Below are positions 1 to 64,000 of a DNA stretch of 64,000 nucleotides, piece by piece; position 1 is the first letter of the stretch; each line of letters starts with the position of its first letter. The notes beneath the pieces were generated by a model. That model did no database searches, had not been told where the DNA came from, and worked only from the letters and a program-made list of their open reading frames with translations. The position numbers and the translations under genes are program-made. Source of the stretch: Xanthostigma xanthostigma (lineage: Eukaryota; Arthropoda; Insecta; Raphidioptera; Raphidiidae); contig OY754475.1 of NCBI GenBank assembly GCA_963575645.1, positions 8,990,001 to 9,054,000 on the forward strand, given 5' to 3'.

Positions 1-780
1 GAGAAAATCGTGATTTTTTCGTTGAAAATCGGTTAAAAAAATAGAAATAATTTTTATAATTAAGTAATTCTAGTACCGGACGGAGCTATTGTTGTGTAGA
101 ATACCCTGTGCAAAACTTAAAGCAATCGGTTGTATACAATTGTTTCAATCACCCGCGCCACTTAGAAAAACGTAGTTTTGAGAAAAACGCGTTTAAAGTT
201 TTAATTTCAGATTTCTTACAAAAAAATAAAAATGAATATTTACACTAATCAGCTATGCCTGGTGTATAGTAAACCTTCCGTTTCTTCAAAGGCATCATTT
301 TCTGCTAATTTGTTTGCTCTACTTTGCGAAAGTATAAGGGTAACGTGATAACAATTGAGGTAAGAGTCTTACCGTAAGACCGTTGCTGCTCTCGACTATA
401 TGCTGTAGCTTTGTAAATATTTAATATTTCGATCTAAAATTTTTACAGTATTTTCTCAATATATTATACTTACTAAAAATGTAAAAAAAAATTAATTCGT
501 TTTTTCAAAACCGGAACACCAGACTACGTCCTTAAGTGAGGTATTTATTTTTTAAAGGACCCCGCGTAAACCTTATGGGATTTGGTTGTCGGTTAAATTG
601 ATCGTAAGTAGTTTTATTTTATAGTTTAAAGGACACTAAGAAAAACTGTCCATGAGCGCATAGCCTAAAAACCAATAGATTTTTAGCTACAGAAAAGTTT
701 AGTGAGATTTTATATAATATAGAGATATCCATGAATTCTCAAACATGTTCCATGTTCAACTTTTGTGTTTTTTTTTAGAA
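1..780. other. AT-rich intergenic DNA, no gene seen
   Basis: No recognisable coding segment. A stretch around 170-215 (GAAAAACGCGTTTAAAGTTTT) recurs near 16,832-16,855, so part of this block belongs to an old dispersed repeat. The class cannot be assigned from the sequence. Confidence 0.5.
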
Positions 781-786
781 ATAGAA

Positions 787-1248
787 GAGTGCAGACTGTA
801 GAGGTGTGAACTGTCATCATGCATGCTCAGGAGTCACTTAGCATAGCACAGCACAATACACACACTCAGCTCTGAGCTCATTTTCATATGATTCTGATCT
901 TATATTATTCGCATTTCGGATAAACTATAAAGTAGGTATAATAAAAGCTTAACAATAATAATGTTTATTGTTACAATATTATATCTTTGTCAACTACGTC
1001 AATGTGAATGGTTTAAGTCACTGTAAACAGTGTGTCATTCAACATTAAACGACTCAGCAAAGATAACTCCGTACGTGCAAAGTTCACTAGTGTCTCTGTG
1101 CCCTGTGCTGTGTGCGCTCTGTAAATGTGCGAATGCAACAGCACAGAGCAATGGCGCTCGAAGTGAGTCATTCACAAAAAAAGAGCGATTCGCTCCGCTC
1201 CGAGAAAGGAGTCGTTCATTATGAACGACACGCTCAGGAGCGACACAT
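787..1248 (-). mobile_element. hAT-like MITE, truncated copy
   Basis: This segment is the reverse-complement relative of the element at 47,752-48,349. It shares the GAGCGACTC/GAGTCGTTC blocks, the GTGTGTCATTCAACATTAAA segment and the CTCAGGAGTCAC end. One end (near 787) is truncated. The other ends in clustered GAGTCGTTCATTATGAACGAC-type palindromic motifs. It has no transposase. Open frames inside it are read through repeat sequence and are not genes. Confidence 0.6.
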
Positions 1249-1675
1249 AAATTAGTGTTTGAAGTCGGAGAAGGGGAAGCGTTTCACAATTTGCCCTACC
1301 GCGGCTAAAGAAGTTTCACTTCGAAACATTTTCAGTGTGGCATCGCCGTTCGACAGTCGAGATGTTGTTTGAAGTGAAGATGCAACGCCTAAAGCAGCCC
1401 AGCGTCAGGTCTGCTGCGGTCGTTAATATTAGGTAGTGTAACAGATTTTAACAGACGCTTCGTTAAACCTTTCTTGACTTCACGCTTGATTTATTATCGA
1501 TGCGTAAATGTTGCGGAATTTTATGGGTCAGAGGATGACGCAGAAGAAGAACCAGCCCCAAGATGATGCTCACATATATACAGTCTGCTTGAAAACCGAC
1601 TAGATACGGTGCGTTTTTCTAAAGAGGTCACTGTAATATTTGAATATGTCCTGCGGTATAGTTTGGAAGACTAAA
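1249..1675. other. Unassigned spacer
   Basis: No coding signal. It contains CGGCTAAAGAAGTTTCACTTC at about 1302, a motif repeated in relatives at 52.0, 53.97 and 61.6 kb, so it may include the terminus of a MITE family. Confidence 0.4.
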
Positions 1676-2216
1676 GCGGCTCATAGACGCTCAATATTTG
1701 GGTTTGTGCAATATAATTGACCGTGTGTAGACGAGATTGAAAGGTTGCGCAATATATTGTGTGATTTTCAAAATCTTGAAAATATATTGCACAAACAGGG
1801 AAATATTGTGACGTCTGTTGTCAAGATTGCGCAATATCACATCAGTTGATCTTAAGTAGCGGTCGTTTCAACAAGTCGTCTCAACTACGCCTCATCATGG
1901 GTGACAAGAAAGCCGAAAGACAATTTATTGTTGAATTTATCGAGGTGTATCGTGGTCTTCCGGCTCTAAGGGATATGAAGTCCAAAGACTATAGTAATGA
2001 TGACTGAAGTTCTGGTGGGGACTGTTTGCACAATGTGGCTGTACCATCTGTGCTCGCAATTGAGCAATATATTGCACAACCTTCAATATCGCCTCCATAC
2101 AGTACGATTTTTTGCACAAACCAAAATATTGTACAATAATATTGACCGTCTAGGGGCCGCCGTCAAAATATTGTGCAACCCACATTGCACAATAGTATTG
2201 AGCGTCTATGGGCCAC
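1676..2216 (+). mobile_element. Harbinger-like MITE with MADF remnant (copy 1)
   Basis: Terminal inverted repeats begin GCGGCTCATAGACGCTCAATA and end with the complementary GAGCGTCTATGGGCCAC. Subterminal regions are full of short inverted TATTGTGCAATAT motifs. A second copy at 46,771-47,319 lies in the opposite orientation and is flanked by TTAA on both sides. The enclosed MADF fragment suggests derivation from a PIF/Harbinger-type element, which commonly encodes a MADF/Myb partner protein. The TTAA flank leaves the target-site rule ambiguous (TTA versus TTAA). Confidence 0.75.
1897..2007 (+). pseudogene. Truncated MADF-domain frame in MITE
   Basis: A 36-codon frame starts at an ATG and reads MGDKKAERQFIVEFIEVYRG, then LPALRDMKSKDYSNDD, then TGA. 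The pattern F-I-E-x-Y-R then K-S-K-D-Y-S-N is the first half of a MADF (Myb/SANT-like, adaptor) DNA-binding domain. In Harbinger-type transposons such a domain works beside the transposase; in hosts it occurs in transcription factors. Full MADF domains are about 80-90 residues, so this is less than half. The other MITE copy keeps the same start and stop with only two nucleotide differences in 111. It is probably a leftover of an internally deleted parent element, though a short expressed peptide is not excluded. Confidence 0.6.
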
Positions 2217-2258
2217 TTAAATCCTGAGCTGCAGAAAGCGTTGTCAAAAAATCTGATT

Positions 2259-2711
2259 TGATTATTCTTTTTTAACAGCGTGTAGAAATCAAATGAACAA
2301 ATATTTTAAGTAACTTTTTTATCATAAAGAAATAGTCTTTCAAAGTTTATTTAAATTTTATTTAATTAATTCAAAAGCCCGGTTAACACACGCGAAGAAA
2401 TGATAGCACGAATAGGAAATGCATCCCGAATAATTCGCGGAAGGCCCTTATCGCTACTACAAGCATGGCTACGACGCACGCATCTTTGTGTCCAACAAAA
2501 CGGGGACAACTTCGAACAATTTCTGTGAGTACCTACTTGATAATGACATAACATAATTCCATAGTGGCATAACATAACGCCAGGACCGATCTCAATTTTT
2601 TTTTTTTAAATTTAGCTCGTTCCTCTTTTATTTTTGACTTTTGATAAAAAAGTTACTTGAAATATTTGTTCGTGTATTTGATTTCTACACGCTGTTAAAT
2701 GAAAGAATCAA
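2259..2711. repeat. Foldback repeat, ~70-bp arms
   Basis: Left arm 2259-2328 and right arm 2641-2711 are inverted copies (AACAGCGTGTAGAAATCAAA against TTTGATTTCTACACGCTGTT). They enclose about 310 bp without coding signal. The sequence just before the left arm (GCAGAAAG..AAAAAATCTGATTTGA) has a relative at 42,120-42,155. A non-autonomous DNA element is likely. Confidence 0.55.
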
Positions 2712-2931
2712 CTTAAAAATCATTGTGTATATATTTCGCCATATGAAAAGCACACTAGTTTTAAATCGGTTAAGCGTTGTATAAAAACCACGGTGCATGA
2801 TTTATTTCAGGAAAGAATTAAAATTATTTTTTACCACGGTTTATTTAACTCGCTGTCTTCTGTGTCTGTCCGGGTGGACGGATACATACAATTCTTACTT
2901 GTTTACCGTTGTAAGGCACACATCAGTCATT

Positions 2932-3003
2932 GGTCTATGGCTCAGTTGGTTAGAGCGTCGTGCTAACAACGTGAAGGTCGCAGGTTCGATCCCCCATGGG
3001 ACA
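2932..3003 (+). tRNA. tRNA-Ile-like pseudogene
   Basis: A 72-nt tRNA-like sequence with A-box GGCTCAGTTGGTTAGAGC and B-box GGTTCGATCC. It is closest to insect tRNA-Ile(AAU) by memory of the family, but the anticodon loop CTAACAA would read AAC. One base is missing between acceptor and D arms, acceptor pair 2-71 is mismatched, and the T stem has mismatches, so it is not a functional gene. It lies 88 bp upstream of the long palindrome at 3092-3322 and in the same sense. Alternatively it is the head of a tRNA-derived element. Confidence 0.65.
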
Positions 3004-3091
3004 TATAATATTTTAAATTTTTGCGATATATTTTTGTTTTGTTTTTTTTTAATATAAACTATAAAATTAATAATAGAATTAAAAAAAAATT

Positions 3092-3322
3092 AAAAAACCA
3101 CGTTTTTAATGCGAACTAAAAAGTAAAAAAACGGACTTTTAACTTGTAGGATTTGAATAGAAAAACGTGGGGCGCATGCGACAATTATATAAGAAGTGTA
3201 GAGAGTCAATGAATGAATAATGCGCCCCATGTTTTTCGTTTCAAATCCTAAAAGTTAGAAATCTATCTGTAAAGAGATGGTTTTGTACTTTTTAGTTCGC
3301 TTTAAAAACGTGGTTTATTAAA
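3092..3322. repeat. Long palindrome P1
   Basis: Arms of roughly 90-100 bp: AAACCACGTTTTTAATGCGA on the left against TCGCTTTAAAAACGTGGTTT on the right. Both carry the GAACTAAAAAGT / ACTTTTTAGTTC block. The centre is GTGGGGCGCATG..ATGCGCCCCATG with a loop of about 36 bp. P2 (18.7 kb) and P4 (62.9 kb) share the GAACTAAAAAGT motif, indicating a family. A transcript would fold into a long hairpin. Confidence 0.8.
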
Positions 3323-4048
3323 AAAATAGTTCTATTATTGTGTCTGTCATCATTTCAAATAAGCTGCCCTGAACACAAGTAGGTCACGTTTGCACAAACA
3401 TATTGTATAAAATATAATTAATTTGTGAAAAAATAACATCGTCCATTCAAGTTCTAGTATCTGTTGTGAACCACATGGAACCGTTCAAATGTTCCGAATA
3501 TAGCTATGCCACTAGATCTAACAGTCGGTGACTTATTTATTTCTTTGTTATGTTTTCTTTCAGATTCATCCCGATGTTTCTTTGTGTGAAATTGCTTGAA
3601 AAATGCAGGAAATCGATTTTATTTCAGAGAGACGATTCACAGATTCGTTTACAGAAAGTTAAATAAAAAGAATCCGCTTTCTATCTGACCGTGTTGTGCG
3701 ATTATTCTCACAGCACTCTTTAGATTTACGATTATTGTTTTAAATGGTTATTTTTTTAATCCATTTAATTCGCCTTCTGAATATAAATTTTATTGCACGT
3801 ACTGTATTTAAAAGTTACAACGCACTGAAAACAGATTTCAACAATTTTCCAATTTTTATTTATCTGGAAGGTCGGTAATTTTACAGCTCGAAAAACTCAA
3901 CGAGTATTAAAAAGGTTTCAATTTGTTTTTGAAAACTACGGTCTATTGATCAGAAGATTAGAATTGCATTTCAGTAATTGGTGAAACCATTAGGTCACAT
4001 TTATTTTTATAGATAAATAGAGTTTTACAATTTTTGTTTATTTGAAAC
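3323..4048. other. Unassigned AT-rich spacer
   Basis: No coding signal, known repeat head or RNA gene recognised. Confidence 0.4.
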
Positions 4049-4650
4049 TAGCGGTCCCGTCCGGTTTCACCCGGGTGTAAAAGAACGAATGGGGAAGGGA
4101 GGAAAATCTTAGTTTATCGAGATGAATGTTGTGTCCAAATTTCATGATGATTGGAGTTACCGTTCAAAAGTTTTTGTCGATAAAAAGCAATATTTAAACT
4201 TTTTTTAACTAATAATTTTTTTAACTTAATTAAATAAAATTAAAATAAATTTAAATGTAAGCCTTAGAAGAAAGCAATGTAGAAAATTAAAAAAAAAATA
4301 AATAAAAATATATTCGCCCAACGTGGGGCTCGAACCCACGACCCTGATGTTGATAGTCGCATGCTCTACCGATTGATCCACCTAAGGTTGTGTTCTCACA
4401 ACGCTAATATGAGTATATCTAGTTGGTGCATTTCACATGAATAGATGCTTATTTTTGAGATACATTTTGCAACATTTTTCATTAAAGCTCCGCTTCTATT
4501 GTCGTAGCGTAATATTATATAGCCTATAGCCTTCCTCGATAAATGGGCTACCCAACAATTTTTTTTTCATTTTGAACCAGTAGTTCCTGAGATTAGCGCG
4601 TTCAAACAAAAAAACAAACAAACTTTTCAGCTTTATCTATTAGTATAGAT
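4049..4650 (+). mobile_element. RTE-like interspersed repeat, interrupted
   Basis: It starts CTAGCGGTCCCGTCCGGTTT..CACCCGGGTG and ends with the CAGCTTTATCTATTAGTATAG tail. Relatives lie at 24,405, 35,840 and 46,702. Such modules resemble 3' regions of RTE-type non-LTR elements or their SINE partners in arthropods; that assignment is from general knowledge. Compared with its relatives this copy has about 280 bp inserted between roughly 4178 and 4457, which carries the tRNA-Lys-like sequence. Confidence 0.6.
4315..4387 (-). tRNA. tRNA-Lys-like pseudogene
   Basis: Read on the minus strand it has ATCAATCGGTAGAGC (D arm), then CATCAGGGTCGTGG and GTTCGAGCCCCACGTTGGGC, closely like a tRNA-Lys 3' half. 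The T arm pairs perfectly, but the anticodon stem has three mismatches and the acceptor stem does not pair, so no functional tRNA is expected. The sequence sits in an AT-rich insertion inside the surrounding RTE-like repeat. Confidence 0.6.
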
Positions 4651-4944
4651 ATGTGTCATTTACCAGTTTAGAAAACTCAATCAGTATTAAAGAGAAGGTC
4701 TAAAATGTTTTTAAAAATAATAATAATAATAAAATACACAAGTTTATGCCTACACTAAGAAATTGTTTGAAGCAAACACATATTTATATGTACCTATTGA
4801 CGGAGAGATCTAATACGTAAAATAGTGAATATGACAGATGCCAGGTGATGTTTTAATTCGATACGAATAAAAATTACATAAGTAATGATTGATAGTGAGT
4901 ATTTGCCATATTCACCAATATTTAATGTTAGGAAACAGTGCAAT

Positions 4945-5297
4945 AGGTATACCGGGTTCGAATCCCGGCCAGTGGCTGGGACTTTTTCCAGCTGCCTCTC
5001 GCCGAAAAACTGTAATTCCTGTACCAGCCATCTTGTTTAGGTTTTCCATGGTTTCCCTCAATTATTCCAGATAAATATCGAGATGGTTTCTTATTCAAAC
5101 TCCCACGCTCATTTGCCCACATTATCGTAATGTTCTAAAATTCCTTCATTCGCGCATTGCTATTAATTAGTTGAAGTTGAAAAAATGTAGAAAATAACGG
5201 GAAATGTGATAGATGGAAAATAGTAATGGTGGGAATGGCGTTTGTTATGACATAAAGTCGAGAAACGGACGTTAAACACATTATTATTATTGTTAAT
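4945..5297 (+). mobile_element. tRNA-derived SINE, copy S1
   Basis: The head retains B-box GGGTTCGAATCCCGGCC. The body matches the other SINE copies in the window (TTTCCATGGTTTCCCTCAAT, GATAAATATCGAGATGGT, GTCGAGAAACGGACGTTAAA) and it ends in (ATT)n. Tail and polymerase III boxes mark it as a SINE mobilised by a LINE. Open frames across it are repeat-derived. Confidence 0.8.
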
Positions 5298-6221
5298 GTT
5301 TGAAAATAATATAGTAATCAACGCTCAAGTTTAACAACCATTGCAGACCACAAAAGCAGAGTGTGTTCTGTGCTCCAAAGCAGCACACGAAACGTCTTCA
5401 ACAGATACCCCCGATGTACACTGTGCTACTCCTGACCCACAAGTTATACCGTGTTATTTAGATTTCGTTTGAGCTGCATTTACCGTCAGCACATTAGTAC
5501 AAATAATCATCTATCGCTATCATATGCTAGAACTGTTCACTGAATCTATCTCATTCTATTAACGACTTTGACTCGGCGGTACGTATGGCGTATAGATAGT
5601 AGATACATACATGATACAAGACAACGGCTTATGGCAGTGGTAACTAGTGTTACAGGGTGTATTATAGTTTGTTATTAACTGCAGTGCTTAAAAAAAGTTA
5701 ATAATTTAATAATTTAATTAACCTCCCCCATTCCTGGCCCGCGTTAGAATGTTCCTTCCTTTGACCGTGCAGAAGACCCATTTAAAATGTTCACACGCCA
5801 CCACTGTTAACAACTCCTACTTTCCAGTCGAGTTCATTTGTTTTAAATAGAGAGATTTATTAACAGGACTGAACTGCGTTAAGAAAGTTAAGAGATAAAT
5901 ATAGGAGACCGGTTAAGTATTATTATTTGCATCGCTGTTGTTAGGATGAGGCGAGATTGAATCTTATATTTAAGCGAGTGGCCGCAGCGAACGACACTAC
6001 TGCCATCTATCTAGCACATTAATTCTGCTGTGTAACGTTGTAAAGTGAAGATTACAACCTATGAGCTTTCATATTGTATAAGCTTTAACCTGAGAATTAG
6101 AACGGCCATGGTTTCGTGGTGAAGCTTTAATTAAATCCCGCACACCGACGCAGCTTTACATAGTGTACGAGCCTTGTGAAGTACAGTACGACCTCAACAA
6201 ACGCGCGTACATTGCAGTCTT
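5298..6221. other. Unassigned spacer
   Basis: No gene, repeat head or RNA recognised. Base composition is less skewed than its neighbours in 5740-6200. Confidence 0.4.
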
Positions 6222-6263
6222 TCGTAGCGTGTGTCCTATCCAATTCCATTTCCTACGTTTTAT
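6222..6263 (-). repeat. Duplicated 40-bp LINE segment
   Basis: The segment TAGCGTGTGTCCTATCCAAT..TCCTACGTTTTATA is repeated almost exactly at 6507-6547 inside the LINE fragment that follows. Because it encodes part of the LINE protein (the RKWNWIGHTL region), it is a second tiny copy of the same element beside its 3' tail. Confidence 0.7.
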
Positions 6264-6272
6264 AGTTAACTA

Positions 6273-7060
6273 TAATAATAATAATAATAATAATAAATTC
6301 CTTTAACTCCTACGTGGAGCATAGAGCCACTACGAAAATTTTGAATCTAGTCCTATCTTTTGCCATATGTTTAACTTGAAGCCAGGTAGTTCCTTATTCC
6401 ATAACTTCTTCACGAACAGTTCTTCTCAAGGATATTTTTGGTCTTCCTCTTTTTCGGTATCCCTGTGGGTTCCAATCCAAGGCTCTCTTCGCTATGTCGT
6501 CATCTGGTAGCGTGTGTCCTATCCAATTCCATTTCCTACGTTTTATAATTATACAGATTTGTTCAAGACATGCACATTTCCAAAATTCGTTGTTCGAGAC
6601 GTGTTCGTACCATTTCACCTTGAGGATTGCTCTGAGACATTTGTTTATGAAGATTTGCAGTTTAGTTGTTATGGCTTTCGTCACTTTCCAGGTTTCAGAT
6701 CCATATAGAAGGACCGATTTTACATTCGAGTTGAAAAAATCATGCTAGAATGCCAAATACGATTTAAACTTCCGAACGCTTGGGATGCTTTTTTATTTCT
6801 GCTATATCCACTTCTGACCCTCCATCATTGCTGATTATACTGTCCAGATAACAAAATTCTTCCACTTCTTTAACAGGTATATCTTTTATTACCAGCTGTT
6901 GTCGACTCACCTTACCGAATTTCATAGCGACTGTCTTGTCTATATTAATACGAACACCTGCGATCTTTGCCTGTTCCACGAGGAGATCTATTTTTGCTTG
7001 CATATCCGCGCTATTATTTGCCAAAAGGCAGACATCATCTGCATAGTCTACACCTACCTA
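6273..7060 (-). pseudogene. Non-LTR retrotransposon reverse transcriptase, 5'-truncated
   Basis: On the minus strand a reverse-transcriptase C-terminal half can be read. It begins with the catalytic DYADDVCLLA motif (YADD at 7034-7045), continues through INIDKTVAMKFGK and FCYLDSIIS, then after a frameshift SVLLYGSETWKVTKAITTKL, KVKWYEH, RRKWNWIGHTLPDDDIAKRA and LDWNPQGYRKRGRPK. It ends near an ALCSTW motif and an (TTA)n tail (ATA on the plus strand, 6273-6297). The N-terminal endonuclease and the fingers/palm start are absent, a stop lies just upstream of DYADD, and there is at least one frameshift. The truncation and short-repeat tail are typical of dead LINE copies. The clade is not assigned with confidence; RWxWxGH..ALDWNPQGxRKRGRP endings are widespread in invertebrate endonuclease-reverse-transcriptase LINEs. 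Confidence 0.88.
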
Positions 7061-7097
7061 CCCAAAAATGTTTGATAGCTCTTGGACTAAGTATTAC

Positions 7098-7691
7098 ACT
7101 AGCGTGACCTGTGCGAATTATTCGCACTAAATAAGTGTAATAATTATCACTTTACAAAATTATTTTTTAAATATGATTGCAGGTATTCAATTCGTTTCTA
7201 ATTTTGCACACTGCTTATAACGTTCTTCTTTTTGTTGTATTACAATATGAAGAACAGATGACAGATCGAAGAAATATTTTACTAAAATTGTCATATAGAG
7301 GCGCAAGTAGCAAAAGCGTTGAGCTAAGCCGTCAGATGGCATCATGCAGCATTGCTGTGACGTTGTTCAGCGTTGCTCGCTGTTTCAAAATTAAAGCCGT
7401 CAGATGGCAGTATGCAGTATTGTGTCTTACAATATGAAGGTCAGATGACAGATCGAAGTGTTGACGTTGTTTCAAAACTAGAGCCGTCAGATGGCAGACG
7501 TTGTTCAGCGTTGCTGTTAATTAATTAATTTACAAAAACAAAAGCAATAATAAATGTTTTAGCTGTCGATGTCAGTAGAGCAAGCAATTATCTGTAAAAT
7601 GATATATAATTTATATGGAGAAATTGTGTGGTTTTTTCTAAAAAGGGAGGCAAACATCTTAACTTTAACGTATTAATATAATATATAATAT
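7098..7691 (+). repeat. Twin repeat, copy 1
   Basis: About 590 bp nearly identical to 15,124-15,700. It begins ACTAGCGTGACCTGTGCGAA..TTCGCAC (an internal GTGCGAATTATTCGCAC palindrome). It contains repeated GCCGTCAGATGGCAG and ACAATATGAAGNTCAGATGA motifs and ends near GGGAGGCAAACAT..GTATTAATATA. No terminal inverted repeats or protein are recognised. It may be a solo LTR or non-autonomous element. Confidence 0.65.
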
Positions 7692-7699
7692 GATTTTAC

Positions 7700-8316
7700 C
7701 CTACTGTGTCAAAAATTGTAATCAGGTATATACTGTAGCGGCACAACCGGTAAGCTGCCGGTTCATCCGACATGGTCGCACAATACACGCATATGCATAT
7801 TTATGAATGAACACACGGCGTCCCCCCCTGCCCCCCCCCCCTCCCCCGCGGGCCGACCGCCGCATTAGCAATGCCCCTTTTGTCAGTCGGTGTACGCAGA
7901 AAGGAATGCATTTTTTGTTGTAAAAAATATTACACGTTGGTCGTATAATGCTGTAATGAATTTTTTCATGTCCCGAGGGAACGCAAAAATAGAGAACAAA
8001 GAACGGTAACATTTGTGTCAGTTTCGTTTGTGAAACGGCTTAGAAGAACAGCGTTCCTGTCAGAATATTATGGTACACTGTGTATATCGCAGATCAGATA
8101 CAGTAATGGGATTAAAGTTAAACGCGGAATAGTGCACGGATCTATTGACGTTGTTTAATACAATGACGTTTAGTAAGCTTTATTTTTTAAGCTCAGTTTA
8201 ATTAAAACTACGACAGAGATGAAAAAATATGTTTCAAGGCCGGATTATGTTTTGCATATACATTTTTGCAGTCACAAAACGAAATGGGATCCATTGGAAT
8301 TTTTGCCACTTTTTTA
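7700..8316. other. Spacer with C-rich tract
   Basis: A C run (7824-7855) interrupts otherwise AT-rich DNA, with a short hairpin near 7745 (ACCGGTAAGCTGCCGGT). No gene recognised. Confidence 0.4.
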
Positions 8317-8375
8317 TGCAAACCATATACGCTAGGAAAGTATCTTTTGACAGGCGACTTTTGCGCCCTCTCGTG
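8317..8375. repeat. Inverted repeat, left partner of 9073-9126
   Basis: The motif ATACGCTAGGAAAGTATCTT..TCTCGTG is the reverse complement of CACGAGATGGCGCGAAGG..ATACTTTCCTAGCGTATA at 9073-9126. The pair encloses the THAP exon about 700 bp apart. Confidence 0.6.
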
Positions 8376-8691
8376 TTTTTTTTTTAAATATAGTTCAGTC
8401 AAAACCTTAGTGTAATCGGAGAATCTCGTTAGAGATTCTCTTCTGTGCTAAATTCCGCACATCTCTAACAGATTCTTATACATTGATTTTGCCTCTCTCC
8501 CATATAACGCCTTGTATAAAAGGCCACTTTTCGAGTTTTATAGTTCGTGACCACGTGACTTTCGTCTTACCAAATTTTCGTATCACCCATATAGTACTTC
8601 TGTACGACAATAATAGCGATATACTGTGACCGCCCGGTAACCGAGCGGTATGTTATACGCGCATTATAATAAGGATTAATTGTCGAATAAA

Positions 8692-8841
8692 ATGGGGGGA
8701 AAAGCTATCAAATCAGAAGTGCTGTGTTGTTGATTGTAAAGATACACCAACTAAACATCCAGAATTACAATTCCACCGTTTTCCTGAATTTTCTTTTGAA
8801 TTAGAGAGGAAAAAATGGACTGCAGCAGTACGTCGTCAAGG
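8692..8841 (+). pseudogene. THAP-domain exon
   Basis: The frame from 8693 reads LSNQKCCVVDCKDTPTKHPE, LQFHRFPEF, ELERKKWTAAVRRQG. This is the first two thirds of a THAP zinc finger: CxxxC (CCVVDC), a HPE..FHRFP block, then the W of KKW followed by AAVRR. THAP domains bind DNA through a C2CH zinc site and occur in insect regulators and P-element-like transposases. The frame ends at a plausible 5' splice site, AAGG|GTAATT, as in multi-exon THAP genes, and no following exon is recognised nearby. The ATG at 8692 is followed by six G residues and is out of frame by one base with the THAP reading, so a G-run length change may have broken the start. Flanking inverted repeats suggest it sits in a mobile element, but a relic host exon is possible. 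Confidence 0.7.
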
Positions 8842-9072
8842 GTAATTAAATTTTATTTTACGTCTGTAATCATTATTAAATACATGAAAAATATCATAAA
8901 TGTTATTTTGTTAACAAAAATAAGATTTAAAAAATTTAGAAATTGAAAATGTAGGTATATCATTTATGTAGTTTTTTTACTGATTTTGCGTAAATATTTT
9001 TTTATAATTAATAATAACGCTGGTTTCCATGTGTTTGTAAGTTTTGGGTGAACCACTTTTGAAAAAATCAAA

Positions 9073-9126
9073 CACGAGATGGCGCGAAGGTCGCGTGTCA
9101 AAGATACTTTCCTAGCGTATATACGT
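9073..9126. repeat. Inverted repeat, right partner of 8317-8375
   Basis: Complementary to the segment at 8317-8375 (see that entry). It directly follows AT-rich DNA downstream of the THAP exon. Confidence 0.6.
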
Positions 9127-9439
9127 ATCATACTCATGGGCCAGTAAAATGTAGATGATTTGACCCTAAACATTTCTACAAAATCGAAAAAGGGTGCAAA
9201 TTTGAGGGAACATTTTTATAAGTATGATACACAATCTGTCAAAATTGCACCTTAGCGCGATAACTGGAATTTGTTAAAAAAGAGTTAAAAAAACACCCAA
9301 CATTTAAAAAATACGAAAAATTATCAAATATTTGAATTTTTCTATTTTTTATTGATTTTTAAAAATCGGACCAAAACTGTCTCCTTATCCGCTCCCGAGT
9401 TCTTCTAACTTTCGAATTATAGGAAACTGAGTTCGTCAT
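9127..9439. other. Unassigned spacer
   Basis: No gene or repeat class recognised. Confidence 0.4.
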
Positions 9440-10060
9440 TTTACTGGCCTATCCAGTCTTTCAATATTATAATATAAAGAGGTAAAGTTTGTAAGTTTGG
9501 ATGTAGGAGGTAATCTCCGAAACTACTCATTCGATTTCAAAATTTTTTCCATCAATATTCAGAATATACCCTCAGGATGTACATAAGCTATATATTATAA
9601 AGAATGATCCAGACCTGAATGTTATAGTGCAAATAGACTTACCTTTGTGAAATAAAGCTATTTTGCCTATAAGAACCCATTTGCCCCTAATAGTCGTGTA
9701 GCATGTAAAAACTGCTTGTCTGCGTGAAAATAATGCTGTAAGTATATGCAGATTGCATTTTCTTATGGGAGAATGATCCAAACCTGAATGTTATAGTGTA
9801 AATAGACTAACCATTATGAACCAAAGCTATTTTGCCTATAAGAACCCATTTGCCCCTAATTGTCGTGTAGCATGTAAAAACTGCTTGTCTGCGTGAAAAT
9901 AATGCTATATATGCAGATTGCATTTTCTTATGGGAGAATGATTCAAACCTGAATGTTATAGTGTAAATAGACTAACCTTTGTGAAGTAAAGCTATTTTGC
10001 CTATAAGAACCTATATTAAAATAAAAGCCCTTTTCGTGGAGACCAATTCACTTAAGCTTA
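9440..10060 (+). mobile_element. RTE-like tail split by a tandem array
   Basis: The outer parts match the uninterrupted copy at 58,893-59,127: ATAAAGAGGTAAAGTTTGTA, then ACTACTCATTCGATTTCAAA, ATATACCCTCAGGATG, then AAAATAAAAGCCCTTTTCGT. The array at 9601-10,010 sits between the two halves. The terminal part of the same type of repeat is seen again at 11,700-11,830. Confidence 0.6.
9601..10010. repeat. Tandem array, ~165-169 bp unit
   Basis: Two full units and a partial third begin AGAATGATCCAGACCTGAAT at 9601, 9770 and 9935. Units contain CTATTTTGCCTATAAGAACC and AAAACTGCTTGTCTGCGTGA. The few substitutions between units suggest recent amplification. Confidence 0.85.
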
Positions 10061-10489
10061 CCAAAAATCTGACATAACTAAATTGACTTTGTGACCAGAT
10101 ATTTAAGCGATATTATGCTGGAAAAAAATTAGCAAGTTTTTTTGATATAATTTAATTATAAAATTCATAACATAAGCCCCGATGCTTAAATTATCAAAGA
10201 GGTTTTTTTTAATATATGAAAACAAAGCATTTTTAAAGGTTGATGGCCTTTCTCTCGTATTATACATGAAAGGAAATGTCAATTAAATGAAAAATCAGAA
10301 AAATATAAACTGCGCCTGATGCGTTCAGATTCAATTTTAGTATTTTAAGGTATCAAAAAAAAATTTAATTAATTAACCGATTCAAGGTGACCACAACGAA
10401 ATCCTGACTGAATTTTTTCCTCGACTGTTTTGTCATTCTCGTAAAGTAGAAATGCAGTATGTGAATTGTTTTTTTTTTTAAATAATTAC
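10061..10489. other. Unassigned AT-rich spacer
   Basis: Nothing recognised. Confidence 0.4.
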
Positions 10490-10800
10490 CTAGCGGTCCG
10501 TCCCCGGTTTCACCCGGGTGCGATAGATATAATGTATTTCGTTTGTGGCCCGGCGTCTGAACTAATTAGCTTTCAGCAAACTCTACCAGATTTGTTTCTG
10601 AACTTATAGTTTTGAGCGAAATCTATCAGATGTCGCAGGGTACTAAAACAGTTTTTTTTGTTTGCTTCTGAACTAATAGCTATGAGTAAATTCTATCAGA
10701 TGTCGCTGCATGTTACTAAAACAGTTTTTTTTTTAGAAAACATCGTAATTTTGTACAAAATACTTAATAAAAACTATCCTATAGTCTAGATTGGATCAAG
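10490..10800 (+). repeat. CCCGGTTTCACCCGGG repeat with internal direct repeats
   Basis: Related to 17,515-18,125. It has the head CCTAGCGGTCCG..GGTTTCACCCGGGTGCGAT, then repeated TCTGAACTAATAGCTTTGAG / ATTCTATCAGATGTCGC units and ACTAAAACAGTTTTTTTT. Likely a non-LTR-associated repeat. No coding. Confidence 0.55.
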
Positions 10801-11100
10801 CAAAACACATTTACCATTCCTTACTGATGAAAAACTAAAGCTAAATGCTCAGATTTTCTTTTAAATGCCGTATTCGAGTCAACTTCTTACATTTCTATTC
10901 CGTTCGAGAGACGTCTTAATGGGCGTACGACACGGTTACCGTTTTCCTGTATTTATAACTGATTGGGAAGGAGATTACAGGAAATGACACGAAGATTTAT
11001 CCCGGAAATGAACAAGTTATTACACAAGTTATTTTAGTTGCAATGAAGAGGAACATAATTAAAATCGATATCCAAAAATAATACTGCTCTCAAGTAGTGA
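10801..11100. other. Unassigned spacer
   Basis: No gene recognised. It abuts a short hAT-terminus fragment (TAGTGATGTGTCGCTCCTGA, 11,095-11,128) into which the Penelope fragment is joined. Confidence 0.4.
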
Positions 11101-11130
11101 TGTGTCGCTCCTGAGCGAGTCGTTCATAGT

Positions 11131-11408
11131 AATATTGGACAAACTAAAAGAGCTCTTAAAAAAAGAATAAAAGAGCACCAAAATAACCATAAATTACTCC
11201 CGGATAAACAGAACGTTATAACTAAACACAAATTTGAACACGACCACAAAATTAATTGGGATAGTATAAAAATTTTAGATAATGAAACAAATACCTATCT
11301 TTAAAAAATATTTCAGAAATGTTATATATAAAATCAAATGAAAACTCTCTCAATGCTCAATTAGATACGGAAAATTTAAGTAATATGTATAATATTATTT
11401 TGAAATAA
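11131..11408 (+). pseudogene. Penelope GIY-YIG endonuclease C-terminus
   Basis: The reading starts NIGQTKRALKKRIKEHQNNH, which corresponds to the Y(I/V)GQTKR-L-RI-EH part of the GIY-YIG nuclease. It then continues with ITKHKFEHDHKINWDSIKIL and stops at 11,302. A shift of frame then restores SEMLYIKSNENSLNAQLDTE and NLSNMYNIILK up to a TAA at 11,406-11,408, the expected end of the protein. The GIY and YIG motifs themselves and all of the reverse transcriptase are missing on the 5' side, and one frameshift lies near 11,302-11,312. In active elements the nuclease nicks target DNA for insertion. This copy is dead. Confidence 0.85.
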
Positions 11409-11567
11409 TTTTTGTTTTTAATGAATTTTTTCTTTCTTTTTAGGTATACCTACGTACAATCATATCCATGACTACTTATTAAAAATTATTTGTTATTATT
11501 TTTTCAATTTTGAATATCAATTAGAAACTAATTAATTATTAATCAATTTTTATATTTTTTAGATCAG

Positions 11568-11608
11568 TTCTGAAGAAGATCTAAATCCGGACCGAAACGT
11601 TAATGTAT
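11568..11608 (+). ncRNA. Hammerhead-ribozyme-like core (Penelope copy A)
   Basis: CTGAAGA (11,570-11,576) matches the CUGANGA box. A weakened stem II follows (GATCT against GGACC around loop AAATCC), then GAAA (11,594-11,597), then ACGT-TA-ATGT able to pair as stem III followed by A. Penelope-like elements are known to carry hammerhead motifs in their terminal repeats. Stem I is not convincing here, so activity is not claimed. Confidence 0.45.
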
Positions 11609-11699
11609 TAATTACTATTTTTTGTTAATATATTTGTCTGAAAAATTGGTCGATAATTTTATTTATTGAAGATTTCTAATCAGACGTTAATCAAAGATT

Positions 11700-11830
11700 T
11701 GTATATATTATCGCGTTAAAATAAAAGCACTTTTAGAAGTTTTAGTGGAGACCAACTTTACAACGTAAGTCAACGAAAAAACGGTGGCAATCTACAAATT
11801 CGGGCGACGCCAGACCGGGCCGTTAGTTTG
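11700..11830 (+). repeat. RTE-like repeat terminus
   Basis: ATATTATCGCGTTAAAATAA, GAGACCAACTTTACAACGTA and GGCAATCTACAAATTCGGGC match the end of the copy at 58,893-59,127. It directly follows the Penelope 3' end, so the Penelope copy may have been inserted in it. Confidence 0.6.
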
Positions 11831-12131
11831 TCGATAAAACGGAAATCGAAACATCGTTCTTGCTTTCTATGGCGGGAAAATATAAATTATTACACGCTTG
11901 ATATTGTAAAGGCATTATTATTTCAGACATTATTGGGAATCGTCCTGTTTTTCCGTTTATATTTCGAATCATTAATTTTGAAGTATTTAAATACTTAAAT
12001 TTTAATTAAAATTTGTTTACTGCTTTAACATACAGTAACATGTTGAAAAGTCATAATGCGTTTAACTTGCCGTCTGCAAACGAAATTAAAACCATCGTAA
12101 ACAGCTAGGTTGTCAGATAATAGTCGCGTAT
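11831..12131. other. Unassigned spacer
   Basis: Nothing recognised. Confidence 0.4.
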
Positions 12132-12654
12132 CAGGGTTGCCAACTTGGGGGTTTACCCCCTAAATTTGTGGGGATAAATTGTAGAATGGGATTTTTTTAG
12201 GGCCCTAATATTTAAGGGGTAATTTTTGGGACACAAAAAAAAAACTTAAAATGTTTCTATCAGGCATTAGATTAATTACAAAACCGACTCATTGTTACTT
12301 ATTTGTTAAATATCTGTTTACTAAGTAGTAACCTAAGTCCTAAAATATAATTATGTAGTATTATAATAACATCATGACGTGATGCTCGGTTTCTTTCAAG
12401 TCGTCAAAGCGAATAACTTTGTTGACGATAAGTTAACAATGAATTTCGATTATTGGAACTGTAGAACAATCATTTTTTATTTATTGTTAACTTATCTTCA
12501 ACAAAGTTTACTGTTTTGACGAAGGTATTCACTATTCTTAAATTATTAATATAAATTGATAGAAAAAAAAAATCAAAGTAATTAGGTAAATTATTTTTTT
12601 AGGGGATTTTCAACTTGTGGTTGGGGGAAAGATTTTTAGGAGTTGGCAACCTTG
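12132..12654. mobile_element. hAT-type MITE
   Basis: Ends CAGGGTTGCCAACTT and CAAGGTTGCCAACTC (read inward) with flanking 8-bp TCGCGTAT / TCGTCTAT, six of eight identical. No transposase. An internal hairpin pairs AACTTTGTTGACGATAAGTT (near 12,416) with AACTTATCTTCAACAAAGTT (near 12,488). Confidence 0.75.
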
Positions 12655-12662
12655 TCGTCTAT

Positions 12663-14218
12663 GAGATTTGTCTCTGAGACCTACGAATCACAGCATAGAT
12701 TAAACATTGCCCTTCGAAAAAATTCCTAGAATCTAGATTTAAGTAAGAACCTTGTGTCTAAATGAAATGTCAAAAGTCCGATGATCTGAGTGCCGTTAAA
12801 ATAAAAAAAAAACGGTTTTTCGTGAATATCTCGTTAAATATCACTTTTATAGAAAAAATCATAATTGCCAAATTTGTAGCCTAGGCAAATTCCTACAGAA
12901 AAGATATTGACTTCTATTCGCCAAGAGTGACCGCTTTGGAGTCTTGGAGATAATTAGAATTCATCGTGTTCATGTTAAAATCTATTTTCGAAAGTCAGTG
13001 AGTGAGTACGGTGTACCTTTATAACATACGTTGGCGTATGTATTTACATATAAACGCTACATTGGACACAAAATTAAAATTGGCCGGGATTTGAAAAGGC
13101 TTTTTTCACCAATAGCGAATAAAGCAGTAAATATCTGTAATGATATCAGTTCAATTAAAATAGTGTATCGCTTGCACATAAAAATAAACACAATATGTAA
13201 CCCCTTTACAAATATATAGAGTGGCACAAAACAAGTACAACACATACCTATTGTCCTCTAACAATTCTTTTACAATTCACAAAGCCACTATTTTAATATT
13301 AGAAAAATTGAGCAAAAAAAAAAAACGGTGAAGTACTATTATACATTTATATTATAAACCACTGAACCGATTTTGATGTCGCAAGGGCGTAGATATTTTT
13401 TATGGAGGGGGGGAGGGGTAAAGCAATAGAATACTCACGAAGAAAGGTGTCAAGCAAAATATTAATTCCCAAACTAATTTTAAAAATTCTTTTTCAAAAA
13501 GTATTTCCAAATTTTATTTTTTAGCCTGCAGGTATTCGTTTATTTTCAGTGTTATTTTTTTTTATTTTTATGATTCTGGGGACGGTAATTACCCCCTTTA
13601 CCCCCCATATCTTCGCCCTTGATTAGTCTTTAAGTTTATTCAACCCACGACTCAAGGTCAAATAGTTTTTATATAGTCTTGGGCACATCAATAAAGTACA
13701 AAAATTCATTATAGTAAGGTACCAAAATTTAAGGGGTCAGTACGTTTAGCACAAATGGAGCGGCAAGGCAATGAAATAATGTAAAACATAGTACTCGTTC
13801 CATGCATATTAACTATGCAGCTTGTATTACATTGTAAAGTATAAGTGTATGACTCACTCCTTAAATTTTAGTTGACGCTTCTTTTTTCAATTTATTTCCA
13901 ATTTACTCGCTCGCTCAAAAAAGAAATTAAAACAGTAATCATACTAAATAGAGTCTTCATAAAGAAACGAAATCGATAAAAAAAGAAAAGAGAGCCGCAC
14001 TTTCATTCGCGAATTCGAACTTAAGAGGCTTAAGCTTAGAGTCGCCCGAAGTGGAGAAGTATTTCGAATATTATAAACTAAATTTTTCAGTTGAATTGTT
14101 TAATTATTAAAAGATAGTTTTTTTTAAAGATTTGTGAGCATCCTAATTGAAAAATAAAATGTCAAGTTAGGTGCAGTGATACGAAACCACAAACGTTAAA
14201 ATATTTTTGTTTTTTGAA
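12663..14218. other. Unassigned AT-rich spacer
   Basis: No coding segment, RNA gene or repeat family recognised. A G-rich tract near 13,404-13,420 and a C-rich tract near 13,592-13,606 are the only compositional features. Confidence 0.4.
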
Positions 14219-14642
14219 TATAATAATAATAATAATGCGTTTAACGTCCGTTTCTCGACTTCATGTCATAGGTAACAAACGCTATTCGCACCATTACTAT
14301 TTTTCCATGTATCACACTTCCCGTTATTTTCTACATTTTTAAACTTCCACTTAATTAATAGCAATGGGCGAATGAAGGAATTTTAGGACATCAAGATAAG
14401 GTAGACGATTTTTGAGCATAGGAGTTTGGCCATGGCCTTGAATATGGAACCACCTCGATATTTATCTAGAATTATTGAGGGAAACCATGGAAAACCTCAA
14501 CAAGACAACCCGGTACAGGTATTACCGTTCTCGGCGAGAGGCAGCTGGAAAAAGTCCCCAGCCACATCTGCCCCCGCCGGGATACGAACCCGGTACCTCC
14601 CGGATGCGAGTCTAGAGCTCTTACTACTACGTTATACACCGC
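14219..14642 (-). mobile_element. tRNA-derived SINE, copy S2
   Basis: On the plus strand it starts with the (ATA)n tail and GTTTAACGTCCGTTTCTCGA, runs back through the conserved CCATGG body, and ends at the tRNA-related head with B-box complement GATACGAACCCGG and GAATGCGAGTCTAGAGCTC-like head sequence. Nearly full length. Confidence 0.82.
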
Positions 14643-14879
14643 GAATGCTTTGTTTCTCCTTGTAAAGATATCTAAACTCAGTTCGTGGTGGTTTTTGCAA
14701 TAATTCTGTATCGATATGAAACCACAGTTAACGCGAGTGGTTGATTTACGATTTCATAATCCCATTTACCAGTCGTTAAATCAGTAACTCATCAGAGGCG
14801 GCAGTGAACGGTTAGACAACTGAATAACTCTTATAAAATATAACAGACGCCATCCGCCCCATGCATTACTAGGTACATT
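14643..14879. other. Unassigned spacer
   Basis: Nothing recognised. Confidence 0.35.
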
Positions 14880-15123
14880 TCAATAATTCCAGATAAATAT
14901 CGAGATGATTCCTTATTCAAGGCCATGGCCGATTACCTCTCAAACTCGTGCGCTCAAAATTTTCCTACCTTATCCTAATGTTCTAAAGTTCCTTCATTCC
15001 GCCCACTGCTATTAGTTAAGTGGAAGTTTAAAGATGTAGAAAATAACGGGAAGTGTGATAGATGGAAAATAGTAATGGTGCGAATGGAAAGTCGAAAAAC
15101 GAACGTTAAACCTATTAATTATT
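14880..15123 (+). mobile_element. tRNA-derived SINE, copy S3, 5'-truncated
   Basis: It begins within the body (CAATAATTCCAGATAAATAT) and ends AAAACGAACGTTAAACCTAT then ATTATT. The tail abuts the twin repeat copy 2. Confidence 0.75.
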
Positions 15124-15700
15124 ACTAGTGTGACCTGTGCGAATTATTCGCACTAAATAAGTATAATAATTATCACTTTACAAATTTATTTTTTAAATAT
15201 GATTGCAGGTATTCAATTCGTTTCTAATTTTGCACACTGCTTATAACGTTCTTCTTTTTGTTGTATTACAATATGAAGCTCAGATGACAGATCGAAGAAA
15301 TATTTTACTAAAATTGTCATATAGAGCTAAGCCGTCAGATGGCATCATGCAGCATTACTGTGACGTTGTTCAGCGTTGCTCGCTGTTTCAAAATTATAGT
15401 CGTCAGATGGCAGTATGCAGGATTGTATCTTATGTATTACAATATGAAGGTCAGATGACAGATCGAAGTGTTGACGTTGTTTCAAAATTAAAACCGTCAG
15501 ATGGCAGACGTTGTTCAGCGTTTGCTGTATTTTAAATAATTTACAAAAACAAAAGCAATAATACATTTTTTAGTTGTCGATGTCAGTAGAGCAAGCAATT
15601 ATCTGTAAAATGATATATAATTTATGTGGAGAAATTGTGAGTTTTTTTCTAAAAAGGGAGGCAAACATGTTTAACCTTAGCGTATTAATATATATGATTG
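15124..15700 (+). repeat. Twin repeat, copy 2
   Basis: Nearly identical to 7098-7691, including the GTGCGAATTATTCGCAC palindrome and the repeated GTCAGATGGCAG motifs, with small internal indels. Its start lies exactly at the SINE S3 tail. Open frames inside it differ between the two copies, so they are not genes. Confidence 0.65.
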
Positions 15701-17514
15701 CAATTTTTTTGAACAATGTTCATTTGACATGGTGTTTAACAGAGCTTGGGACGATAGACGGCGCTCTCCTCAAGCGCTCAGCGAATAATATAATTATTAA
15801 AACTATGTGACCCTAAAATTGGAAACGAACGCCATTGGCTAGTAATAATATTCCACATGTGTGGAGCGTAGGTAATCATGCACTTTGTACATCCATACGC
15901 CACCACAGCCAGTCGTATCAAAAAGCAATTTGTACAACATTTGCCACGTTAAATTCATTTGCCATTTTAACACAGGATATTAAATTAATAATAATAAAAT
16001 GTGATGTTGAAATCATTTATTGCTCTGACTCATATTCGAGTCACAAAAAAAGTCTATACGAGGTGTGACAAGAAATAGGGATTTGATATTAACGTCAGTA
16101 AAAAAGTCCGCATTATACAGCGTGTTCCAAAAAACAGTTGCGAATTTGTGGAGTTAGAAATGCTTTCCCAAAAGAACGTGAGGTTCGCATAGTAGTCGCG
16201 TCAATGGAGCCTTTTACTTCGAACTTCGCAAGAACAGCTCCGATTTTGATGATTTTTTTTTTAAATCTTGTTTTTATATATTATTGAAAATCAGAAACAT
16301 TTTAGGGAGGGGAACGAACTATTTATATAATTATATTGTTTAAGGGGCTAGAGGTAGTCAGAGGCATGAAAAATTTTTTAATATTTTTTTTTCGACAAAA
16401 TTTAATTTATCTTATAAAGCTAATAATATTTCAACTTGACTTCACTAAATTAAAAAAAATTTTTTTTTTGACGAAGTTATAGCCATATTCTGTTGGACCC
16501 CTCTCACAAGTAGGTAATGCTTTGCGGTGACCATCATTTGTGGTGGTTCGTCCAAAATCAATAAAACAAAAAAAAAGTCTTTAGTTTAATAGTAAATCTA
16601 AGACTTAATCGAATATTTTCTTTTTTTTTTAATTAATAAAATGGCGGCTTCTAAAAGCTTACACCCGAATTTGCAAGGATAGATTGTTATAAAAGTCGAA
16701 GTTTTCAACAAAAACAAAAATCCTTCAATCAAGTCCTAGTTTTTTTTGCTTTCAATAAGTTATAAAAATTTCATTTAAATCCATCGAGTGGTTCTTGAAT
16801 TTCAGTGGTCACCGACTTCGAAAACATAGTTTCGAGAAAAACGCGTTTAAAGTTTTAGTTTTGCCTATACATCGAGTCATCTAATCCTGGGACATATAAT
16901 AATTATCTCGGAAACTATTCACCCAATTCACTTAAAAATTTTAGGGAACATTTTCTAAACATCATACTACAAGAAAATGCAAAAAAAAGAAATCATTTTT
17001 TTCAAAATCTTGACTAGCCCTATCCCCTTAAACAATATTTATGCTATTTATGTAAAAAATTTTTTTTTCATACGATATTCATTCAAAACATAACTACATG
17101 CATTTATAAGTATAGGCGCTTCCAGCTAAAGCTTGGGTCGCGCCTAAAAACTGTAAAAATGTTCATAGCGCTGCATTCGACTGGAAATTTGGAAAAAAAA
17201 AGTTTTATTAGTTTCTTCAGGTCTTTCAGAGATTTCATTGACCGTTCTCCATTCAGTAGAGTTCGGTTACATTCCATAACTGATTTTACAATAGGATATA
17301 ACAAAGTTATAGGTGGCTTGCTTTCAGTCTATTATTATTCATATCTGTAGAAGATACCTACATAGCAATATATAGACGATCCAAAATGTGCCAGAATTGG
17401 TATCTGATTAAGATTAACCATTCCTTGCGCGCACGGAGGAGTTCATACGGAGAAGGACTCGAGAAAGATAAAATTTATGTATTTATGTGAATTGTTTTTT
17501 TTTTTAATAATTAC
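15701..17514. other. AT-rich repeat remnants, no gene
   Basis: Contains a possible one-sided mariner terminus (ACGAGGTGTGACAAGAAATA at 16,058) and a segment at 16,790-16,870 shared with the window start. No protein is recognised. The many homopolymer runs point to old, mutated repeats. Confidence 0.4.
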
Positions 17515-18125
17515 CTAGCGGTCCGTCCCGGTTTCACCCGGGTGCGATAGATATAATTCTGCAAAATGTATTTCGTTTGCGGCCCGACATCTGAACTAAT
17601 AGCTTTGAGCAAATTCTACCAGATTTACTTCTGAATTGATAGCATTGAGCGAATTCTAACAGATTTGCTTCTGAACTAATAATGGGTTTAGAGTTTGTTT
17701 TATATATAATGCAATAGCCGCTCGTCCCGGTTTTACCCGGGTGCAATAGATATAATTCTGCAAAATGTATTTCGTTTGCGGCCCGGCATCTGAACTAATA
17801 GCTTTGAGCATGTTCTACCAGATTTACTTCTGAATTAATAGCTTTGAGCGAATTCTAACAGATGTCGCTACATAGTACTAAAATAGTTTTTTTTTTGTTT
17901 GCTTCTGAACTCATAGCTTTGAGCAAATTCTATCAGACGTCGTTACATGTTACTAAAACAGTTTTTTTGAGAAAACGCCGTAATTTTGTACAAAATATTT
18001 AATAGAAACTATCCTATAACGTAAGTTGCACCAAACAAGACACATTTACAAATTTTCATTATAATCGGTTCATTGGTTTCGGAGATTAGCGCGGCCAAAA
18101 TTGTGACACGAGAATTTTATATGTA
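17515..18125 (+). repeat. CCCGGTTTCACCCGGG repeat with 199-bp duplication
   Basis: Related to 10,490-10,800. The block CGTCCCGGTTTCACCCGGGT..ATATAATTCTGCAAAATG..TCTGAACTAATAGC occurs twice, 199 bp apart (17,551 and 17,750). The 3' part AATCGGTTCATTGGTTTCGG and ATTAGCGCGGCCAAAATTGT, then GACACGAGAATTTTATAT, resembles non-LTR 3' tails. Confidence 0.65.
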
Positions 18126-18725
18126 TGTTACAAATACATTAAATTAAACATACGTTCTTAGACTGTAAAAACTATTCATTGTTTACGTTCATACACTGTA
18201 AAAAATCGAATTTCGACCACAGACTTGGTCGCTGGTTAATTTAGTTGCATGACATTTTTTTTTAACATTCATGTAGGTATATAAAAAATATTAGCTCTTT
18301 ATAAAGTGCCAGAAATTTTGCAATACTGTTAGTATTTGCGTTTATGATACGGAAAATAGCAAACGTTTTCTGAGCCAGCCTGTACAGTTCGCCTGTGTAT
18401 TGGAGCGTTAAATCGTTGAGTTTAATTTAGCGGCCCGGTAAATGTGCGTTACTGTATCAACCGGCCTCTGTCCCAAGGTCTTTTATCTCACATAATCCTC
18501 AGTTACACTGTTATGTCTTGAACTCGTCGATGCGTATATACAGGGTCCGTTCATTAGTATTCGTTTTACGAATCCTTGGAACAGGATTACAGGAAAACTA
18601 AATCAAACTGACAATTAACACGTGCAACTCCCGACGAAACTTTTAGGCTAGTTTTATCCTTATGTAATCTTATGACAAATTTATATTAATTTATAGAGAA
18701 ATAAATATAGTTTAAAAAAAAAAAC
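18126..18725. other. Unassigned spacer
   Basis: Nothing recognised. Confidence 0.4.
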
Positions 18726-18967
18726 TAAAAAACACGCTTTATATCGAACTAAAAAGTAAAAAATATTTTTTTAAAATAAGCTTAAAACAATAATGAATAA
18801 AAAATACTAGTATTATTGTGAAAAAAGCGTGAGGCGCTCGATGTACGAAAATGTGGAACAAAGCGCCCCACGCTTTTTTCACAATAATACTAGTATTTTT
18901 TATTCATTATTGTTTTAAGCTTATTTAAAAAAAATATTTTTTACTTTTTAGTTCGATTTATTGTCAA
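18726..18967. repeat. Long palindrome P2
   Basis: Two ~100-bp arms, almost perfectly complementary over ACTAGTATTATTGTGAAAAA and TTTTTCACAATAATACTAGT and beyond, with a loop of about 24 bp. The GAACTAAAAAGT / ACTTTTTAGTTC block and the GAGGCGCT / GCGCCCC centre are shared with P1. The tRNA-Leu-like sequence lies 36 bp away, with P2 on its 3' side. Confidence 0.88.
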
Positions 18968-19002
18968 AAATTTTTCCGAAAAAAAAATTTTTTTTTCGGC
19001 GT

Positions 19003-19092
19003 GGACAGGATTAGAAACCACGACCCGTGATTCCGAGAGTTGACGTCAGCGAAGACCCGTGCTTTAGACCGCACGGCTAACCCGAAGTCATC
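19003..19092 (-). tRNA. Class II (Leu-like) tRNA pseudogene
   Basis: On the minus strand: A-box-like TTAGCCGTGCGGTCTAAAGC, a long variable-arm region, then a degraded B-box GTGGTTTCTAATCC. The GCGGTCTAA D-loop is characteristic of tRNA-Leu. The B-box deviates and the anticodon is uncertain, so this is a relic or an element head rather than a working gene. Confidence 0.5.
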
Positions 19093-19947
19093 ATAACGTG
19101 CAGTGCAAGTATATAAAACTTTCGCCCAGTGTGGTGTATACTATTTTTCTTCTTCATACCTCGGTCGTAAGTACGCTTATTAAATACATTAATTAATTAC
19201 ATAAAAACACAGATAAATTTCAAGCAAGCAACTTTGAGGTTATACGTAAAAAAACGAATGACAGCTGTTCGCGACTATTAGCTAAAATGTAATAGGGTTG
19301 CTATGGAAACGACATCTAAATAACAGTTGATCGGTTATTTTTTTTTTACTGCCGCTCGAACGAACGTACTTCCCGCATCAGTGCGTGTAATTCCCACCAA
19401 TGCGTAAATGTTAGACTTTCTGCATTACAATTGATGCCGGAAGTATGTACTTTCGATCGAGGTATGAAAAAAAAAATGTTGTTTGAAGTACAAGTTACTG
19501 ATAGTAAATACAGAGTTGCATAATAATTAATACTTACAAATAAAGGATAAAAAAAGGCAAGAAAACCCACATACGTTGTTTTGTTTTTCTGTCACGGATC
19601 TAGTATAGCTCTGACAGCAGAATATAGCTCACAGAATAATGGCGAGGCGAGTGCAAGGATTTAACCAGATGACTGGAGGGTATTTGCAACCAATTACATG
19701 TCTTACAACACACAATCATTACACTGTTAATGGATTATTAATTTAAACTTGTATCTTGCGACGGCCGCAACTTGCACTCGCCTCAGCGGTCGCCAAAATG
19801 TTTTGTTTGCGGAAGTCGAAGCTGTGCGCTCAAAGAATACCGTATTAAAGTTTATCTGTCTGTACGAATATTAAAAAATTTTTAGTAGTAGGCAGATTGG
19901 CATCGTTTAGAGAAGAAGTGTCATTTCAGCGAACAAACGAATTTGGG
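19093..19947. other. Unassigned spacer
   Basis: No gene recognised. 19,740-19,830 is relatively GC-rich without an identifiable frame. Confidence 0.4.
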
Positions 19948-20362
19948 GTCGGACGTAGTGATGAGACTCGCATTCGGGAGGTACCGGGTTCGAATCCCGA
20001 CGGGGACAGATGTGTGGCTGGAACATTTTCCTGCTGCCTCTCACCGAGAAACGGTAATTCCGGTACTGACCAACTTGTTGAAGTTTTCCATGGTTTCCCT
20101 CAATAATTCCAGATAAATAGGGAGATGGTACCTTATTCAAGACCATGGCTGATTACCTGTCAAGCTACTCAGCTACCTTATCCTAATATTCTAAAATTCC
20201 TTAATTCGCCCACTGATAATAAGTAATTAGTAGAAGTTGGAAAATGTAGAATAAATGTAGAACGGGAGGTATGTGGTAGATGGAAAATAGTAATAGTGCG
20301 AATGGCGGCTGTTATAACATAAAGTCGAGAAACGGACGTTAAACGCATTATTATTATTATAG
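19948..20362 (+). mobile_element. tRNA-derived SINE, copy S4
   Basis: The head carries GACGTAGTGATGAGACTCGC then B-box GGGTTCGAATCCC. The full body and an (ATT)n tail follow. This is the most complete plus-strand copy. Confidence 0.85.
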
Positions 20363-20369
20363 TATATAG

Positions 20370-20990
20370 TCATTTAAGTGTTCATCGCTAGTCTAAAAAC
20401 CATAAAAAATTCTAGCCAATTGGGCGATGGGACCATTCCAACTTCAAAAATATTGACATTTGATATAGTGTAATAAAGAAAATAAACTTTCTGAAATTTT
20501 GTGAGTGGACGCGGGTAATCGCTAGTATTTAGTGATATTTTGTTCCATAATTTGTTCACAATTTGTTCCATATGTCATGTAAAAATTAATCAAAGAAAAA
20601 CTAGTTTATTTCTGACAGATCTACAAAACAGAAGATAGCTGATTTTTTTTTATTTTCAAAATATTTCCGAAACTATAAAGCTTAGAAAAGATTTTTTAAC
20701 GAAACTTTCGTGCAAAAATAAATAGAATAATAAGCCGTTATGAAAAGTATACCATTATTATATAAAAAAAATACACTGTTATAGCATATATCTTTTCTGC
20801 GCATGCCTCGATTTTCCCCAAAAATAAGAGGGTTCTTCATATTTCCGTATCAAACATCTTCCAAAATTTGGTTTCATTCCGTTCATCCGTTTGACCTGTA
20901 TCGTGCTCACAGATTAACAGACTAACGGACTAACAGACGCACAGTTTTTCCAAAAATATTTTTTTGGATTCAGGAGACCTCAAAAATGAA
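20370..20990 (-). repeat. Dispersed repeat family B
   Basis: Shares GCCAATTGGGCGATGGGACC, AAAATATTTCCGAAACTATA, GAAAAGTATACCATTATTAT and CCGTTTGACCTGTATCGTG with copies at 27.4, 30.0, 30.8, 37.8, 38.7 and 57.4 kb, in both orientations. The CGCGGGTAATCGCTAGTATT end and recurrent truncation suggest a LINE 3' region. No protein is visible. Confidence 0.6.
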
Positions 20991-21499
20991 TACATTAACA
21001 TAACATAAACGCAATACTAAAAAAATAAATACACGCAAAGTTTGAAACTGAAAATCAGAATTTGACGGACCAACAGTTTGAGTACCGCTATTTTACGTTG
21101 TTCTCTGAATGCTGTACGGAAGAATAGATGAAGGTTTAATTTATTCTAAAAATAAATTTACTTCAGGAAAGTTAGCGCGCCGGTAAAATTGTGTGAACCT
21201 CAAACTGAATAGACTAACAATACATTACAGGAGAACTTGTCTTAGGTCACACTGAAGTTGTTTTGTATAGGCTTTGCTCAAATATAAAATCTTTAAACCA
21301 AATGCAATACGACGTTAAAGGCTCTTCCGACCCTACGAAAACGTAAAAAGTAATTAAAAAGTAATTTTTGAGTCAGTATTGTATCTTTTAAAAAATGTTT
21401 AACCTAATTATTTTTGCTTGATGTATTTTTTGATTGAAACTTTCGATTCCCAGCATCTCCGAATATTTTTTAATTCAATAATTTTTTATTTTTAATGAC
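20991..21499. other. Unassigned spacer
   Basis: Nothing recognised. Confidence 0.4.
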
Positions 21500-21956
21500 T
21501 TACTTGTGGCCCGATCCGGCTTCGCCCGGATTTGTAGATTGCCTGTAAAACTATTCTTCGACGTGGTGGCAAAAATTATTATAGAATAATAGCCGTATTT
21601 GCAGAGCGTTGTCATATATTTATTAATAATAGCCATTATACCCGCGGGTTTGAGATGAAACAATGCATTGACAACAGTAGTAGAGCCTTCGGCTCCACCG
21701 TATTCCACGCAACTTTTTCAGTATTTCTTTCTACAAAAATCTTATTCGAACTGTCACGAAAATATACAAAATCATCGATTTTTTCGATTTTTCCTTTATG
21801 TTTTTCCTATTTTTTTTCTTAAATCACCCCAGTAATAGAGGCTAACAAAACAAAAAAAAAAATCAAATCGGTCGAGCCACTTTCAATTTGTTGCGAGACT
21901 CATGTACGGAAATTGATTTATATAGATTAAAAAAAGTCAAATGCAGCAAAATTCGT

Positions 21957-22226
21957 CTATTCAATCTTTGATTAACGTCTGATTAGAACTCTTCAGTAAA
22001 TAAAATTATCGACCAATTTTTCAGACAAATATATTAACAAAATAATATAATTAATACATTAATGTTTCGATCCGGATTTGGATCTTCTTCAGAACTGATC
22101 TGAAAATATAAAAAGTAATTAATATTTAGTTTCTATTTATTTTTAATGAAATTCGTGATAGATTTTTTAATTATATTTTTTGTTAATATATTTGTCTGAA
22201 AAATTGGTCGATAATTTTTTTATTGA
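21957..22226 (-). mobile_element. Short palindromic Penelope derivative (270 bp)
   Basis: Both ends carry the Penelope 3' terminus in inverted orientation (AATTATCGACCAATTTTTCA at the left, TGAAAAATTGGTCGATAATT at the right), enclosing the hammerhead-like segment and nothing coding. A perfect 9-bp duplication AAAATTCGT flanks it (21,948-21,956 and 22,227-22,235). This shows it inserted as this small unit rather than being cut down afterwards. Confidence 0.82.
22052..22092 (-). ncRNA. Hammerhead-ribozyme-like core (copy B)
   Basis: On the minus strand CTGAAGA (22,092-22,086), stem II GATCC/GGATC perfectly paired around AAATCC, GAAA (22,068-22,065), then ACAT-TA-ATGT as stem III followed by A. 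Stem I is weak. Confidence 0.5.
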
Positions 22227-22285
22227 AAAATTCGTTTATATTTAATAGGTAATCTACAAAATCGGATGAAGTCGAACCTGGCCAC

Positions 22286-22658
22286 TAGTTCAATAAAAAA
22301 ATTGTAATACTGCTGTCCAGCAAACCGCTATACAAGTAACTTTCTTTTTGTGGAAAAGCCACACCTTCGCTTTTCCAATTTATTGATTAAATATTTTTTT
22401 ACAAACCATTTACAGTTCAAAATTAAATTACAAGAACTTTATATCGAGTCTACAAAGTTTCGTGGAAACAATAAGTTTGAAAAAAAGTGTGTAATTAGTC
22501 AACAAAAAAAGGAAGCGACATTTTCAATATGACAGGAAGAAGAGGTAAACAACTCGATCTATCTCTGTCTCTGTTATCCTCATTAAGACTGACACGTCCA
22601 TTGTAAACACACGTCCTTGTACAGTAGTACACAGTAGACAATAGTCTCGCTGTACTCC
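22286..22658. other. Unassigned spacer
   Basis: Nothing recognised. Confidence 0.35.
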
Positions 22659-23141
22659 TTGCACCCTCTTCCATCCTACTTCGACCGTCTTCCAACAACA
22701 ATTACACATGCACATAGCACCGGGTGCTCGACAATCATTTGTGGGGCAGAGTGCCCCCGGTCTCCCCTGTCTTCACTCAATCCACAATGCTCTCACGTTG
22801 GTAACATTGGTGTGGTATCGTATGCACGTCATGCAAATATCACCTTATGCATCTTTGCTTACACAATCTGTAGTTGGCTAGCTTTATGGACCTATATTGC
22901 TATCCGTCTACAGTCTACACTAAGCTTAAAGAAGGTATGTAAGAAGGTTTACGTGAAAACGTCTGTTAACTCGTCGAAAAGGGAACGAAAAAACCCAAAC
23001 GTCTACGGATCATTTGCAGGCGATACAGGAAACAGTAATACTCGACGTTTTAAGGAGGTTGATGCGTTACAGTCCCAATCAAAAGTATGTCGAATTCTAA
23101 ATGGGAACTTTTCCAAAATAAATTTTTACAAAATGTTATAA
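22659..23141 (+). other. Unrecognised 160-codon open frame
   Basis: The longest frame in this part of the window. It begins MHPLPSYFDRLPTTITHAHS and ends with a basic, polar stretch (KKVYVKTSVNSSKRERKNPN). There is no family motif, signal peptide or convincing codon pattern, and the sequence before it is low complexity. Probably a chance frame in a region of moderate GC content, but I cannot exclude an exon. Confidence 0.15.
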
Positions 23142-23769
23142 GTCGATGATACCAATAAATTATTGTCATAAAGGCATAAATAAATAATTTTTTTTAATAT
23201 TAATTAATTATTTCAGTATTTTACTTAATGGACTAACTTTTGAATTTTTTGTACAAAGTTAGGTTAGAAAAAATAAATTTATGTAAATATCTGTATTTTA
23301 CATATTTTTTGCAGTAAATAATTAAAAAAAAGAAATTAGAAGTAATAAAAATTAAAATTAAATCATTAAAAAGTTGAAAATTCAGTTAAAATCGTTAAAA
23401 TTGTCAAGAATAAAAGTCCATAATCGAAAAGTGCTAAGGTTTAATAATTTTTTTTTTATTAAAAGTCTCCTAATTAAATTGGAAAAAATATTAAAATATG
23501 CGTAATACATCGATGCTTTACATAGTTAGTTTTCAGAACTGCTGACATTATTTGGTTATTTGCAAAAAATTAAAATGTACCGTTTGCATGCTAGGTTGAC
23601 ATATTTTCCATAAGACTACATTTTAATTTTTAACTTTATAAATAATTTTGGATTTTTTACATAAAATTTTGTCATAAAAATCTATTAAAAAAACTTTATT
23701 TCAGATTTTTTTATTATCTTCGTAAAACGGCTCAACCTCCTTAAGGAAACAATTACGGCGTATGTATTT
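23142..23769. other. AT-rich spacer
   Basis: Very AT-rich. The only feature is an 11-bp inverted pair AAGGAGGTTGA (23,052) and TCAACCTCCTT (23,733). No gene. Confidence 0.4.
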
Positions 23770-23900
23770 CTATACTAATATATAAAGCTGAAGAGCTTGT
23801 TTGTTTGTTTGTTTGAACGCGCTAATCTTAGGAACTACTAGATCGAATTAAAAAAAAAAAATTGTTGGATAGCCCATTTATCGAGGAATGTATATTTAGA
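23770..23900 (-). repeat. RTE-like repeat fragment
   Basis: TACTAATATATAAAGCTGAA, GTTTGTTTGTTTGAACGCGC and GATAGCCCATTTATCGAGGA are the reverse complement of the 3' part of the repeat at 24,405-24,745. Confidence 0.6.
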
Positions 23901-24129
23901 TTAACGTAGGTTCAATCAATGTAACACTGTAACAGCCTTTCTTAAAAATTTAGTCGTATTTATAAATGGAAATTTATTTTCTAGGCTAATATAAAAACTA
24001 TTGTTACTCGTGATGTATGCATTCTATTATGTCGTATAAAAGCTTTGAAAATATGTTTTCTTTTATAAATTTAATAAAATTGAAGTAAAAATCTTTGTAT
24101 TATAAATGACATAAATATAGGTAACATTT

Positions 24130-25110
24130 TTTATTATACGTACAATAAACCCGGAACTATTGTCGTATGTGAAACGGTTTTATATTATGAAAATAAAATG
24201 GTTATAAAACAGGCTATTAGTTGAGTATCCGCGAGAAAAAAATTGTAGGGTTATGGGCGCTCAACAACTCAGGTTATTAGCGTCTAATTTTGTATACGCA
24301 AGGCTTACGTACCTAAATAGTTGCACATTATTTTATGTGTTCGCTGTATGCTTGACGGCAGCATCGTCTACCGTCCGCATTTTTTCATGTTCTTATATAA
24401 ACACTAGCGGTCCCGCCCGGTTTCACCCGGGTGCAAAGGAACGAATGTGGGGGGGGCATGACTACGCACATTCGTCTTAGTTTACCGAGATGAATGTTGT
24501 GTACAAATTTCATGATGATCGGAGTTACCGTTCAAAAGTTTTTGTCGAACGGACAAATTTTGAGTTACATTTTGCAACATTTTTCATTGATGCTCTGCTC
24601 CTATTGGTCGTAGCATGATATTATATAGCCTTCCTCGATAAATAGACTATCAAACAAAAAAAAATTCAAATCGAACCAGTAGTTCCTGAGATTAGCGCGT
24701 TTAACCAAACAAACAAACTCTTCAGCTTTATAAATTAGAATGCAAAAGAGCATTTTTAAAATAACTGTAATAACAATTAAACGAAACCCTTAATTATGAA
24801 AATTTTTATACCCAGTTAAGGAGATACTATAGTGTTTATGCTGATTCACTGAAAAAACGTATTGAGTATAATTATTTCGAAAAAAGTAAAAAAAAATGTA
24901 GTATTCGACGTTTACTTCCGCGAAGACTACCAGCGCCGCTAGCGGGCAAAAGATTGGGATTTAACTGCCTTGTTATTATTGTTATAAACCGCAAACCTTC
25001 TTGATAAACGATATGGTAGGGGGCGCGACGAAAACCACATCTGGCGTCCACATGAAATTATACTCTATAGCTGTTGCATGATTTATTGCTCATTTAGTCC
25101 ACAGCTCACA
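24130..25110 (+). repeat. Repeat R24/45, copy 1, split
   Basis: Flanks of the RTE-like insertion match the inverted copy at 45,000-45,340 plus 45,655-45,715: GACGGCAGCATCGTCTACCG on one side, ACTTCCGCGAAGACTACCAG and CGCCGCTAGCGGGCAA on the other. The class is unknown. It is interrupted at 24,405-24,745 by an RTE-like repeat. Confidence 0.6.
24405..24745 (+). mobile_element. RTE-like repeat
   Basis: Uninterrupted relative of 4049-4650 and 35,840-36,475: head ACTAGCGGTCCCGCCCGGTT..CACCCGGGTG, body GGAGTTACCGTTCAAAAGTT and GTAGTTCCTGAGATTAGCGC, tail CTCTTCAGCTTTATAAATTA. Confidence 0.65.
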
Positions 25111-25172
25111 TTACGATCTAAAAGGTTTACATTGTCTTTCAGAACAATGACTAATATTTATTTCTGAAAATA

Positions 25173-25323
25173 CAGTGGATTTCGGTTATAGCGACGATGA
25201 AGAGGCCACATAAGTGCGTCGCTATATAGAAAGAAAAGTATACTTTAAATTCAAGGGATTCTTGTCATGTCGCTATAATCGAAAAGTATTTAGAACCGAG
25301 GTCGTTATAAATGAAATCCACTG
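25173..25323. mobile_element. pogo/Tigger-like MITE (151 bp)
   Basis: Inverted ends CAGTGGATTTCGGTTATAGC and CAGTGGATTTCATTTATAAC, flanked by TA on both sides, the target site of the Tc1/mariner/pogo group. No transposase. Confidence 0.75.
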
Positions 25324-25724
25324 TACATTTATCTAGAATCATTTCTTCCGCGTTTATGAAGAATCAACTGTATAAAGCTTGTTTTTATAAAAATAAAACA
25401 GAGTAAATTTTGATTAAATCAAAACAAAGATAAAAATATCTCTGGTCGAAAAATGCATTTTAAATTAAAATTGTTTTAGGGGTGTTAAACTCACTTGAGT
25501 CGCGGGTCGATAGTAATATTATGTCATTGGTGGCAGTCAAAGAAAAAGAATTCTTGTATATTGCGGAAATATTTTTCTATACCAAAACTTAAGGTCGCTA
25601 GTTCCTTGCTAGATGTGGTTGCTAGGTTTCAAACGTATTGAGGCGCTGGGTTTCGTGATTGCTTATAGAATACCGTATAGAATTTTTCTAGTATATCAAT
25701 ACAGTGAATTTAATAAAAGACGCA
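25324..25724. other. Unassigned spacer
   Basis: Nothing recognised. Confidence 0.35.
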
Positions 25725-25902
25725 CTATATACATGAGTTTTGTTGATATTCTAGCTATGGAAATCATTATAGCATTACAAAAAATCGTGCTACTTAAAAT
25801 GCAACATACACCGAAAGGGAACTATTTTCTTTAACGCTTAATGATTTTCATAGCTACCAAATAAACAAACTTAGTTTTTGTTGCGTCTTTATTGAAATTC
25901 AC

Positions 25903-26165
25903 TGTTCAAATCTTTGATTAACGTCTGATTAGAACTCTTCAATAAATAAAATTATCGACCAATTTTTCAGACAAATATGTATATTAACAAAAAATATAAA
26001 AATTAATACCTACATTATTAGAATCTAATTATTAATTAATTTTTTATATTTTTTAGATCAGTTCTGAAGAAGGTCCAAATCCGGACCAAAACGTTAATAT
26101 ATTAATTTTTATATTTTTTGTTAATATATTTGTCTGAAAAATTGGTCGATAATTTTATTTATTGA
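25903..26165 (+). mobile_element. Short palindromic Penelope derivative (263 bp)
   Basis: Same architecture as 21,957-22,226 in the opposite sense: inverted Penelope termini around a hammerhead-like core. Perfect 10-bp duplication TGAAATTCAC (25,893-25,902 and 26,166-26,175). Inserted in a tandem array. Confidence 0.85.
26064..26103 (+). ncRNA. Hammerhead-ribozyme-like core (copy C)
   Basis: CTGAAGA (26,064-26,070), stem II GGTCC/GGACC perfect around AAATCC, then AAAA where GAAA is expected, then ACGTTAAT. Compared with copy B the stem II pair A-T has become G-C on both strands of the stem, which keeps the pairing. Confidence 0.45.
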
Positions 26166-26660
26166 TGAAATTCACAATCACATTTAATCCTACATTGTTT
26201 CTTTTTCATTTCTAGACCTACTTTCTTTTAAATTCAAGTTGATCAAACTGGTGGAAATTATTAATGCATTACATAAAATCGTTCCACTTAAAATGCAACA
26301 TACACCGAAAAAGAACGATTTTGCTGTAATGCATTAATGATTTCCATAGCCACCAAATAAACCTATATTTTTCATTTCTAGACCTACTTCCTTTTAAATT
26401 CAAGTTGATCAAACTGGTGGAAATAATTAATGCATTACAAAAAATCGTTCCACTTAAAATGCAACATACATCGAAAAAGAACGATTTTGCTGTAATGAAT
26501 TAATGATTTTCATAGCCACCAAATAAACCCATTTTTTTCATTTCTAGACATACTTCCTTTTAAATTCAAGTTGATCAAACTGGTGGAAATAATTAATTTA
26601 TTACATAAAATCGTTCCACTTAAAATGCATTAATGATTTCCGTAGCTACTATATCAACAA

Positions 26661-27029
26661 AACTCTGTACCAACAGTTGGTTTACTAGAAAAATTCTATA
26701 AGCAAAGATTCTACTATGATATTCATTTGTTACAGCCTTCGAACTGTTTTTATCAGGCACGTACTTTCGTGTATCAAATATGAACAATACGTCGCTGTGT
26801 TTAAATATCTGTGTTTCAATCTTCTAACATGTCGTAAAACTAGCCGTAAAATCTCATGTAACTACAATTCATGACTTTATGACGTCAAGCACAAACTGTC
26901 ACTTGTTTTTATCGTCTTTACGTCGGTTTGGAATTGTCATTCCGTGTTTTTAATAAACGATATTCTTATCTAGATACGGTCCTGTATACAACATTGAAAG
27001 TTCCATATTCAAGAATATATATAATAAAA
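26661..27029. other. Unassigned spacer
   Basis: Nothing recognised. Confidence 0.35.
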
Positions 27030-27270
27030 GTTTGCCGGCGGTGCCATTGTCGGTTCGGGGAGCGGTTAAACATCCGCGAGACGAGCGAAGACGGAGCGAC
27101 GACGGTGGCTAGGTTGGTGAATGCGGTGGAAGTGAAGTAGCGGGCACGTCGCCTACACCATCGTCTCTATCTGACGGCATCATGCACGGACGCCTACGTT
27201 ACCGTTGTCGTGTCGCACGGCCTACCTACTGTCCGGTTAGTCGCCACGTGAAGCGTTATTATCGTCCTGG
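27030..27270. other. Local GC-rich, CpG-rich island
   Basis: About 240 bp clearly richer in GC and CpG than its surroundings (CGGTTCGGGGAGCGG, GAGACGAGCGAAGACGGAGC, GTCGTGTCGCACGGCC). A 70-codon frame runs in from 26,928 to 27,140 but shows no family. It could be a 5' exon, a promoter or an unclassified repeat. Confidence 0.35.
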
Positions 27271-27399
27271 ATCAGGGTTACCAACCCTTGATTAGTTCAC
27301 ACTATAAACGACATAATTATAACAAAGACAAGGCAGGCAAACGGTTTATCCTCGTTGTGAGTTGCAGTCACATTTTAATTGCCGTGGTTTTTACCATTA

Positions 27400-28190
27400 C
27401 AACCCACCAGTGGGGAATGGTACTAGTTAAGATCAAAAATTACTTTTCAAAAATTTACAATTTTTTTCGTTTTGAAGTCCCCAGAATCCAAAAAACATAC
27501 TTTTAGAAAAACTCTGTGCGTCTGTTTGTTTGTCTGTGAACACGATACAGGTCAAACGGAGGAGCGGATTGAAACTAAATTTTGGGAGGATGTTTGGTAT
27601 GCAAATATGAAGAGCCCTATTGTTTTTAGGGAAAATCGGCGCATGCGCAAAAGAGATATATGCTATAACGGTGTTTTTTACATAATAATTGTATACTTTT
27701 CATAACGGCTTATTATTCTATTTATTTTTTCAAGAAAATTTTGTAAAACAATTTTTTTTCTAACTCTATAGTTTCGAAAATATTTTGAAAATAAAAAAAA
27801 TAAATGTCAGGAATAAACTAGTTCGGCATGCTTTGATTAATTTTTACATGACGTGGGACATATTATGTAGGTAACTATGGCAACGAATAGCAAATATCAT
27901 ATTGACTACTAGCCATTACCCGCGTCACCTCACACGATATCAGAAATTTTATGTCAACATTTTTGAAGTTGGAATGGTCCCATCGCCCTATTGGCTGAAA
28001 TTTATTTATATAATAATGGATACTTTTCATAACGGCTTAATATTCTATTTATGTTTTCAAGAAAGTTTTGTTAAAAACATTTTTTTCTTAACTTTATGGT
28101 TTCGGAAATATTTTGAAAATAAAAAAAGATCAGGTGTTCTTTTCTTTTGTAGATCTGTCAGAAATAAACTAGTTAGGCACGCTTTAATTA
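27400..28190 (+). repeat. Dispersed repeat family B, two joined copies
   Basis: It starts near GTGGGGAATGGTACTAGTTA and runs through CGATACAGGTCAAACGGAGG, AATATGAAGAGCCCTATTGT and GCATGCGCAAAAGAGATATA, then a second partial copy begins about 27,908 (GCCATTACCCGCGTCACC). No coding. Confidence 0.65.
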
Positions 28191-28360
28191 ATTTCGGATC
28201 AGGTTCTCGCGGCATTGCCTAGGGCACTAATTGAAGTCACTATAGGTACTGTCTTTTATGAAAATGACATCGTCTGTAAAATCGGAACCATTTTTTAAAG
28301 TCGTCGCTTCTAGTACATACTCAAAAAGTTGTCGCAAAATAAAATTGGATTAATAACGCG
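28191..28360. other. Unassigned spacer
   Basis: Nothing recognised. Confidence 0.3.
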
Positions 28361-28369
28361 CAAAAACTA

Positions 28370-28636
28370 ACGTGTTGAGTTAGCCCCTCAACCAAACAAT
28401 ATTGCTTCCAAACAATTTGTAACTTATTTTAATTTGTTACAAATTGTTTCGGTAGAAGTTGGTAACTTTGGGAGTTACCGTGAAGTTAGCCCCTCATTGA
28501 GAGACGGGTCATATCTCGCAAACGGTTTGGTTGCAAATTAAAAATGTCGGGTACAAATAGTTACAAACTAAATTATAAAGGTTATAATTTTTTTGGAAGC
28601 AATATTGCTCGGTTGGGGGGCTAGCTTTACACACGT
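28370..28636. mobile_element. MITE with 9-bp target duplication (Mutator-like)
   Basis: Terminal inverted repeats pair AGTTAGCCCCTCAACC..ATATTGCTTCCAA with TTGGAAGCAATATTGCTCGG..TTGGGGGGCTAGCT, ends ACGTGT/ACACGT. A perfect 9-bp duplication CAAAAACTA flanks it (28,361-28,369; 28,637-28,645). A 9-bp duplication with long TIRs is typical of Mutator-like elements; the superfamily call rests on that alone. Confidence 0.7.
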
Positions 28637-28659
28637 CAAAAACTAGTGTTATTTTAAAG

Positions 28660-29177
28660 CAAAGGTTTCCAAACTTTTTTGTCTCGTAGACCACTTACCA
28701 TGTTTTTCGGTTTTGGATATACCCCCTGCTTATCTGATATTGATTTTTTGCAAATTCATTAATTTCAAATGTATTTTTGACAACCGGTATAGTGCTACTC
28801 ACTTTGAACGATTTAAATTTATAACGGTAGTGAAATGTAGTGTGAAATGTTTAGTTTTATACATTTATTAATTAGATTCAAATTAAACGAATCAAATTAA
28901 AATTTACTTTCTGTTACATAAAATAACTAAGAAAAAAATAAATGCTTTTAGTGTGAGGGATGAACCTGATGCTTTAATAATAAATTTAGTTAGATTTAAT
29001 CTTAAATATCTTCGGTTAACGATGTCTAGTTTGTTTCTTTTTTGTTAGGAGGTTCACTATATACCGTTGACCCCCATTTTCATTTCATGGACCTCCAATT
29101 TTTTTCCCGCTGACATGGACCCTTTGCAAGTTGTCGTCGACCCCTGGGGGTCGAATAAATCACTTTGGGAATCACTG
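28660..29177. mobile_element. hAT-type MITE
   Basis: Ends CAAAGGTTTCCAAACTTTT and CAGTGATTCCCAAAGTG (read inward) with 8-bp TTTTAAAG / TTTTAGAG flanks, one mismatch. Subterminal GTCTCGTAGACCACTTACCA and GACCCCTGGGGGTCG motifs are typical of this widespread hAT type. No transposase. Confidence 0.82.
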
Positions 29178-29313
29178 TTTTAGAGCGTCACAAAAGAATC
29201 AAACTGTATTTCTCACGCTGAGAAAAATTCAAAAGAACCGAGGCAATTTTAAATTTCTACATATTAAAAAAAATTTCATCGTAAAGTTAAATTTGGCGCA
29301 ACAATTTTAAACA
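29178..29313. other. Unassigned spacer
   Basis: Nothing recognised. Confidence 0.3.
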
Positions 29314-29336
29314 AGAGAGAGAGAGAGAGAGAGAAA
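29314..29336. repeat. (GA)n microsatellite
   Basis: About eleven GA units. Confidence 0.95.
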
Positions 29337-30036
29337 AATGACAATAACTATTAAATTTAACAACCCTGGTTACTGTGTTAGATGCTATGGTTATGACGGC
29401 AGCTTTTTGAGAGCTTCAGACTTCTCTGCTATGCCTTCGTACAACAGCAAAGTTTTGTCGCTCAGAGAGAAATAAATTCATTTTATTATGTTTGTTTGTG
29501 TTTCATTTAATGTTTGAAGAGTGGAAAATGGAATCTCCACTCTTATATTACTGGAGTTACGTGTGCTCTGCCTCTACCTTTGTTCAGTGACGGCTCGTGC
29601 CGTCTCTTATTCTGTCACTCATTCACAATTCGTTTACACTTTCGAGAACTAACGTTTCTAACAAATAAAAAAAACTCCCGACCCAAAACGACACGTGCTT
29701 AAAAAATATTATACTTTTTATTATCCGCGTGAAAGTAGCTGATATTCACGAACACTTTGGGGATATAGATAAAAATTTGTCAAGTAATTTAATACTCTTG
29801 ATGTGAAACATCTAATGGCACGTTTGGTTGGAAGTAAAATTATGCGCGTTTGGTTTTTTGAGCAATGGTTTCTTTTATTCACTAATGCCCATATTATTAT
29901 TAAAGATAGAAGTTACTAATCCTGGAAGAAATTTATTCGTAGAATACAATTCACCAAGTAAATTATCAGGTAGAAAAGTTAGTTAAAGAATAAATATACA
30001 CTGCATTATACTCTTTGCTTTTTTTGTTGAATATCC
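29337..30036. other. Unassigned spacer
   Basis: No gene or repeat class recognised. Confidence 0.4.
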
Positions 30037-30211
30037 AAATTTTGGGAGGATGTTTGGTATGCAAATATGAAGAGCCCTATTGTTTCTGGGGAAAATCAGC
30101 GCATGCGCAGAAGAGATATATGCTATAACGGTGTTTTTTATATAATAATGGTATACTTTTCATAACGGCTTATTATTCTATTTATTTTTTCAAGAAAGTG
30201 TCGTTAAAATT
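30037..30211 (+). repeat. Family B fragment
   Basis: TTTTGGGAGGATGTTTGGTA, AATATGAAGAGCCCTATTGT and GGTATACTTTTCATAACGGC, as in the copy at 27.4 kb. It is cut by the next element. Confidence 0.7.
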
Positions 30212-30772
30212 TTTTTGACGTGATAACGTCTTATAAATTGATGAATCACCAATCTTATAAATTGATAAAACACCGGCTGCATGCACGAAAAAGTGTAACG
30301 TTCCGCCTGACCCTGTGCGTGCTTTTCTCGAAAACGGCCCTAACGATTTGGATGAAATTTACTGAAAAGGGATTTTGGGGGGCAAAAAATCGTTTTAGCT
30401 AGGTCTCATCTCTCGAAAAAATCGTTTTCATACAAATTTTATCATTATAAGAATCAATTTTTTGACGTATGAAAATACTTAAATATTGTAAGTAGGTTTT
30501 GAAATTTTATATAAACAATGAAACAATTGTTTTCAAAATATTATGACAATTAATCTTTGAGACTTAAAATAAATACGAAAGAAAGAAAGTTAAAAAAAAT
30601 AATTATATTATAGGTGGTGAGTAATTTTAATAAATAAAATTAACCTAAATTTGAAGCAAAAGATGCAATATCATAGATTCGAAATATTATATAAATTTAG
30701 GTTATGTATTACGGAGTACGTTATCACGTAAAACTATCGTCCGTAAACCGACTTTACAGACAACCAATTTTT
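30212..30772. mobile_element. Element with inverted ACGTGATAACG motifs, copy 1
   Basis: The left side TTTTTTGACGTGATAACGTC and right side CGTTATCACGTAAAACTATC..GTCCGTAAACCGACT are shared with 44,460-44,885, and it is embedded in family B sequence. The inverted ACGTGATAACG motif suggests a DNA transposon. The superfamily is not assigned. Confidence 0.55.
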
Positions 30773-30783
30773 TTCTAAACTTT

Positions 30784-30905
30784 ATAGTTTCGGAAATATT
30801 CACCTCACACGATATCAGAAATTTTATTTTCTTTATTATAATCAAATGCTAACACTTTGGAAGTTGGAATGGTCTCGTCGCCCAATTGGCTGAAATTTTT
30901 TTATA
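30784..30905 (+). repeat. Family B fragment
   Basis: TTATAGTTTCGGAAATATTC then ACCTCACACGATATCAGAAA and GGAAGTTGGAATGGTCTCG. It may be the continuation of the copy interrupted at 30,212. Confidence 0.6.
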
Positions 30906-31533
30906 CTAGACTCGTTTAGTTACAACGAAACGAAGATTCCTGCGGCGACGAGTCGCTTGTGCAAGCCTTTTCTATTCTCCCCATTCTTTAATACAATTTA
31001 TTTATGATTAAGCACAGTTTTATATTTCCTTGGCCCGTTGTTACGTACGTAACATGTAACAGCATTTGTTATACAACGTACGCATTACACAAGCCGTCTA
31101 CCCGCCCCCCGCAGCATCCTACCCAAAGGTTTATGGCCTTCCTTGACGGGGTTCAAACGAAACTCGTCTCATTATGCTAAACAATTAACAACACATTTTA
31201 TTATATAATATTTCAGATGAATTTATTTTCAACTGCAATATTATTTAATATTTAGAAAACAAAACAAACGAGCTTTTGAAGGCGTCCAACAAACTTTTTA
31301 AACGTCTCGTTGCGAATCCGTTTTTCAACAAAATGCTGATTTATTTAAATCCGGTGCACGTAAAAAACAGCACACAAAACAATGTTGCTGCGATAATAAT
31401 AAGGATGAAAAGGATTCTATGTATTATCTTTGCTTATATAGAGCCTCCTTTCTAGTTAGACGATCCGTTAAAAATAGATAACGTGTATAGGCCACGGCTT
31501 ACGTGATTCCGTTTTTACCATATACTTTTATTC
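30906..31533. other. Unassigned spacer
   Basis: No coding or repeat class recognised. Confidence 0.4.
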
Positions 31534-31535
31534 TA

Positions 31536-32112
31536 CAGTATGTAAACACGTAAGGTGCACATAGGGAAATTAACATTGGGAAAAAATGACTGGATCAGAG
31601 TGAGCCTTGAAATCTTGTTTTTCAATTTGACAGATAATATTCTTTTGCAAAATGAATGTGTATTCTACCGAAGAAAATATTCAAATGATTACCTACAGTA
31701 TAATCGGACTTTCTTTATTAATGGGACATTAAATTCCCAAAAATACTTAAATATGGTGCGAGATCAAATATCTCCGCCTATTCGTGTTGAACCCAAAGAC
31801 ATTGGGTCACTGATTTACCAACGCGCATACGTCATACCAGTCAGACAATTTTTGAATGAAATGTTTCCAAACAGATGGAGTTGTTTTTTTGTTTTATTTT
31901 TGTACAAAAAAATTAAAATAATGATTTATAAGAGCTTTTTATTATTAAAAAAGCCAAGTAAAATAAAAATAAATCAAAATAAAATAGAAATCCTCAAGAT
32001 TACCACGATAATTCAATAGAAATAACAATTAATGCAGTCATGGCTAACTCTGATCCAAGTATTTTTTCCCAATGCTAATTTCCCCATGTGCACCTTACGC
32101 GTTTACATAGTG
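31536..32112 (+). mobile_element. Tc1/mariner-like non-autonomous element, copy 1
   Basis: Inverted ends CAGTATGTAAACACGTAAGG and CACTATGTAAACGCGTAAGG extend over more than 80 bp, flanked by TA on both sides. The sister copy is at 45,883-46,455 in the same orientation. It encloses a transposase remnant. Confidence 0.85.
31699..31878 (+). pseudogene. Tc1/mariner transposase fragment
   Basis: Reads YNRTFFINGTLNSQKYLNMV, then RDQISPP, then YVIPVRQFLNEMFPNRW. This matches the part of IS630/Tc1/mariner transposases just before and after the second catalytic aspartate (FxxGTLN-x-YL then VRxFLNExFPNRW). The QQDGAPPHY-type block that should carry that aspartate is replaced by SLIYQRA, so the catalytic residue is missing. 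The N-terminal helix-turn-helix, first D and last D/E are also absent, leaving about 60 of some 340 residues. The open frame extends into AT-rich DNA on both sides and only this core is meaningful. Confidence 0.75.
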
Positions 32113-32114
32113 TA

Positions 32115-32880
32115 TACTGAGCATAGGAATAAAATCGCAATCGAACCATTAGGGTGCAAACATATACTTCTGTCTTTTTTTACGCCGTAAGCACTGGCGT
32201 ATTCAGGAGGGCAAAACAAGCCCGGAGGACCCGGCTTAAGAAATTTCTAATTCGCCCCCTCCTGGGTCAAAAACTGGATACGCCCATGTTAACGTCATAG
32301 AAAAAGACGAAGTTTTTGAAACAGAGATACTTTATTCGGATTGAATGCAAGTACATCAACCAATCCTATCATCGGAGAAATCAGGGAATTACATCGAAGA
32401 AAGAGACGCAGATACCTATATTTTCGATGCGCTTTGTTGCGTTCACTCACCGCACATTGAGTAGATAGGTAAAGATTCATATAGTTAATTAATAGATATA
32501 TGGTTTTTACAGTTATGATGCATAAATACCTCAGATAAATAAATGAAAGGGACATAGCTTTGCTCACATTTTTTGCAGCCCGCAACTAATCACATTCTAA
32601 ACGAAATCGGTGAAAACAAATCTATATCAATGTTGTCAAACTGAATGATGTAATTGATAAATCAGAAATTAATAGAAATAACACATTCAAGTCAGTTATA
32701 ATTGATGTTATCAATGATATAGTTGATATAATTGATAACGAGAGGTAAATTCATTCGTTATGATAATCATATCGAATGCATGGACAGATAGAATGAATCT
32801 TGTTTTCACCGCGTAGTACCTGATCACTCGAGAATGTTAGTGCATTTTCACAGTATTGAATGCGATTATTTATCTGACTC
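32115..32880. other. Unassigned spacer
   Basis: Nothing recognised. Confidence 0.4.
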
Positions 32881-33124
32881 AACTGCAGGTGACTCTCTCA
32901 AGACGGACAACCAAGAGTAAAATTCATTCGATAGGTGAAACATTCATTTATGTAAAGGAATGATTTCGAATGAGTCATTCGATTATAATAAATCATTCGA
33001 TTAACTGCAGGTGATTCTCTCAAGACGGACAACCAAGAGTAAAATTCATTCGATAGGTGAAACATTCATTTATGAGAAGGAATGATTTCGAATGAATCAT
33101 TCGATTACAATAAATCATTCGAAT
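32881..33124. repeat. 122-bp tandem duplication
   Basis: AACTGCAGGTGACTCTCTCA..GACGGACAACCAAGAG begins at 32,881 and again at 33,003. The second half of each unit is rich in GAATGATTTCGAATGA / TCATTCGA motifs. The two units differ at only a few positions. Confidence 0.9.
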
Positions 33125-33659
33125 AGCAACCTTTCGATTATTCTTGAGTCTAAGAATAATATACGATGTCAGTTTTTTCAACTATAGAATCGCAAAAGCG
33201 AATAAAATATTTAAAATCTCTATGCGATTTGACAATGCATCGGAAGAGCCGTCGTTCAAGTTACACTTGAAATACTTAAAATACGTGTATAAGACAGACA
33301 GAGATGGAAGTCATTGCCAATAAAAATAAGATAAAGGAGCTTGAGAAGAGAGCGTAAGTAAATATGACAAGAGTCTTAAAGAATTTAAAGAAAAACGCGC
33401 GGAAGATACTAAGGAGGATAGATGTGTGAAAGTGACGGGTCCGATTTAGAAACGATCCGGTTCTAAACAGGAATATCGCGAAACAAAATTGATTTCCATA
33501 CACATTTTAAGGGCTATAGGGGCCCTAGCGCCGACAACCGTATCTGTCAAATTATCAGCTCTTAAAAATCAATCCCCATAGAGAGAGTTAATCGCAAATG
33601 TTTAAAAAAAAATCTAACTTTAACACGACTATTGCGAATTAGCTGAAAATTTAACAGGA
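33125..33659. other. Unassigned spacer
   Basis: Nothing recognised. Confidence 0.35.
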
Positions 33660-33905
33660 CATAGAAACCACTCGTGAGGCAAGACTGTAATACGGTGGAG
33701 CCGAGGGTCCCACTACTGTTGGCGCTGCCGAGCGGGGCACAGTCCAGTGAGGCAAGACGGTGGAGCCAAAAGCTCCATTACCGTTGCCACTGCAGAGTCG
33801 GACGTAGCCCCGGGCGGCAAAACTGTAATACGGTGGAGCCGAAGGTCCCACTACAGTTGCTGTCGTGTATCATGCCAATCGCGTGCGAAGCCGCAGGTAA
33901 CGGCT
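33660..33905. repeat. GC-rich block with internal repeats
   Basis: GTAATACGGTGGAGCCGA and GGTCCCACTAC occur twice, with a related copy GACGGTGGAGCCAAAAGCTC between them. A related CTTCGGCTCCACCGTATT is at 21,688. Likely part of an RTE-like repeat. Frames on both strands are repeat-derived. Confidence 0.5.
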
Positions 33906-34674
33906 AGTTTACTATACACTCATATGACGTAGCATCTATAGTTTTTAAAATAAACTGGTAACACTTAGAAATTAGAGATACCTTAGAGCAGCGATCCGTT
34001 CTTAATTTACGTGCCAATTTTTTTTTTAATTTTTTAATGTAGCTATGACGTGCCGACAAGCAGCCAAATAAATTTAGTTCTCAAAAAAATGAATTAAACA
34101 TAGATGAAAAGAGTAATTTCGAAAATACATTGAGCACCATGAAACTTTCGTTATTTTGGTATTTCGACATGTAGCATATTTTTAATTATTTCAATTTCGC
34201 ATTTCAATAATGCCGTGCCAACAGCTATCTGTCGCGTGCAACCTGTGGCACGCGTACCATACGTCCTGCCTTATAAGTTTGCTAAATCAATGGATAGCGT
34301 GCGATCGACTTGAGACACAGTCTCGTTCTGTGACGGACACGCTGTGCAATATTTTGTCGAAAAAGTAAAATAAAAACGTTCGGTCTGCGTCACGTGGCTC
34401 GCCACGTTGTTGAGTGAATAAGTTGTTTTGAAGAACTGGCTGTACGTCCGTTCGTCGGTGCGGCAATGTCTTGGCGCGTTATGTGTCCCATATGTCCGTC
34501 TATAAACACACAACAGCACGTGCACACTTGTTACCCGCTCTTACCCTATACTGGCACAGCACAGTTACACTGGAGTCGGTCAAGTCGGACATCTTTTCCT
34601 CGTTTGTGTTTTGGTTCGTATATCTGAGATGAAATCATGTAAGGCATTTTCAATTGAAACGTCAGTCGGTGTAA
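33906..34674. other. Unassigned spacer
   Basis: No gene or repeat class recognised. Confidence 0.4.
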
Positions 34675-34682
34675 ATCTAGAT

Positions 34683-35234
34683 TAGTGATGTGCCGGATCG
34701 TTAAAAATGTATATCCGCGTGTACGGATCTGAATACGGATATTTGGTTTCAAGATCCGCGGATACGTACACGGATCTTAACTTTCTTAGAGTACGCAATG
34801 GTAAATATTGCACATCGACCTTTGGAAAGAGACTATCTGTTATGGGAAAAAGTTATTGAATATTGACCTCTTTAAGAGTTAACTCTCATAACAGATTGTC
34901 TCTTTCCAAAGATCGATGTGCAATAGCTCATTATAAAGATAGTTTTTTAGTACCTTTGAGTTATGTACTATTGGTATGGTACTCACTACGATAAATGTTT
35001 GCAATATAAAGGTGCCAAATACGATTTTAAAAAATAAAAAATAATTTGAATGGAATTTAACAGTTTTTCATTATTACCTAATCACCTATATATGTAAAAT
35101 TTCATCTATGAATTGAAAATTAATAAGGTAAAAGATCTGTAAAAGATCCGCCAAAAACTAACGGATACGAATACGGATCTTTCTTCTCCCTCGGATATCC
35201 GCGAATACGGATACGGATATCCGGCACATCATTA
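34683..35234. mobile_element. hAT-type MITE with internal hairpin
   Basis: Ends TAGTGATGTGCCGGAT and TAATGATGTGCCGGAT (read inward), flanked by 8-bp ATCTAGAT / TTCTAGAT. Subterminal clusters of ATACGGATNCGGATAT motifs occur at both ends. An internal inverted pair TTGCACATCGACCTTTGGAA (34,808) and TTCCAAAGATCGATGTGCAA (34,903) forms a hairpin. Confidence 0.85.
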
Positions 35235-35277
35235 TTCTAGATTAAAACCGAAGTCTGCTGACTGACTCGCGATCCGT

Positions 35278-35720
35278 TGAATGTCCATAGGGCTTTAGGA
35301 CGTGTCCGTAAAGAGTTCATGTAGCTTTAAGGAGTGTCCTAAATGTGTCAATAGGGCTTTAGGAATTTTCCGTATAGTGTTCATAGGACTTCAGGGGACA
35401 GATAAATAGTAAATTAATTATAGATGCTCACCAACTGAGGTCATCAGCGCCTATCAGGTTTTAGGAAGTGTTCGTAGAGTGTCCCTAGGATTTTAGGAAG
35501 TGTTCCTTAGAGTGTCCATAGGGCTTTAGAAAGTTTCCGTAGAGTTCCCATATGGCTTTAGGCTAGATAAATACTAAATTATAGACGCTCAACTACTGAG
35601 ATCATCAGCGTCTATAGGGTTTTATAGGAAGTGTCTATATAGGGCTTCATGAAGTGTCCGCAGGGTGTCCATAGGGCTTTAGGAAGTGTCTGTAGAATGT
35701 TCGAGGGCTTTGTAACTTAC
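35278..35720. repeat. Irregular minisatellite, ~30-bp unit
   Basis: Many diverged copies of GTCCATAGGGCTTTAGGAAG followed by TGTCCGTAGA. Two longer interruptions carry AGATAAATANTAAATTA and GACGCTCAACTACTGAGATC..ATCAGCGTCTAT, so part of the block is a higher-order repeat of about 190 bp. Confidence 0.8.
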
Positions 35721-35839
35721 AGTTAAGCTTAAATTTATGTTTCACATCTGCCAGGCGTCCCACGACAGCTCATATTTTTTTTTGCAGTGAGTTGTTACAC
35801 TGATGGCAGATAAAAGCGAATATCTGTTTTATCATATAC

Positions 35840-36475
35840 TAACGGTCCCGCCCGGTTTCACTCGAGTGCCAAAGAACGAATAGGGGGAGGGACAAGAGTA
35901 CGCACATTCTTCTTAGTTTATCGAGATGAAAGTTGTGTCCAAATTTTATGATGATCGGAGTTACCGTTCAAAAGTTTTTGTCGGACGGACAAATTTTGAG
36001 ATACATTTTACAATATTTTTTAATTGATGCTCCGCTCCTATTGGTCGTAGCGTGATATTATATAGCAGGGGCGGGCAAATTTTTTGATCGCCGGGCCACA
36101 TAGCTGATGAAAATTCGACGGCCGGCCGTATAGCTGATGAAAATTTGACCGCGGGTCAAAAATTTTCAGAGAAAAAAAAAAGGTTTTCACATTCTATTTC
36201 CGCATTTGGAAAGCAAAAAAAAGCTCCTTTTCCTCTGTTCTGACGCCCTTGCTATTTCTTTACTATTTTTCTAAAATTTATAAAATGCTTCGCGGTGCGG
36301 ACAAAATTGTGCTGCGGGCCGCCATTTGCCCAGGCCTGTTATATAGCCTATAACCTTCCTCGATAAATGGGCTATCCAACAATAAAAACATTTTCTATTC
36401 GAACCAGTAGTTCCTGAGATTAGCGCGTTCAACCAAACAAATATACAAACTCTTCAGCTTTATATATTAGTATAG
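35840..36475 (+). mobile_element. RTE-like repeat interrupted by a hAT MITE
   Basis: Head ACTAACGGTCCCGCCCGGTT, body GGAGTTACCGTTCAAAAGTT, tail AACTCTTCAGCTTTATATAT..TAGTATAG. It is split at the TTATATAG site by the element at 36,066-36,338. Without it the sequence is colinear with 24,405-24,745. Confidence 0.75.
36066..36338. mobile_element. hAT-type MITE (273 bp)
   Basis: Ends CAGGGGCGGGCAAAT and CAGGCCTGGGCAAAT (read inward) with a perfect 8-bp duplication TTATATAG on both sides (36,058-36,065; 36,339-36,346). No transposase. Confidence 0.93.
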
Positions 36476-37100
36476 ATATAGATTCTATGCATTCATTGGT
36501 AGTTTATCATTGAGATAAAACCATACAAACAATTATGAACGATAGAAATCACCCCTCGGTGTAACTCAGTGTAGTGTAGTTCAGTTTAGTGTAAGAAGAA
36601 GGGTGTTAAGTGTGTAGAGTGGTGCAAACAATACTCGCGAATACGGTCAAGTGTTACGTCGCCTGTTCACTGTTTAGTGCGATAGCCAACCAACTTTTGA
36701 TCCGCGGTCTATTTGCACAAAGAAAATTTTGATTTTGCAACGACTTTTTTTAAATCGATCCTGCTCGAAAAATAATTGATCGATTGATCTGTGTACACAT
36801 GTATTTAACATAGTTTTTTAAGCACAATTTCTACTGCGAAACAACTTTTTTGTACGCATATTGATCCAAACATAGAAAAATAAGTAACTGGAGTACGCCA
36901 GTGCGTATTCATGCCATAAGTGAAAGAAGAGAGAGAACGCTGCAGAAAACAGGAAATTTGTTTACTCAAATCAGCATTGTTTGGCATCATTAGTAAGCAT
37001 AGAGGTATAATAAACTGTTCTCTTTCTTAATTGCAGACACTTTCACTGCTCTCTCGCGTACTCTAAAGTGAAAGTGTCTCAGTTACGAGAGAGAACGCTG
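36476..37100. other. Unassigned spacer
   Basis: No coding. AGAGAGAACGCTGCAGAAAA occurs at about 36,931 and again at 37,088, the second copy lying just upstream of the promoter. Confidence 0.4.
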
Positions 37101-37113
37101 CAGAAAACCGAAA

Positions 37114-37155
37114 GCTATAAAAGGCGAGCGGGTCGCTGGCATGAGTCAGTCAGTT
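37114..37155 (+). promoter_or_regulatory. TATA plus arthropod initiator promoter
   Basis: TATAAAAG at 37,116-37,123 is followed by GAGTCAGTCAGTTGG, with the A of a TCAGT initiator at 37,148, 32 nt from the first T of the TATA box. This is the usual spacing in arthropod RNA polymerase II promoters. No coding exon follows that I can recognise, so it could drive a retrotransposon LTR or a host 5' exon. Confidence 0.6.
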
Positions 37156-37763
37156 GGTTAGTTGCAGCGTACGTACAGTGTGAAATAAATTGTTCAGTGT
37201 CGGTACAGCAAGACCGTGGTAGCTGCTAAGATAGAAGATAAATTAGCTGTGTAAATCATTGAGTGCAATTATATAAATCTGGTTCTACATAAATAGTTTC
37301 TGTGTCGTAAATAATCGTGAGAATATAGTTAATAGACAAGTGCGAATAAGTGTTAAATAAACTTTGGTGTGTTTGTGTGTTGTAAATATTTAATTCCCAC
37401 CACGGACTAGAGCAGTTTTGTTACAATATCCTATTTTAAAGTCTTATAAAAAAATAAAATTTCAATAATTTCGAACGGATCGATCGAATAAACTTTTGAA
37501 ACTTTGAATTCGGCATTAGTGTGAATCGAGCTTACGGCGTTACTGCTCTCTAGTTTCTTCTGCTGGAACTTCAACGAGAGTGAAGTTAATTAGAGAGAAC
37601 GAACAGTATACCTGTGTCACACAGTGGAACTGACTTTGTACGACTTTATATATAAAATCAGGGGCGTCAATTGAACAATTGTTATTATTTTGACGTAGGA
37701 TTACGTCTTTGTACATGGATATATGCCGCTCACTTCAAATTACTACGCTTTTTGTGATACGGG
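37156..37763. other. Putative transcribed leader or LTR remnant, no frame
   Basis: Downstream of the promoter there is no significant frame. A TTTTGTTACA near 37,420 could be an LTR end, but no primer-binding site or polypurine tract is evident. Confidence 0.3.
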
Positions 37764-38305
37764 CAGAGTCGTCATAAAAATTCCAGCCAATTGGGAGACG
37801 GGACAATTCCAACTTCTAAAATGTTGACATTTGACTATAATACAGAAAATAAAATTTTTGATATCGCGTGAGGTGACGCGGGTAATGGCCAGTATTCAAT
37901 ATGATATTAACTATTCGTTGCCATGTTCCACGTCATGTAAAAATGAATCAAAGCATGCCTAACTAGTTTATTTCTGACAGATCCATGAAACAAAAGAGCG
38001 ACTGATTTTTTTTTATTTTCAAAATATTTCCGAAACTATAAAGTTTAGAAAAAAATTTTTTTTAGAAAACTTTCTTGAAAAAGTAAATAGAATAGCCGTT
38101 ATGAAAAATATACCATTATTATATAAAAAACACCGTTTTAGGATATATCTTTTCTGCGCCGATTTTCCCCAAAAACAATAGTGCTCTTCATATTTGCATA
38201 CCAAACATCCTGCCAAAATTTGGTTTCAATCCGCACATCCGTTTGACCTGTATCGTGTTCACAGACTAACAGACGCACAGAGTTTTTCCACAAATATTAA
38301 TAACC
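37764..38305 (-). repeat. Family B copy
   Basis: GCCAATTGGGAGACGGGACA, ATTTTCAAAATATTTCCGAA, GAAAAATATACCATTATTAT and TCCGTTTGACCTGTATCGTG. Confidence 0.7.
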
Positions 38306-38654
38306 TGGCTTATTTCTACAAGGAACAAGTAATTGCGCGGTTAATAAAGGGTTAAAGAACAATACACGGCACTGTGTGCAAGAAATATAAAAAAAATATA
38401 TTAAAGTGGTTTATTTTTATGTTTCTATTTTTAAACAAGGAGCTCTGTGGTCTATTTCACAGGAAGTTTTCATCAACTCTCCTTGTTATACAAAGGGTCC
38501 TTAAATATGTTATATCCGCACAGTTTCAAACGTCTGTCTCGCATTTTCACCGCAATAAAAAAATAATTAGTTCAGTTTTTAAACGAACGCCCGAAAACAT
38601 TTCCCGCAAAATATCAATTGACTTTTTATTCAGTGCGAGTATTGTTCGAGCAAA
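38306..38654. other. Unassigned spacer between family B copies
   Basis: A 105-codon frame (38,374-38,691) runs into the next family B copy and shows no family resemblance. Treated as chance. Confidence 0.4.
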
Positions 38655-39245
38655 AAATATTCCAGCCAATTGGCAGCTCCAAAAATATTAACATTTAATA
38701 TTATATAGTATGATAAAGAAATCGCGTGCAAAGACGCGGGTAACGGCTAGTATTAAATATTATAAATTAAATATTAAATATTATGATATTTACTATTCGT
38801 TGGCATGGTTACCTACATATTATATGTTCCACGTCGTTTAAAATTAATCAAAGCATGCGTAGCTTATTTCTTTCTGACAGATGTACAAAAGAAAAGAACA
38901 GCTGATTTTTTTTATTTTCAAAATATTTCCGAAACCATAAAGTTCAGAAAAAAAATTTTAACAAAACTTTCTTAAAAAAATAAGTAAGATAATAAACCGT
39001 TATGAAAAAAATACTATTATATAAAAAACAACGTTATAGCATACCTATATCTATTTTGCTAATGCGCCGATTTTCCCCAAAAATAATAGAATAATAGGGC
39101 TTTTCATATTTGCGTATCAAACATCCTCCCAAAATTTGATTTCAATCCGTTCATCCGTTTGACCTATATCGTGTTCACAGACAAACGGTTTTTGAAAAGT
39201 GATTTTTGACCGAAACTAGTAAAGTAGGTACCATTCCCCACTTGT
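38655..39245 (-). repeat. Family B copy
   Basis: GCCAATTGGCAGCTCCAAAA to GTTTGACCTATATCGTGTTC, ending GGTACCATTCCCCACTTGTG, which is the complement of the start of the 27.4-kb copy. Confidence 0.7.
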
Positions 39246-40607
39246 GGGATGGAATGTACTCTAACAGTGCATTGACATCCGAGATTAGCCGAATTTGTCG
39301 GAATAATTGAAAGGGTTTTTAGAGTAACGTCTTGAAGCAAATAAATACTAGGACAGAAAACCTTTTAAGAATGAAAACAAACATTATATATCTTCAACCA
39401 CAAGGAAACGTGGCTTAGGTACTATTAATTATTATTTTTGAAGGAAAACTTCTTTAGGCACGTATTGTAAATTTCGCGAAAAAAGGACCACTCGGTGAGT
39501 TGGCGATACGAAAAACTCGTGAGTTTTTTTTTTTTTGCTCGGCCCACTAAATCCCTTTATGCAGTATAATAATAACTTACAAAATCGATTTTTTTGTCTG
39601 TATAGGCTGTGTGTACGAAGACTACTAGCGCCGCTAGTGAGTAGTAGAGAATTACTGAACTCACTTTTTATGGAAATCGCGACATGTTTCTAAGGTGATA
39701 AGTCAAAAACTTTAGTTGGCCATGATGTATAAAAAAATGTAATAAGGAAAACTGATGTTAATTTGCTTACACTGACAGCGGAACGTCAAATTAGGGCGCC
39801 AATAGTCTTTATTTTACTTAAATCGCCATCAGCGCAACAGCCCGGACCACAACAAACAGTTCCAGATCGCTTAGTTTTGCCCATGTTTTCTTTGTAATTA
39901 AAAAACTTCATAAAATTATAACTATTTTCACTTTTAATAAACATTGCTCACTGACATACGGAAAATTTGAGCTTGAAGTTTCCCCTAGTGCTCACCACAA
40001 ACGCCCGCATCGAAAAATTTGTAACTCCGCCTCCCTGCACATAGCCCATATACCTATAGCAACGGAGTACAAAATCCACATACTGAGAGAGTAGTTTTTT
40101 TAATGAATTATACAGAAGTTAGATCAATTAATACAGTTAAATAAAATCGTAACTTAGTCTGTAATTGTAAAAAATCATTTTTTACCTGTTAATTTATTGT
40201 GTTCTATTTAATTAATAATACTATTTTGAGAGAAAGTCTGTTTAAAACGATTTTAAAAAGAAGTTTGTCGATCTTTCGCTTTTTTGTATCTAGTAGGGTA
40301 CTTGAATTAGGTATTATAGTTACCATTTTCGGTCAACACCCTGTATATTAGTATGTAACTATGTTCCCAAAATATTTCATAGGCCACTTATTCTTGCGCC
40401 CGTAGATATCTAAAAAGCCGAAAGCACTTGTTTATTTTATACAAATCATTCTGGACATGTTATTCCAGCCCCCCGTACTTCAGTCCGGCCCCGCCATATA
40501 GAAGGCAGAAAGCAGCGACCACAGAAAAATATCATTAATGTAATTTATTGACATTGTAATTGACTTTTAAGGTCTGTAAAGCGGAAAGTAGAAAAACTAG
40601 CAAACAG
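39246..40607. other. Spacer with a fragment of repeat R24/45
   Basis: GAAGACTACTAGCGCCGCTAG at 39,618 also occurs in the repeat at 24.9 and 45.2 kb. Apart from the small frame at 39,786-39,884, nothing is recognised. Confidence 0.4.
39786..39884 (-). pseudogene. Possible THAP-type N-terminus
   Basis: A 32-codon frame with an ATG reads MGKTKRSGTVCCGPGCCADG and ends ..KTIGALI before a stop. The N-terminal CCxPGC pattern is like the start of THAP zinc fingers, but the conserved FHxFP and W are not found in any frame after it. Weak evidence. It could also be a cysteine-rich chance frame. Confidence 0.25.
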
Positions 40608-41218
40608 AAACTACATTAATATACAGTGTAAACACCATTTAACGTCACTCGATATAACGACAAACTCCTTAAAACATCGAAAATACTTAACTCTAGTTGG
40701 TTTACCTTGCTGCTCATACAATGATACACTCTAAATAACGTCAACAATACGTCACCATTAAGTTGCAATAAACAGAACTTGTTTGTTATTTTGTTGCTTT
40801 GTGGTCGGTATCATGCGTACCGAAGATTCTAAGAAATTCGTTCTTTTGTTTGTTGGGGTTATCTTTCATATTATGTTTGTTGGTCAGTTGTAAATTTTAT
40901 ATATTATGAGTAATTACATATTATAGTGAAAAAATATTAATGGATTATTTCTTCTCTACGTTTAACGACAACTCTCAATAACGCCACAAAGTGCACGGTC
41001 AGCTGACGTAGTGAAAGATTCCGCCCTACACCTTTCCCTGCGTCAGCTGACGGTCTTTTCTCCGGGATACAATCAGCTGATTTTTTTTTGTTTCACGTAT
41101 TGTGTCAACTAATATATATAATCTTTAACCAAATTTCAGCTTTGGCGGTATCAATCTCCTGCATTTTAGTTATTTGAGTAATAATAATACATATTTTGGA
41201 ACAAAACTTCTAATAATC
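40608..41218. other. Unassigned spacer with a possible pogo-like end
   Basis: CAGTGTAAACACCATTTAAC..ACTCGATATAACGAC resembles a pogo-like terminus with no partner found. Three CAGCTG boxes lie between 41,000 and 41,090, two in an inverted GTCAGCTGACG/CGTCAGCTGAC arrangement. No coding. Confidence 0.35.
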
Positions 41219-41552
41219 TTAGTAATAATAATAATAATAATAATGTGTTTAACGTCCGTTTTTCGACTTTATGTCATAACAGCCGCCATTCGCACTATTA
41301 CTATTTTTTTTCTACAATTTTTAAACTTCAACTTAATTAATAGCAAATGGGCGAGTGAAGGAATTTTTAGGGAATTAGGATAAGGTAGACAAATTTTGAG
41401 CAAAGGAGTTTGACAAGTAATCGGCCATGGCCTTGAATATGGAACCATCTCGATATTTATCTGGAATTGTTGAGGGAAACCATGGAAAACCTCAACAAGA
41501 TGGCCGGTACAGGAATTACCGTTTCTCGGCGAGAGGCAGTGGGAAAAAGTTA
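41219..41552 (-). mobile_element. tRNA-derived SINE, copy S5, 5'-truncated
   Basis: (ATA)n then GTTTAACGTCCGTTTTTCGA on the plus strand, body with AACCATGGAAAACCTCAACA. It ends at GAGGCAGTGGGAAAAAGT without the tRNA head. Confidence 0.8.
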
Positions 41553-42660
41553 GTTAGTTGAGTATACGCGTTCGATTGTGTACAATATTTCTAATTAATA
41601 CATTTTTCAACTTTGTCGGTCTCTCTTTTTTTATTAATTTGCATGCGTGGGAAGCTACCGTAGTCCAATCCATTGCCGGTGTCGCAGCTGAAGGTTATTT
41701 ATAACACTATTTTAACCTTGCAAATAAAACCGCTCTGGAGGTTTTGATCGTCAAAAACGATCGCGGGCTTCCGGACTAAAACATTGAATTACAGTGTAAA
41801 GAAATAGACAAAATAAATGCATTTAGTAAAAAAGGGAGCAAGTTATAGAACCACTTACAATCAATAATTCATACTTTAAAAGTAACACAGTGCTATAAAA
41901 AATCCCGAAGCACACTTTTATATAAGTATAACACGATAATATTATATGGATAATACATTTTATGGAATGAAATATTAAAAAGTCCTCTTTATATAATATG
42001 TCGCCGACTGCAGTCCGATACGAAACTAAAGCTGCTTTCATACGATCTAATTTATTAAATCATCCCAATTTACTATCACTAATCAATGACTACTATACCT
42101 AATCAGACTTATGCTGGGTTGCAGAAAGGATAGTTAAAAAATCTGATTTGACAATAACCTTAGATTTTGACTATGCTTGTTTCTCCATATGAAAAACATT
42201 GTAGAACTCGAAATGATCATGCTCTAAAAATAATTGAACAATTTCCACTTCAAAATAACGTTTTTCTACACATTTTGATCGAAATTTAGCTTGAAAAGCG
42301 ATCTTTTTCTATGTTAATCATTTATTTTTGTGTGAGTACAATCGAATGTTCTAGATGTTTCACAACGACACAAGACTTCTGATAATATTATATGGAAACT
42401 GTAATAATATGATCACAATCTAATAGACGAAGAGCTGGCTACGGAGAAAATGGGTGACTCGGTGCAGAGCTGAAAATTTGCAGAATAATAGGGGATAGTA
42501 CAAGTAAGTAGGGAAAAAATTGCCAGAAGGCTAGGCGGAAGATAAAGAGCCGCCAGGAGGCGCTAATGTTGCGAAAAATTTTACGATAATTATGTGACTC
42601 AGTGCACTTCTGGAAATTTCTATACTTATTCTGTAATTCAAAACTAGATTATATATTATA
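41553..42660. other. Unassigned spacer
   Basis: A segment at 42,120-42,155 resembles the flank of the foldback repeat at 2.2 kb. No gene. Confidence 0.4.
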
Positions 42661-42695
42661 CTAGCGGACCCGGCGAACTTCGTACCGCCTAACAG

Positions 42696-42740
<45 letters not shown>
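42661..42740 (+). repeat. Non-LTR-type repeat head with (TA)n
   Basis: CTAGCGGACCCGGCGAACTT..CGTACCGCC followed by (TA)n at 42,698-42,739. The long IYIY frames over it are microsatellite artefacts. Confidence 0.7.
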
Positions 42741-42742
<2 letters not shown>

Positions 42743-43167
42743 AAGAAAGGCGTAGTGCACCTACTGTACAGTGTACACAAGCTGTGGTATTTCTGTGTGT
42801 GTAGCTGTGCCTTCCCACGTGACATGCTGACCAATGACACGAGGGGACGCGTGGAACCAGCCAACACGGAAAGTACATGGACCCACGCGGTAGTTAGTAG
42901 CCATCAGACAATGAATAGACAAAGCGGATGACGCTTGTAATAAAAGATGTGAAGAAGTGTAAAAGAATTAAATAAAATATATTACAAATTGAATGATAAT
43001 TTATTAATAATTGTTGTGTCTTATCTAGTAGCTAACAATATCTATATAATTGGAACATCTATCTATCTATTTTATTTATTTTAAAATATACATGGACGTA
43101 TATGTGTGTATGTCGAGCACTCCGGCTGCGCCGTCGTGCCCGGTGCAAAAGAACGAATGGGGATATT
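42741..43167. other. Unassigned spacer
   Basis: No gene. A trace of an RTE-like head (CCCGGTGCAAAAGAACGAAT) lies at 43,138. Confidence 0.35.
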
Positions 43168-43330
43168 TGAATCTTTGATTAACGTCTGATTAGTACTCTT
43201 CAATAAATAAATTATCGACCAATTTTTCTAACAATTATATTGACAATATATAATTATAATTCAATAAATTTATTGAATTATAATTATATATTTTTGTCAA
43301 TATAATTGTCAGAAAAACTGATCCTAATGA
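43168..43330. mobile_element. Penelope-terminus palindrome, core lost
   Basis: Starts GAATCTTTGATTAACGTCTG and AATTATCGACCAATTTTTCT like the other Penelope termini, followed by a near-perfect AT palindrome centred near 43,272 (ATTCAATAAATTTATTGAAT). The hammerhead-like core is absent. Confidence 0.6.
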
Positions 43331-44459
43331 CTCGCACAATGGTTTATTATAAATCAATGTTTTTTTAATTTTTGACAGAATTTTTTCAAATCATACATAA
43401 GGCTGTTTATATTTTAAAACCATGGATACGAATTTAAAAAAAAAATCGTGTCTTTAATAATAATTATAATCAAAGGAAGAAAAAAAATTTAAGGGTGGAC
43501 TACCCCTAACATTTAGGGGGATGAAAAATAGATGTTGGCCGATTCTCATAGATACCGGATAAGCACAAAAAATTTCATCAAAATCCGTCAAGCCGTTTCG
43601 GAGGAGTTTGGCAACGAAAACTGTGACACGAGAATTTTATATATATATTATATATATTATATATTATATATATTATACATTATATAGTTATAAAGGCAAT
43701 TCAAACATGATATAATAATTACATTCGACAAATATTCAAAATTATTAATGTCATTTCGATAGAAATAAAATTAATCATCATATATTTTCATTAATAAAAT
43801 TACGTTGTTATAACATCGTAATTTTATTAATGAAAATTAGTTTAAAGGTCGACTCCTAGATGTCATCACTACGAAAAGGTATATGAAAAAGGTTTCTGTC
43901 GAAATTCTATTTTAAACGGTTTTTGTAGAGACGAAGTTCTGCGCCGCACCGTTTCCAAATTTCTAATTTACTTAAATGGTTCAATTCGGCATGAGTGCAA
44001 TTACAGGTCAGACATCAACATGTCGTACCACTTAGGCCACACCTGTGTCTCTTTTAAACCTACAACTTTTGCATAATAGCTTTTTCTGTTACTTCGTATT
44101 TTTAAACTTAAAAAGTCTTTTATGTAATATTATATTTCAATGAAAAATTAATGGTAAAATACAAAGTTTTGTTTTATGATGAAAATAAATTAAATTATTA
44201 TTTTTACGTACTGTTTCTCAATATTTACTTTCAAATAAAATTAATTAGATATTTTTTAAAACATTGAATTTTATAGCTAATAAAAAAGTCGCTGTTCCGT
44301 AACTTAATAATTGTTATTATATGGCCATATGTTGTTTTTTAATTTCAAAACAAAACATAGCAACCCAAGCGTGCTTTTAATCTAAAAATGAGTCTATAAA
44401 CGAGTTTTTTTTTATTAAATCATTGAAATAAGCACGGTCTAACTTAAAAAAATGTTTTT
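43331..44459. other. Spacer with an old non-LTR tail
   Basis: 43,545-43,660 (ATAGATACCGGATAAGCAC, AAAATCCGTCAAGCCGTTTC, GACACGAGAATTTTATATAT) resembles RTE/CR1-type tails. The remainder is unassigned and AT-rich. Confidence 0.4.
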
Positions 44460-44885
44460 TTTGACGTGATAACGTCTTATAAATTTATGAAACACCGGCT
44501 GCACGCACGAAAAAGAGTAACGTTCCGCAAGCAAGAGCGCGATATAAGCGAGAGTCTCTCTCTTCTCGCGTGACGTCAGAGAGTAGTGTGCGTTCAACAT
44601 TTTTTCCGGCTGTTCCAGCGAAAGCTACATCTGACAGATGGCCAGATAAATTATACGGTTTGTTAACAAATATATAATATATATACATTCTTTTAAATGT
44701 CTTTTATAATTGCTTAAAAATATGTATTTTGCTTTGGTTGATCAAATTATTAGTCGGTAAAAATATAGTTTGACAGCTACTAAAATTTAGGTTATGTATT
44801 AGATATTAAATATGATATTCGAGCGGAATTCGTTATCACGTAAAACTATCGTCCGTAAACCGACTACAGACAACCATTTTTTTTT
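44460..44885. mobile_element. Element with inverted ACGTGATAACG motifs, copy 2
   Basis: Shares both ends with 30,212-30,772 (TTGACGTGATAACGTCTTAT; CGTTATCACGTAAAACTATC) but differs inside, with GAGAGTCTCTCTCTTCTCGC here, as expected for deletion derivatives of one parent. Confidence 0.55.
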
Positions 44886-45340
44886 TGTTTAGCACGAATT
44901 AAAACGGCTTCATAATAAAAATTTTTTTATGTTCGGTAATTAAATATTTTTTCCCTTCAAGAGGCACCACAGCCCACTACTACAGGGCAAATTATTACAT
45001 TATCTATCTCATTCTGGTCGTAAAGTTCTGTGTATAGAGTGGAGACAGCGTGAGCTGTGGACAAAATGAGCAATAAATCTATGCAAAGTTTATCAAAAAG
45101 CTTCGCGGTTTACAACAACAATAACAAGGCAGTTCAATCCCGATCTATTGTCCGCTAGCGGCGCTAGTAGTCTTCGCGGAAGTTAACGTCGAATAATACA
45201 TTCCTCCAAATAATAATAATACTCAATATGTTTTTGTCAGGGCAACAACATAAACACTATCTCTCCTTAACTGGGTAAAAAAATTTCGATAATTAAAGGT
45301 TTCGTTTCATAATTATTACAGTTATTTGAAAAATGTTCAT

Positions 45341-45654
45341 TTGATCCAAATCTTCTTGGTTTCAAGGCTTGTATTCCGTGGTTTATTGGTATTTCTACCT
45401 GACGTTTCGTCTACAACTGCGGTAGACATTATCAAAGGCGATGTGGTAGCGGGCGAAGTTTTTTTCTAGACTGCTCACAGGTAAGTGTGTCGACAAGTGC
45501 GGTACTTTCGTCTTTTATGGTCAGCGTGCTCGTGTTCTCTACTCGGTCGCAGTGTGCTCTTCTGTGATTGCTCGTTCCATTCAGTGGGTTGGTATTGCAC
45601 AGTGCTGGTGTCCAGGTTTTACTTAGATTCAAACCTTCATCTTCATGACAATGT
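45341..45654 (-). mobile_element. Second Penelope-like 3' fragment
   Basis: On the minus strand the region has TTTGATAATGTCTACCGCAG, TTGTAGACGAAACGTCAGGT and AGAAATACCAATAAACCACG, a signature I associate with Penelope-like 3' regions of arthropods. The minus frame before it (45,632-45,432) could be the degraded C-terminal tail, but no GIY-YIG motif is visible. Confidence 0.5.
45396..45436 (-). ncRNA. Hammerhead-like core, second Penelope type
   Basis: TTGATAA in place of CTGANGA (two changes), a perfect 6-bp stem II GTCTAC/GTAGAC around CGCAGTT, then GAAA and CGTC. Probably degenerate. Confidence 0.35.
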
Positions 45655-45882
45655 TATAAGAGCATGAAAAATTGCGGATGGTAGACGGTGCTGCCGTCAT
45701 GCACCCAGCGAATATAGGCAAGTATGGTTATATAGACTATAGAGTATATAATATCTACACGTATTATATACTCTATATAACCATAAAAATATATATCTCC
45801 GAAAATGATCAACGTATTAAAATGAAATAAACGCTACTGAGTTTGCGGTATAACGATTTCTAATTGGAAACAGTCAAATATA

Positions 45883-46455
45883 CAGTATGTAAACACGTAA
45901 GGTGCACATAGGGAAATCAACATTGGGAAAAAATGACTGGATCAGAGTGAGCCTTGAAATCTTGTTTTTCAATTTGACAGATAATATTCTTTTGCAAAAT
46001 GAATGTGTATACTACCGAAGAAAATATTCAAATGATTACAACATAATCTGACTTTTTTTATTAATGGGACATTAAATTCCCAAAAATACTTAAATATGGT
46101 GCGAGATCAAATATCTCCGCCTATTTGTGTTGAACCTAAAGACATTGGGTCACTGATTTACCAACGCGCATACGTCATACCAGTCAGACAATTTTTGAAT
46201 GAAATGTTTCCAAACAGATGGAGATGTTTTTTTGTTTTATTTTTGTACAAAAAAATTAAAATAATGATTTATGAGAGCTTTTTATTATTAAAAAAGCCAA
46301 GTAAAATAAAAATAAATCAAAATAAAATAGAAATCCTCAACATTACCACGATAATTCAATAGAAATAACAATTAATGCAGTCATGGCTAACTCTGATCCA
46401 AGTATTTTTTCCCAATGCTAATTTACCTATGTGCACCTTAAGTGTTTACATACTG
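45883..46455 (+). mobile_element. Tc1/mariner-like non-autonomous element, copy 2
   Basis: Same ends and body as 31,536-32,112 with small deletions. TA precedes it, and the right flank is TC, a mutated TA. It retains FFINGTLNSQKYLNMV and YVIPVRQFLNEMFPNRW around the same lost catalytic block. Confidence 0.85.
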
Positions 46456-46700
46456 TCTATGTTTTTATAGTCTCATTAAAGGCATTCCCTATTTCAAGCA
46501 CATAAAAAAATTAGTTCGTACAATAAACGCAACCAGGAACGGTGTTTATCTTTTATCTGAACAAAATCGAATCGAATAAAAAAAATTACATAATATAGAC
46601 TGTCAAATATACTACTCACGTTTCAACAAAACCTAATATTATACATTACACACCAAACATCCCATGCGCTTTCGTATACAGGGTGTCAGATTTATATTAT
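46456..46700. other. Unassigned spacer
   Basis: Nothing recognised. Confidence 0.3.
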
Positions 46701-46701
46701 A

Positions 46702-46766
46702 CTAGCGGTCCCGCCCGGTTTCACCCGGGTGTAAAAGAACGAATGGCATGAGTACGCACATTCATC
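46702..46766 (+). repeat. RTE-like repeat head, truncated
   Basis: ACTAGCGGTCCCGCCCGGTT..CACCCGGGTGTAAAAG, then cut by the Harbinger-like MITE. Confidence 0.65.
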
Positions 46767-46770
46767 TTAA

Positions 46771-47319
46771 GCGGCCCATAGACGCTCAATATTATTGTGC
46801 AATGTGGATAGCACAATATTTTGACGGCGGCCCCTAAACGGACAATATTATTGTACAATATTTTGGTTTGTGCAAAAAATTGTATGGAGGCGATATTGAA
46901 GGTTGTGCAATATATTGCTCAATTGCGAGCACAGACGGTACAGCCACATTGTGCAAACAGTCCCCACTAGAACTTCAGTCATCATTACTATAGTCTTTGG
47001 ACTTCACATCCCTTAGAGCCGGAAGACCACGATACACCTCGATAAATTCAACAATAAAATGTCTTTCGGCTTTCTTGTCACCCATGTTGAGGCGTAGTTG
47101 AGACGACTTGTTGAAACGACCGGTACTTGAGATCAACTGACGGGATATTGCGCAATCTTGACAACAGACGGCACAATATTTCCCCGTTTATGCAATATAT
47201 TTCCAAGATTTAGAAAATCACACAATATATTGCGCAACCTTTCAATCTCGTCTACACACTGTCAATTATATTGCACAAACCCAAATATTGCGCAATAATA
47301 TTAAGCGTCTATGGGCCGC
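46771..47319 (-). mobile_element. Harbinger-like MITE with MADF remnant (copy 2)
   Basis: Ends GCGGCCCATAGACGCTCAAT and its complement ATTAAGCGTCTATGGGCCGC, flanked by TTAA on both sides (46,767-46,770; 47,320-47,323). About 549 bp. Inverted relative to copy 1 at 1676. Confidence 0.85.
46975..47085 (-). pseudogene. Truncated MADF-domain frame, second copy
   Basis: Same 36-codon frame as 1897-2007, with H for Q at residue 9 and V for M at residue 27, and identical start and stop. Both differences change amino acids, so the frame shows no sign of selection for protein sequence from this comparison alone. The stop after KDYSNDD must have been present in the common ancestor of the copies. Confidence 0.6.
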
Positions 47320-47323
47320 TTAA

Positions 47324-47743
47324 CAAAAATAGAGACTAGCATACTGACGTCCACGGAAAGTAAACAATTGCGAGTGTCAAGAATGAAAATGTTCTTTTAA
47401 CAGAAAAGCGTTCGTCGAGTCAAACGCGCGAATTTTCAAACAGACTATACCCAACACGGAACGTGTGTATTCTCTCATAATAACATGATCTGCTATGCCG
47501 GGAATCGATATGATGGCCTGTTAGTTATAAGTGTCTGTCCCATACGAGACCGAGTCTTCACCTCCGTCCTCCGGCAGCCATCCTCCACCCACACAGCTGC
47601 CATCTCGCTCTATCACTATAGTTTGTTCTCGAACCGTTAGCTTTGTACCCTCTGACAAAACGTTTTCTCACGGCAGCTTTCAACTATCAACGCCGAGACA
47701 GCGGATCTAATGCCGAGGGATACCGATACTGCCCGAACGCGAG
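47324..47743. other. Unassigned spacer
   Basis: Moderate GC content. No frame with family resemblance. Confidence 0.35.
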
Positions 47744-47751
47744 TGTGTATA

Positions 47752-48349
47752 CTAGTGATGAGCGAGTCGTTCATAATGAACGACTCTTTTCTCGAAGCAT
47801 GACCGAGTCGCTCTTTTTTTGTGAATGACTCACTCCGAGCGCCATTGCTCTGTGCTGAGCTGTACTGTTGCATTCGCACATTTACAGAGCGCACACAGCA
47901 CAGGGCACACTAGTGAACTTTGCACGCACGGAGTTATCTTTGCTGAGTCATTTAATGTTGAATGACACACTGTAAGTGCAATAGTACTAAGCTTACAGTG
48001 ACTTAAAGCATTCACATTGACGTCGTTGACAAAGATATAATATTGTAACAATAAACATTATTATTGTTAAGCTTTTATTATACTTTATAGTTTATCCGAA
48101 ATGCGAATAATATAAGATCAGAATAATATTAAAATCAGCTCAGAGCTGAGTGTGTGTATTGTGCTGTGCAATGCTACGTGACTCCTGAGCATGCATGATG
48201 ACAGTTCACACCTCTGCAGTCTGCACTTTTGTGTAGTGCGTACTGTCTAGTGTCGCTCCTTTGAACGACTCCCTCTGAGCGACTCTTTTTAGTGAGCGGA
48301 GCGCACGGAGCTAGCTCCCTAATAAAGAGTCATGTGGACACATTACTAG
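47752..48349. mobile_element. hAT-type MITE (598 bp)
   Basis: Ends CTAGTGATG and CTAGTAATG (read inward), 8-bp flanks TGTGTATA / TTTGTATA. Terminal regions are dense in GAGTCGTTC / GAACGACTC palindromic motifs. The truncated relative is at 787-1248 and another terminus is at 11,095. Confidence 0.82.
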
Positions 48350-49131
48350 TTTGTATACTGGGAACGCTCGCCCGATCTCGTCTCGTCAGCGCTCCGTATA
48401 AAGTCGGTTTTTCAACCGCGAGTCAAAGGAACCGAGCTGAAGCCTCTAAGAAACTCTAAGAAATTCAGTTTAAATTGGTTACAACTGCTACAAGCTACAA
48501 TTAATAATATAAATGATTTTGATATAAAAAGGTAATTTTAATCATCTCTAGAAGTCGCCACGTCCATCGCGCTTTCGCTCATTCGTAACAGTTCGTTCAA
48601 TTTCGGCGCTTGTTAGAAACCTTCGGCCTAAGCTTCGGTTGGACACTAATTATCTTTCGCAGTGTGAGAGATCGAGTCCGATGTTACGACGGACACGGTA
48701 CAGGAACAATGGCCACGGAAACATTGGACCGTTCTGTTCTCTTCTACAAACCGTCTATATAAGAAAGCAAATATAGAAGAAGCACGAAAAGGCAAGCCGG
48801 CGAAGTGAGCGAGGGGTGGAGAGGCGAGGGACGATGTCGGGTCATCCCCCCATATGTAGTCGGATCGTGACTTGTTCACTAGATGGTCGCATAAGGGCAT
48901 CGACTGTGATGTAATCTGTAATATCATCTCACATAGTCGACGATACAGTTTGATCTCACCGACTTTACATCCAGAAAAAACTGTCAAATTAACATTAATA
49001 AATAAAACTGTCTGTCTGCAATTTCAGTTCCTTGCGGCTTATTGAGGGTAATTGAAGTAAAACTTTTTTAAGCGCGTTTTGTGAATTTTGCGAGGGGACT
49101 ACTCCGTGTATTTCCGTCATATAGTTTCTAG
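48350..49131. other. Spacer, possible promoter region
   Basis: A TATAAAG at 48,397 and a GTAATTTT donor-like site at 48,532 might mark a leader exon, but nothing downstream supports a gene. A 113-codon minus frame (48,987-48,646) shows no family. Confidence 0.3.
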
Positions 49132-50000
49132 TAATAATAATAATAATAATGCATTTAACGTCCGTTTCTCGACTTTATGTCATATAACAGACGCAATTCG
49201 CACCATTACTATTTTCCATCTATTAAACTTTTAAACTTCCACTGTATTGAATAGAATAGAATAGAATATATATTTATTCAATTGGCCTTACAGCATAGAA
49301 TATGTCAATTACATGTAAAATTTAAATTAAGAATAAAAAAACAAAACAAAACAATTAAAATACAGTATTTAAAAATAATTAATCATTTAGATATTCTTGG
49401 GTCGTGTAGTATGCTTTTTGTATTAATATTTGTTTAAATTTTTTTTTCAAAAGTTTTTATTGGTAATCTTTTAATACTATCTGGTATTTTATTATATATC
49501 TTTATTACTTGAAAAGTCACGCTTCGCTGTATAAGACTCAGTTTAGTTTGTATATTTGTCATTTGTCTTTTTCCTCTGGTATTGTGTGGATGGCTACCTT
49601 CAAGTTGTTCAAAATCTTTATAGTTTTTTTACATATACGGCACATTCTAATATATACATTGACGGCAAGGTAAGTATCTTATTTTCTTTAAATATATTTT
49701 TGCAGGTGTCTCTTTGTTTAATAGCAATGGGTAGGAAATTACGATAAGATTGAGCATAGGAGACTGACAGGTAATCGGCCATGGTCTTGAATAAGGAACC
49801 ATCTCGATATTAATCCGAAATTATTGAGGGAAACCATGGAAAACTTCACCAAGATGGCCGGTACAGGAATTACCGTTTCTCGGCGAGAGGCAGCAGGAGA
49901 AAGTCCCAGCCACATCTGCCCCCGCTGGGGTTCGAATCCGGCACCTCCCGAATGCGAGTCTAGTGCTCTCACCACTACGCCACTCTGCTCGGTATAGTTT
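49132..50000 (-). mobile_element. tRNA-derived SINE, copy S6, split
   Basis: Tail (ATA)n plus GTTTAACGTCCGTTTCTCGA at 49,150; the body resumes at 49,719 (TTAATAGCAATGGGTAGGAA) and ends with the full tRNA head at 49,930-49,995. On the minus strand the A-box is TGGCGTAGTGGTGAGAGC and the B-box GGATTCGAACCCC. The two parts are separated by another insertion. Confidence 0.85.
49244..49718 (-). mobile_element. LINE 3' fragment inserted in SINE S6
   Basis: Starts ATTGAATAGAATAGAATAGA..ATATATATTTATTCAATTG on the plus strand. The (TAGAA)n/AATAAA side and the similar GATAGATAGATAAAAATTTA..TTCATTGAATACC block at 51,290 point to a LINE 3' end. A short frame near 49,556-49,747 is not recognised. Confidence 0.55.
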
Positions 50001-51225
50001 GTATAAATATATGATGAGTCCTGTCACCAGATTTAGAGTCCAATGCACCGAACTTGCATACTGCTGAGGTGGTCAGATTGCTTCATCTATTGTTAAGGGG
50101 AATCGATACACGGTATTGATTACAGAATAAATTTTGTTACAACGAAATGTTGGCTTGAACCAACTGTGATTGACTCCGAACACAAAGCTTGTGAGTTTGT
50201 TAAGCTCACGCATTCTCCAGCTTATCTGTTAGTAAACTATTCTTTGTGAATATTACGTGATTTCAGGGCATTATGTAACGTGTGTATAGTAATTAGATCC
50301 AACATATTAGATTTCATTAATCTACTGCAATCCCTTGTTTACGGTAAGGACATCTATTATTGTAATTGGGCACTATTGTTACGATGACGTTTATAAATTG
50401 TCTCTGCTGTTATGTCATTAAGGGCGCGAGCACAATCTGGGGGGATATGAATAATAAATAATAATGAGTAATAAATGACATAATGATCTAAGTTATCAGT
50501 GACAAAAAAACACCAGAAACTATCTAAAATCTAAATCAATGCGATTTTGAGGTTATGTTTTTAATATCAAACTGTGGATGTGTTAGGTGCCATTTATTAC
50601 AAACTGGGTTGCGTCATGAGTGTTAACAAGGGTGTCTAATATGTGTGTTAAGTTGGTAAACATGTCATGTTAGAAAACTAGCTGAAAGTAAGTCTATATT
50701 ATCTGCGGCCTCAACACAAAGTAGCTTATGTTATATTTTTTGTATGAAATGAAAATAAAAATACGATTTTGCGCAATGAATCAAAACAATAAAAAGAGAA
50801 AAACTAGAGCACTGTTCACTATAAAAACCTAGGGCACAAAAAAGTTAAAGCCGGTGCTGGTCGTATCTTTTTATTGCATTGAGTTAGAAGGTTGATTTTT
50901 TTACAGGACCATGGAATAGTAGATTTTAGTATTTGGTATTAATTTTAACTTGTAGCCGTTCATGAGAAAAAGGATTTTGAGGGACAAACCAACGAACGAA
51001 TAACAAAGTGATCCTCTATAAGGGTACTATTTTTTTCATTCTGAGGTACAGATTAGGGAACCTTACAAAGCACTTAAAGTTCGACATAAACTAGTTGGCT
51101 TCACGCCCACATACTATACTTGCAGCATCGACTATGTTAGCAGTAGCTACAAAATATGATGAAGTTCTACTTCTAGTATAGTATCTACAATATACGTTAA
51201 TTGGTTTTAATGGTAACTTATATTT
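50001..51225. other. Unassigned spacer
   Basis: No gene, repeat class or RNA recognised. It is one of the longest such stretches. Confidence 0.4.
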
Positions 51226-51395
51226 TCACCCGGGTGCAAAAGAACGAATGGTTGGGGGTACATGAGTACGCACGTTCATCTTAGTTTATCAAGATAGATA
51301 GATAGATAAAAATTTATTCATTGAATACCAAAATATTGGCGTAGAATAAGTCAAATGTTGAAGTCAGTTAAAAACGACTAGGCCGATTTAAAAAA
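51226..51395 (+). repeat. RTE-like head fragment plus LINE tail
   Basis: CACCCGGGTGCAAAAGAACG..TCATCTTAGTTTATC joined to (GATA)n and AAAAATTTATTCATTGAATA, a LINE-type 3' end in minus orientation. Confidence 0.55.
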
Positions 51396-51399
51396 AAAT

Positions 51400-51700
51400 G
51401 TGCAACGAGAACGCATTACGGAAGTGAAACTTTTAGTTGCAAAGCATACGATTGCATTTGGACAAGTGGAAAAGATGTGTTAACGATTGCTTTTGGACAA
51501 GTAAAAAAAATGTGTTACGAGATAGTTTCACGTTCAGATTAACTTGTACAGACGAAATATCTGAACGTGAAACTATCTCGTAACACATTTTTTTCACTTG
51601 TCCAAAAGCAATCGTTAACACATCTTTTCCACTTGTCCAAATGCAATCGTATGATTTGCAACTAGAAGTTTCACTTCTGTAATGCGTTCTCGTAACACAT
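51400..51700. repeat. Long palindrome P3
   Basis: Arms of about 140 bp with a spacer of about 18 bp; for example TCTGAACGTGAAACTATCTC opposes GAGATAGTTTCACGTTCAGA, and CATTTGGACAAGTGGAAAAG opposes CTTTTCCACTTGTCCAAATG. Each arm also has an internal near-repeat (TTTGGACAAGT twice). It lacks the GAACTAAAAAGT block of P1, P2 and P4. Confidence 0.9.
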
Positions 51701-51837
51701 TTTTTTAATTTTTTCGCAGGTTTACTGCAAATATTGTTTTTTTTAGCTCAAGTATTATTCTGATATTAGTCGAAAATTTCATATATATATAATAGGTAGG
51801 CATACATAAAAATAATAAAAAAAAACAAAATTTGCGC

Positions 51838-51907
51838 GCACCTGAAGGTAATCGAACTCAGGCCGGCCGCGTGGTATGCCAGCATCCTACCACTGTTGTA
51901 CCAATGC
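51838..51907 (-). tRNA. tRNA-Gly-like pseudogene
   Basis: Minus strand: acceptor GCATTGG, A-box-like ACAACAGTGGTAGGATGC, anticodon loop region ATACCAC (ACC), B-box GAGTTCGATTACC, acceptor 3' CAGGTGC. The acceptor still pairs at six of seven positions, but the T arm has extra bases and the A-box is altered. It resembles tRNA-Gly(GCC) genes. Palindrome P3 lies on its 3' side, about 138 bp away. Confidence 0.65.
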
Positions 51908-51914
51908 TTACTAA

Positions 51915-52904
51915 TAATTAATCATTGTTTATATAGGGTTACTATAATAGTACAACTTCAAACAAATTCTGTTATACATTTCGTTACATAGGGAAACGAG
52001 TTTACCCCCGTTTTTAAAGAAGTATTCACTTCAAAAAATGTAAATGTTCTGAACAAAACGGTGTCGATTTTTTTCAAATCTGACAATCCTTTGAAAAGTT
52101 ATGGAAGAACAAAATAGACGTTACGAACCGACAAGTTGACAACCTCTCGGTTAAAAATAGATTCATAACGAACTCGTCGTCGAACCTCTCAAGTCGCGAG
52201 CTTACTGTAGGTACAACATACGTAAGGTCTGAGGCGTCACGGTTTTATAGTGAGCGTAGTCGGTTCTGGCACTAGCAACAACCAGATGTTGAACAAGTGG
52301 GAAATAAATTGCTCTACTCAAATGTAATTAGATCTCGTGAAAATTGGTTGGGAAAGACACGATGGGAAATTCCTATCCCTAAAGGATTAACTGTTGGCCA
52401 TTTTCCTTCTCCGCACATTACGTCCGAGTTATGATTATGCTATGCTGTCGCCTATATACTGTAGCGGAACTATGATCGACCCGATGCTTACACCTTCGAA
52501 TGGTGGAAGAGACGGGTCGCGACTTTAGCGTCTCGATTCAATTCGGACAGTACAGCGTCGAGTTTGACCGACACACGTCTTCTTTAAACGAGAAAAGTCT
52601 ATAAAAACTAATGTCGCACCGCGCCGGTCATTTCGCGTTGAGCGGAAATGAAACGACCTTGTTTCAATATATATATATATACAGCTTCGAGTCTTCCGAT
52701 GTGATATTAAACTATATAAAACAAGCATTAGTGCAAGTATTAGTGTAATATAGTGCAGTATTAATGTACAACTCTACATCGTTGCTTCTCAAACTTTTTT
52801 TATCTCGACTCTAAATGCTTCTTAATTCCGCCATTCACGATCAAACGTCGCAGAACAACAGATTCAAACGTCGTTCGACTACAGACGAACATGTCAATCT
52901 GGAC
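51915..52904. other. Spacer with one hAT-like end
   Basis: GTTGCTTCTCAAACTTTTTTT at 52,783 resembles a hAT terminus without a partner. An AT microsatellite lies at 52,668-52,680. No gene. Confidence 0.35.
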
Positions 52905-54037
52905 CAAACTGGTTGGTTGGATCGCTTATTTGATCGTGAATTGTGATTTTCGATTCGTATCGCATGATTTTGATAGCGCAAAACGAAAACACAAAAAAAA
53001 AGGAAATTGCATCAATAGTCGGTGCATTTAAAAATGGTTTAGTCAGTTTGCAACAGCACTGGACTGATTGGTTGGATCGTTTATTTGATCGTGAATTGTG
53101 ACTTTCGATTAGAATCGCGTGATTTTGATACTGCAAAACAAACAAAAAACAATCTAAATCAATCGGCGGTGCATTTAAAAATGGCTGTCAGTCTGCAACA
53201 GCACTGAATTGGTTGGCTGGCTCGTTTATTTGATCGTGAATTAACACTTCCGATTAGTATCGCGTGATTTTGATACTGCAAAACAAAAAAAAAAACAATC
53301 TAAATCAATCGGCAGTGCATTTAAAAATGGTTGTCACTCTGCAACAGCACCGAACAGGTTGGTTGAATCGTTTATTTGATCGTGAATTGTAACTTTCGGT
53401 TCGTATCGCGAGATTTTGATAGCGCAAAACGAAAACACAAAAAAAGCGAGTGTGCTGTAGACCACACGACTGAAGTAAAACTTCTTCCTGCTATAATTAT
53501 TTTAAATATATTTATTAAGAATAATGCGTAAATACCTCAAATTTGCTCATGTTAAATTCATAAACGAACAATAATATGCATTCCGTTCGTCTCAAAGTTT
53601 ATCGAACACAATATAACATCACTCTGTTGCACATATCTACAAAATATAATTTTTGATTAATTAATAGGCAAAATATGTATACATTTAAAAGGATTTATTA
53701 ACTAACCTACATTATTTCCCGTTACAAAATGCAGCAAAATTTGATAAAATGTATTTTTGATACAAAAAAACAGTTGTATTCATTTTAAACGTCAAATAGT
53801 TGCTTAATGCTCCATCTTTGTCGCACTCACTAACTTATATCTCCCTCTCAACTCCGATGATGCGCTTCCGTAAACGATTTCTTCAGGCATCGCGATATGA
53901 TGTACTTCCGTAAACGATTTCGTCAGGCATTTACCAGCTTACTCCCCAAGTCAAGCGTGCCTAAAGAAGTTTTACTTCAAAAAAACAATTTGAGCCAATA
54001 GTCGGTGCATTTAAAAATGTTTGTCAGTTTGCAAAAC
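52905..54037. repeat. Tandem array, 146-147 bp unit, with MITE insertion
   Basis: Units with GGTTGGATCGTTTATTTGAT, TCGCGTGATTTTGATACTGC and CGGTGCATTTAAAAATGG. The last motif occurs at 53,021, 53,168, 53,314 and, after the insertion, at 54,004. 54,004 minus 53,314 equals one period plus about 544 bp, the size of the inserted MITE. Confidence 0.85.
53443..53986 (+). mobile_element. MITE in tandem array, copy 1
   Basis: From GCGAGTGTGCTGTAGACCAC..GAAGTAAAACTTCTTCC to AAGCGTGCCTAAAGAAGTTT..TACTTC. The terminal GAAGTAAAACTTCTT motif is inverted at the two ends. The inverted second copy is at 57,817-58,385. No protein. Confidence 0.65.
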
Positions 54038-54374
54038 ACATTTATTTAAATGCCTTAATTTCTCTTTTGGAAACGATGTACACGGAACTACATTAATGCT
54101 TGACCAATTTTTTTTTTAACTTCTTGCGACCTTCTTTCCGGTATTAACGACCCATAGTTTGGAAACCGTTTGTCCTTTCAGACACTATAGACGCACACTT
54201 TATTTGAAAGCGTGCCTTTGGAAAGTGTTCACTGTTTATAGTGCAAGGATTCCTGAAAGTATCTCTTACAAACGAATAAGCTTTACATTGGAATTCCCAA
54301 TTGCACAAGTCGGGGGTTTTTAAGCACTTCATACATGTGTTGTATTAGTTCAATCAACGAAGACCAAAAACTGC
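54038..54374. other. Unassigned spacer
   Basis: Nothing recognised. Confidence 0.35.
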
Positions 54375-54608
54375 CAAATAGGGGAAATAATTCGTGTAAA
54401 AGCGATTTTTGGCATAGTTGTAGGGGAGGGTGTCTGAAGCAACATACTCAAAGTACTGATGGATGGGGGTGGAGCTAAGGGGTGGGGGGTGGCGTTAAGG
54501 TCCCCTTTTAAAGTTTTTCTTATTTATCTCGTAAACGGTGGCTCAAAACAAAGCAATCTACATAAAATTCTCTACAAAAAAGGTTCTGTACACTTTTTCG
54601 CTGGGATT
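54375..54608 (+). repeat. Left terminal inverted repeat
   Basis: Pairs with 56,797-57,047. Contains G-rich GGATGGGGGTGGAGCTAAGG..GGGTGGGGGGTGGCG. Confidence 0.85.
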
Positions 54609-54734
54609 AATATTTAACGAGATATCAAAGAAGAAAAGTTAATTATGCTCAATTCTCGCGTTTTTACGTATTGGTTCAAACTGCTGGCGCACACGGCACG
54701 TTTCTGTAGCGTCGTCGGGTGCAAGGGACTGGCA

Positions 54735-55419
54735 CCAGAGGTGGTACAAACTGTTATTTTTTAATAACAGTTCCGTTCCGTTCCTGTTCCGCTTACGGAA
54801 CAGTTCCAAAAACCTGTTACTTTTTAACAGTTCCAACGTTGGAACCTTGACATTCTCGGAATAGCTAGTAACATGCAACTTATAAAAATTTCAAATTATG
54901 AAATGTGTATGATTTGTATTTTTTCGTGAATTAATTCTATTATTCAAGTTTAATAATTTAAGGTACCTAATTATTAAAAACATACTTTTACAGAATGTAA
55001 GTAACAGTTGTTCTGCAGAATGCTTATACTATGACAAAATCAAATAATATTATTTCACCACAGTTCAATATTATTCGCGTATGTAATATAAAATTAATAA
55101 GTCGTCCAGTTTTGTCTGAAACTTTGCGACGCATGTTAATGTGATGGTGTGATACTAAAATCGACTTTACGTACAATGTACGCTAGGCGTAGGTGAAGAG
55201 CATAACTGTTGCAGTTTGCAAAGTAGGTACAATAATAATTGACAACGGGAACGGAGAATGTTTATTTTATGCAGAAGAACGCCCGTTATGTTATTCGGAA
55301 CAGTCGAAGCATTGGAACAGCCCGGAACAGGTATTTTATTATACTGACAACTGTTCCAATCTGTTCCTCGTTCGAAACCGTTCCAAAATAACTGTTCCTA
55401 GTATTTTGTATCATCTCTC
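54735..55419. mobile_element. hAT-like MITE nested in the long-TIR transposon
   Basis: Ends CAGAGGTGGTACAAA and GAGAGATGATACAAA (read inward) with 8-bp ACTGGCAC / ACTGGCGG flanks (six of eight). Many GGAACAGTTCC-type inverted motifs lie near both ends. Frames running through it, including the start of the 123-codon frame at 55,193, are not part of the host transposon gene. Confidence 0.65.
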
Positions 55420-55481
55420 ACTGGCGGCAAGGTCACCGCCAACCAATCACGACGCACACGTGGAGTATGAAATGGAACCCG

Positions 55482-56700
55482 TCCTCCAACGTTTCTACGA
55501 TTTGCCATCAAAACATTACCTACGTCCAGAAACATTACGGTCCAAACTGTATGGTGGTTTTTGATGGTTACAGTGATGTCAACAGCACTAACGAGCAGAG
55601 CAGAAACGACGAGGTCTGACTAAAACGTCGGTTGATATTAACTGTAACGAAAATACGATCATCACTGTTAAACAGGAGCATTTCCTCGACAACGAAAAAA
55701 ATAAAACGAGGCTGATTCAGTTCCTCACCGAGAAAATGACAGCAGCAGGGATTGAAACAACTGTTGCAACAGGAGATGCTGATGGTACTATTGTCAGATG
55801 CGGGTTGGATAAGGCTGCCATTCATCCAACTGTTGTAATAGTTGGGGAAAATGTCGACTTGATAGTCCTCCTCATGGGATTGGCTCCACCAAATAACGTG
55901 TTCTTTATGAAACCAGGGCGTGGAAAGGTGGAAACCAAATTGTTTTCAGTGCGACAACTTCAACAGTTTCCACTTGCCAAGACAATTCTCCTTCTCCACA
56001 GCTTCTCCGGATGCGACACCACCACTGCAATCCATGGAAAGAGCAAAGTGGGAATTGCTAAGCTGTTCACGGATAAACCAGACCTGACCCAAAAAATCTC
56101 AGACATTTTTAATGAGCCTTCAACATCACCTGAGAGTATTGAACAGGCCGGCGAGAAACTGTTTCTGGCCATTTACAAAGCGTCTAACCAGGAACAAAAT
56201 CTAAATAAATTACGATACTCAGCTTTTTTGAGAGCATCAATGAATCCGAAATCAGATCAGGCCACTCTTCGTCCTACCAGAGAAGCTTCGAAGCAGCACT
56301 CGTTGAGAGTGTACCTACAGGTATCATTAACCACAGAAGTTGTCAAATATATATTAAATATATATTTGAGCTAAATACTTACGTTGATCTTATTACATCT
56401 TTTACAGATCCAACAATGGCTCAGCAAGCCCCTACCACCTACTCAATGGGGCTGGGCCAGAAGAGACGATGGCATTAAAGTCGGTGACAACAAACGATCC
56501 TGTGGCACTTGACTCCATACTCAACAGCATATTTTGCCGATGTAGAACTGGGTGTGGGGTGCGATTCGGCTGCCGGAAAGCAGGAATTGCCCGCTCCAGT
56601 GTTTGCGGGGTATGCTCCAGCTCATGCACTAACGGAGCCCCAATCGAAAACACCGTCGACGATGATGTTGATGATGATATTATGTTAGATTTAGAAGATA
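55482..56700 (+). pseudogene. FDGY/SGCDTT-family protein with C-terminal CXC-like domain
   Basis: Reading segments in order: ICHQNITYVQKHYGPN then MVVFDGYSDVNSTN (to about 55,594). After a frameshift come AEQKRRGLTKTS, TVKQEHFLDNEKNKTRLIQF, VIVGENVDLIVLLMGL, NNVFFMKPGRGK, LLLHSFSGCDTTTAIHGKSK and QHSLRVYLQ (to 56,320). An 87-bp GT..AG intron (56,321-56,407) precedes IQQWLSKPLPPTQWGWARRD. After a second shift near 56,484 comes FCRCRTGCGVRFGCRKAG, then a cysteine-rich end with CGVC. The acidic positions in VVFDGY, DADGT, ENVDLIVLL and SGCDTT recall PIN/FEN-type nucleases (metal-binding aspartates); this is inference. The Cys block is like a tesmin/CXC domain with two Cys positions replaced (RFGC, IARSS). 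Similar proteins occur in many insect and cnidarian gene sets as uncharacterised. Here the gene lies entirely inside the transposon's inverted repeats, so it may be its transposase or a cargo gene. At least two frameshifts make this copy inactive. Confidence 0.75.
56321..56407 (+). other. Spliceosomal intron in transposon gene
   Basis: Donor CAG|GTATCA, pyrimidine-rich acceptor CATCTTTTACAG|ATC, 87 bp, phase 0. Removing it joins RVYLQ to IQQWLSKPLPP, the order expected for the family. Confidence 0.75.
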
Positions 56701-56796
56701 ATTGGAATTTTTTTAATACATGCCATACCTACTCAAAGAACTGTATCTTTATTTTATTATTGACCATCTTCTTTCCTTCACGGGTCATTCAATATT

Positions 56797-57047
56797 GATC
56801 CCACCGAAAAAGTGTACAGGACCTTTTTTGTAGAGAATTTTATGTAGATTGCTTGAGTAAAAAAATTTTTTTGTTATGAGCCACCGTTTACGAGATATAT
56901 AAGAAAAACTTCAAAAGGGGACCTTAACGCCACCCCCCACCCCTTAGCTCCACCCCCATCCATCAGTACTTTGAGTATGTTGCTTCAGACACCATCCCCT
57001 ACAACTATGCCAAAAATCGCTTTTACACGAATTATTTCCCCTATTTT
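56797..57047 (-). repeat. Right terminal inverted repeat
   Basis: Inverse of 54,375-54,608 with about 17 inserted bases near 56,856-56,878. The last frame of the gene runs into it. Confidence 0.85.
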
Positions 57048-57424
57048 TGCTTCTTTGAGTGAGCTATATATCGCACTGAAGTATAAGAGTATAGACTGTA
57101 GATGGCACACACGCCTTTTCAATTTAAAGGCCAGTCGAATAGCAAGGGAGGAGTCCCACTTAGTATCAACGACTGAAGGCTCTTACGCTGTTGAGCCAAC
57201 AGACTTTGTTACTAAGAGACACGGAATACTGTCGGCTCCATTCAACAATGGATTTATATCCGCTCTAGCTCGCTTTTAGTTCAACCCAACCTTGTCTTAA
57301 TTTAGTTCTTACCTAGCCTGTTTAACGATATTATTCAACGATCGATAATAACTGATACAATATTACCATTCCAACTCGATAATTGGGGAACCGTACTAAT
57401 TTAGGTCAAAATTCAATTGTATTA
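57048..57424. other. Unassigned spacer
   Basis: A 102-codon frame (56,971-57,279) overlaps the TIR and has no family resemblance. Confidence 0.35.
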
Positions 57425-57815
57425 CAGGTCAAACGGATGAGCGGATCGAAACCAAATTTTGGGAGCAAGTTTGATATGCAAATATGAAGAGCCGTATTGT
57501 TTTTGGGGAAAATCGGCGCATGCGCAAAAGAGATATGTGCTATAACGTTGTTTTTTATATAATAATGGTATACTTTTCATAATGGTTTATTATTCTATTC
57601 ATCTTGACAAGAAAGTTTTGTTAAATAATTTTTTTTCTAAACCTTATAGTTTCGGAAAAATTTTGAAAATAAAAAAAATCAGCCGCTCTTTTGTTTTATG
57701 AATCTGTCAGAAATAAACTAGTTCGGCATGCTTAGATTAATTTTTATATGACATGGAACATATTATGTAGGTAACCATGGCGACGAATAGCAAATATCAT
57801 ATTAAATACTAGCCA
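57425..57815 (+). repeat. Family B copy
   Basis: ACAGGTCAAACGGATGAGCG, CAAATATGAAGAGCCGTATT, GGTATACTTTTCATAATGG, ending ACTAGCCATTAC where the next MITE begins. Confidence 0.7.
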
Positions 57816-57816
57816 T

Positions 57817-58385
57817 TACGCTTGACTTGAGGAGTAAGCTGGTAAATGCCTGACGAAATCGTTTACGAAAGTGCATCATCGGAGTTGAGAGGGAGATATA
57901 AGTTATTGAGTGCGACAAAGACGGAACATTAAGTTGAGAGGGAGATATGAGTTAGTGAGTGCGACAAAGACGGAGAATTAATACAATTATTTGACGTTTA
58001 AAATGAAAACAACAGTTTTTTTTTATCAAAAATACATTTTATCGAATTTTGCTGCATTTTGTAACGGGAAATAATATAGGTTAGTTAATAAATCATTTTA
58101 AGTGTATTATAAATTATGCTAATAAATAGGTATACATATTTTGCCTATTAATTAATCAAAAATTATATTTTAAACATTTCGTCTTTGTAGATATCTGCTA
58201 CAGAGTGAGGTTATATTGTGTTCGATAAACTTTGAGGCGAACCGACTGCATACTATTGTTCGTTTATGAATTTAAAATGAGCAAATTTGAGGTATTTACG
58301 CATTGTTCTTAATAAATATATTTAAAATAATTATGGCAGGAAGAAGTTTTACTTCAGTCGTGTGGTCTAAAGCACACTCGATTTT
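57817..58385 (-). mobile_element. MITE, copy 2 (relative of 53,443-53,986)
   Basis: Reverse complement of the element in the 53-kb array: GCTTGACTTGAGGAGTAAGC at the left, GAAGAAGTTTTACTTCAGTC then GTGTGGTCTAAAGCACACTC at the right. An internal GTTGAGAGGGAGATATNAGT block is duplicated here. Confidence 0.7.
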
Positions 58386-58892
58386 TTTTCTAAACATAGT
58401 TTCGGAAATATTTTTTAAAAAGTCAGATTGTTTAGAAAAAAAAGTGTGTATGTGTGACCGTCGCCTCGTCTAGCGCTTAAACTAATTGACCAATCTTCTT
58501 CAAATTTCATTTCTGGACTCTTTATACACGATCTACTATTATTTGTTGTTAATTTACAGTGATCAACGTTTCACCTTTGAAACACCCGTACAATACACCT
58601 ATATAGTTTCTCTGTGTATATATATTAAGAGTATTGTTAGTTCGATCGAGCACATATAGAGGCGCCAGAGTGTCTGAAGGACCGGCCAATATCAGTTACT
58701 TTCTACGAGACTTGAATACTCAAAGCTGTATGTTTTGTCTGAACGGGTTACAGCTTACACATTGGTGGTTACAAAGCGAAATGGTTTACGGAAAATAAAA
58801 ACAAACATCGATGCAACAGTAATTTGTGTAATAGTGGATCGATTGCGTATCATTACGCACGAGATACACGTATGGTATCTTTTGCACGTATC
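58386..58892. other. Unassigned spacer
   Basis: Nothing recognised. Confidence 0.35.
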
Positions 58893-59127
58893 TATACTAA
58901 TATTATAAAGAGGTAAATTTTGTAAGTTTGAATGTAGGGGGTAATTTCCGCAACTACTCATCCGGTTTCAACAATTTTTTCACCAATATTTAGAACAGAC
59001 CTTCAGGATGGACAAAGGCTATATATTATCGCGTTAAAATAAAAGCGCTTTTCGTTGAGATCAATTTTGCAACGTAGTCGAAGAAAAACGGCGGCAATCT
59101 ACAAATTCGGGCGAAGCTGGACCGGGA
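58893..59127 (+). mobile_element. RTE-like tail, uninterrupted
   Basis: TATACTAATATTATAAAGAG, AACTACTCATCCGGTTTCAA, GCGTTAAAATAAAAGCGCTT and GGCAATCTACAAATTCGGGC in order. Serves as reference for the split copy at 9.4-10.1 kb. Confidence 0.65.
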
Positions 59128-59488
59128 CCAGCTGGTCTTCTATAAAGTAATTGGGTTTCACTTCATACTCAGTTTTTGACAGTTCGATTGTGAAACAAAC
59201 TTCACAACAGTCTGCTGTTGTTTTACATATATTTCTAATCATAGAGCTATACCCGTGGACTGGACAATCGGCCAGAAAATATGTCCGCTTAAATAAGAAA
59301 TAGCGCGAAAAGGCGGCCTATATCTTTCTCTCTCGGCGCTGTACTGCAGATAGGGTTACCAATTATTTGCTTCTCTCACTACGTGTGACTACTTTCAACA
59401 CATAAGCTCCCTTGCCTTCTGGTCACAGATTTTCGTACGCTCTATATGTGAATGTTAAAGACCGTATGCAGAATTAAACCTTGTGGTT
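59128..59488. other. Unassigned spacer
   Basis: Nothing recognised. Confidence 0.35.
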
Positions 59489-59816
59489 CAGGGGTCGGCA
59501 ACCTGCGGCTCTTTTGATGTAAAGTTGCGGCTCTCCAGTTCCATACGCAAAAAATAATTATTTTATTATATAAAACCTTAAAAATCGTTTAACGATCCAT
59601 GATTGAGTACCATGTCTATCTCCCAGCCATTTCCACTCGCGTCTCACCCGCACCGCCCCCGTCGCAACGTGTCGTTCTCGGATATAATATATATTATACC
59701 TTTATAAGCAGGTACTATAATACTGAAACGAAAATGTTTAGTGGCTCTTTAAAAACTGGAAAATTTTGTAAACTGTAACTTTTGGCTCTTCTGTCTCAAA
59801 AGGTTGCCGACCCCTG
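59489..59816. mobile_element. hAT-type MITE
   Basis: Sixteen-base perfect inverted ends CAGGGGTCGGCAACCT, with the GGCTCTTTTG/CAAAAG.. subterminal type found in many animal hAT elements. No clear 8-bp duplication (TTGTGGTT versus GTCTAGGC), so one flank may have changed. Confidence 0.78.
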
Positions 59817-59937
59817 GTCTAGGCCGTTTGTATACGGTCTAAAATGCACAAAGTCTATGTCAATAAATTGATATACAGAAACCTAAAAATAGTTACCTAT
59901 TTAAATCTCGCACGGCCCAAATATAAATTCATATATA

Positions 59938-60273
59938 CCGTATTTTTCGGACTAGACGACGCACCTTTCTACATAGAAAAACGAACTTAAATTTTGGGTG
60001 CGCCTTATAGTTTGAAGGTAACATTGAATATTTTTTCGATAAATCGTCTCTAAATTAGAGGTATGTCTTTTAGTTCGAAAAATATGGCACACCACGAAAC
60101 GAGTGATAGTACCGAGAGTAAAGATGAACTGAATATTGTTAGTACTACGAGTTATGTTAACAATAAATAAAAATTATAATCCAAAAATAACATTAAAATA
60201 TATTTTTCTAAAAATCATCTTATAAACTTATAGATAAGACGATTTTTATAGTCTTATAGTCCGAAAAATACGG
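59938..60273. mobile_element. TA-flanked MITE with CCGTATTTTTCGGACTA ends
   Basis: Seventeen-base perfect inverted ends CCGTATTTTTCGGACTA, TA on both sides, 336 bp. This terminus type is very widespread in animals. A 28-codon frame inside (MAHHETSDSTESKDELNIVS..) is acidic and may be a transposase scrap. Confidence 0.85.
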
Positions 60274-60280
60274 TATATAG

Positions 60281-60867
60281 GGCCTGTTACGCTCCGTATA
60301 TAAACTGACTAGCCCTTTTATAAAACGACTAGTCGGTTTGTGAAATATTTGTTTCTTACACAATTTACACAAACTATTTAAAACATTCGGTCCGTTTATA
60401 TACGGACCTGCTCTTTTACACACGGTCCGCTTTACAGACCCGGCCTGTAACATATACATGTCGAACGGTTTGATACCACAACATATTATCTATATACAGT
60501 GCTACACTACAGTACACTGCATTACCGACACAACACTGAACTTACTCAGCCGTGTTTTTATGCGGACAGACAGACAAACAGATAGACAGTAAACACGGAT
60601 AATGGAGATGTATATATAGAGACGCTATTCATAAACAAACAACACGTCGTATATTTGAATGAAATCGCTCGAATAATACTCTTCTAAGGTAAATGATTTT
60701 ATAAATAGAACAGCTTGTTTCGATCTCCAACCGCTCGATTTGCATTGTGTACCAGCTATTATGTCTTGAAGAGTTCAAATCGATAAGACCGTTAGATATA
60801 GATTGGAGATTATAGACGCTCGACAACCGAGGTCATTAACGTTAGAAAAAAAAGACGGGTTGCACTC
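60281..60867. other. Unassigned spacer
   Basis: 60,281-60,450 holds several CGGACC/GGTCCG and ACGACTAGTC motifs that could form a hairpin. No gene. Confidence 0.35.
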
Positions 60868-61640
60868 CGGGAGTGACGGCAGAAGTGAAAACTTGAATAT
60901 TAACGTCTTACGAATTTTCGATCAGGTCACGTGTCCTGACGCGAGTTTAACATTTTTTACCCATTACAAAAAAAGTGTACAAAAGTTTTCGTCTTACGAA
61001 TTTTTGATCAGGTCTTACGAATTTTCGATCTGACGCGAGTTTAACATTTTTTACCAATTACAAAAAAAGTGTACAAAAGTTTTCATCTTACGAATTTTCG
61101 ATCAGGTCTTACGCATTTTCGATCAGGTCTTACGAATTTTCGATCTGACGCGAGTTTAACATTTTTTACCAATTACAAAAAAAGTGTACAAAAGTTTTCG
61201 TCTTACGAATTTTCGATCAGGTCTTACGCATTTTCGATCAGGTCTTACGAATTTACGATCTGAAGCGAGTTTAACATTTTTTACCCATTACAAAAAAAGT
61301 GTACAAAAGTTTTCGTCTTACGAATTTTCGATCAGGTCTTACGCATTTTCGATCAGGTCTTACGAATTTACGATCTGACGCGAGTTTAACATTTTTTACC
61401 CATTACAAAAAAAGTGTAGAAAAGTTTTCGTCTTACGAATTTTCTATCTGACGCGAGTTTAACATTTTTTACCAATTACAAAAAAAGTGTACAAAAGTTT
61501 TCGTCTTACGAATTTTCGATCAGTTCTTACGCATTTTCGATCAGGTCTTACGAATTTACGATCTGACGCGAGTTTAACATTTTTTACCCATTTTAAAAAA
61601 AGTGTACAACGCCGCTAAAGAAGTTTTCACTTCAAAAATA
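60868..61640. repeat. Minisatellite with 115/94/73-bp period, MITE-like ends
   Basis: The anchor GACGCGAGTTTAACATTTTT (one copy GAAGCG) starts at 60,938, 61,032, 61,147, 61,262, 61,377, 61,450 and 61,565. Intervals are 94, 115, 115, 115, 73 and 115: 115 minus zero, one or two 21-bp subunits TCTTACGAATTTTCGATCAGG. Frames through it are repeat artefacts. GAAGTGAAAACTT (60,882) and its inverse AAGTTTTCACTTC (61,621) bound the array. Confidence 0.92.
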
Positions 61641-61843
61641 AAATCAAACACATTTTAATGTTTACTAAAGACTTAAATTTCAAACGATTCTAAGAAAATT
61701 TTCAGTATATTTAGGCCCAAAAACATTTTCCAATCCCTTAAAAGAGTCCGATCGGGCTCGCTTTAAATAGGCTTTTGTGCGGTAATGGATTACAACATGT
61801 AGTATAAATTTCGATAAAATTAATTATTATCTACCTACATGTA
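61641..61843. other. Unassigned spacer
   Basis: Nothing recognised. Confidence 0.3.
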
Positions 61844-62329
61844 CAGGGTGTCCCACTACATGACTGCCATAGCCTGGGACTGTGTTGCTGGGGTGACTTC
61901 AAGTAAAAAATGAACATATATACTCGGAACGCTATACTAACTGAGCTAGAAGCATTTTAAATTTTAAATAAGTAAGCCCACTAATGCAGGTTGGTTTTGT
62001 TATTATTAAAAAGACCAGGTAGCTGTGAATCACCATTAGTATTTATTCGTACTGATCCTGAGACTCTTCGCAGAGCTACCAATCTAATTCTAAGAAGAGT
62101 TAGTATACAGCAACTGGGTGGACATTTTGAGCAACTAATTCAATAAAGCGATTTCTTTTTAAATGGTTTTTAAATTAGTAGGGAATTCTTACTAAAATTT
62201 CAAATTTTCAAATCCTTCTAGCTCAGTTAAGATAACGTTCCGGGTAATATGTACATTAGACATTTTTGACTTGAAATCACCCAAGCAACACAGTCCTAGG
62301 CTATGGCAGTCATGTCGTGGGACATCCTG
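61844..62329 (+). mobile_element. mariner-like element, internally deleted
   Basis: Long inverted ends CAGGGTGTCCCACTACATGA and CAGGATGTCCCACGACATGA extend over about 60 bp (GCCATAGCCTGGGACTGTGT..TGACTTCAAGT). TA flanks both sides. It retains the transposase C-terminus. Confidence 0.85.
62045..62146 (+). pseudogene. mariner transposase C-terminal remnant
   Basis: Reads IRTDPETLRRATNLILRRVS then IQQLGGHFEQLIQ and a stop. The LxRRxxxCIxxxGGHFEHLI ending is the usual C-terminus of mariner-type transposases. The DDE/D core and DNA-binding half are deleted, so about 33 of some 340 residues remain. Upstream the frame continues open for a few codons without resemblance. Confidence 0.75.
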
Positions 62330-62335
62330 TATATA

Positions 62336-62468
62336 CAGTGAAACCTGTACAAATGATCATCTTTGTAACCTGACCACCTCTCTACATTGACCAATATTTC
62401 TAGGAATTGGTCTAATTACTCTCTCTATAATGAGAACCGTAAGTGATCAGTGTACACAGGTTTCACTG
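62336..62468. mobile_element. pogo-like MITE (133 bp)
   Basis: Inverted ends CAGTGAAACCTGTAC and CAGTGAAACCTGTGT with TA on both sides. It lies 6 bp from the mariner element. Confidence 0.8.
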
Positions 62469-62920
62469 TATATATACACATTTTCAAAAAAGGCGCAAAA
62501 ATTTTCAGGAGAAATTTTGATCCGAATCCCAGGTTCCGCCATCCGACCGACGATATGCTATATATATAGCAAATACACTAATAATACTCGTGTCAAAAAT
62601 TTCCAGGACTATTTTTATTTGATACATTATAATGAGAAAGCACACGGAAACCTTTGTAAATGGATTTTGAAACTGGGGCTTTGACAGTAGAGTTTATTTG
62701 ATGCTCACAAACATATGGATGGAGGGTTAGCGGGGGATATGTGCGGCAGATGGATGCGGTTAAAACGATATGAATTGGCAGCGGGAATTCGTTTTGTATT
62801 TTTTTTTGTTTAATTAGAAGCAATGCTGTATTTCTGAGATTGGTATTTTGCTGGAACATACATATATCGTGTGTTCTTCACGAGCCGAAACAGACGAATC
62901 TGAATTAAATAAATATACGA
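62469..62920. other. Unassigned spacer
   Basis: Two short overlapping frames on opposite strands, no family. Confidence 0.35.
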
Positions 62921-63200
62921 AAAAAACAAGCTTTTATCAGTTGTTAATAAAAATGGACTCAGTTAAAAATAATTTTATTCCGATTTGAAATAAATCGTTT
63001 TATGCGTACCTACTTATCACAGTCTCAAAAGCGTGTTACACCATTTTTTTTTCTCTCTTATTATTTAAATATAACACGCTTTTATTTGAAAACTTGAGAC
63101 TGATAAGTACGTATAAAACGACTTATTTCTAATCGGAATAAAATTATTTTTAACTTTTTAGTTCAGTACTATTAACAACTAATAAAAGCTTGATTTTTAA
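62921..63200. repeat. Long palindrome P4
   Basis: Arms of about 120 bp (AAGCTTTTATCAGTTGTTAA against TTAACAACTAATAAAAGCTT; AATAATTTTATTCCGATT against AATCGGAATAAAATTATT), loop about 34 bp. It contains the ACTTTTTAGTTC block of P1 and P2. No tRNA-like sequence is found within 300 bp on either side. Confidence 0.85.
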
Positions 63201-63279
63201 AAAAATGTTTTTTTTCGTTTATACCTATTTATTTTTAAGTGTTTAGTGTGCTTTATTAAAAGTGCGATTTTCAACCGGA

Positions 63280-63460
63280 CGAAAGCCGGAACAGTCAGTT
63301 AGTTATTATAATATTGTATTACCATCGTAACTACATACGTATTCAAAATTTCAGCTCAATTGGATAACGGGAAGTGGGTCAAATTTAACTTGCAAGATTA
63401 GATTTCAGACAGACAGACACTGGAACAGGTGAAACTAAATAAAAGCTTGTAAAAAGACAA
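63280..63460 (+). repeat. LINE/SINE-type 3' tail
   Basis: AAATTTCAGCTCAATTGGAT, AACGGGAAGTGGGTCAAATT, AGACAGACAGACACTGG and GTGAAACTAAATAAAAGCTT form a tail seen in many arthropod retroelements; the assignment is by memory of this type. Confidence 0.5.
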
Positions 63461-64000
63461 CAATAATCCACTATAGCTTACATGGTTATCAATTCATATT
63501 TTTGGTTTGTTAGCAGTGGCGGCGCGTGAACATTTACAATTGATGGGTTAACCGGAGGTACTTGCTAACACGGGCTAGAAATTAAGGGGAGGGGGTAATT
63601 AAATTATGAATCAGATCTAGAATGAACAATCAACCGAAACACTATCGCCTTTACATTGGCTAATCAGAAAAACATCTATAATTTTGACCATTCGAGTTGT
63701 ACACCGTACAATACGCGCCACGAATCTAAAAGGCTCGGAAGTTAGATGCGAATGCGGGCTTGCGCTTATACAGCCTGTTGAAAAACTAAAAACTCGCAAC
63801 ACATCAAAACTAAAACAACAATAACAACTTGACAATAGCGTACTCTACTGTACTTTAAAGCAGGAAAGCGACAAGTGACAAAGGCAACGAGCGATCACGG
63901 CCGATCACCGACGAGCGCACGTTCCGTGCAGGTAGCTGGGAGGTGGTGAGAGTCTCAACGGCTCTAAAATGTGCCTTTGCGACGCTATTTGTGACTAACT
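63461..64000. other. Terminal spacer, GC rising
   Basis: No recognised gene. The last 140 bp are markedly GC- and CpG-richer (GAGCGATCACGGCCGATCAC, GACGAGCGCACGTTCCGTGC) and could be a promoter or exon that continues beyond the window. Confidence 0.35.

Follow-up and report, generated by a model that had tools for sequence, protein, structure and literature searches.

The window, a 64,000-nucleotide stretch of Xanthostigma xanthostigma contig OY754475.1, contains one of dozens of near-identical copies of a defective cut-and-paste transposon. Comparison of its flanks with those of 32 other places set the element at 54346–57066 (2,721 bp, starting TAGTTCA), with the same 3-bp target-site duplication, TAT, at both outer ends (54343–54345 and 57067–57069). 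Repeat search and flank comparison delimited a left terminal inverted repeat (TIR) on the forward strand (54346–54620, first letters TAGTTCAATCAACGAAG) and a right one on the reverse strand (56785–57066), whose reverse complement starts with TAGCTCACTCAAAGAAG. The long inverted repeats described in the first-pass annotation are borne out by two pairs of arms, 54376–54557/56865–57046 at 97% identity and 54551–54620/56785–56854 at 93%. The limits it gave, 54375 and 57047, were rejected and moved outward, because the copies share sequence past both and the inverted repeats extend to 54346 and 57066. To the left of the earlier limit, the 2.7-kb copies have TAGTTCAATCAACGAAGACC in common, and to the right they have GCTTCTTTGAGTG[A/G]GCTA; in both directions the sequence diverges just outside. 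Small variants occur in these shared outer ends, and one copy (L014) is rearranged. The TGC proposed as a target duplication falls inside the left terminus and was discarded in favour of TAT. Near-identical copies of the same structure recur genome-wide, so the structure in the window is not due to chance.

The element encloses a decayed gene, the remnant of a protein of ~1,450 residues, and the motifs, intron and Cys-rich end attributed to it were all located as claimed. Exon 1 (55465–56320, forward strand) is a remnant of the putative C-terminal nuclease domain, homologous to residues ~1061–1347 of the protein of L041, a relative described below. It carries the motifs VVFDGY (55554–55571), DLIVLL (55856–55873) and SGCDTT (56006–56023). 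The predicted 87-bp GT..AG intron (56321–56407, forward strand) falls in phase 0 after CAG, within RVYLQ/IQQWL. Exon 2 (56408–56705, forward strand, right end approximate) contains a WGW motif and the Cys-rich tail, which begins at 56532 and is out of frame. Compared with L041, the window copy lacks 1 bp after FDGY and 2 bp ahead of the Cys-rich part. The opening ~1,060 residues of the L041 protein have no counterpart in the element.

The same region was compared with the coding part of L041 in 30 rows, namely the window and 29 of the 32 fetched places; L034, L035 and L037 were left out, as the seed did not find them. The intron was present in 28 of the 30 rows (86 bp in L040), and the L014 and L017 rows leave it unresolved. 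The 2-bp deletion was shared by 26 of the 28 rows covering that position, with L009 and L033 as exceptions. The 1-bp deletion occurred in six rows (window, L010, L013, L019, L028 and L032), and an in-frame stop was present in nine. In most 2.7-kb copies, the tail is therefore out of frame.

Between the left repeat and the gene lies a nested foldback element of ~680 bp (54736–55419), with ends CAGAGGTGGTACAAA and GAGAGATGATACAAA, which is carried by the amplified 2.7-kb family. Its flanks show an imperfect 8-bp match (ACTGGCAC/ACTGGCGG). Together with the look of its ends, this match is the ground on which we take the nested element to be hAT-like. The best 40 of 154 candidates for it were all at least 97% identical over about 680 bp.

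Searching the genome with the TIR gave the best 40 of 135 candidates, and 32 places were then fetched. Twenty-five of these, the reference L010 itself counted, matched all 2,692 bp of L010 as one unbroken alignment of no less than 97% identity. In the other seven, insertions, deletions or rearrangement split the match into pieces. When the window frame was used as a protein query, 150 matches were listed (the best 147 of 362 candidates), among which ~67 distinct places, L041 included, were at least 85% identical to the frame, as counted by hand from the table. The remaining matches, below 85% identity, belonged to other families. L014 (C2:64860497-64864185) has two mutually inverted halves, both matching the left part of the reference, and contains the nested element twice, in inverted orientation.

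A pattern scan for both element ends could read them in 29 of the 32 places; L017, L029 and L035 were missed because one end is absent or altered. An exact 3-bp target duplication was found at 26 of these 29 places and a 4-bp duplication at two, L012 (TATA) and L018 (TAGA), while L026 had none. The search for empty sites called for in the first-pass annotation was performed on L028, which is inserted into a C9 tandem satellite. The flanks of this insertion, joined minus one copy of the duplication, gave a 240-nt query for which 42 places were listed (best 40 of 1,048 candidates). Forty of the 42 were at least 99% identical over all 240 bases, two of them at 100%, and represent uninserted monomers. 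This clean empty site therefore confirms the termini and the 3-bp duplication of the L028 copy. The satellite forms a large tandem array at C9 26.37-26.90 Mb, which hosts one insertion, L028. Judged by eye, the flanks of L026, on C4, resemble the same satellite.

Intact long frames were detected in three relatives in the same genome, L041, L042 and L043. L041 (C5) has an intact 1,444-aa frame inside the same TIRs as the 2.7-kb family (265 bp at 99%, plus the outer ends), with ~5.6 kb between its two outer ends. It is 96.5% identical to the 2.7-kb family in 863 bp of shared coding sequence; at the left end the figure is 91%, over 358 bp. L041 may be immobile, because its right end stops 2 bp short and the target duplication is missing. 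Its first 1,000 residues, used as a query, gave 48 matches (best 46 of 181 candidates); no second close copy was among the matches listed, the others being 32–58% identical. L042 contains an intact 1,457-aa frame from GTG (TIR 449 bp, duplication GAG, ~7.1 kb). L043 contains one of 1,520 aa from GTG, or 1,512 from the ATG used (TIR ~1,060 bp, duplication CAT, ~6.8 kb). Each of these two proteins is 39% identical to that of L041. In L044 the long frame is interrupted by one stop (TIR 813 bp, duplication TTT), and L046 (TAA) and L049 (ATA) have TIRs and the C-terminal gene part only, with breaks. TIRs thus flank the gene at six of the nine gene loci fetched, and five of these six have 3-bp duplications. 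At L045, L047 and L048, no flanking TIR was found within the stretch fetched. The ends of the relatives conform to TAG[T/C]nCA, the damaged right tip of L041 excepted. The long relatives encode a single protein of ~1,450–1,510 residues, with a middle D..D..E region, the FDGY/SGCDTT domain and the Cys-rich tail. Prokaryotic or viral relatives were searched for and not found.

Six loci (L041, L042, L043, L044, L046 and L049) continue through the intron site without an intron. L048 has a 96-bp GT..AG insert (4874–4969) at the same codon as the window intron. GT..AG inserts at one codon in two families of this gene, absent from six other loci, amount to repeated loss or gain. The simplest reading of these sequences is an old intron with several losses. 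If the intron was lost repeatedly, the intronless L041 would be a sister of the 2.7-kb family and not its direct source.

Gene-less derivatives are usual for TIR transposons. The first-pass annotation had counted TIR copies with other content against its own proposal; such copies were found in part, in related families, as derivatives beside gene-bearing copies. The 331-bp TIR of L049 is 100% identical at eight or more places, query included, among the best 40 of 62 candidates, which points to very recent movement of the L049 family. Nineteen TIR pairs were counted in this family, nine enclosing a gene piece at 89% or more and ten without a scored gene match. One TIR pair of the family spans 9 kb (C4:32009255-32018319). 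A search with the L042 TIR returned the best 40 of 659 candidate places. L066 (C1:20531946-20532960) is a ~0.9-kb foldback of two L042-family TIR arms, with the duplication TAG identified by eye.

These derivatives, and the lack of a transposase adjoining the remnant in the window, would fit a nuclease gene that is host or foreign cargo in a transposon moved by another, standard transposase. However, L041–L044, at ~40% identity, keep the nuclease at the C-terminus of a ~1,450-residue frame, downstream of the conserved D..D..E, and each is bounded by TIRs of its own, whose ends are similar. A lasting fusion across such divergence is not expected of cargo, and we regard this explanation as highly improbable. 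Capture of a host gene was rejected on the same fused frame, kept in four relatives inside their own TIRs. The gene had initially been seen as either the enzyme of the transposon or a captured accessory. That it belongs to the transposon is upheld, but capture is unlikely because a single long frame in L041–L044 has the nuclease as its C-terminal part. The nuclease so appears to be an integral part of the putative transposase, not cargo.

The identity of the FDGY domain was examined by profile comparison. In hhalign, a seven-member FDGY/SGCDTT profile aligned to eleven bacterial and phage nucleases (E. coli PolA N-terminal domain, YgdG and phage 5'-3' exonucleases) with probability 89.5, E 2e-6 and score 49.6. 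The control consisted of 100 column shuffles, not of an unrelated real profile, and gave a mean score of 13.5 and a maximum of 19.4. The alignment pairs VIDGG with VDGS of PolA (the first Asp motif), FDGY with FDAK, DAD with EAD and EDVDL with GDKDM, and it ends before SGCDTT. The paired acids are the catalytic acids of the FEN/XPG/Pol I 5'-nuclease family. Matched by eye, SGCDTT presumably stands at the place of the last Asp motif of that family. Counting the rows that bear a letter at each position, D1094, D1165, D1167, D1190, D1192 and D1246 are invariant in 8/8 rows, and the first Asp, D1054, is present in 7/7 rows of nuclease alignment A2. This comparison places the FDGY domain, as a predicted nuclease, in the FEN/XPG/Pol I 5'-nuclease superfamily, in agreement with the XPG/PIN-like nuclease suggested at the outset. 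Between the first Asp and EDVD, the catalytic acids match those of these 5' nucleases in order and register; what sets the present domain apart is its fusion with a Cys-rich tail and a region resembling a transposase.

Scans of the seven members gave no match to Pfam XPG_I or XPG_N, and a genome search with the curated XPG_I profile retrieved five other places only, none of the present loci. When members were scanned singly, the nuclease region showed weak and mixed matches: NYN_YacP in three of the seven (best E 0.015), RestrictionSfiI in one (E 0.0039), PIN_4 in one (E 0.21) and, in addition, two unrelated families. A short comparison with host XPG-family exon fragments was dropped, as it was out of register and equalled or beaten by two of 200 shuffles; the full-length bacterial and phage FEN profile replaced it. 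The structure model of the window frame, built from a single sequence, had a mean pLDDT of 37.8, too low to be informative. The tail contains nine Cys that are invariant in 7/7 rows. The Cys-rich end of the supposed CXC protein is therefore real, but the curated Tesmin/TSO1-type CXC profile found no match in L041, L042 or L043 at E up to 1.

The middle region, deleted from the window copy, contains three invariant acidic residues in an alignment of nine proteins or pieces: D433 (6/6 rows, in DNADFN..T.DG), D597 (7/7, in FDQPLY) and E831 (9/9, in D..IEQ). We infer from this pattern a candidate DDD/E transposase core. Three of the four members of the middle-region alignment have a weak match to DUF6589 (Pfam PF20231), a family to which the library assigns no function. 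The best E-value was 2.4e-6; L041 had no match, and the match in L043 (E 1.3e-5, residues 533–779, including FDQPLY) was below the curated cut-off. A genome search with DUF6589 gave two places over the cut-off when in-frame neighbours are counted together. By name, DUF6589 was not found in the literature searched. The earlier statement that no part resembles a DDE-type transposase holds for the window copy, but the full-length relatives keep the invariant D...D...E and the weak DUF6589 match. Its more specific version stands: hAT, mariner, piggyBac and Harbinger were all absent from Pfam matches of two window frames and L041–L043 at E up to 1. Searches of solved structures with L041, alignment A1 and nuclease alignment A2 gave no PDB match, and middle-region alignment A3 gave one weak, meaningless match (E 1.3).

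The nuclease acids are conserved as strictly as the D..D..E set, and sequence searches link the middle region to no solved structure, as might be expected if the FEN-type nuclease did the cutting and the middle region had only a structural or DNA-binding role, with no DDE chemistry. The present elements, however, combine long TIRs with short, fixed duplications of 3–4 bp, as elements moved by DDE strand transfer typically do. FEN-type nucleases are hydrolases and are not known to carry out strand transfer. Academ, moreover, is counted among the DDD/E superfamilies in PMC9587614. We consider cutting by the nuclease instead of DDE chemistry very unlikely. The same holds for the related idea that a metal-dependent FEN-type 5' nuclease cuts with the DUF6589-like region as its partner, and not ordinary DDE chemistry alone.

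The Academ nuclease is of the XPG type. PMC10045372 names the AcademX lineage, with Kojima 2020 as source, and gives duplications of 3 or 4 bp for AcademX and of 9 or 10 bp for AcademH, tied to nuclease and helicase. Both AcademX features are present here: the duplication (3 bp at 26/29 and 4 bp at 2/29 places, TAT in the window) and, by profile comparison and conserved acids, the nuclease. Compared by description, the likenesses to AcademX are the 3–4 bp duplications, the encoded nuclease and, as a candidate, a DDD/E-type transposase region. L041 is near the mean length of curated Academ consensus elements (5,565 bp in PMC10294476), whereas L042 and L043 are longer. The window copy differs in its internal deletion and in the nested element it carries. 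PMC9587614 describes accessory nucleases, varied in fold, in several Kolobok lineages. The Kolobok lineages E, D, P and H pair a DDD/E transposase with an accessory nuclease or helicase, which resembles the putative arrangement of the present family, but they differ in nuclease fold and superfamily. By duplications and nuclease, Academ fits best among the known groups as described in those sources, which agrees with the Academ link first proposed. The present family was not found in the literature on such transposons, so far as its text was available (including PMC10799480 and PMC9783078); we do not claim that it is absent from print.

The likeness to Academ draws on descriptions, and accessory nucleases of varied folds are present in several Kolobok lineages (PMC9587614). 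The family might thus form a separate superfamily, AcademX-like only by convergence in nuclease fusion and 3–4 bp duplication. Against this, the nuclease, the DDD/E candidate region, the 3–4 bp duplications and the ~5.6-kb L041 all fit AcademX as described in these papers, and we hold convergence to be unlikely.

The window element is most probably (probability about 0.8) a non-autonomous, internally deleted Academ-like (AcademX-type) transposon, mobilised in trans. In this Academ-like transposon, the D..D..E region would serve as the catalytic core, of RNase H type (DDD/E), cleaving the ends and joining them to the target with a 3–4 bp stagger. The nuclease would trim 5' flaps or cut the non-transferred strand, and the Cys-rich tail would bind DNA. 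A deletion of ~3.7 kb that took out the D..D..E region would have produced the 2.7-kb derivative, which carries the nested hAT-like element and may have spread because both ends were kept. We infer mobilisation in trans because such derivatives spread without the whole gene.

An unannotated protein type, marked by FDGY and SGCDTT, is now linked to a putative transposase, in which the predicted nuclease would be integral across families of ~40% identity. The results also suggest that Pfam DUF6589 may mark the transposase core of such elements. Material for testing what the fused nuclease does is present in the genome itself: short natural derivatives of 2.7 kb and ~0.9 kb, coding copies that are still intact, and clean empty sites.
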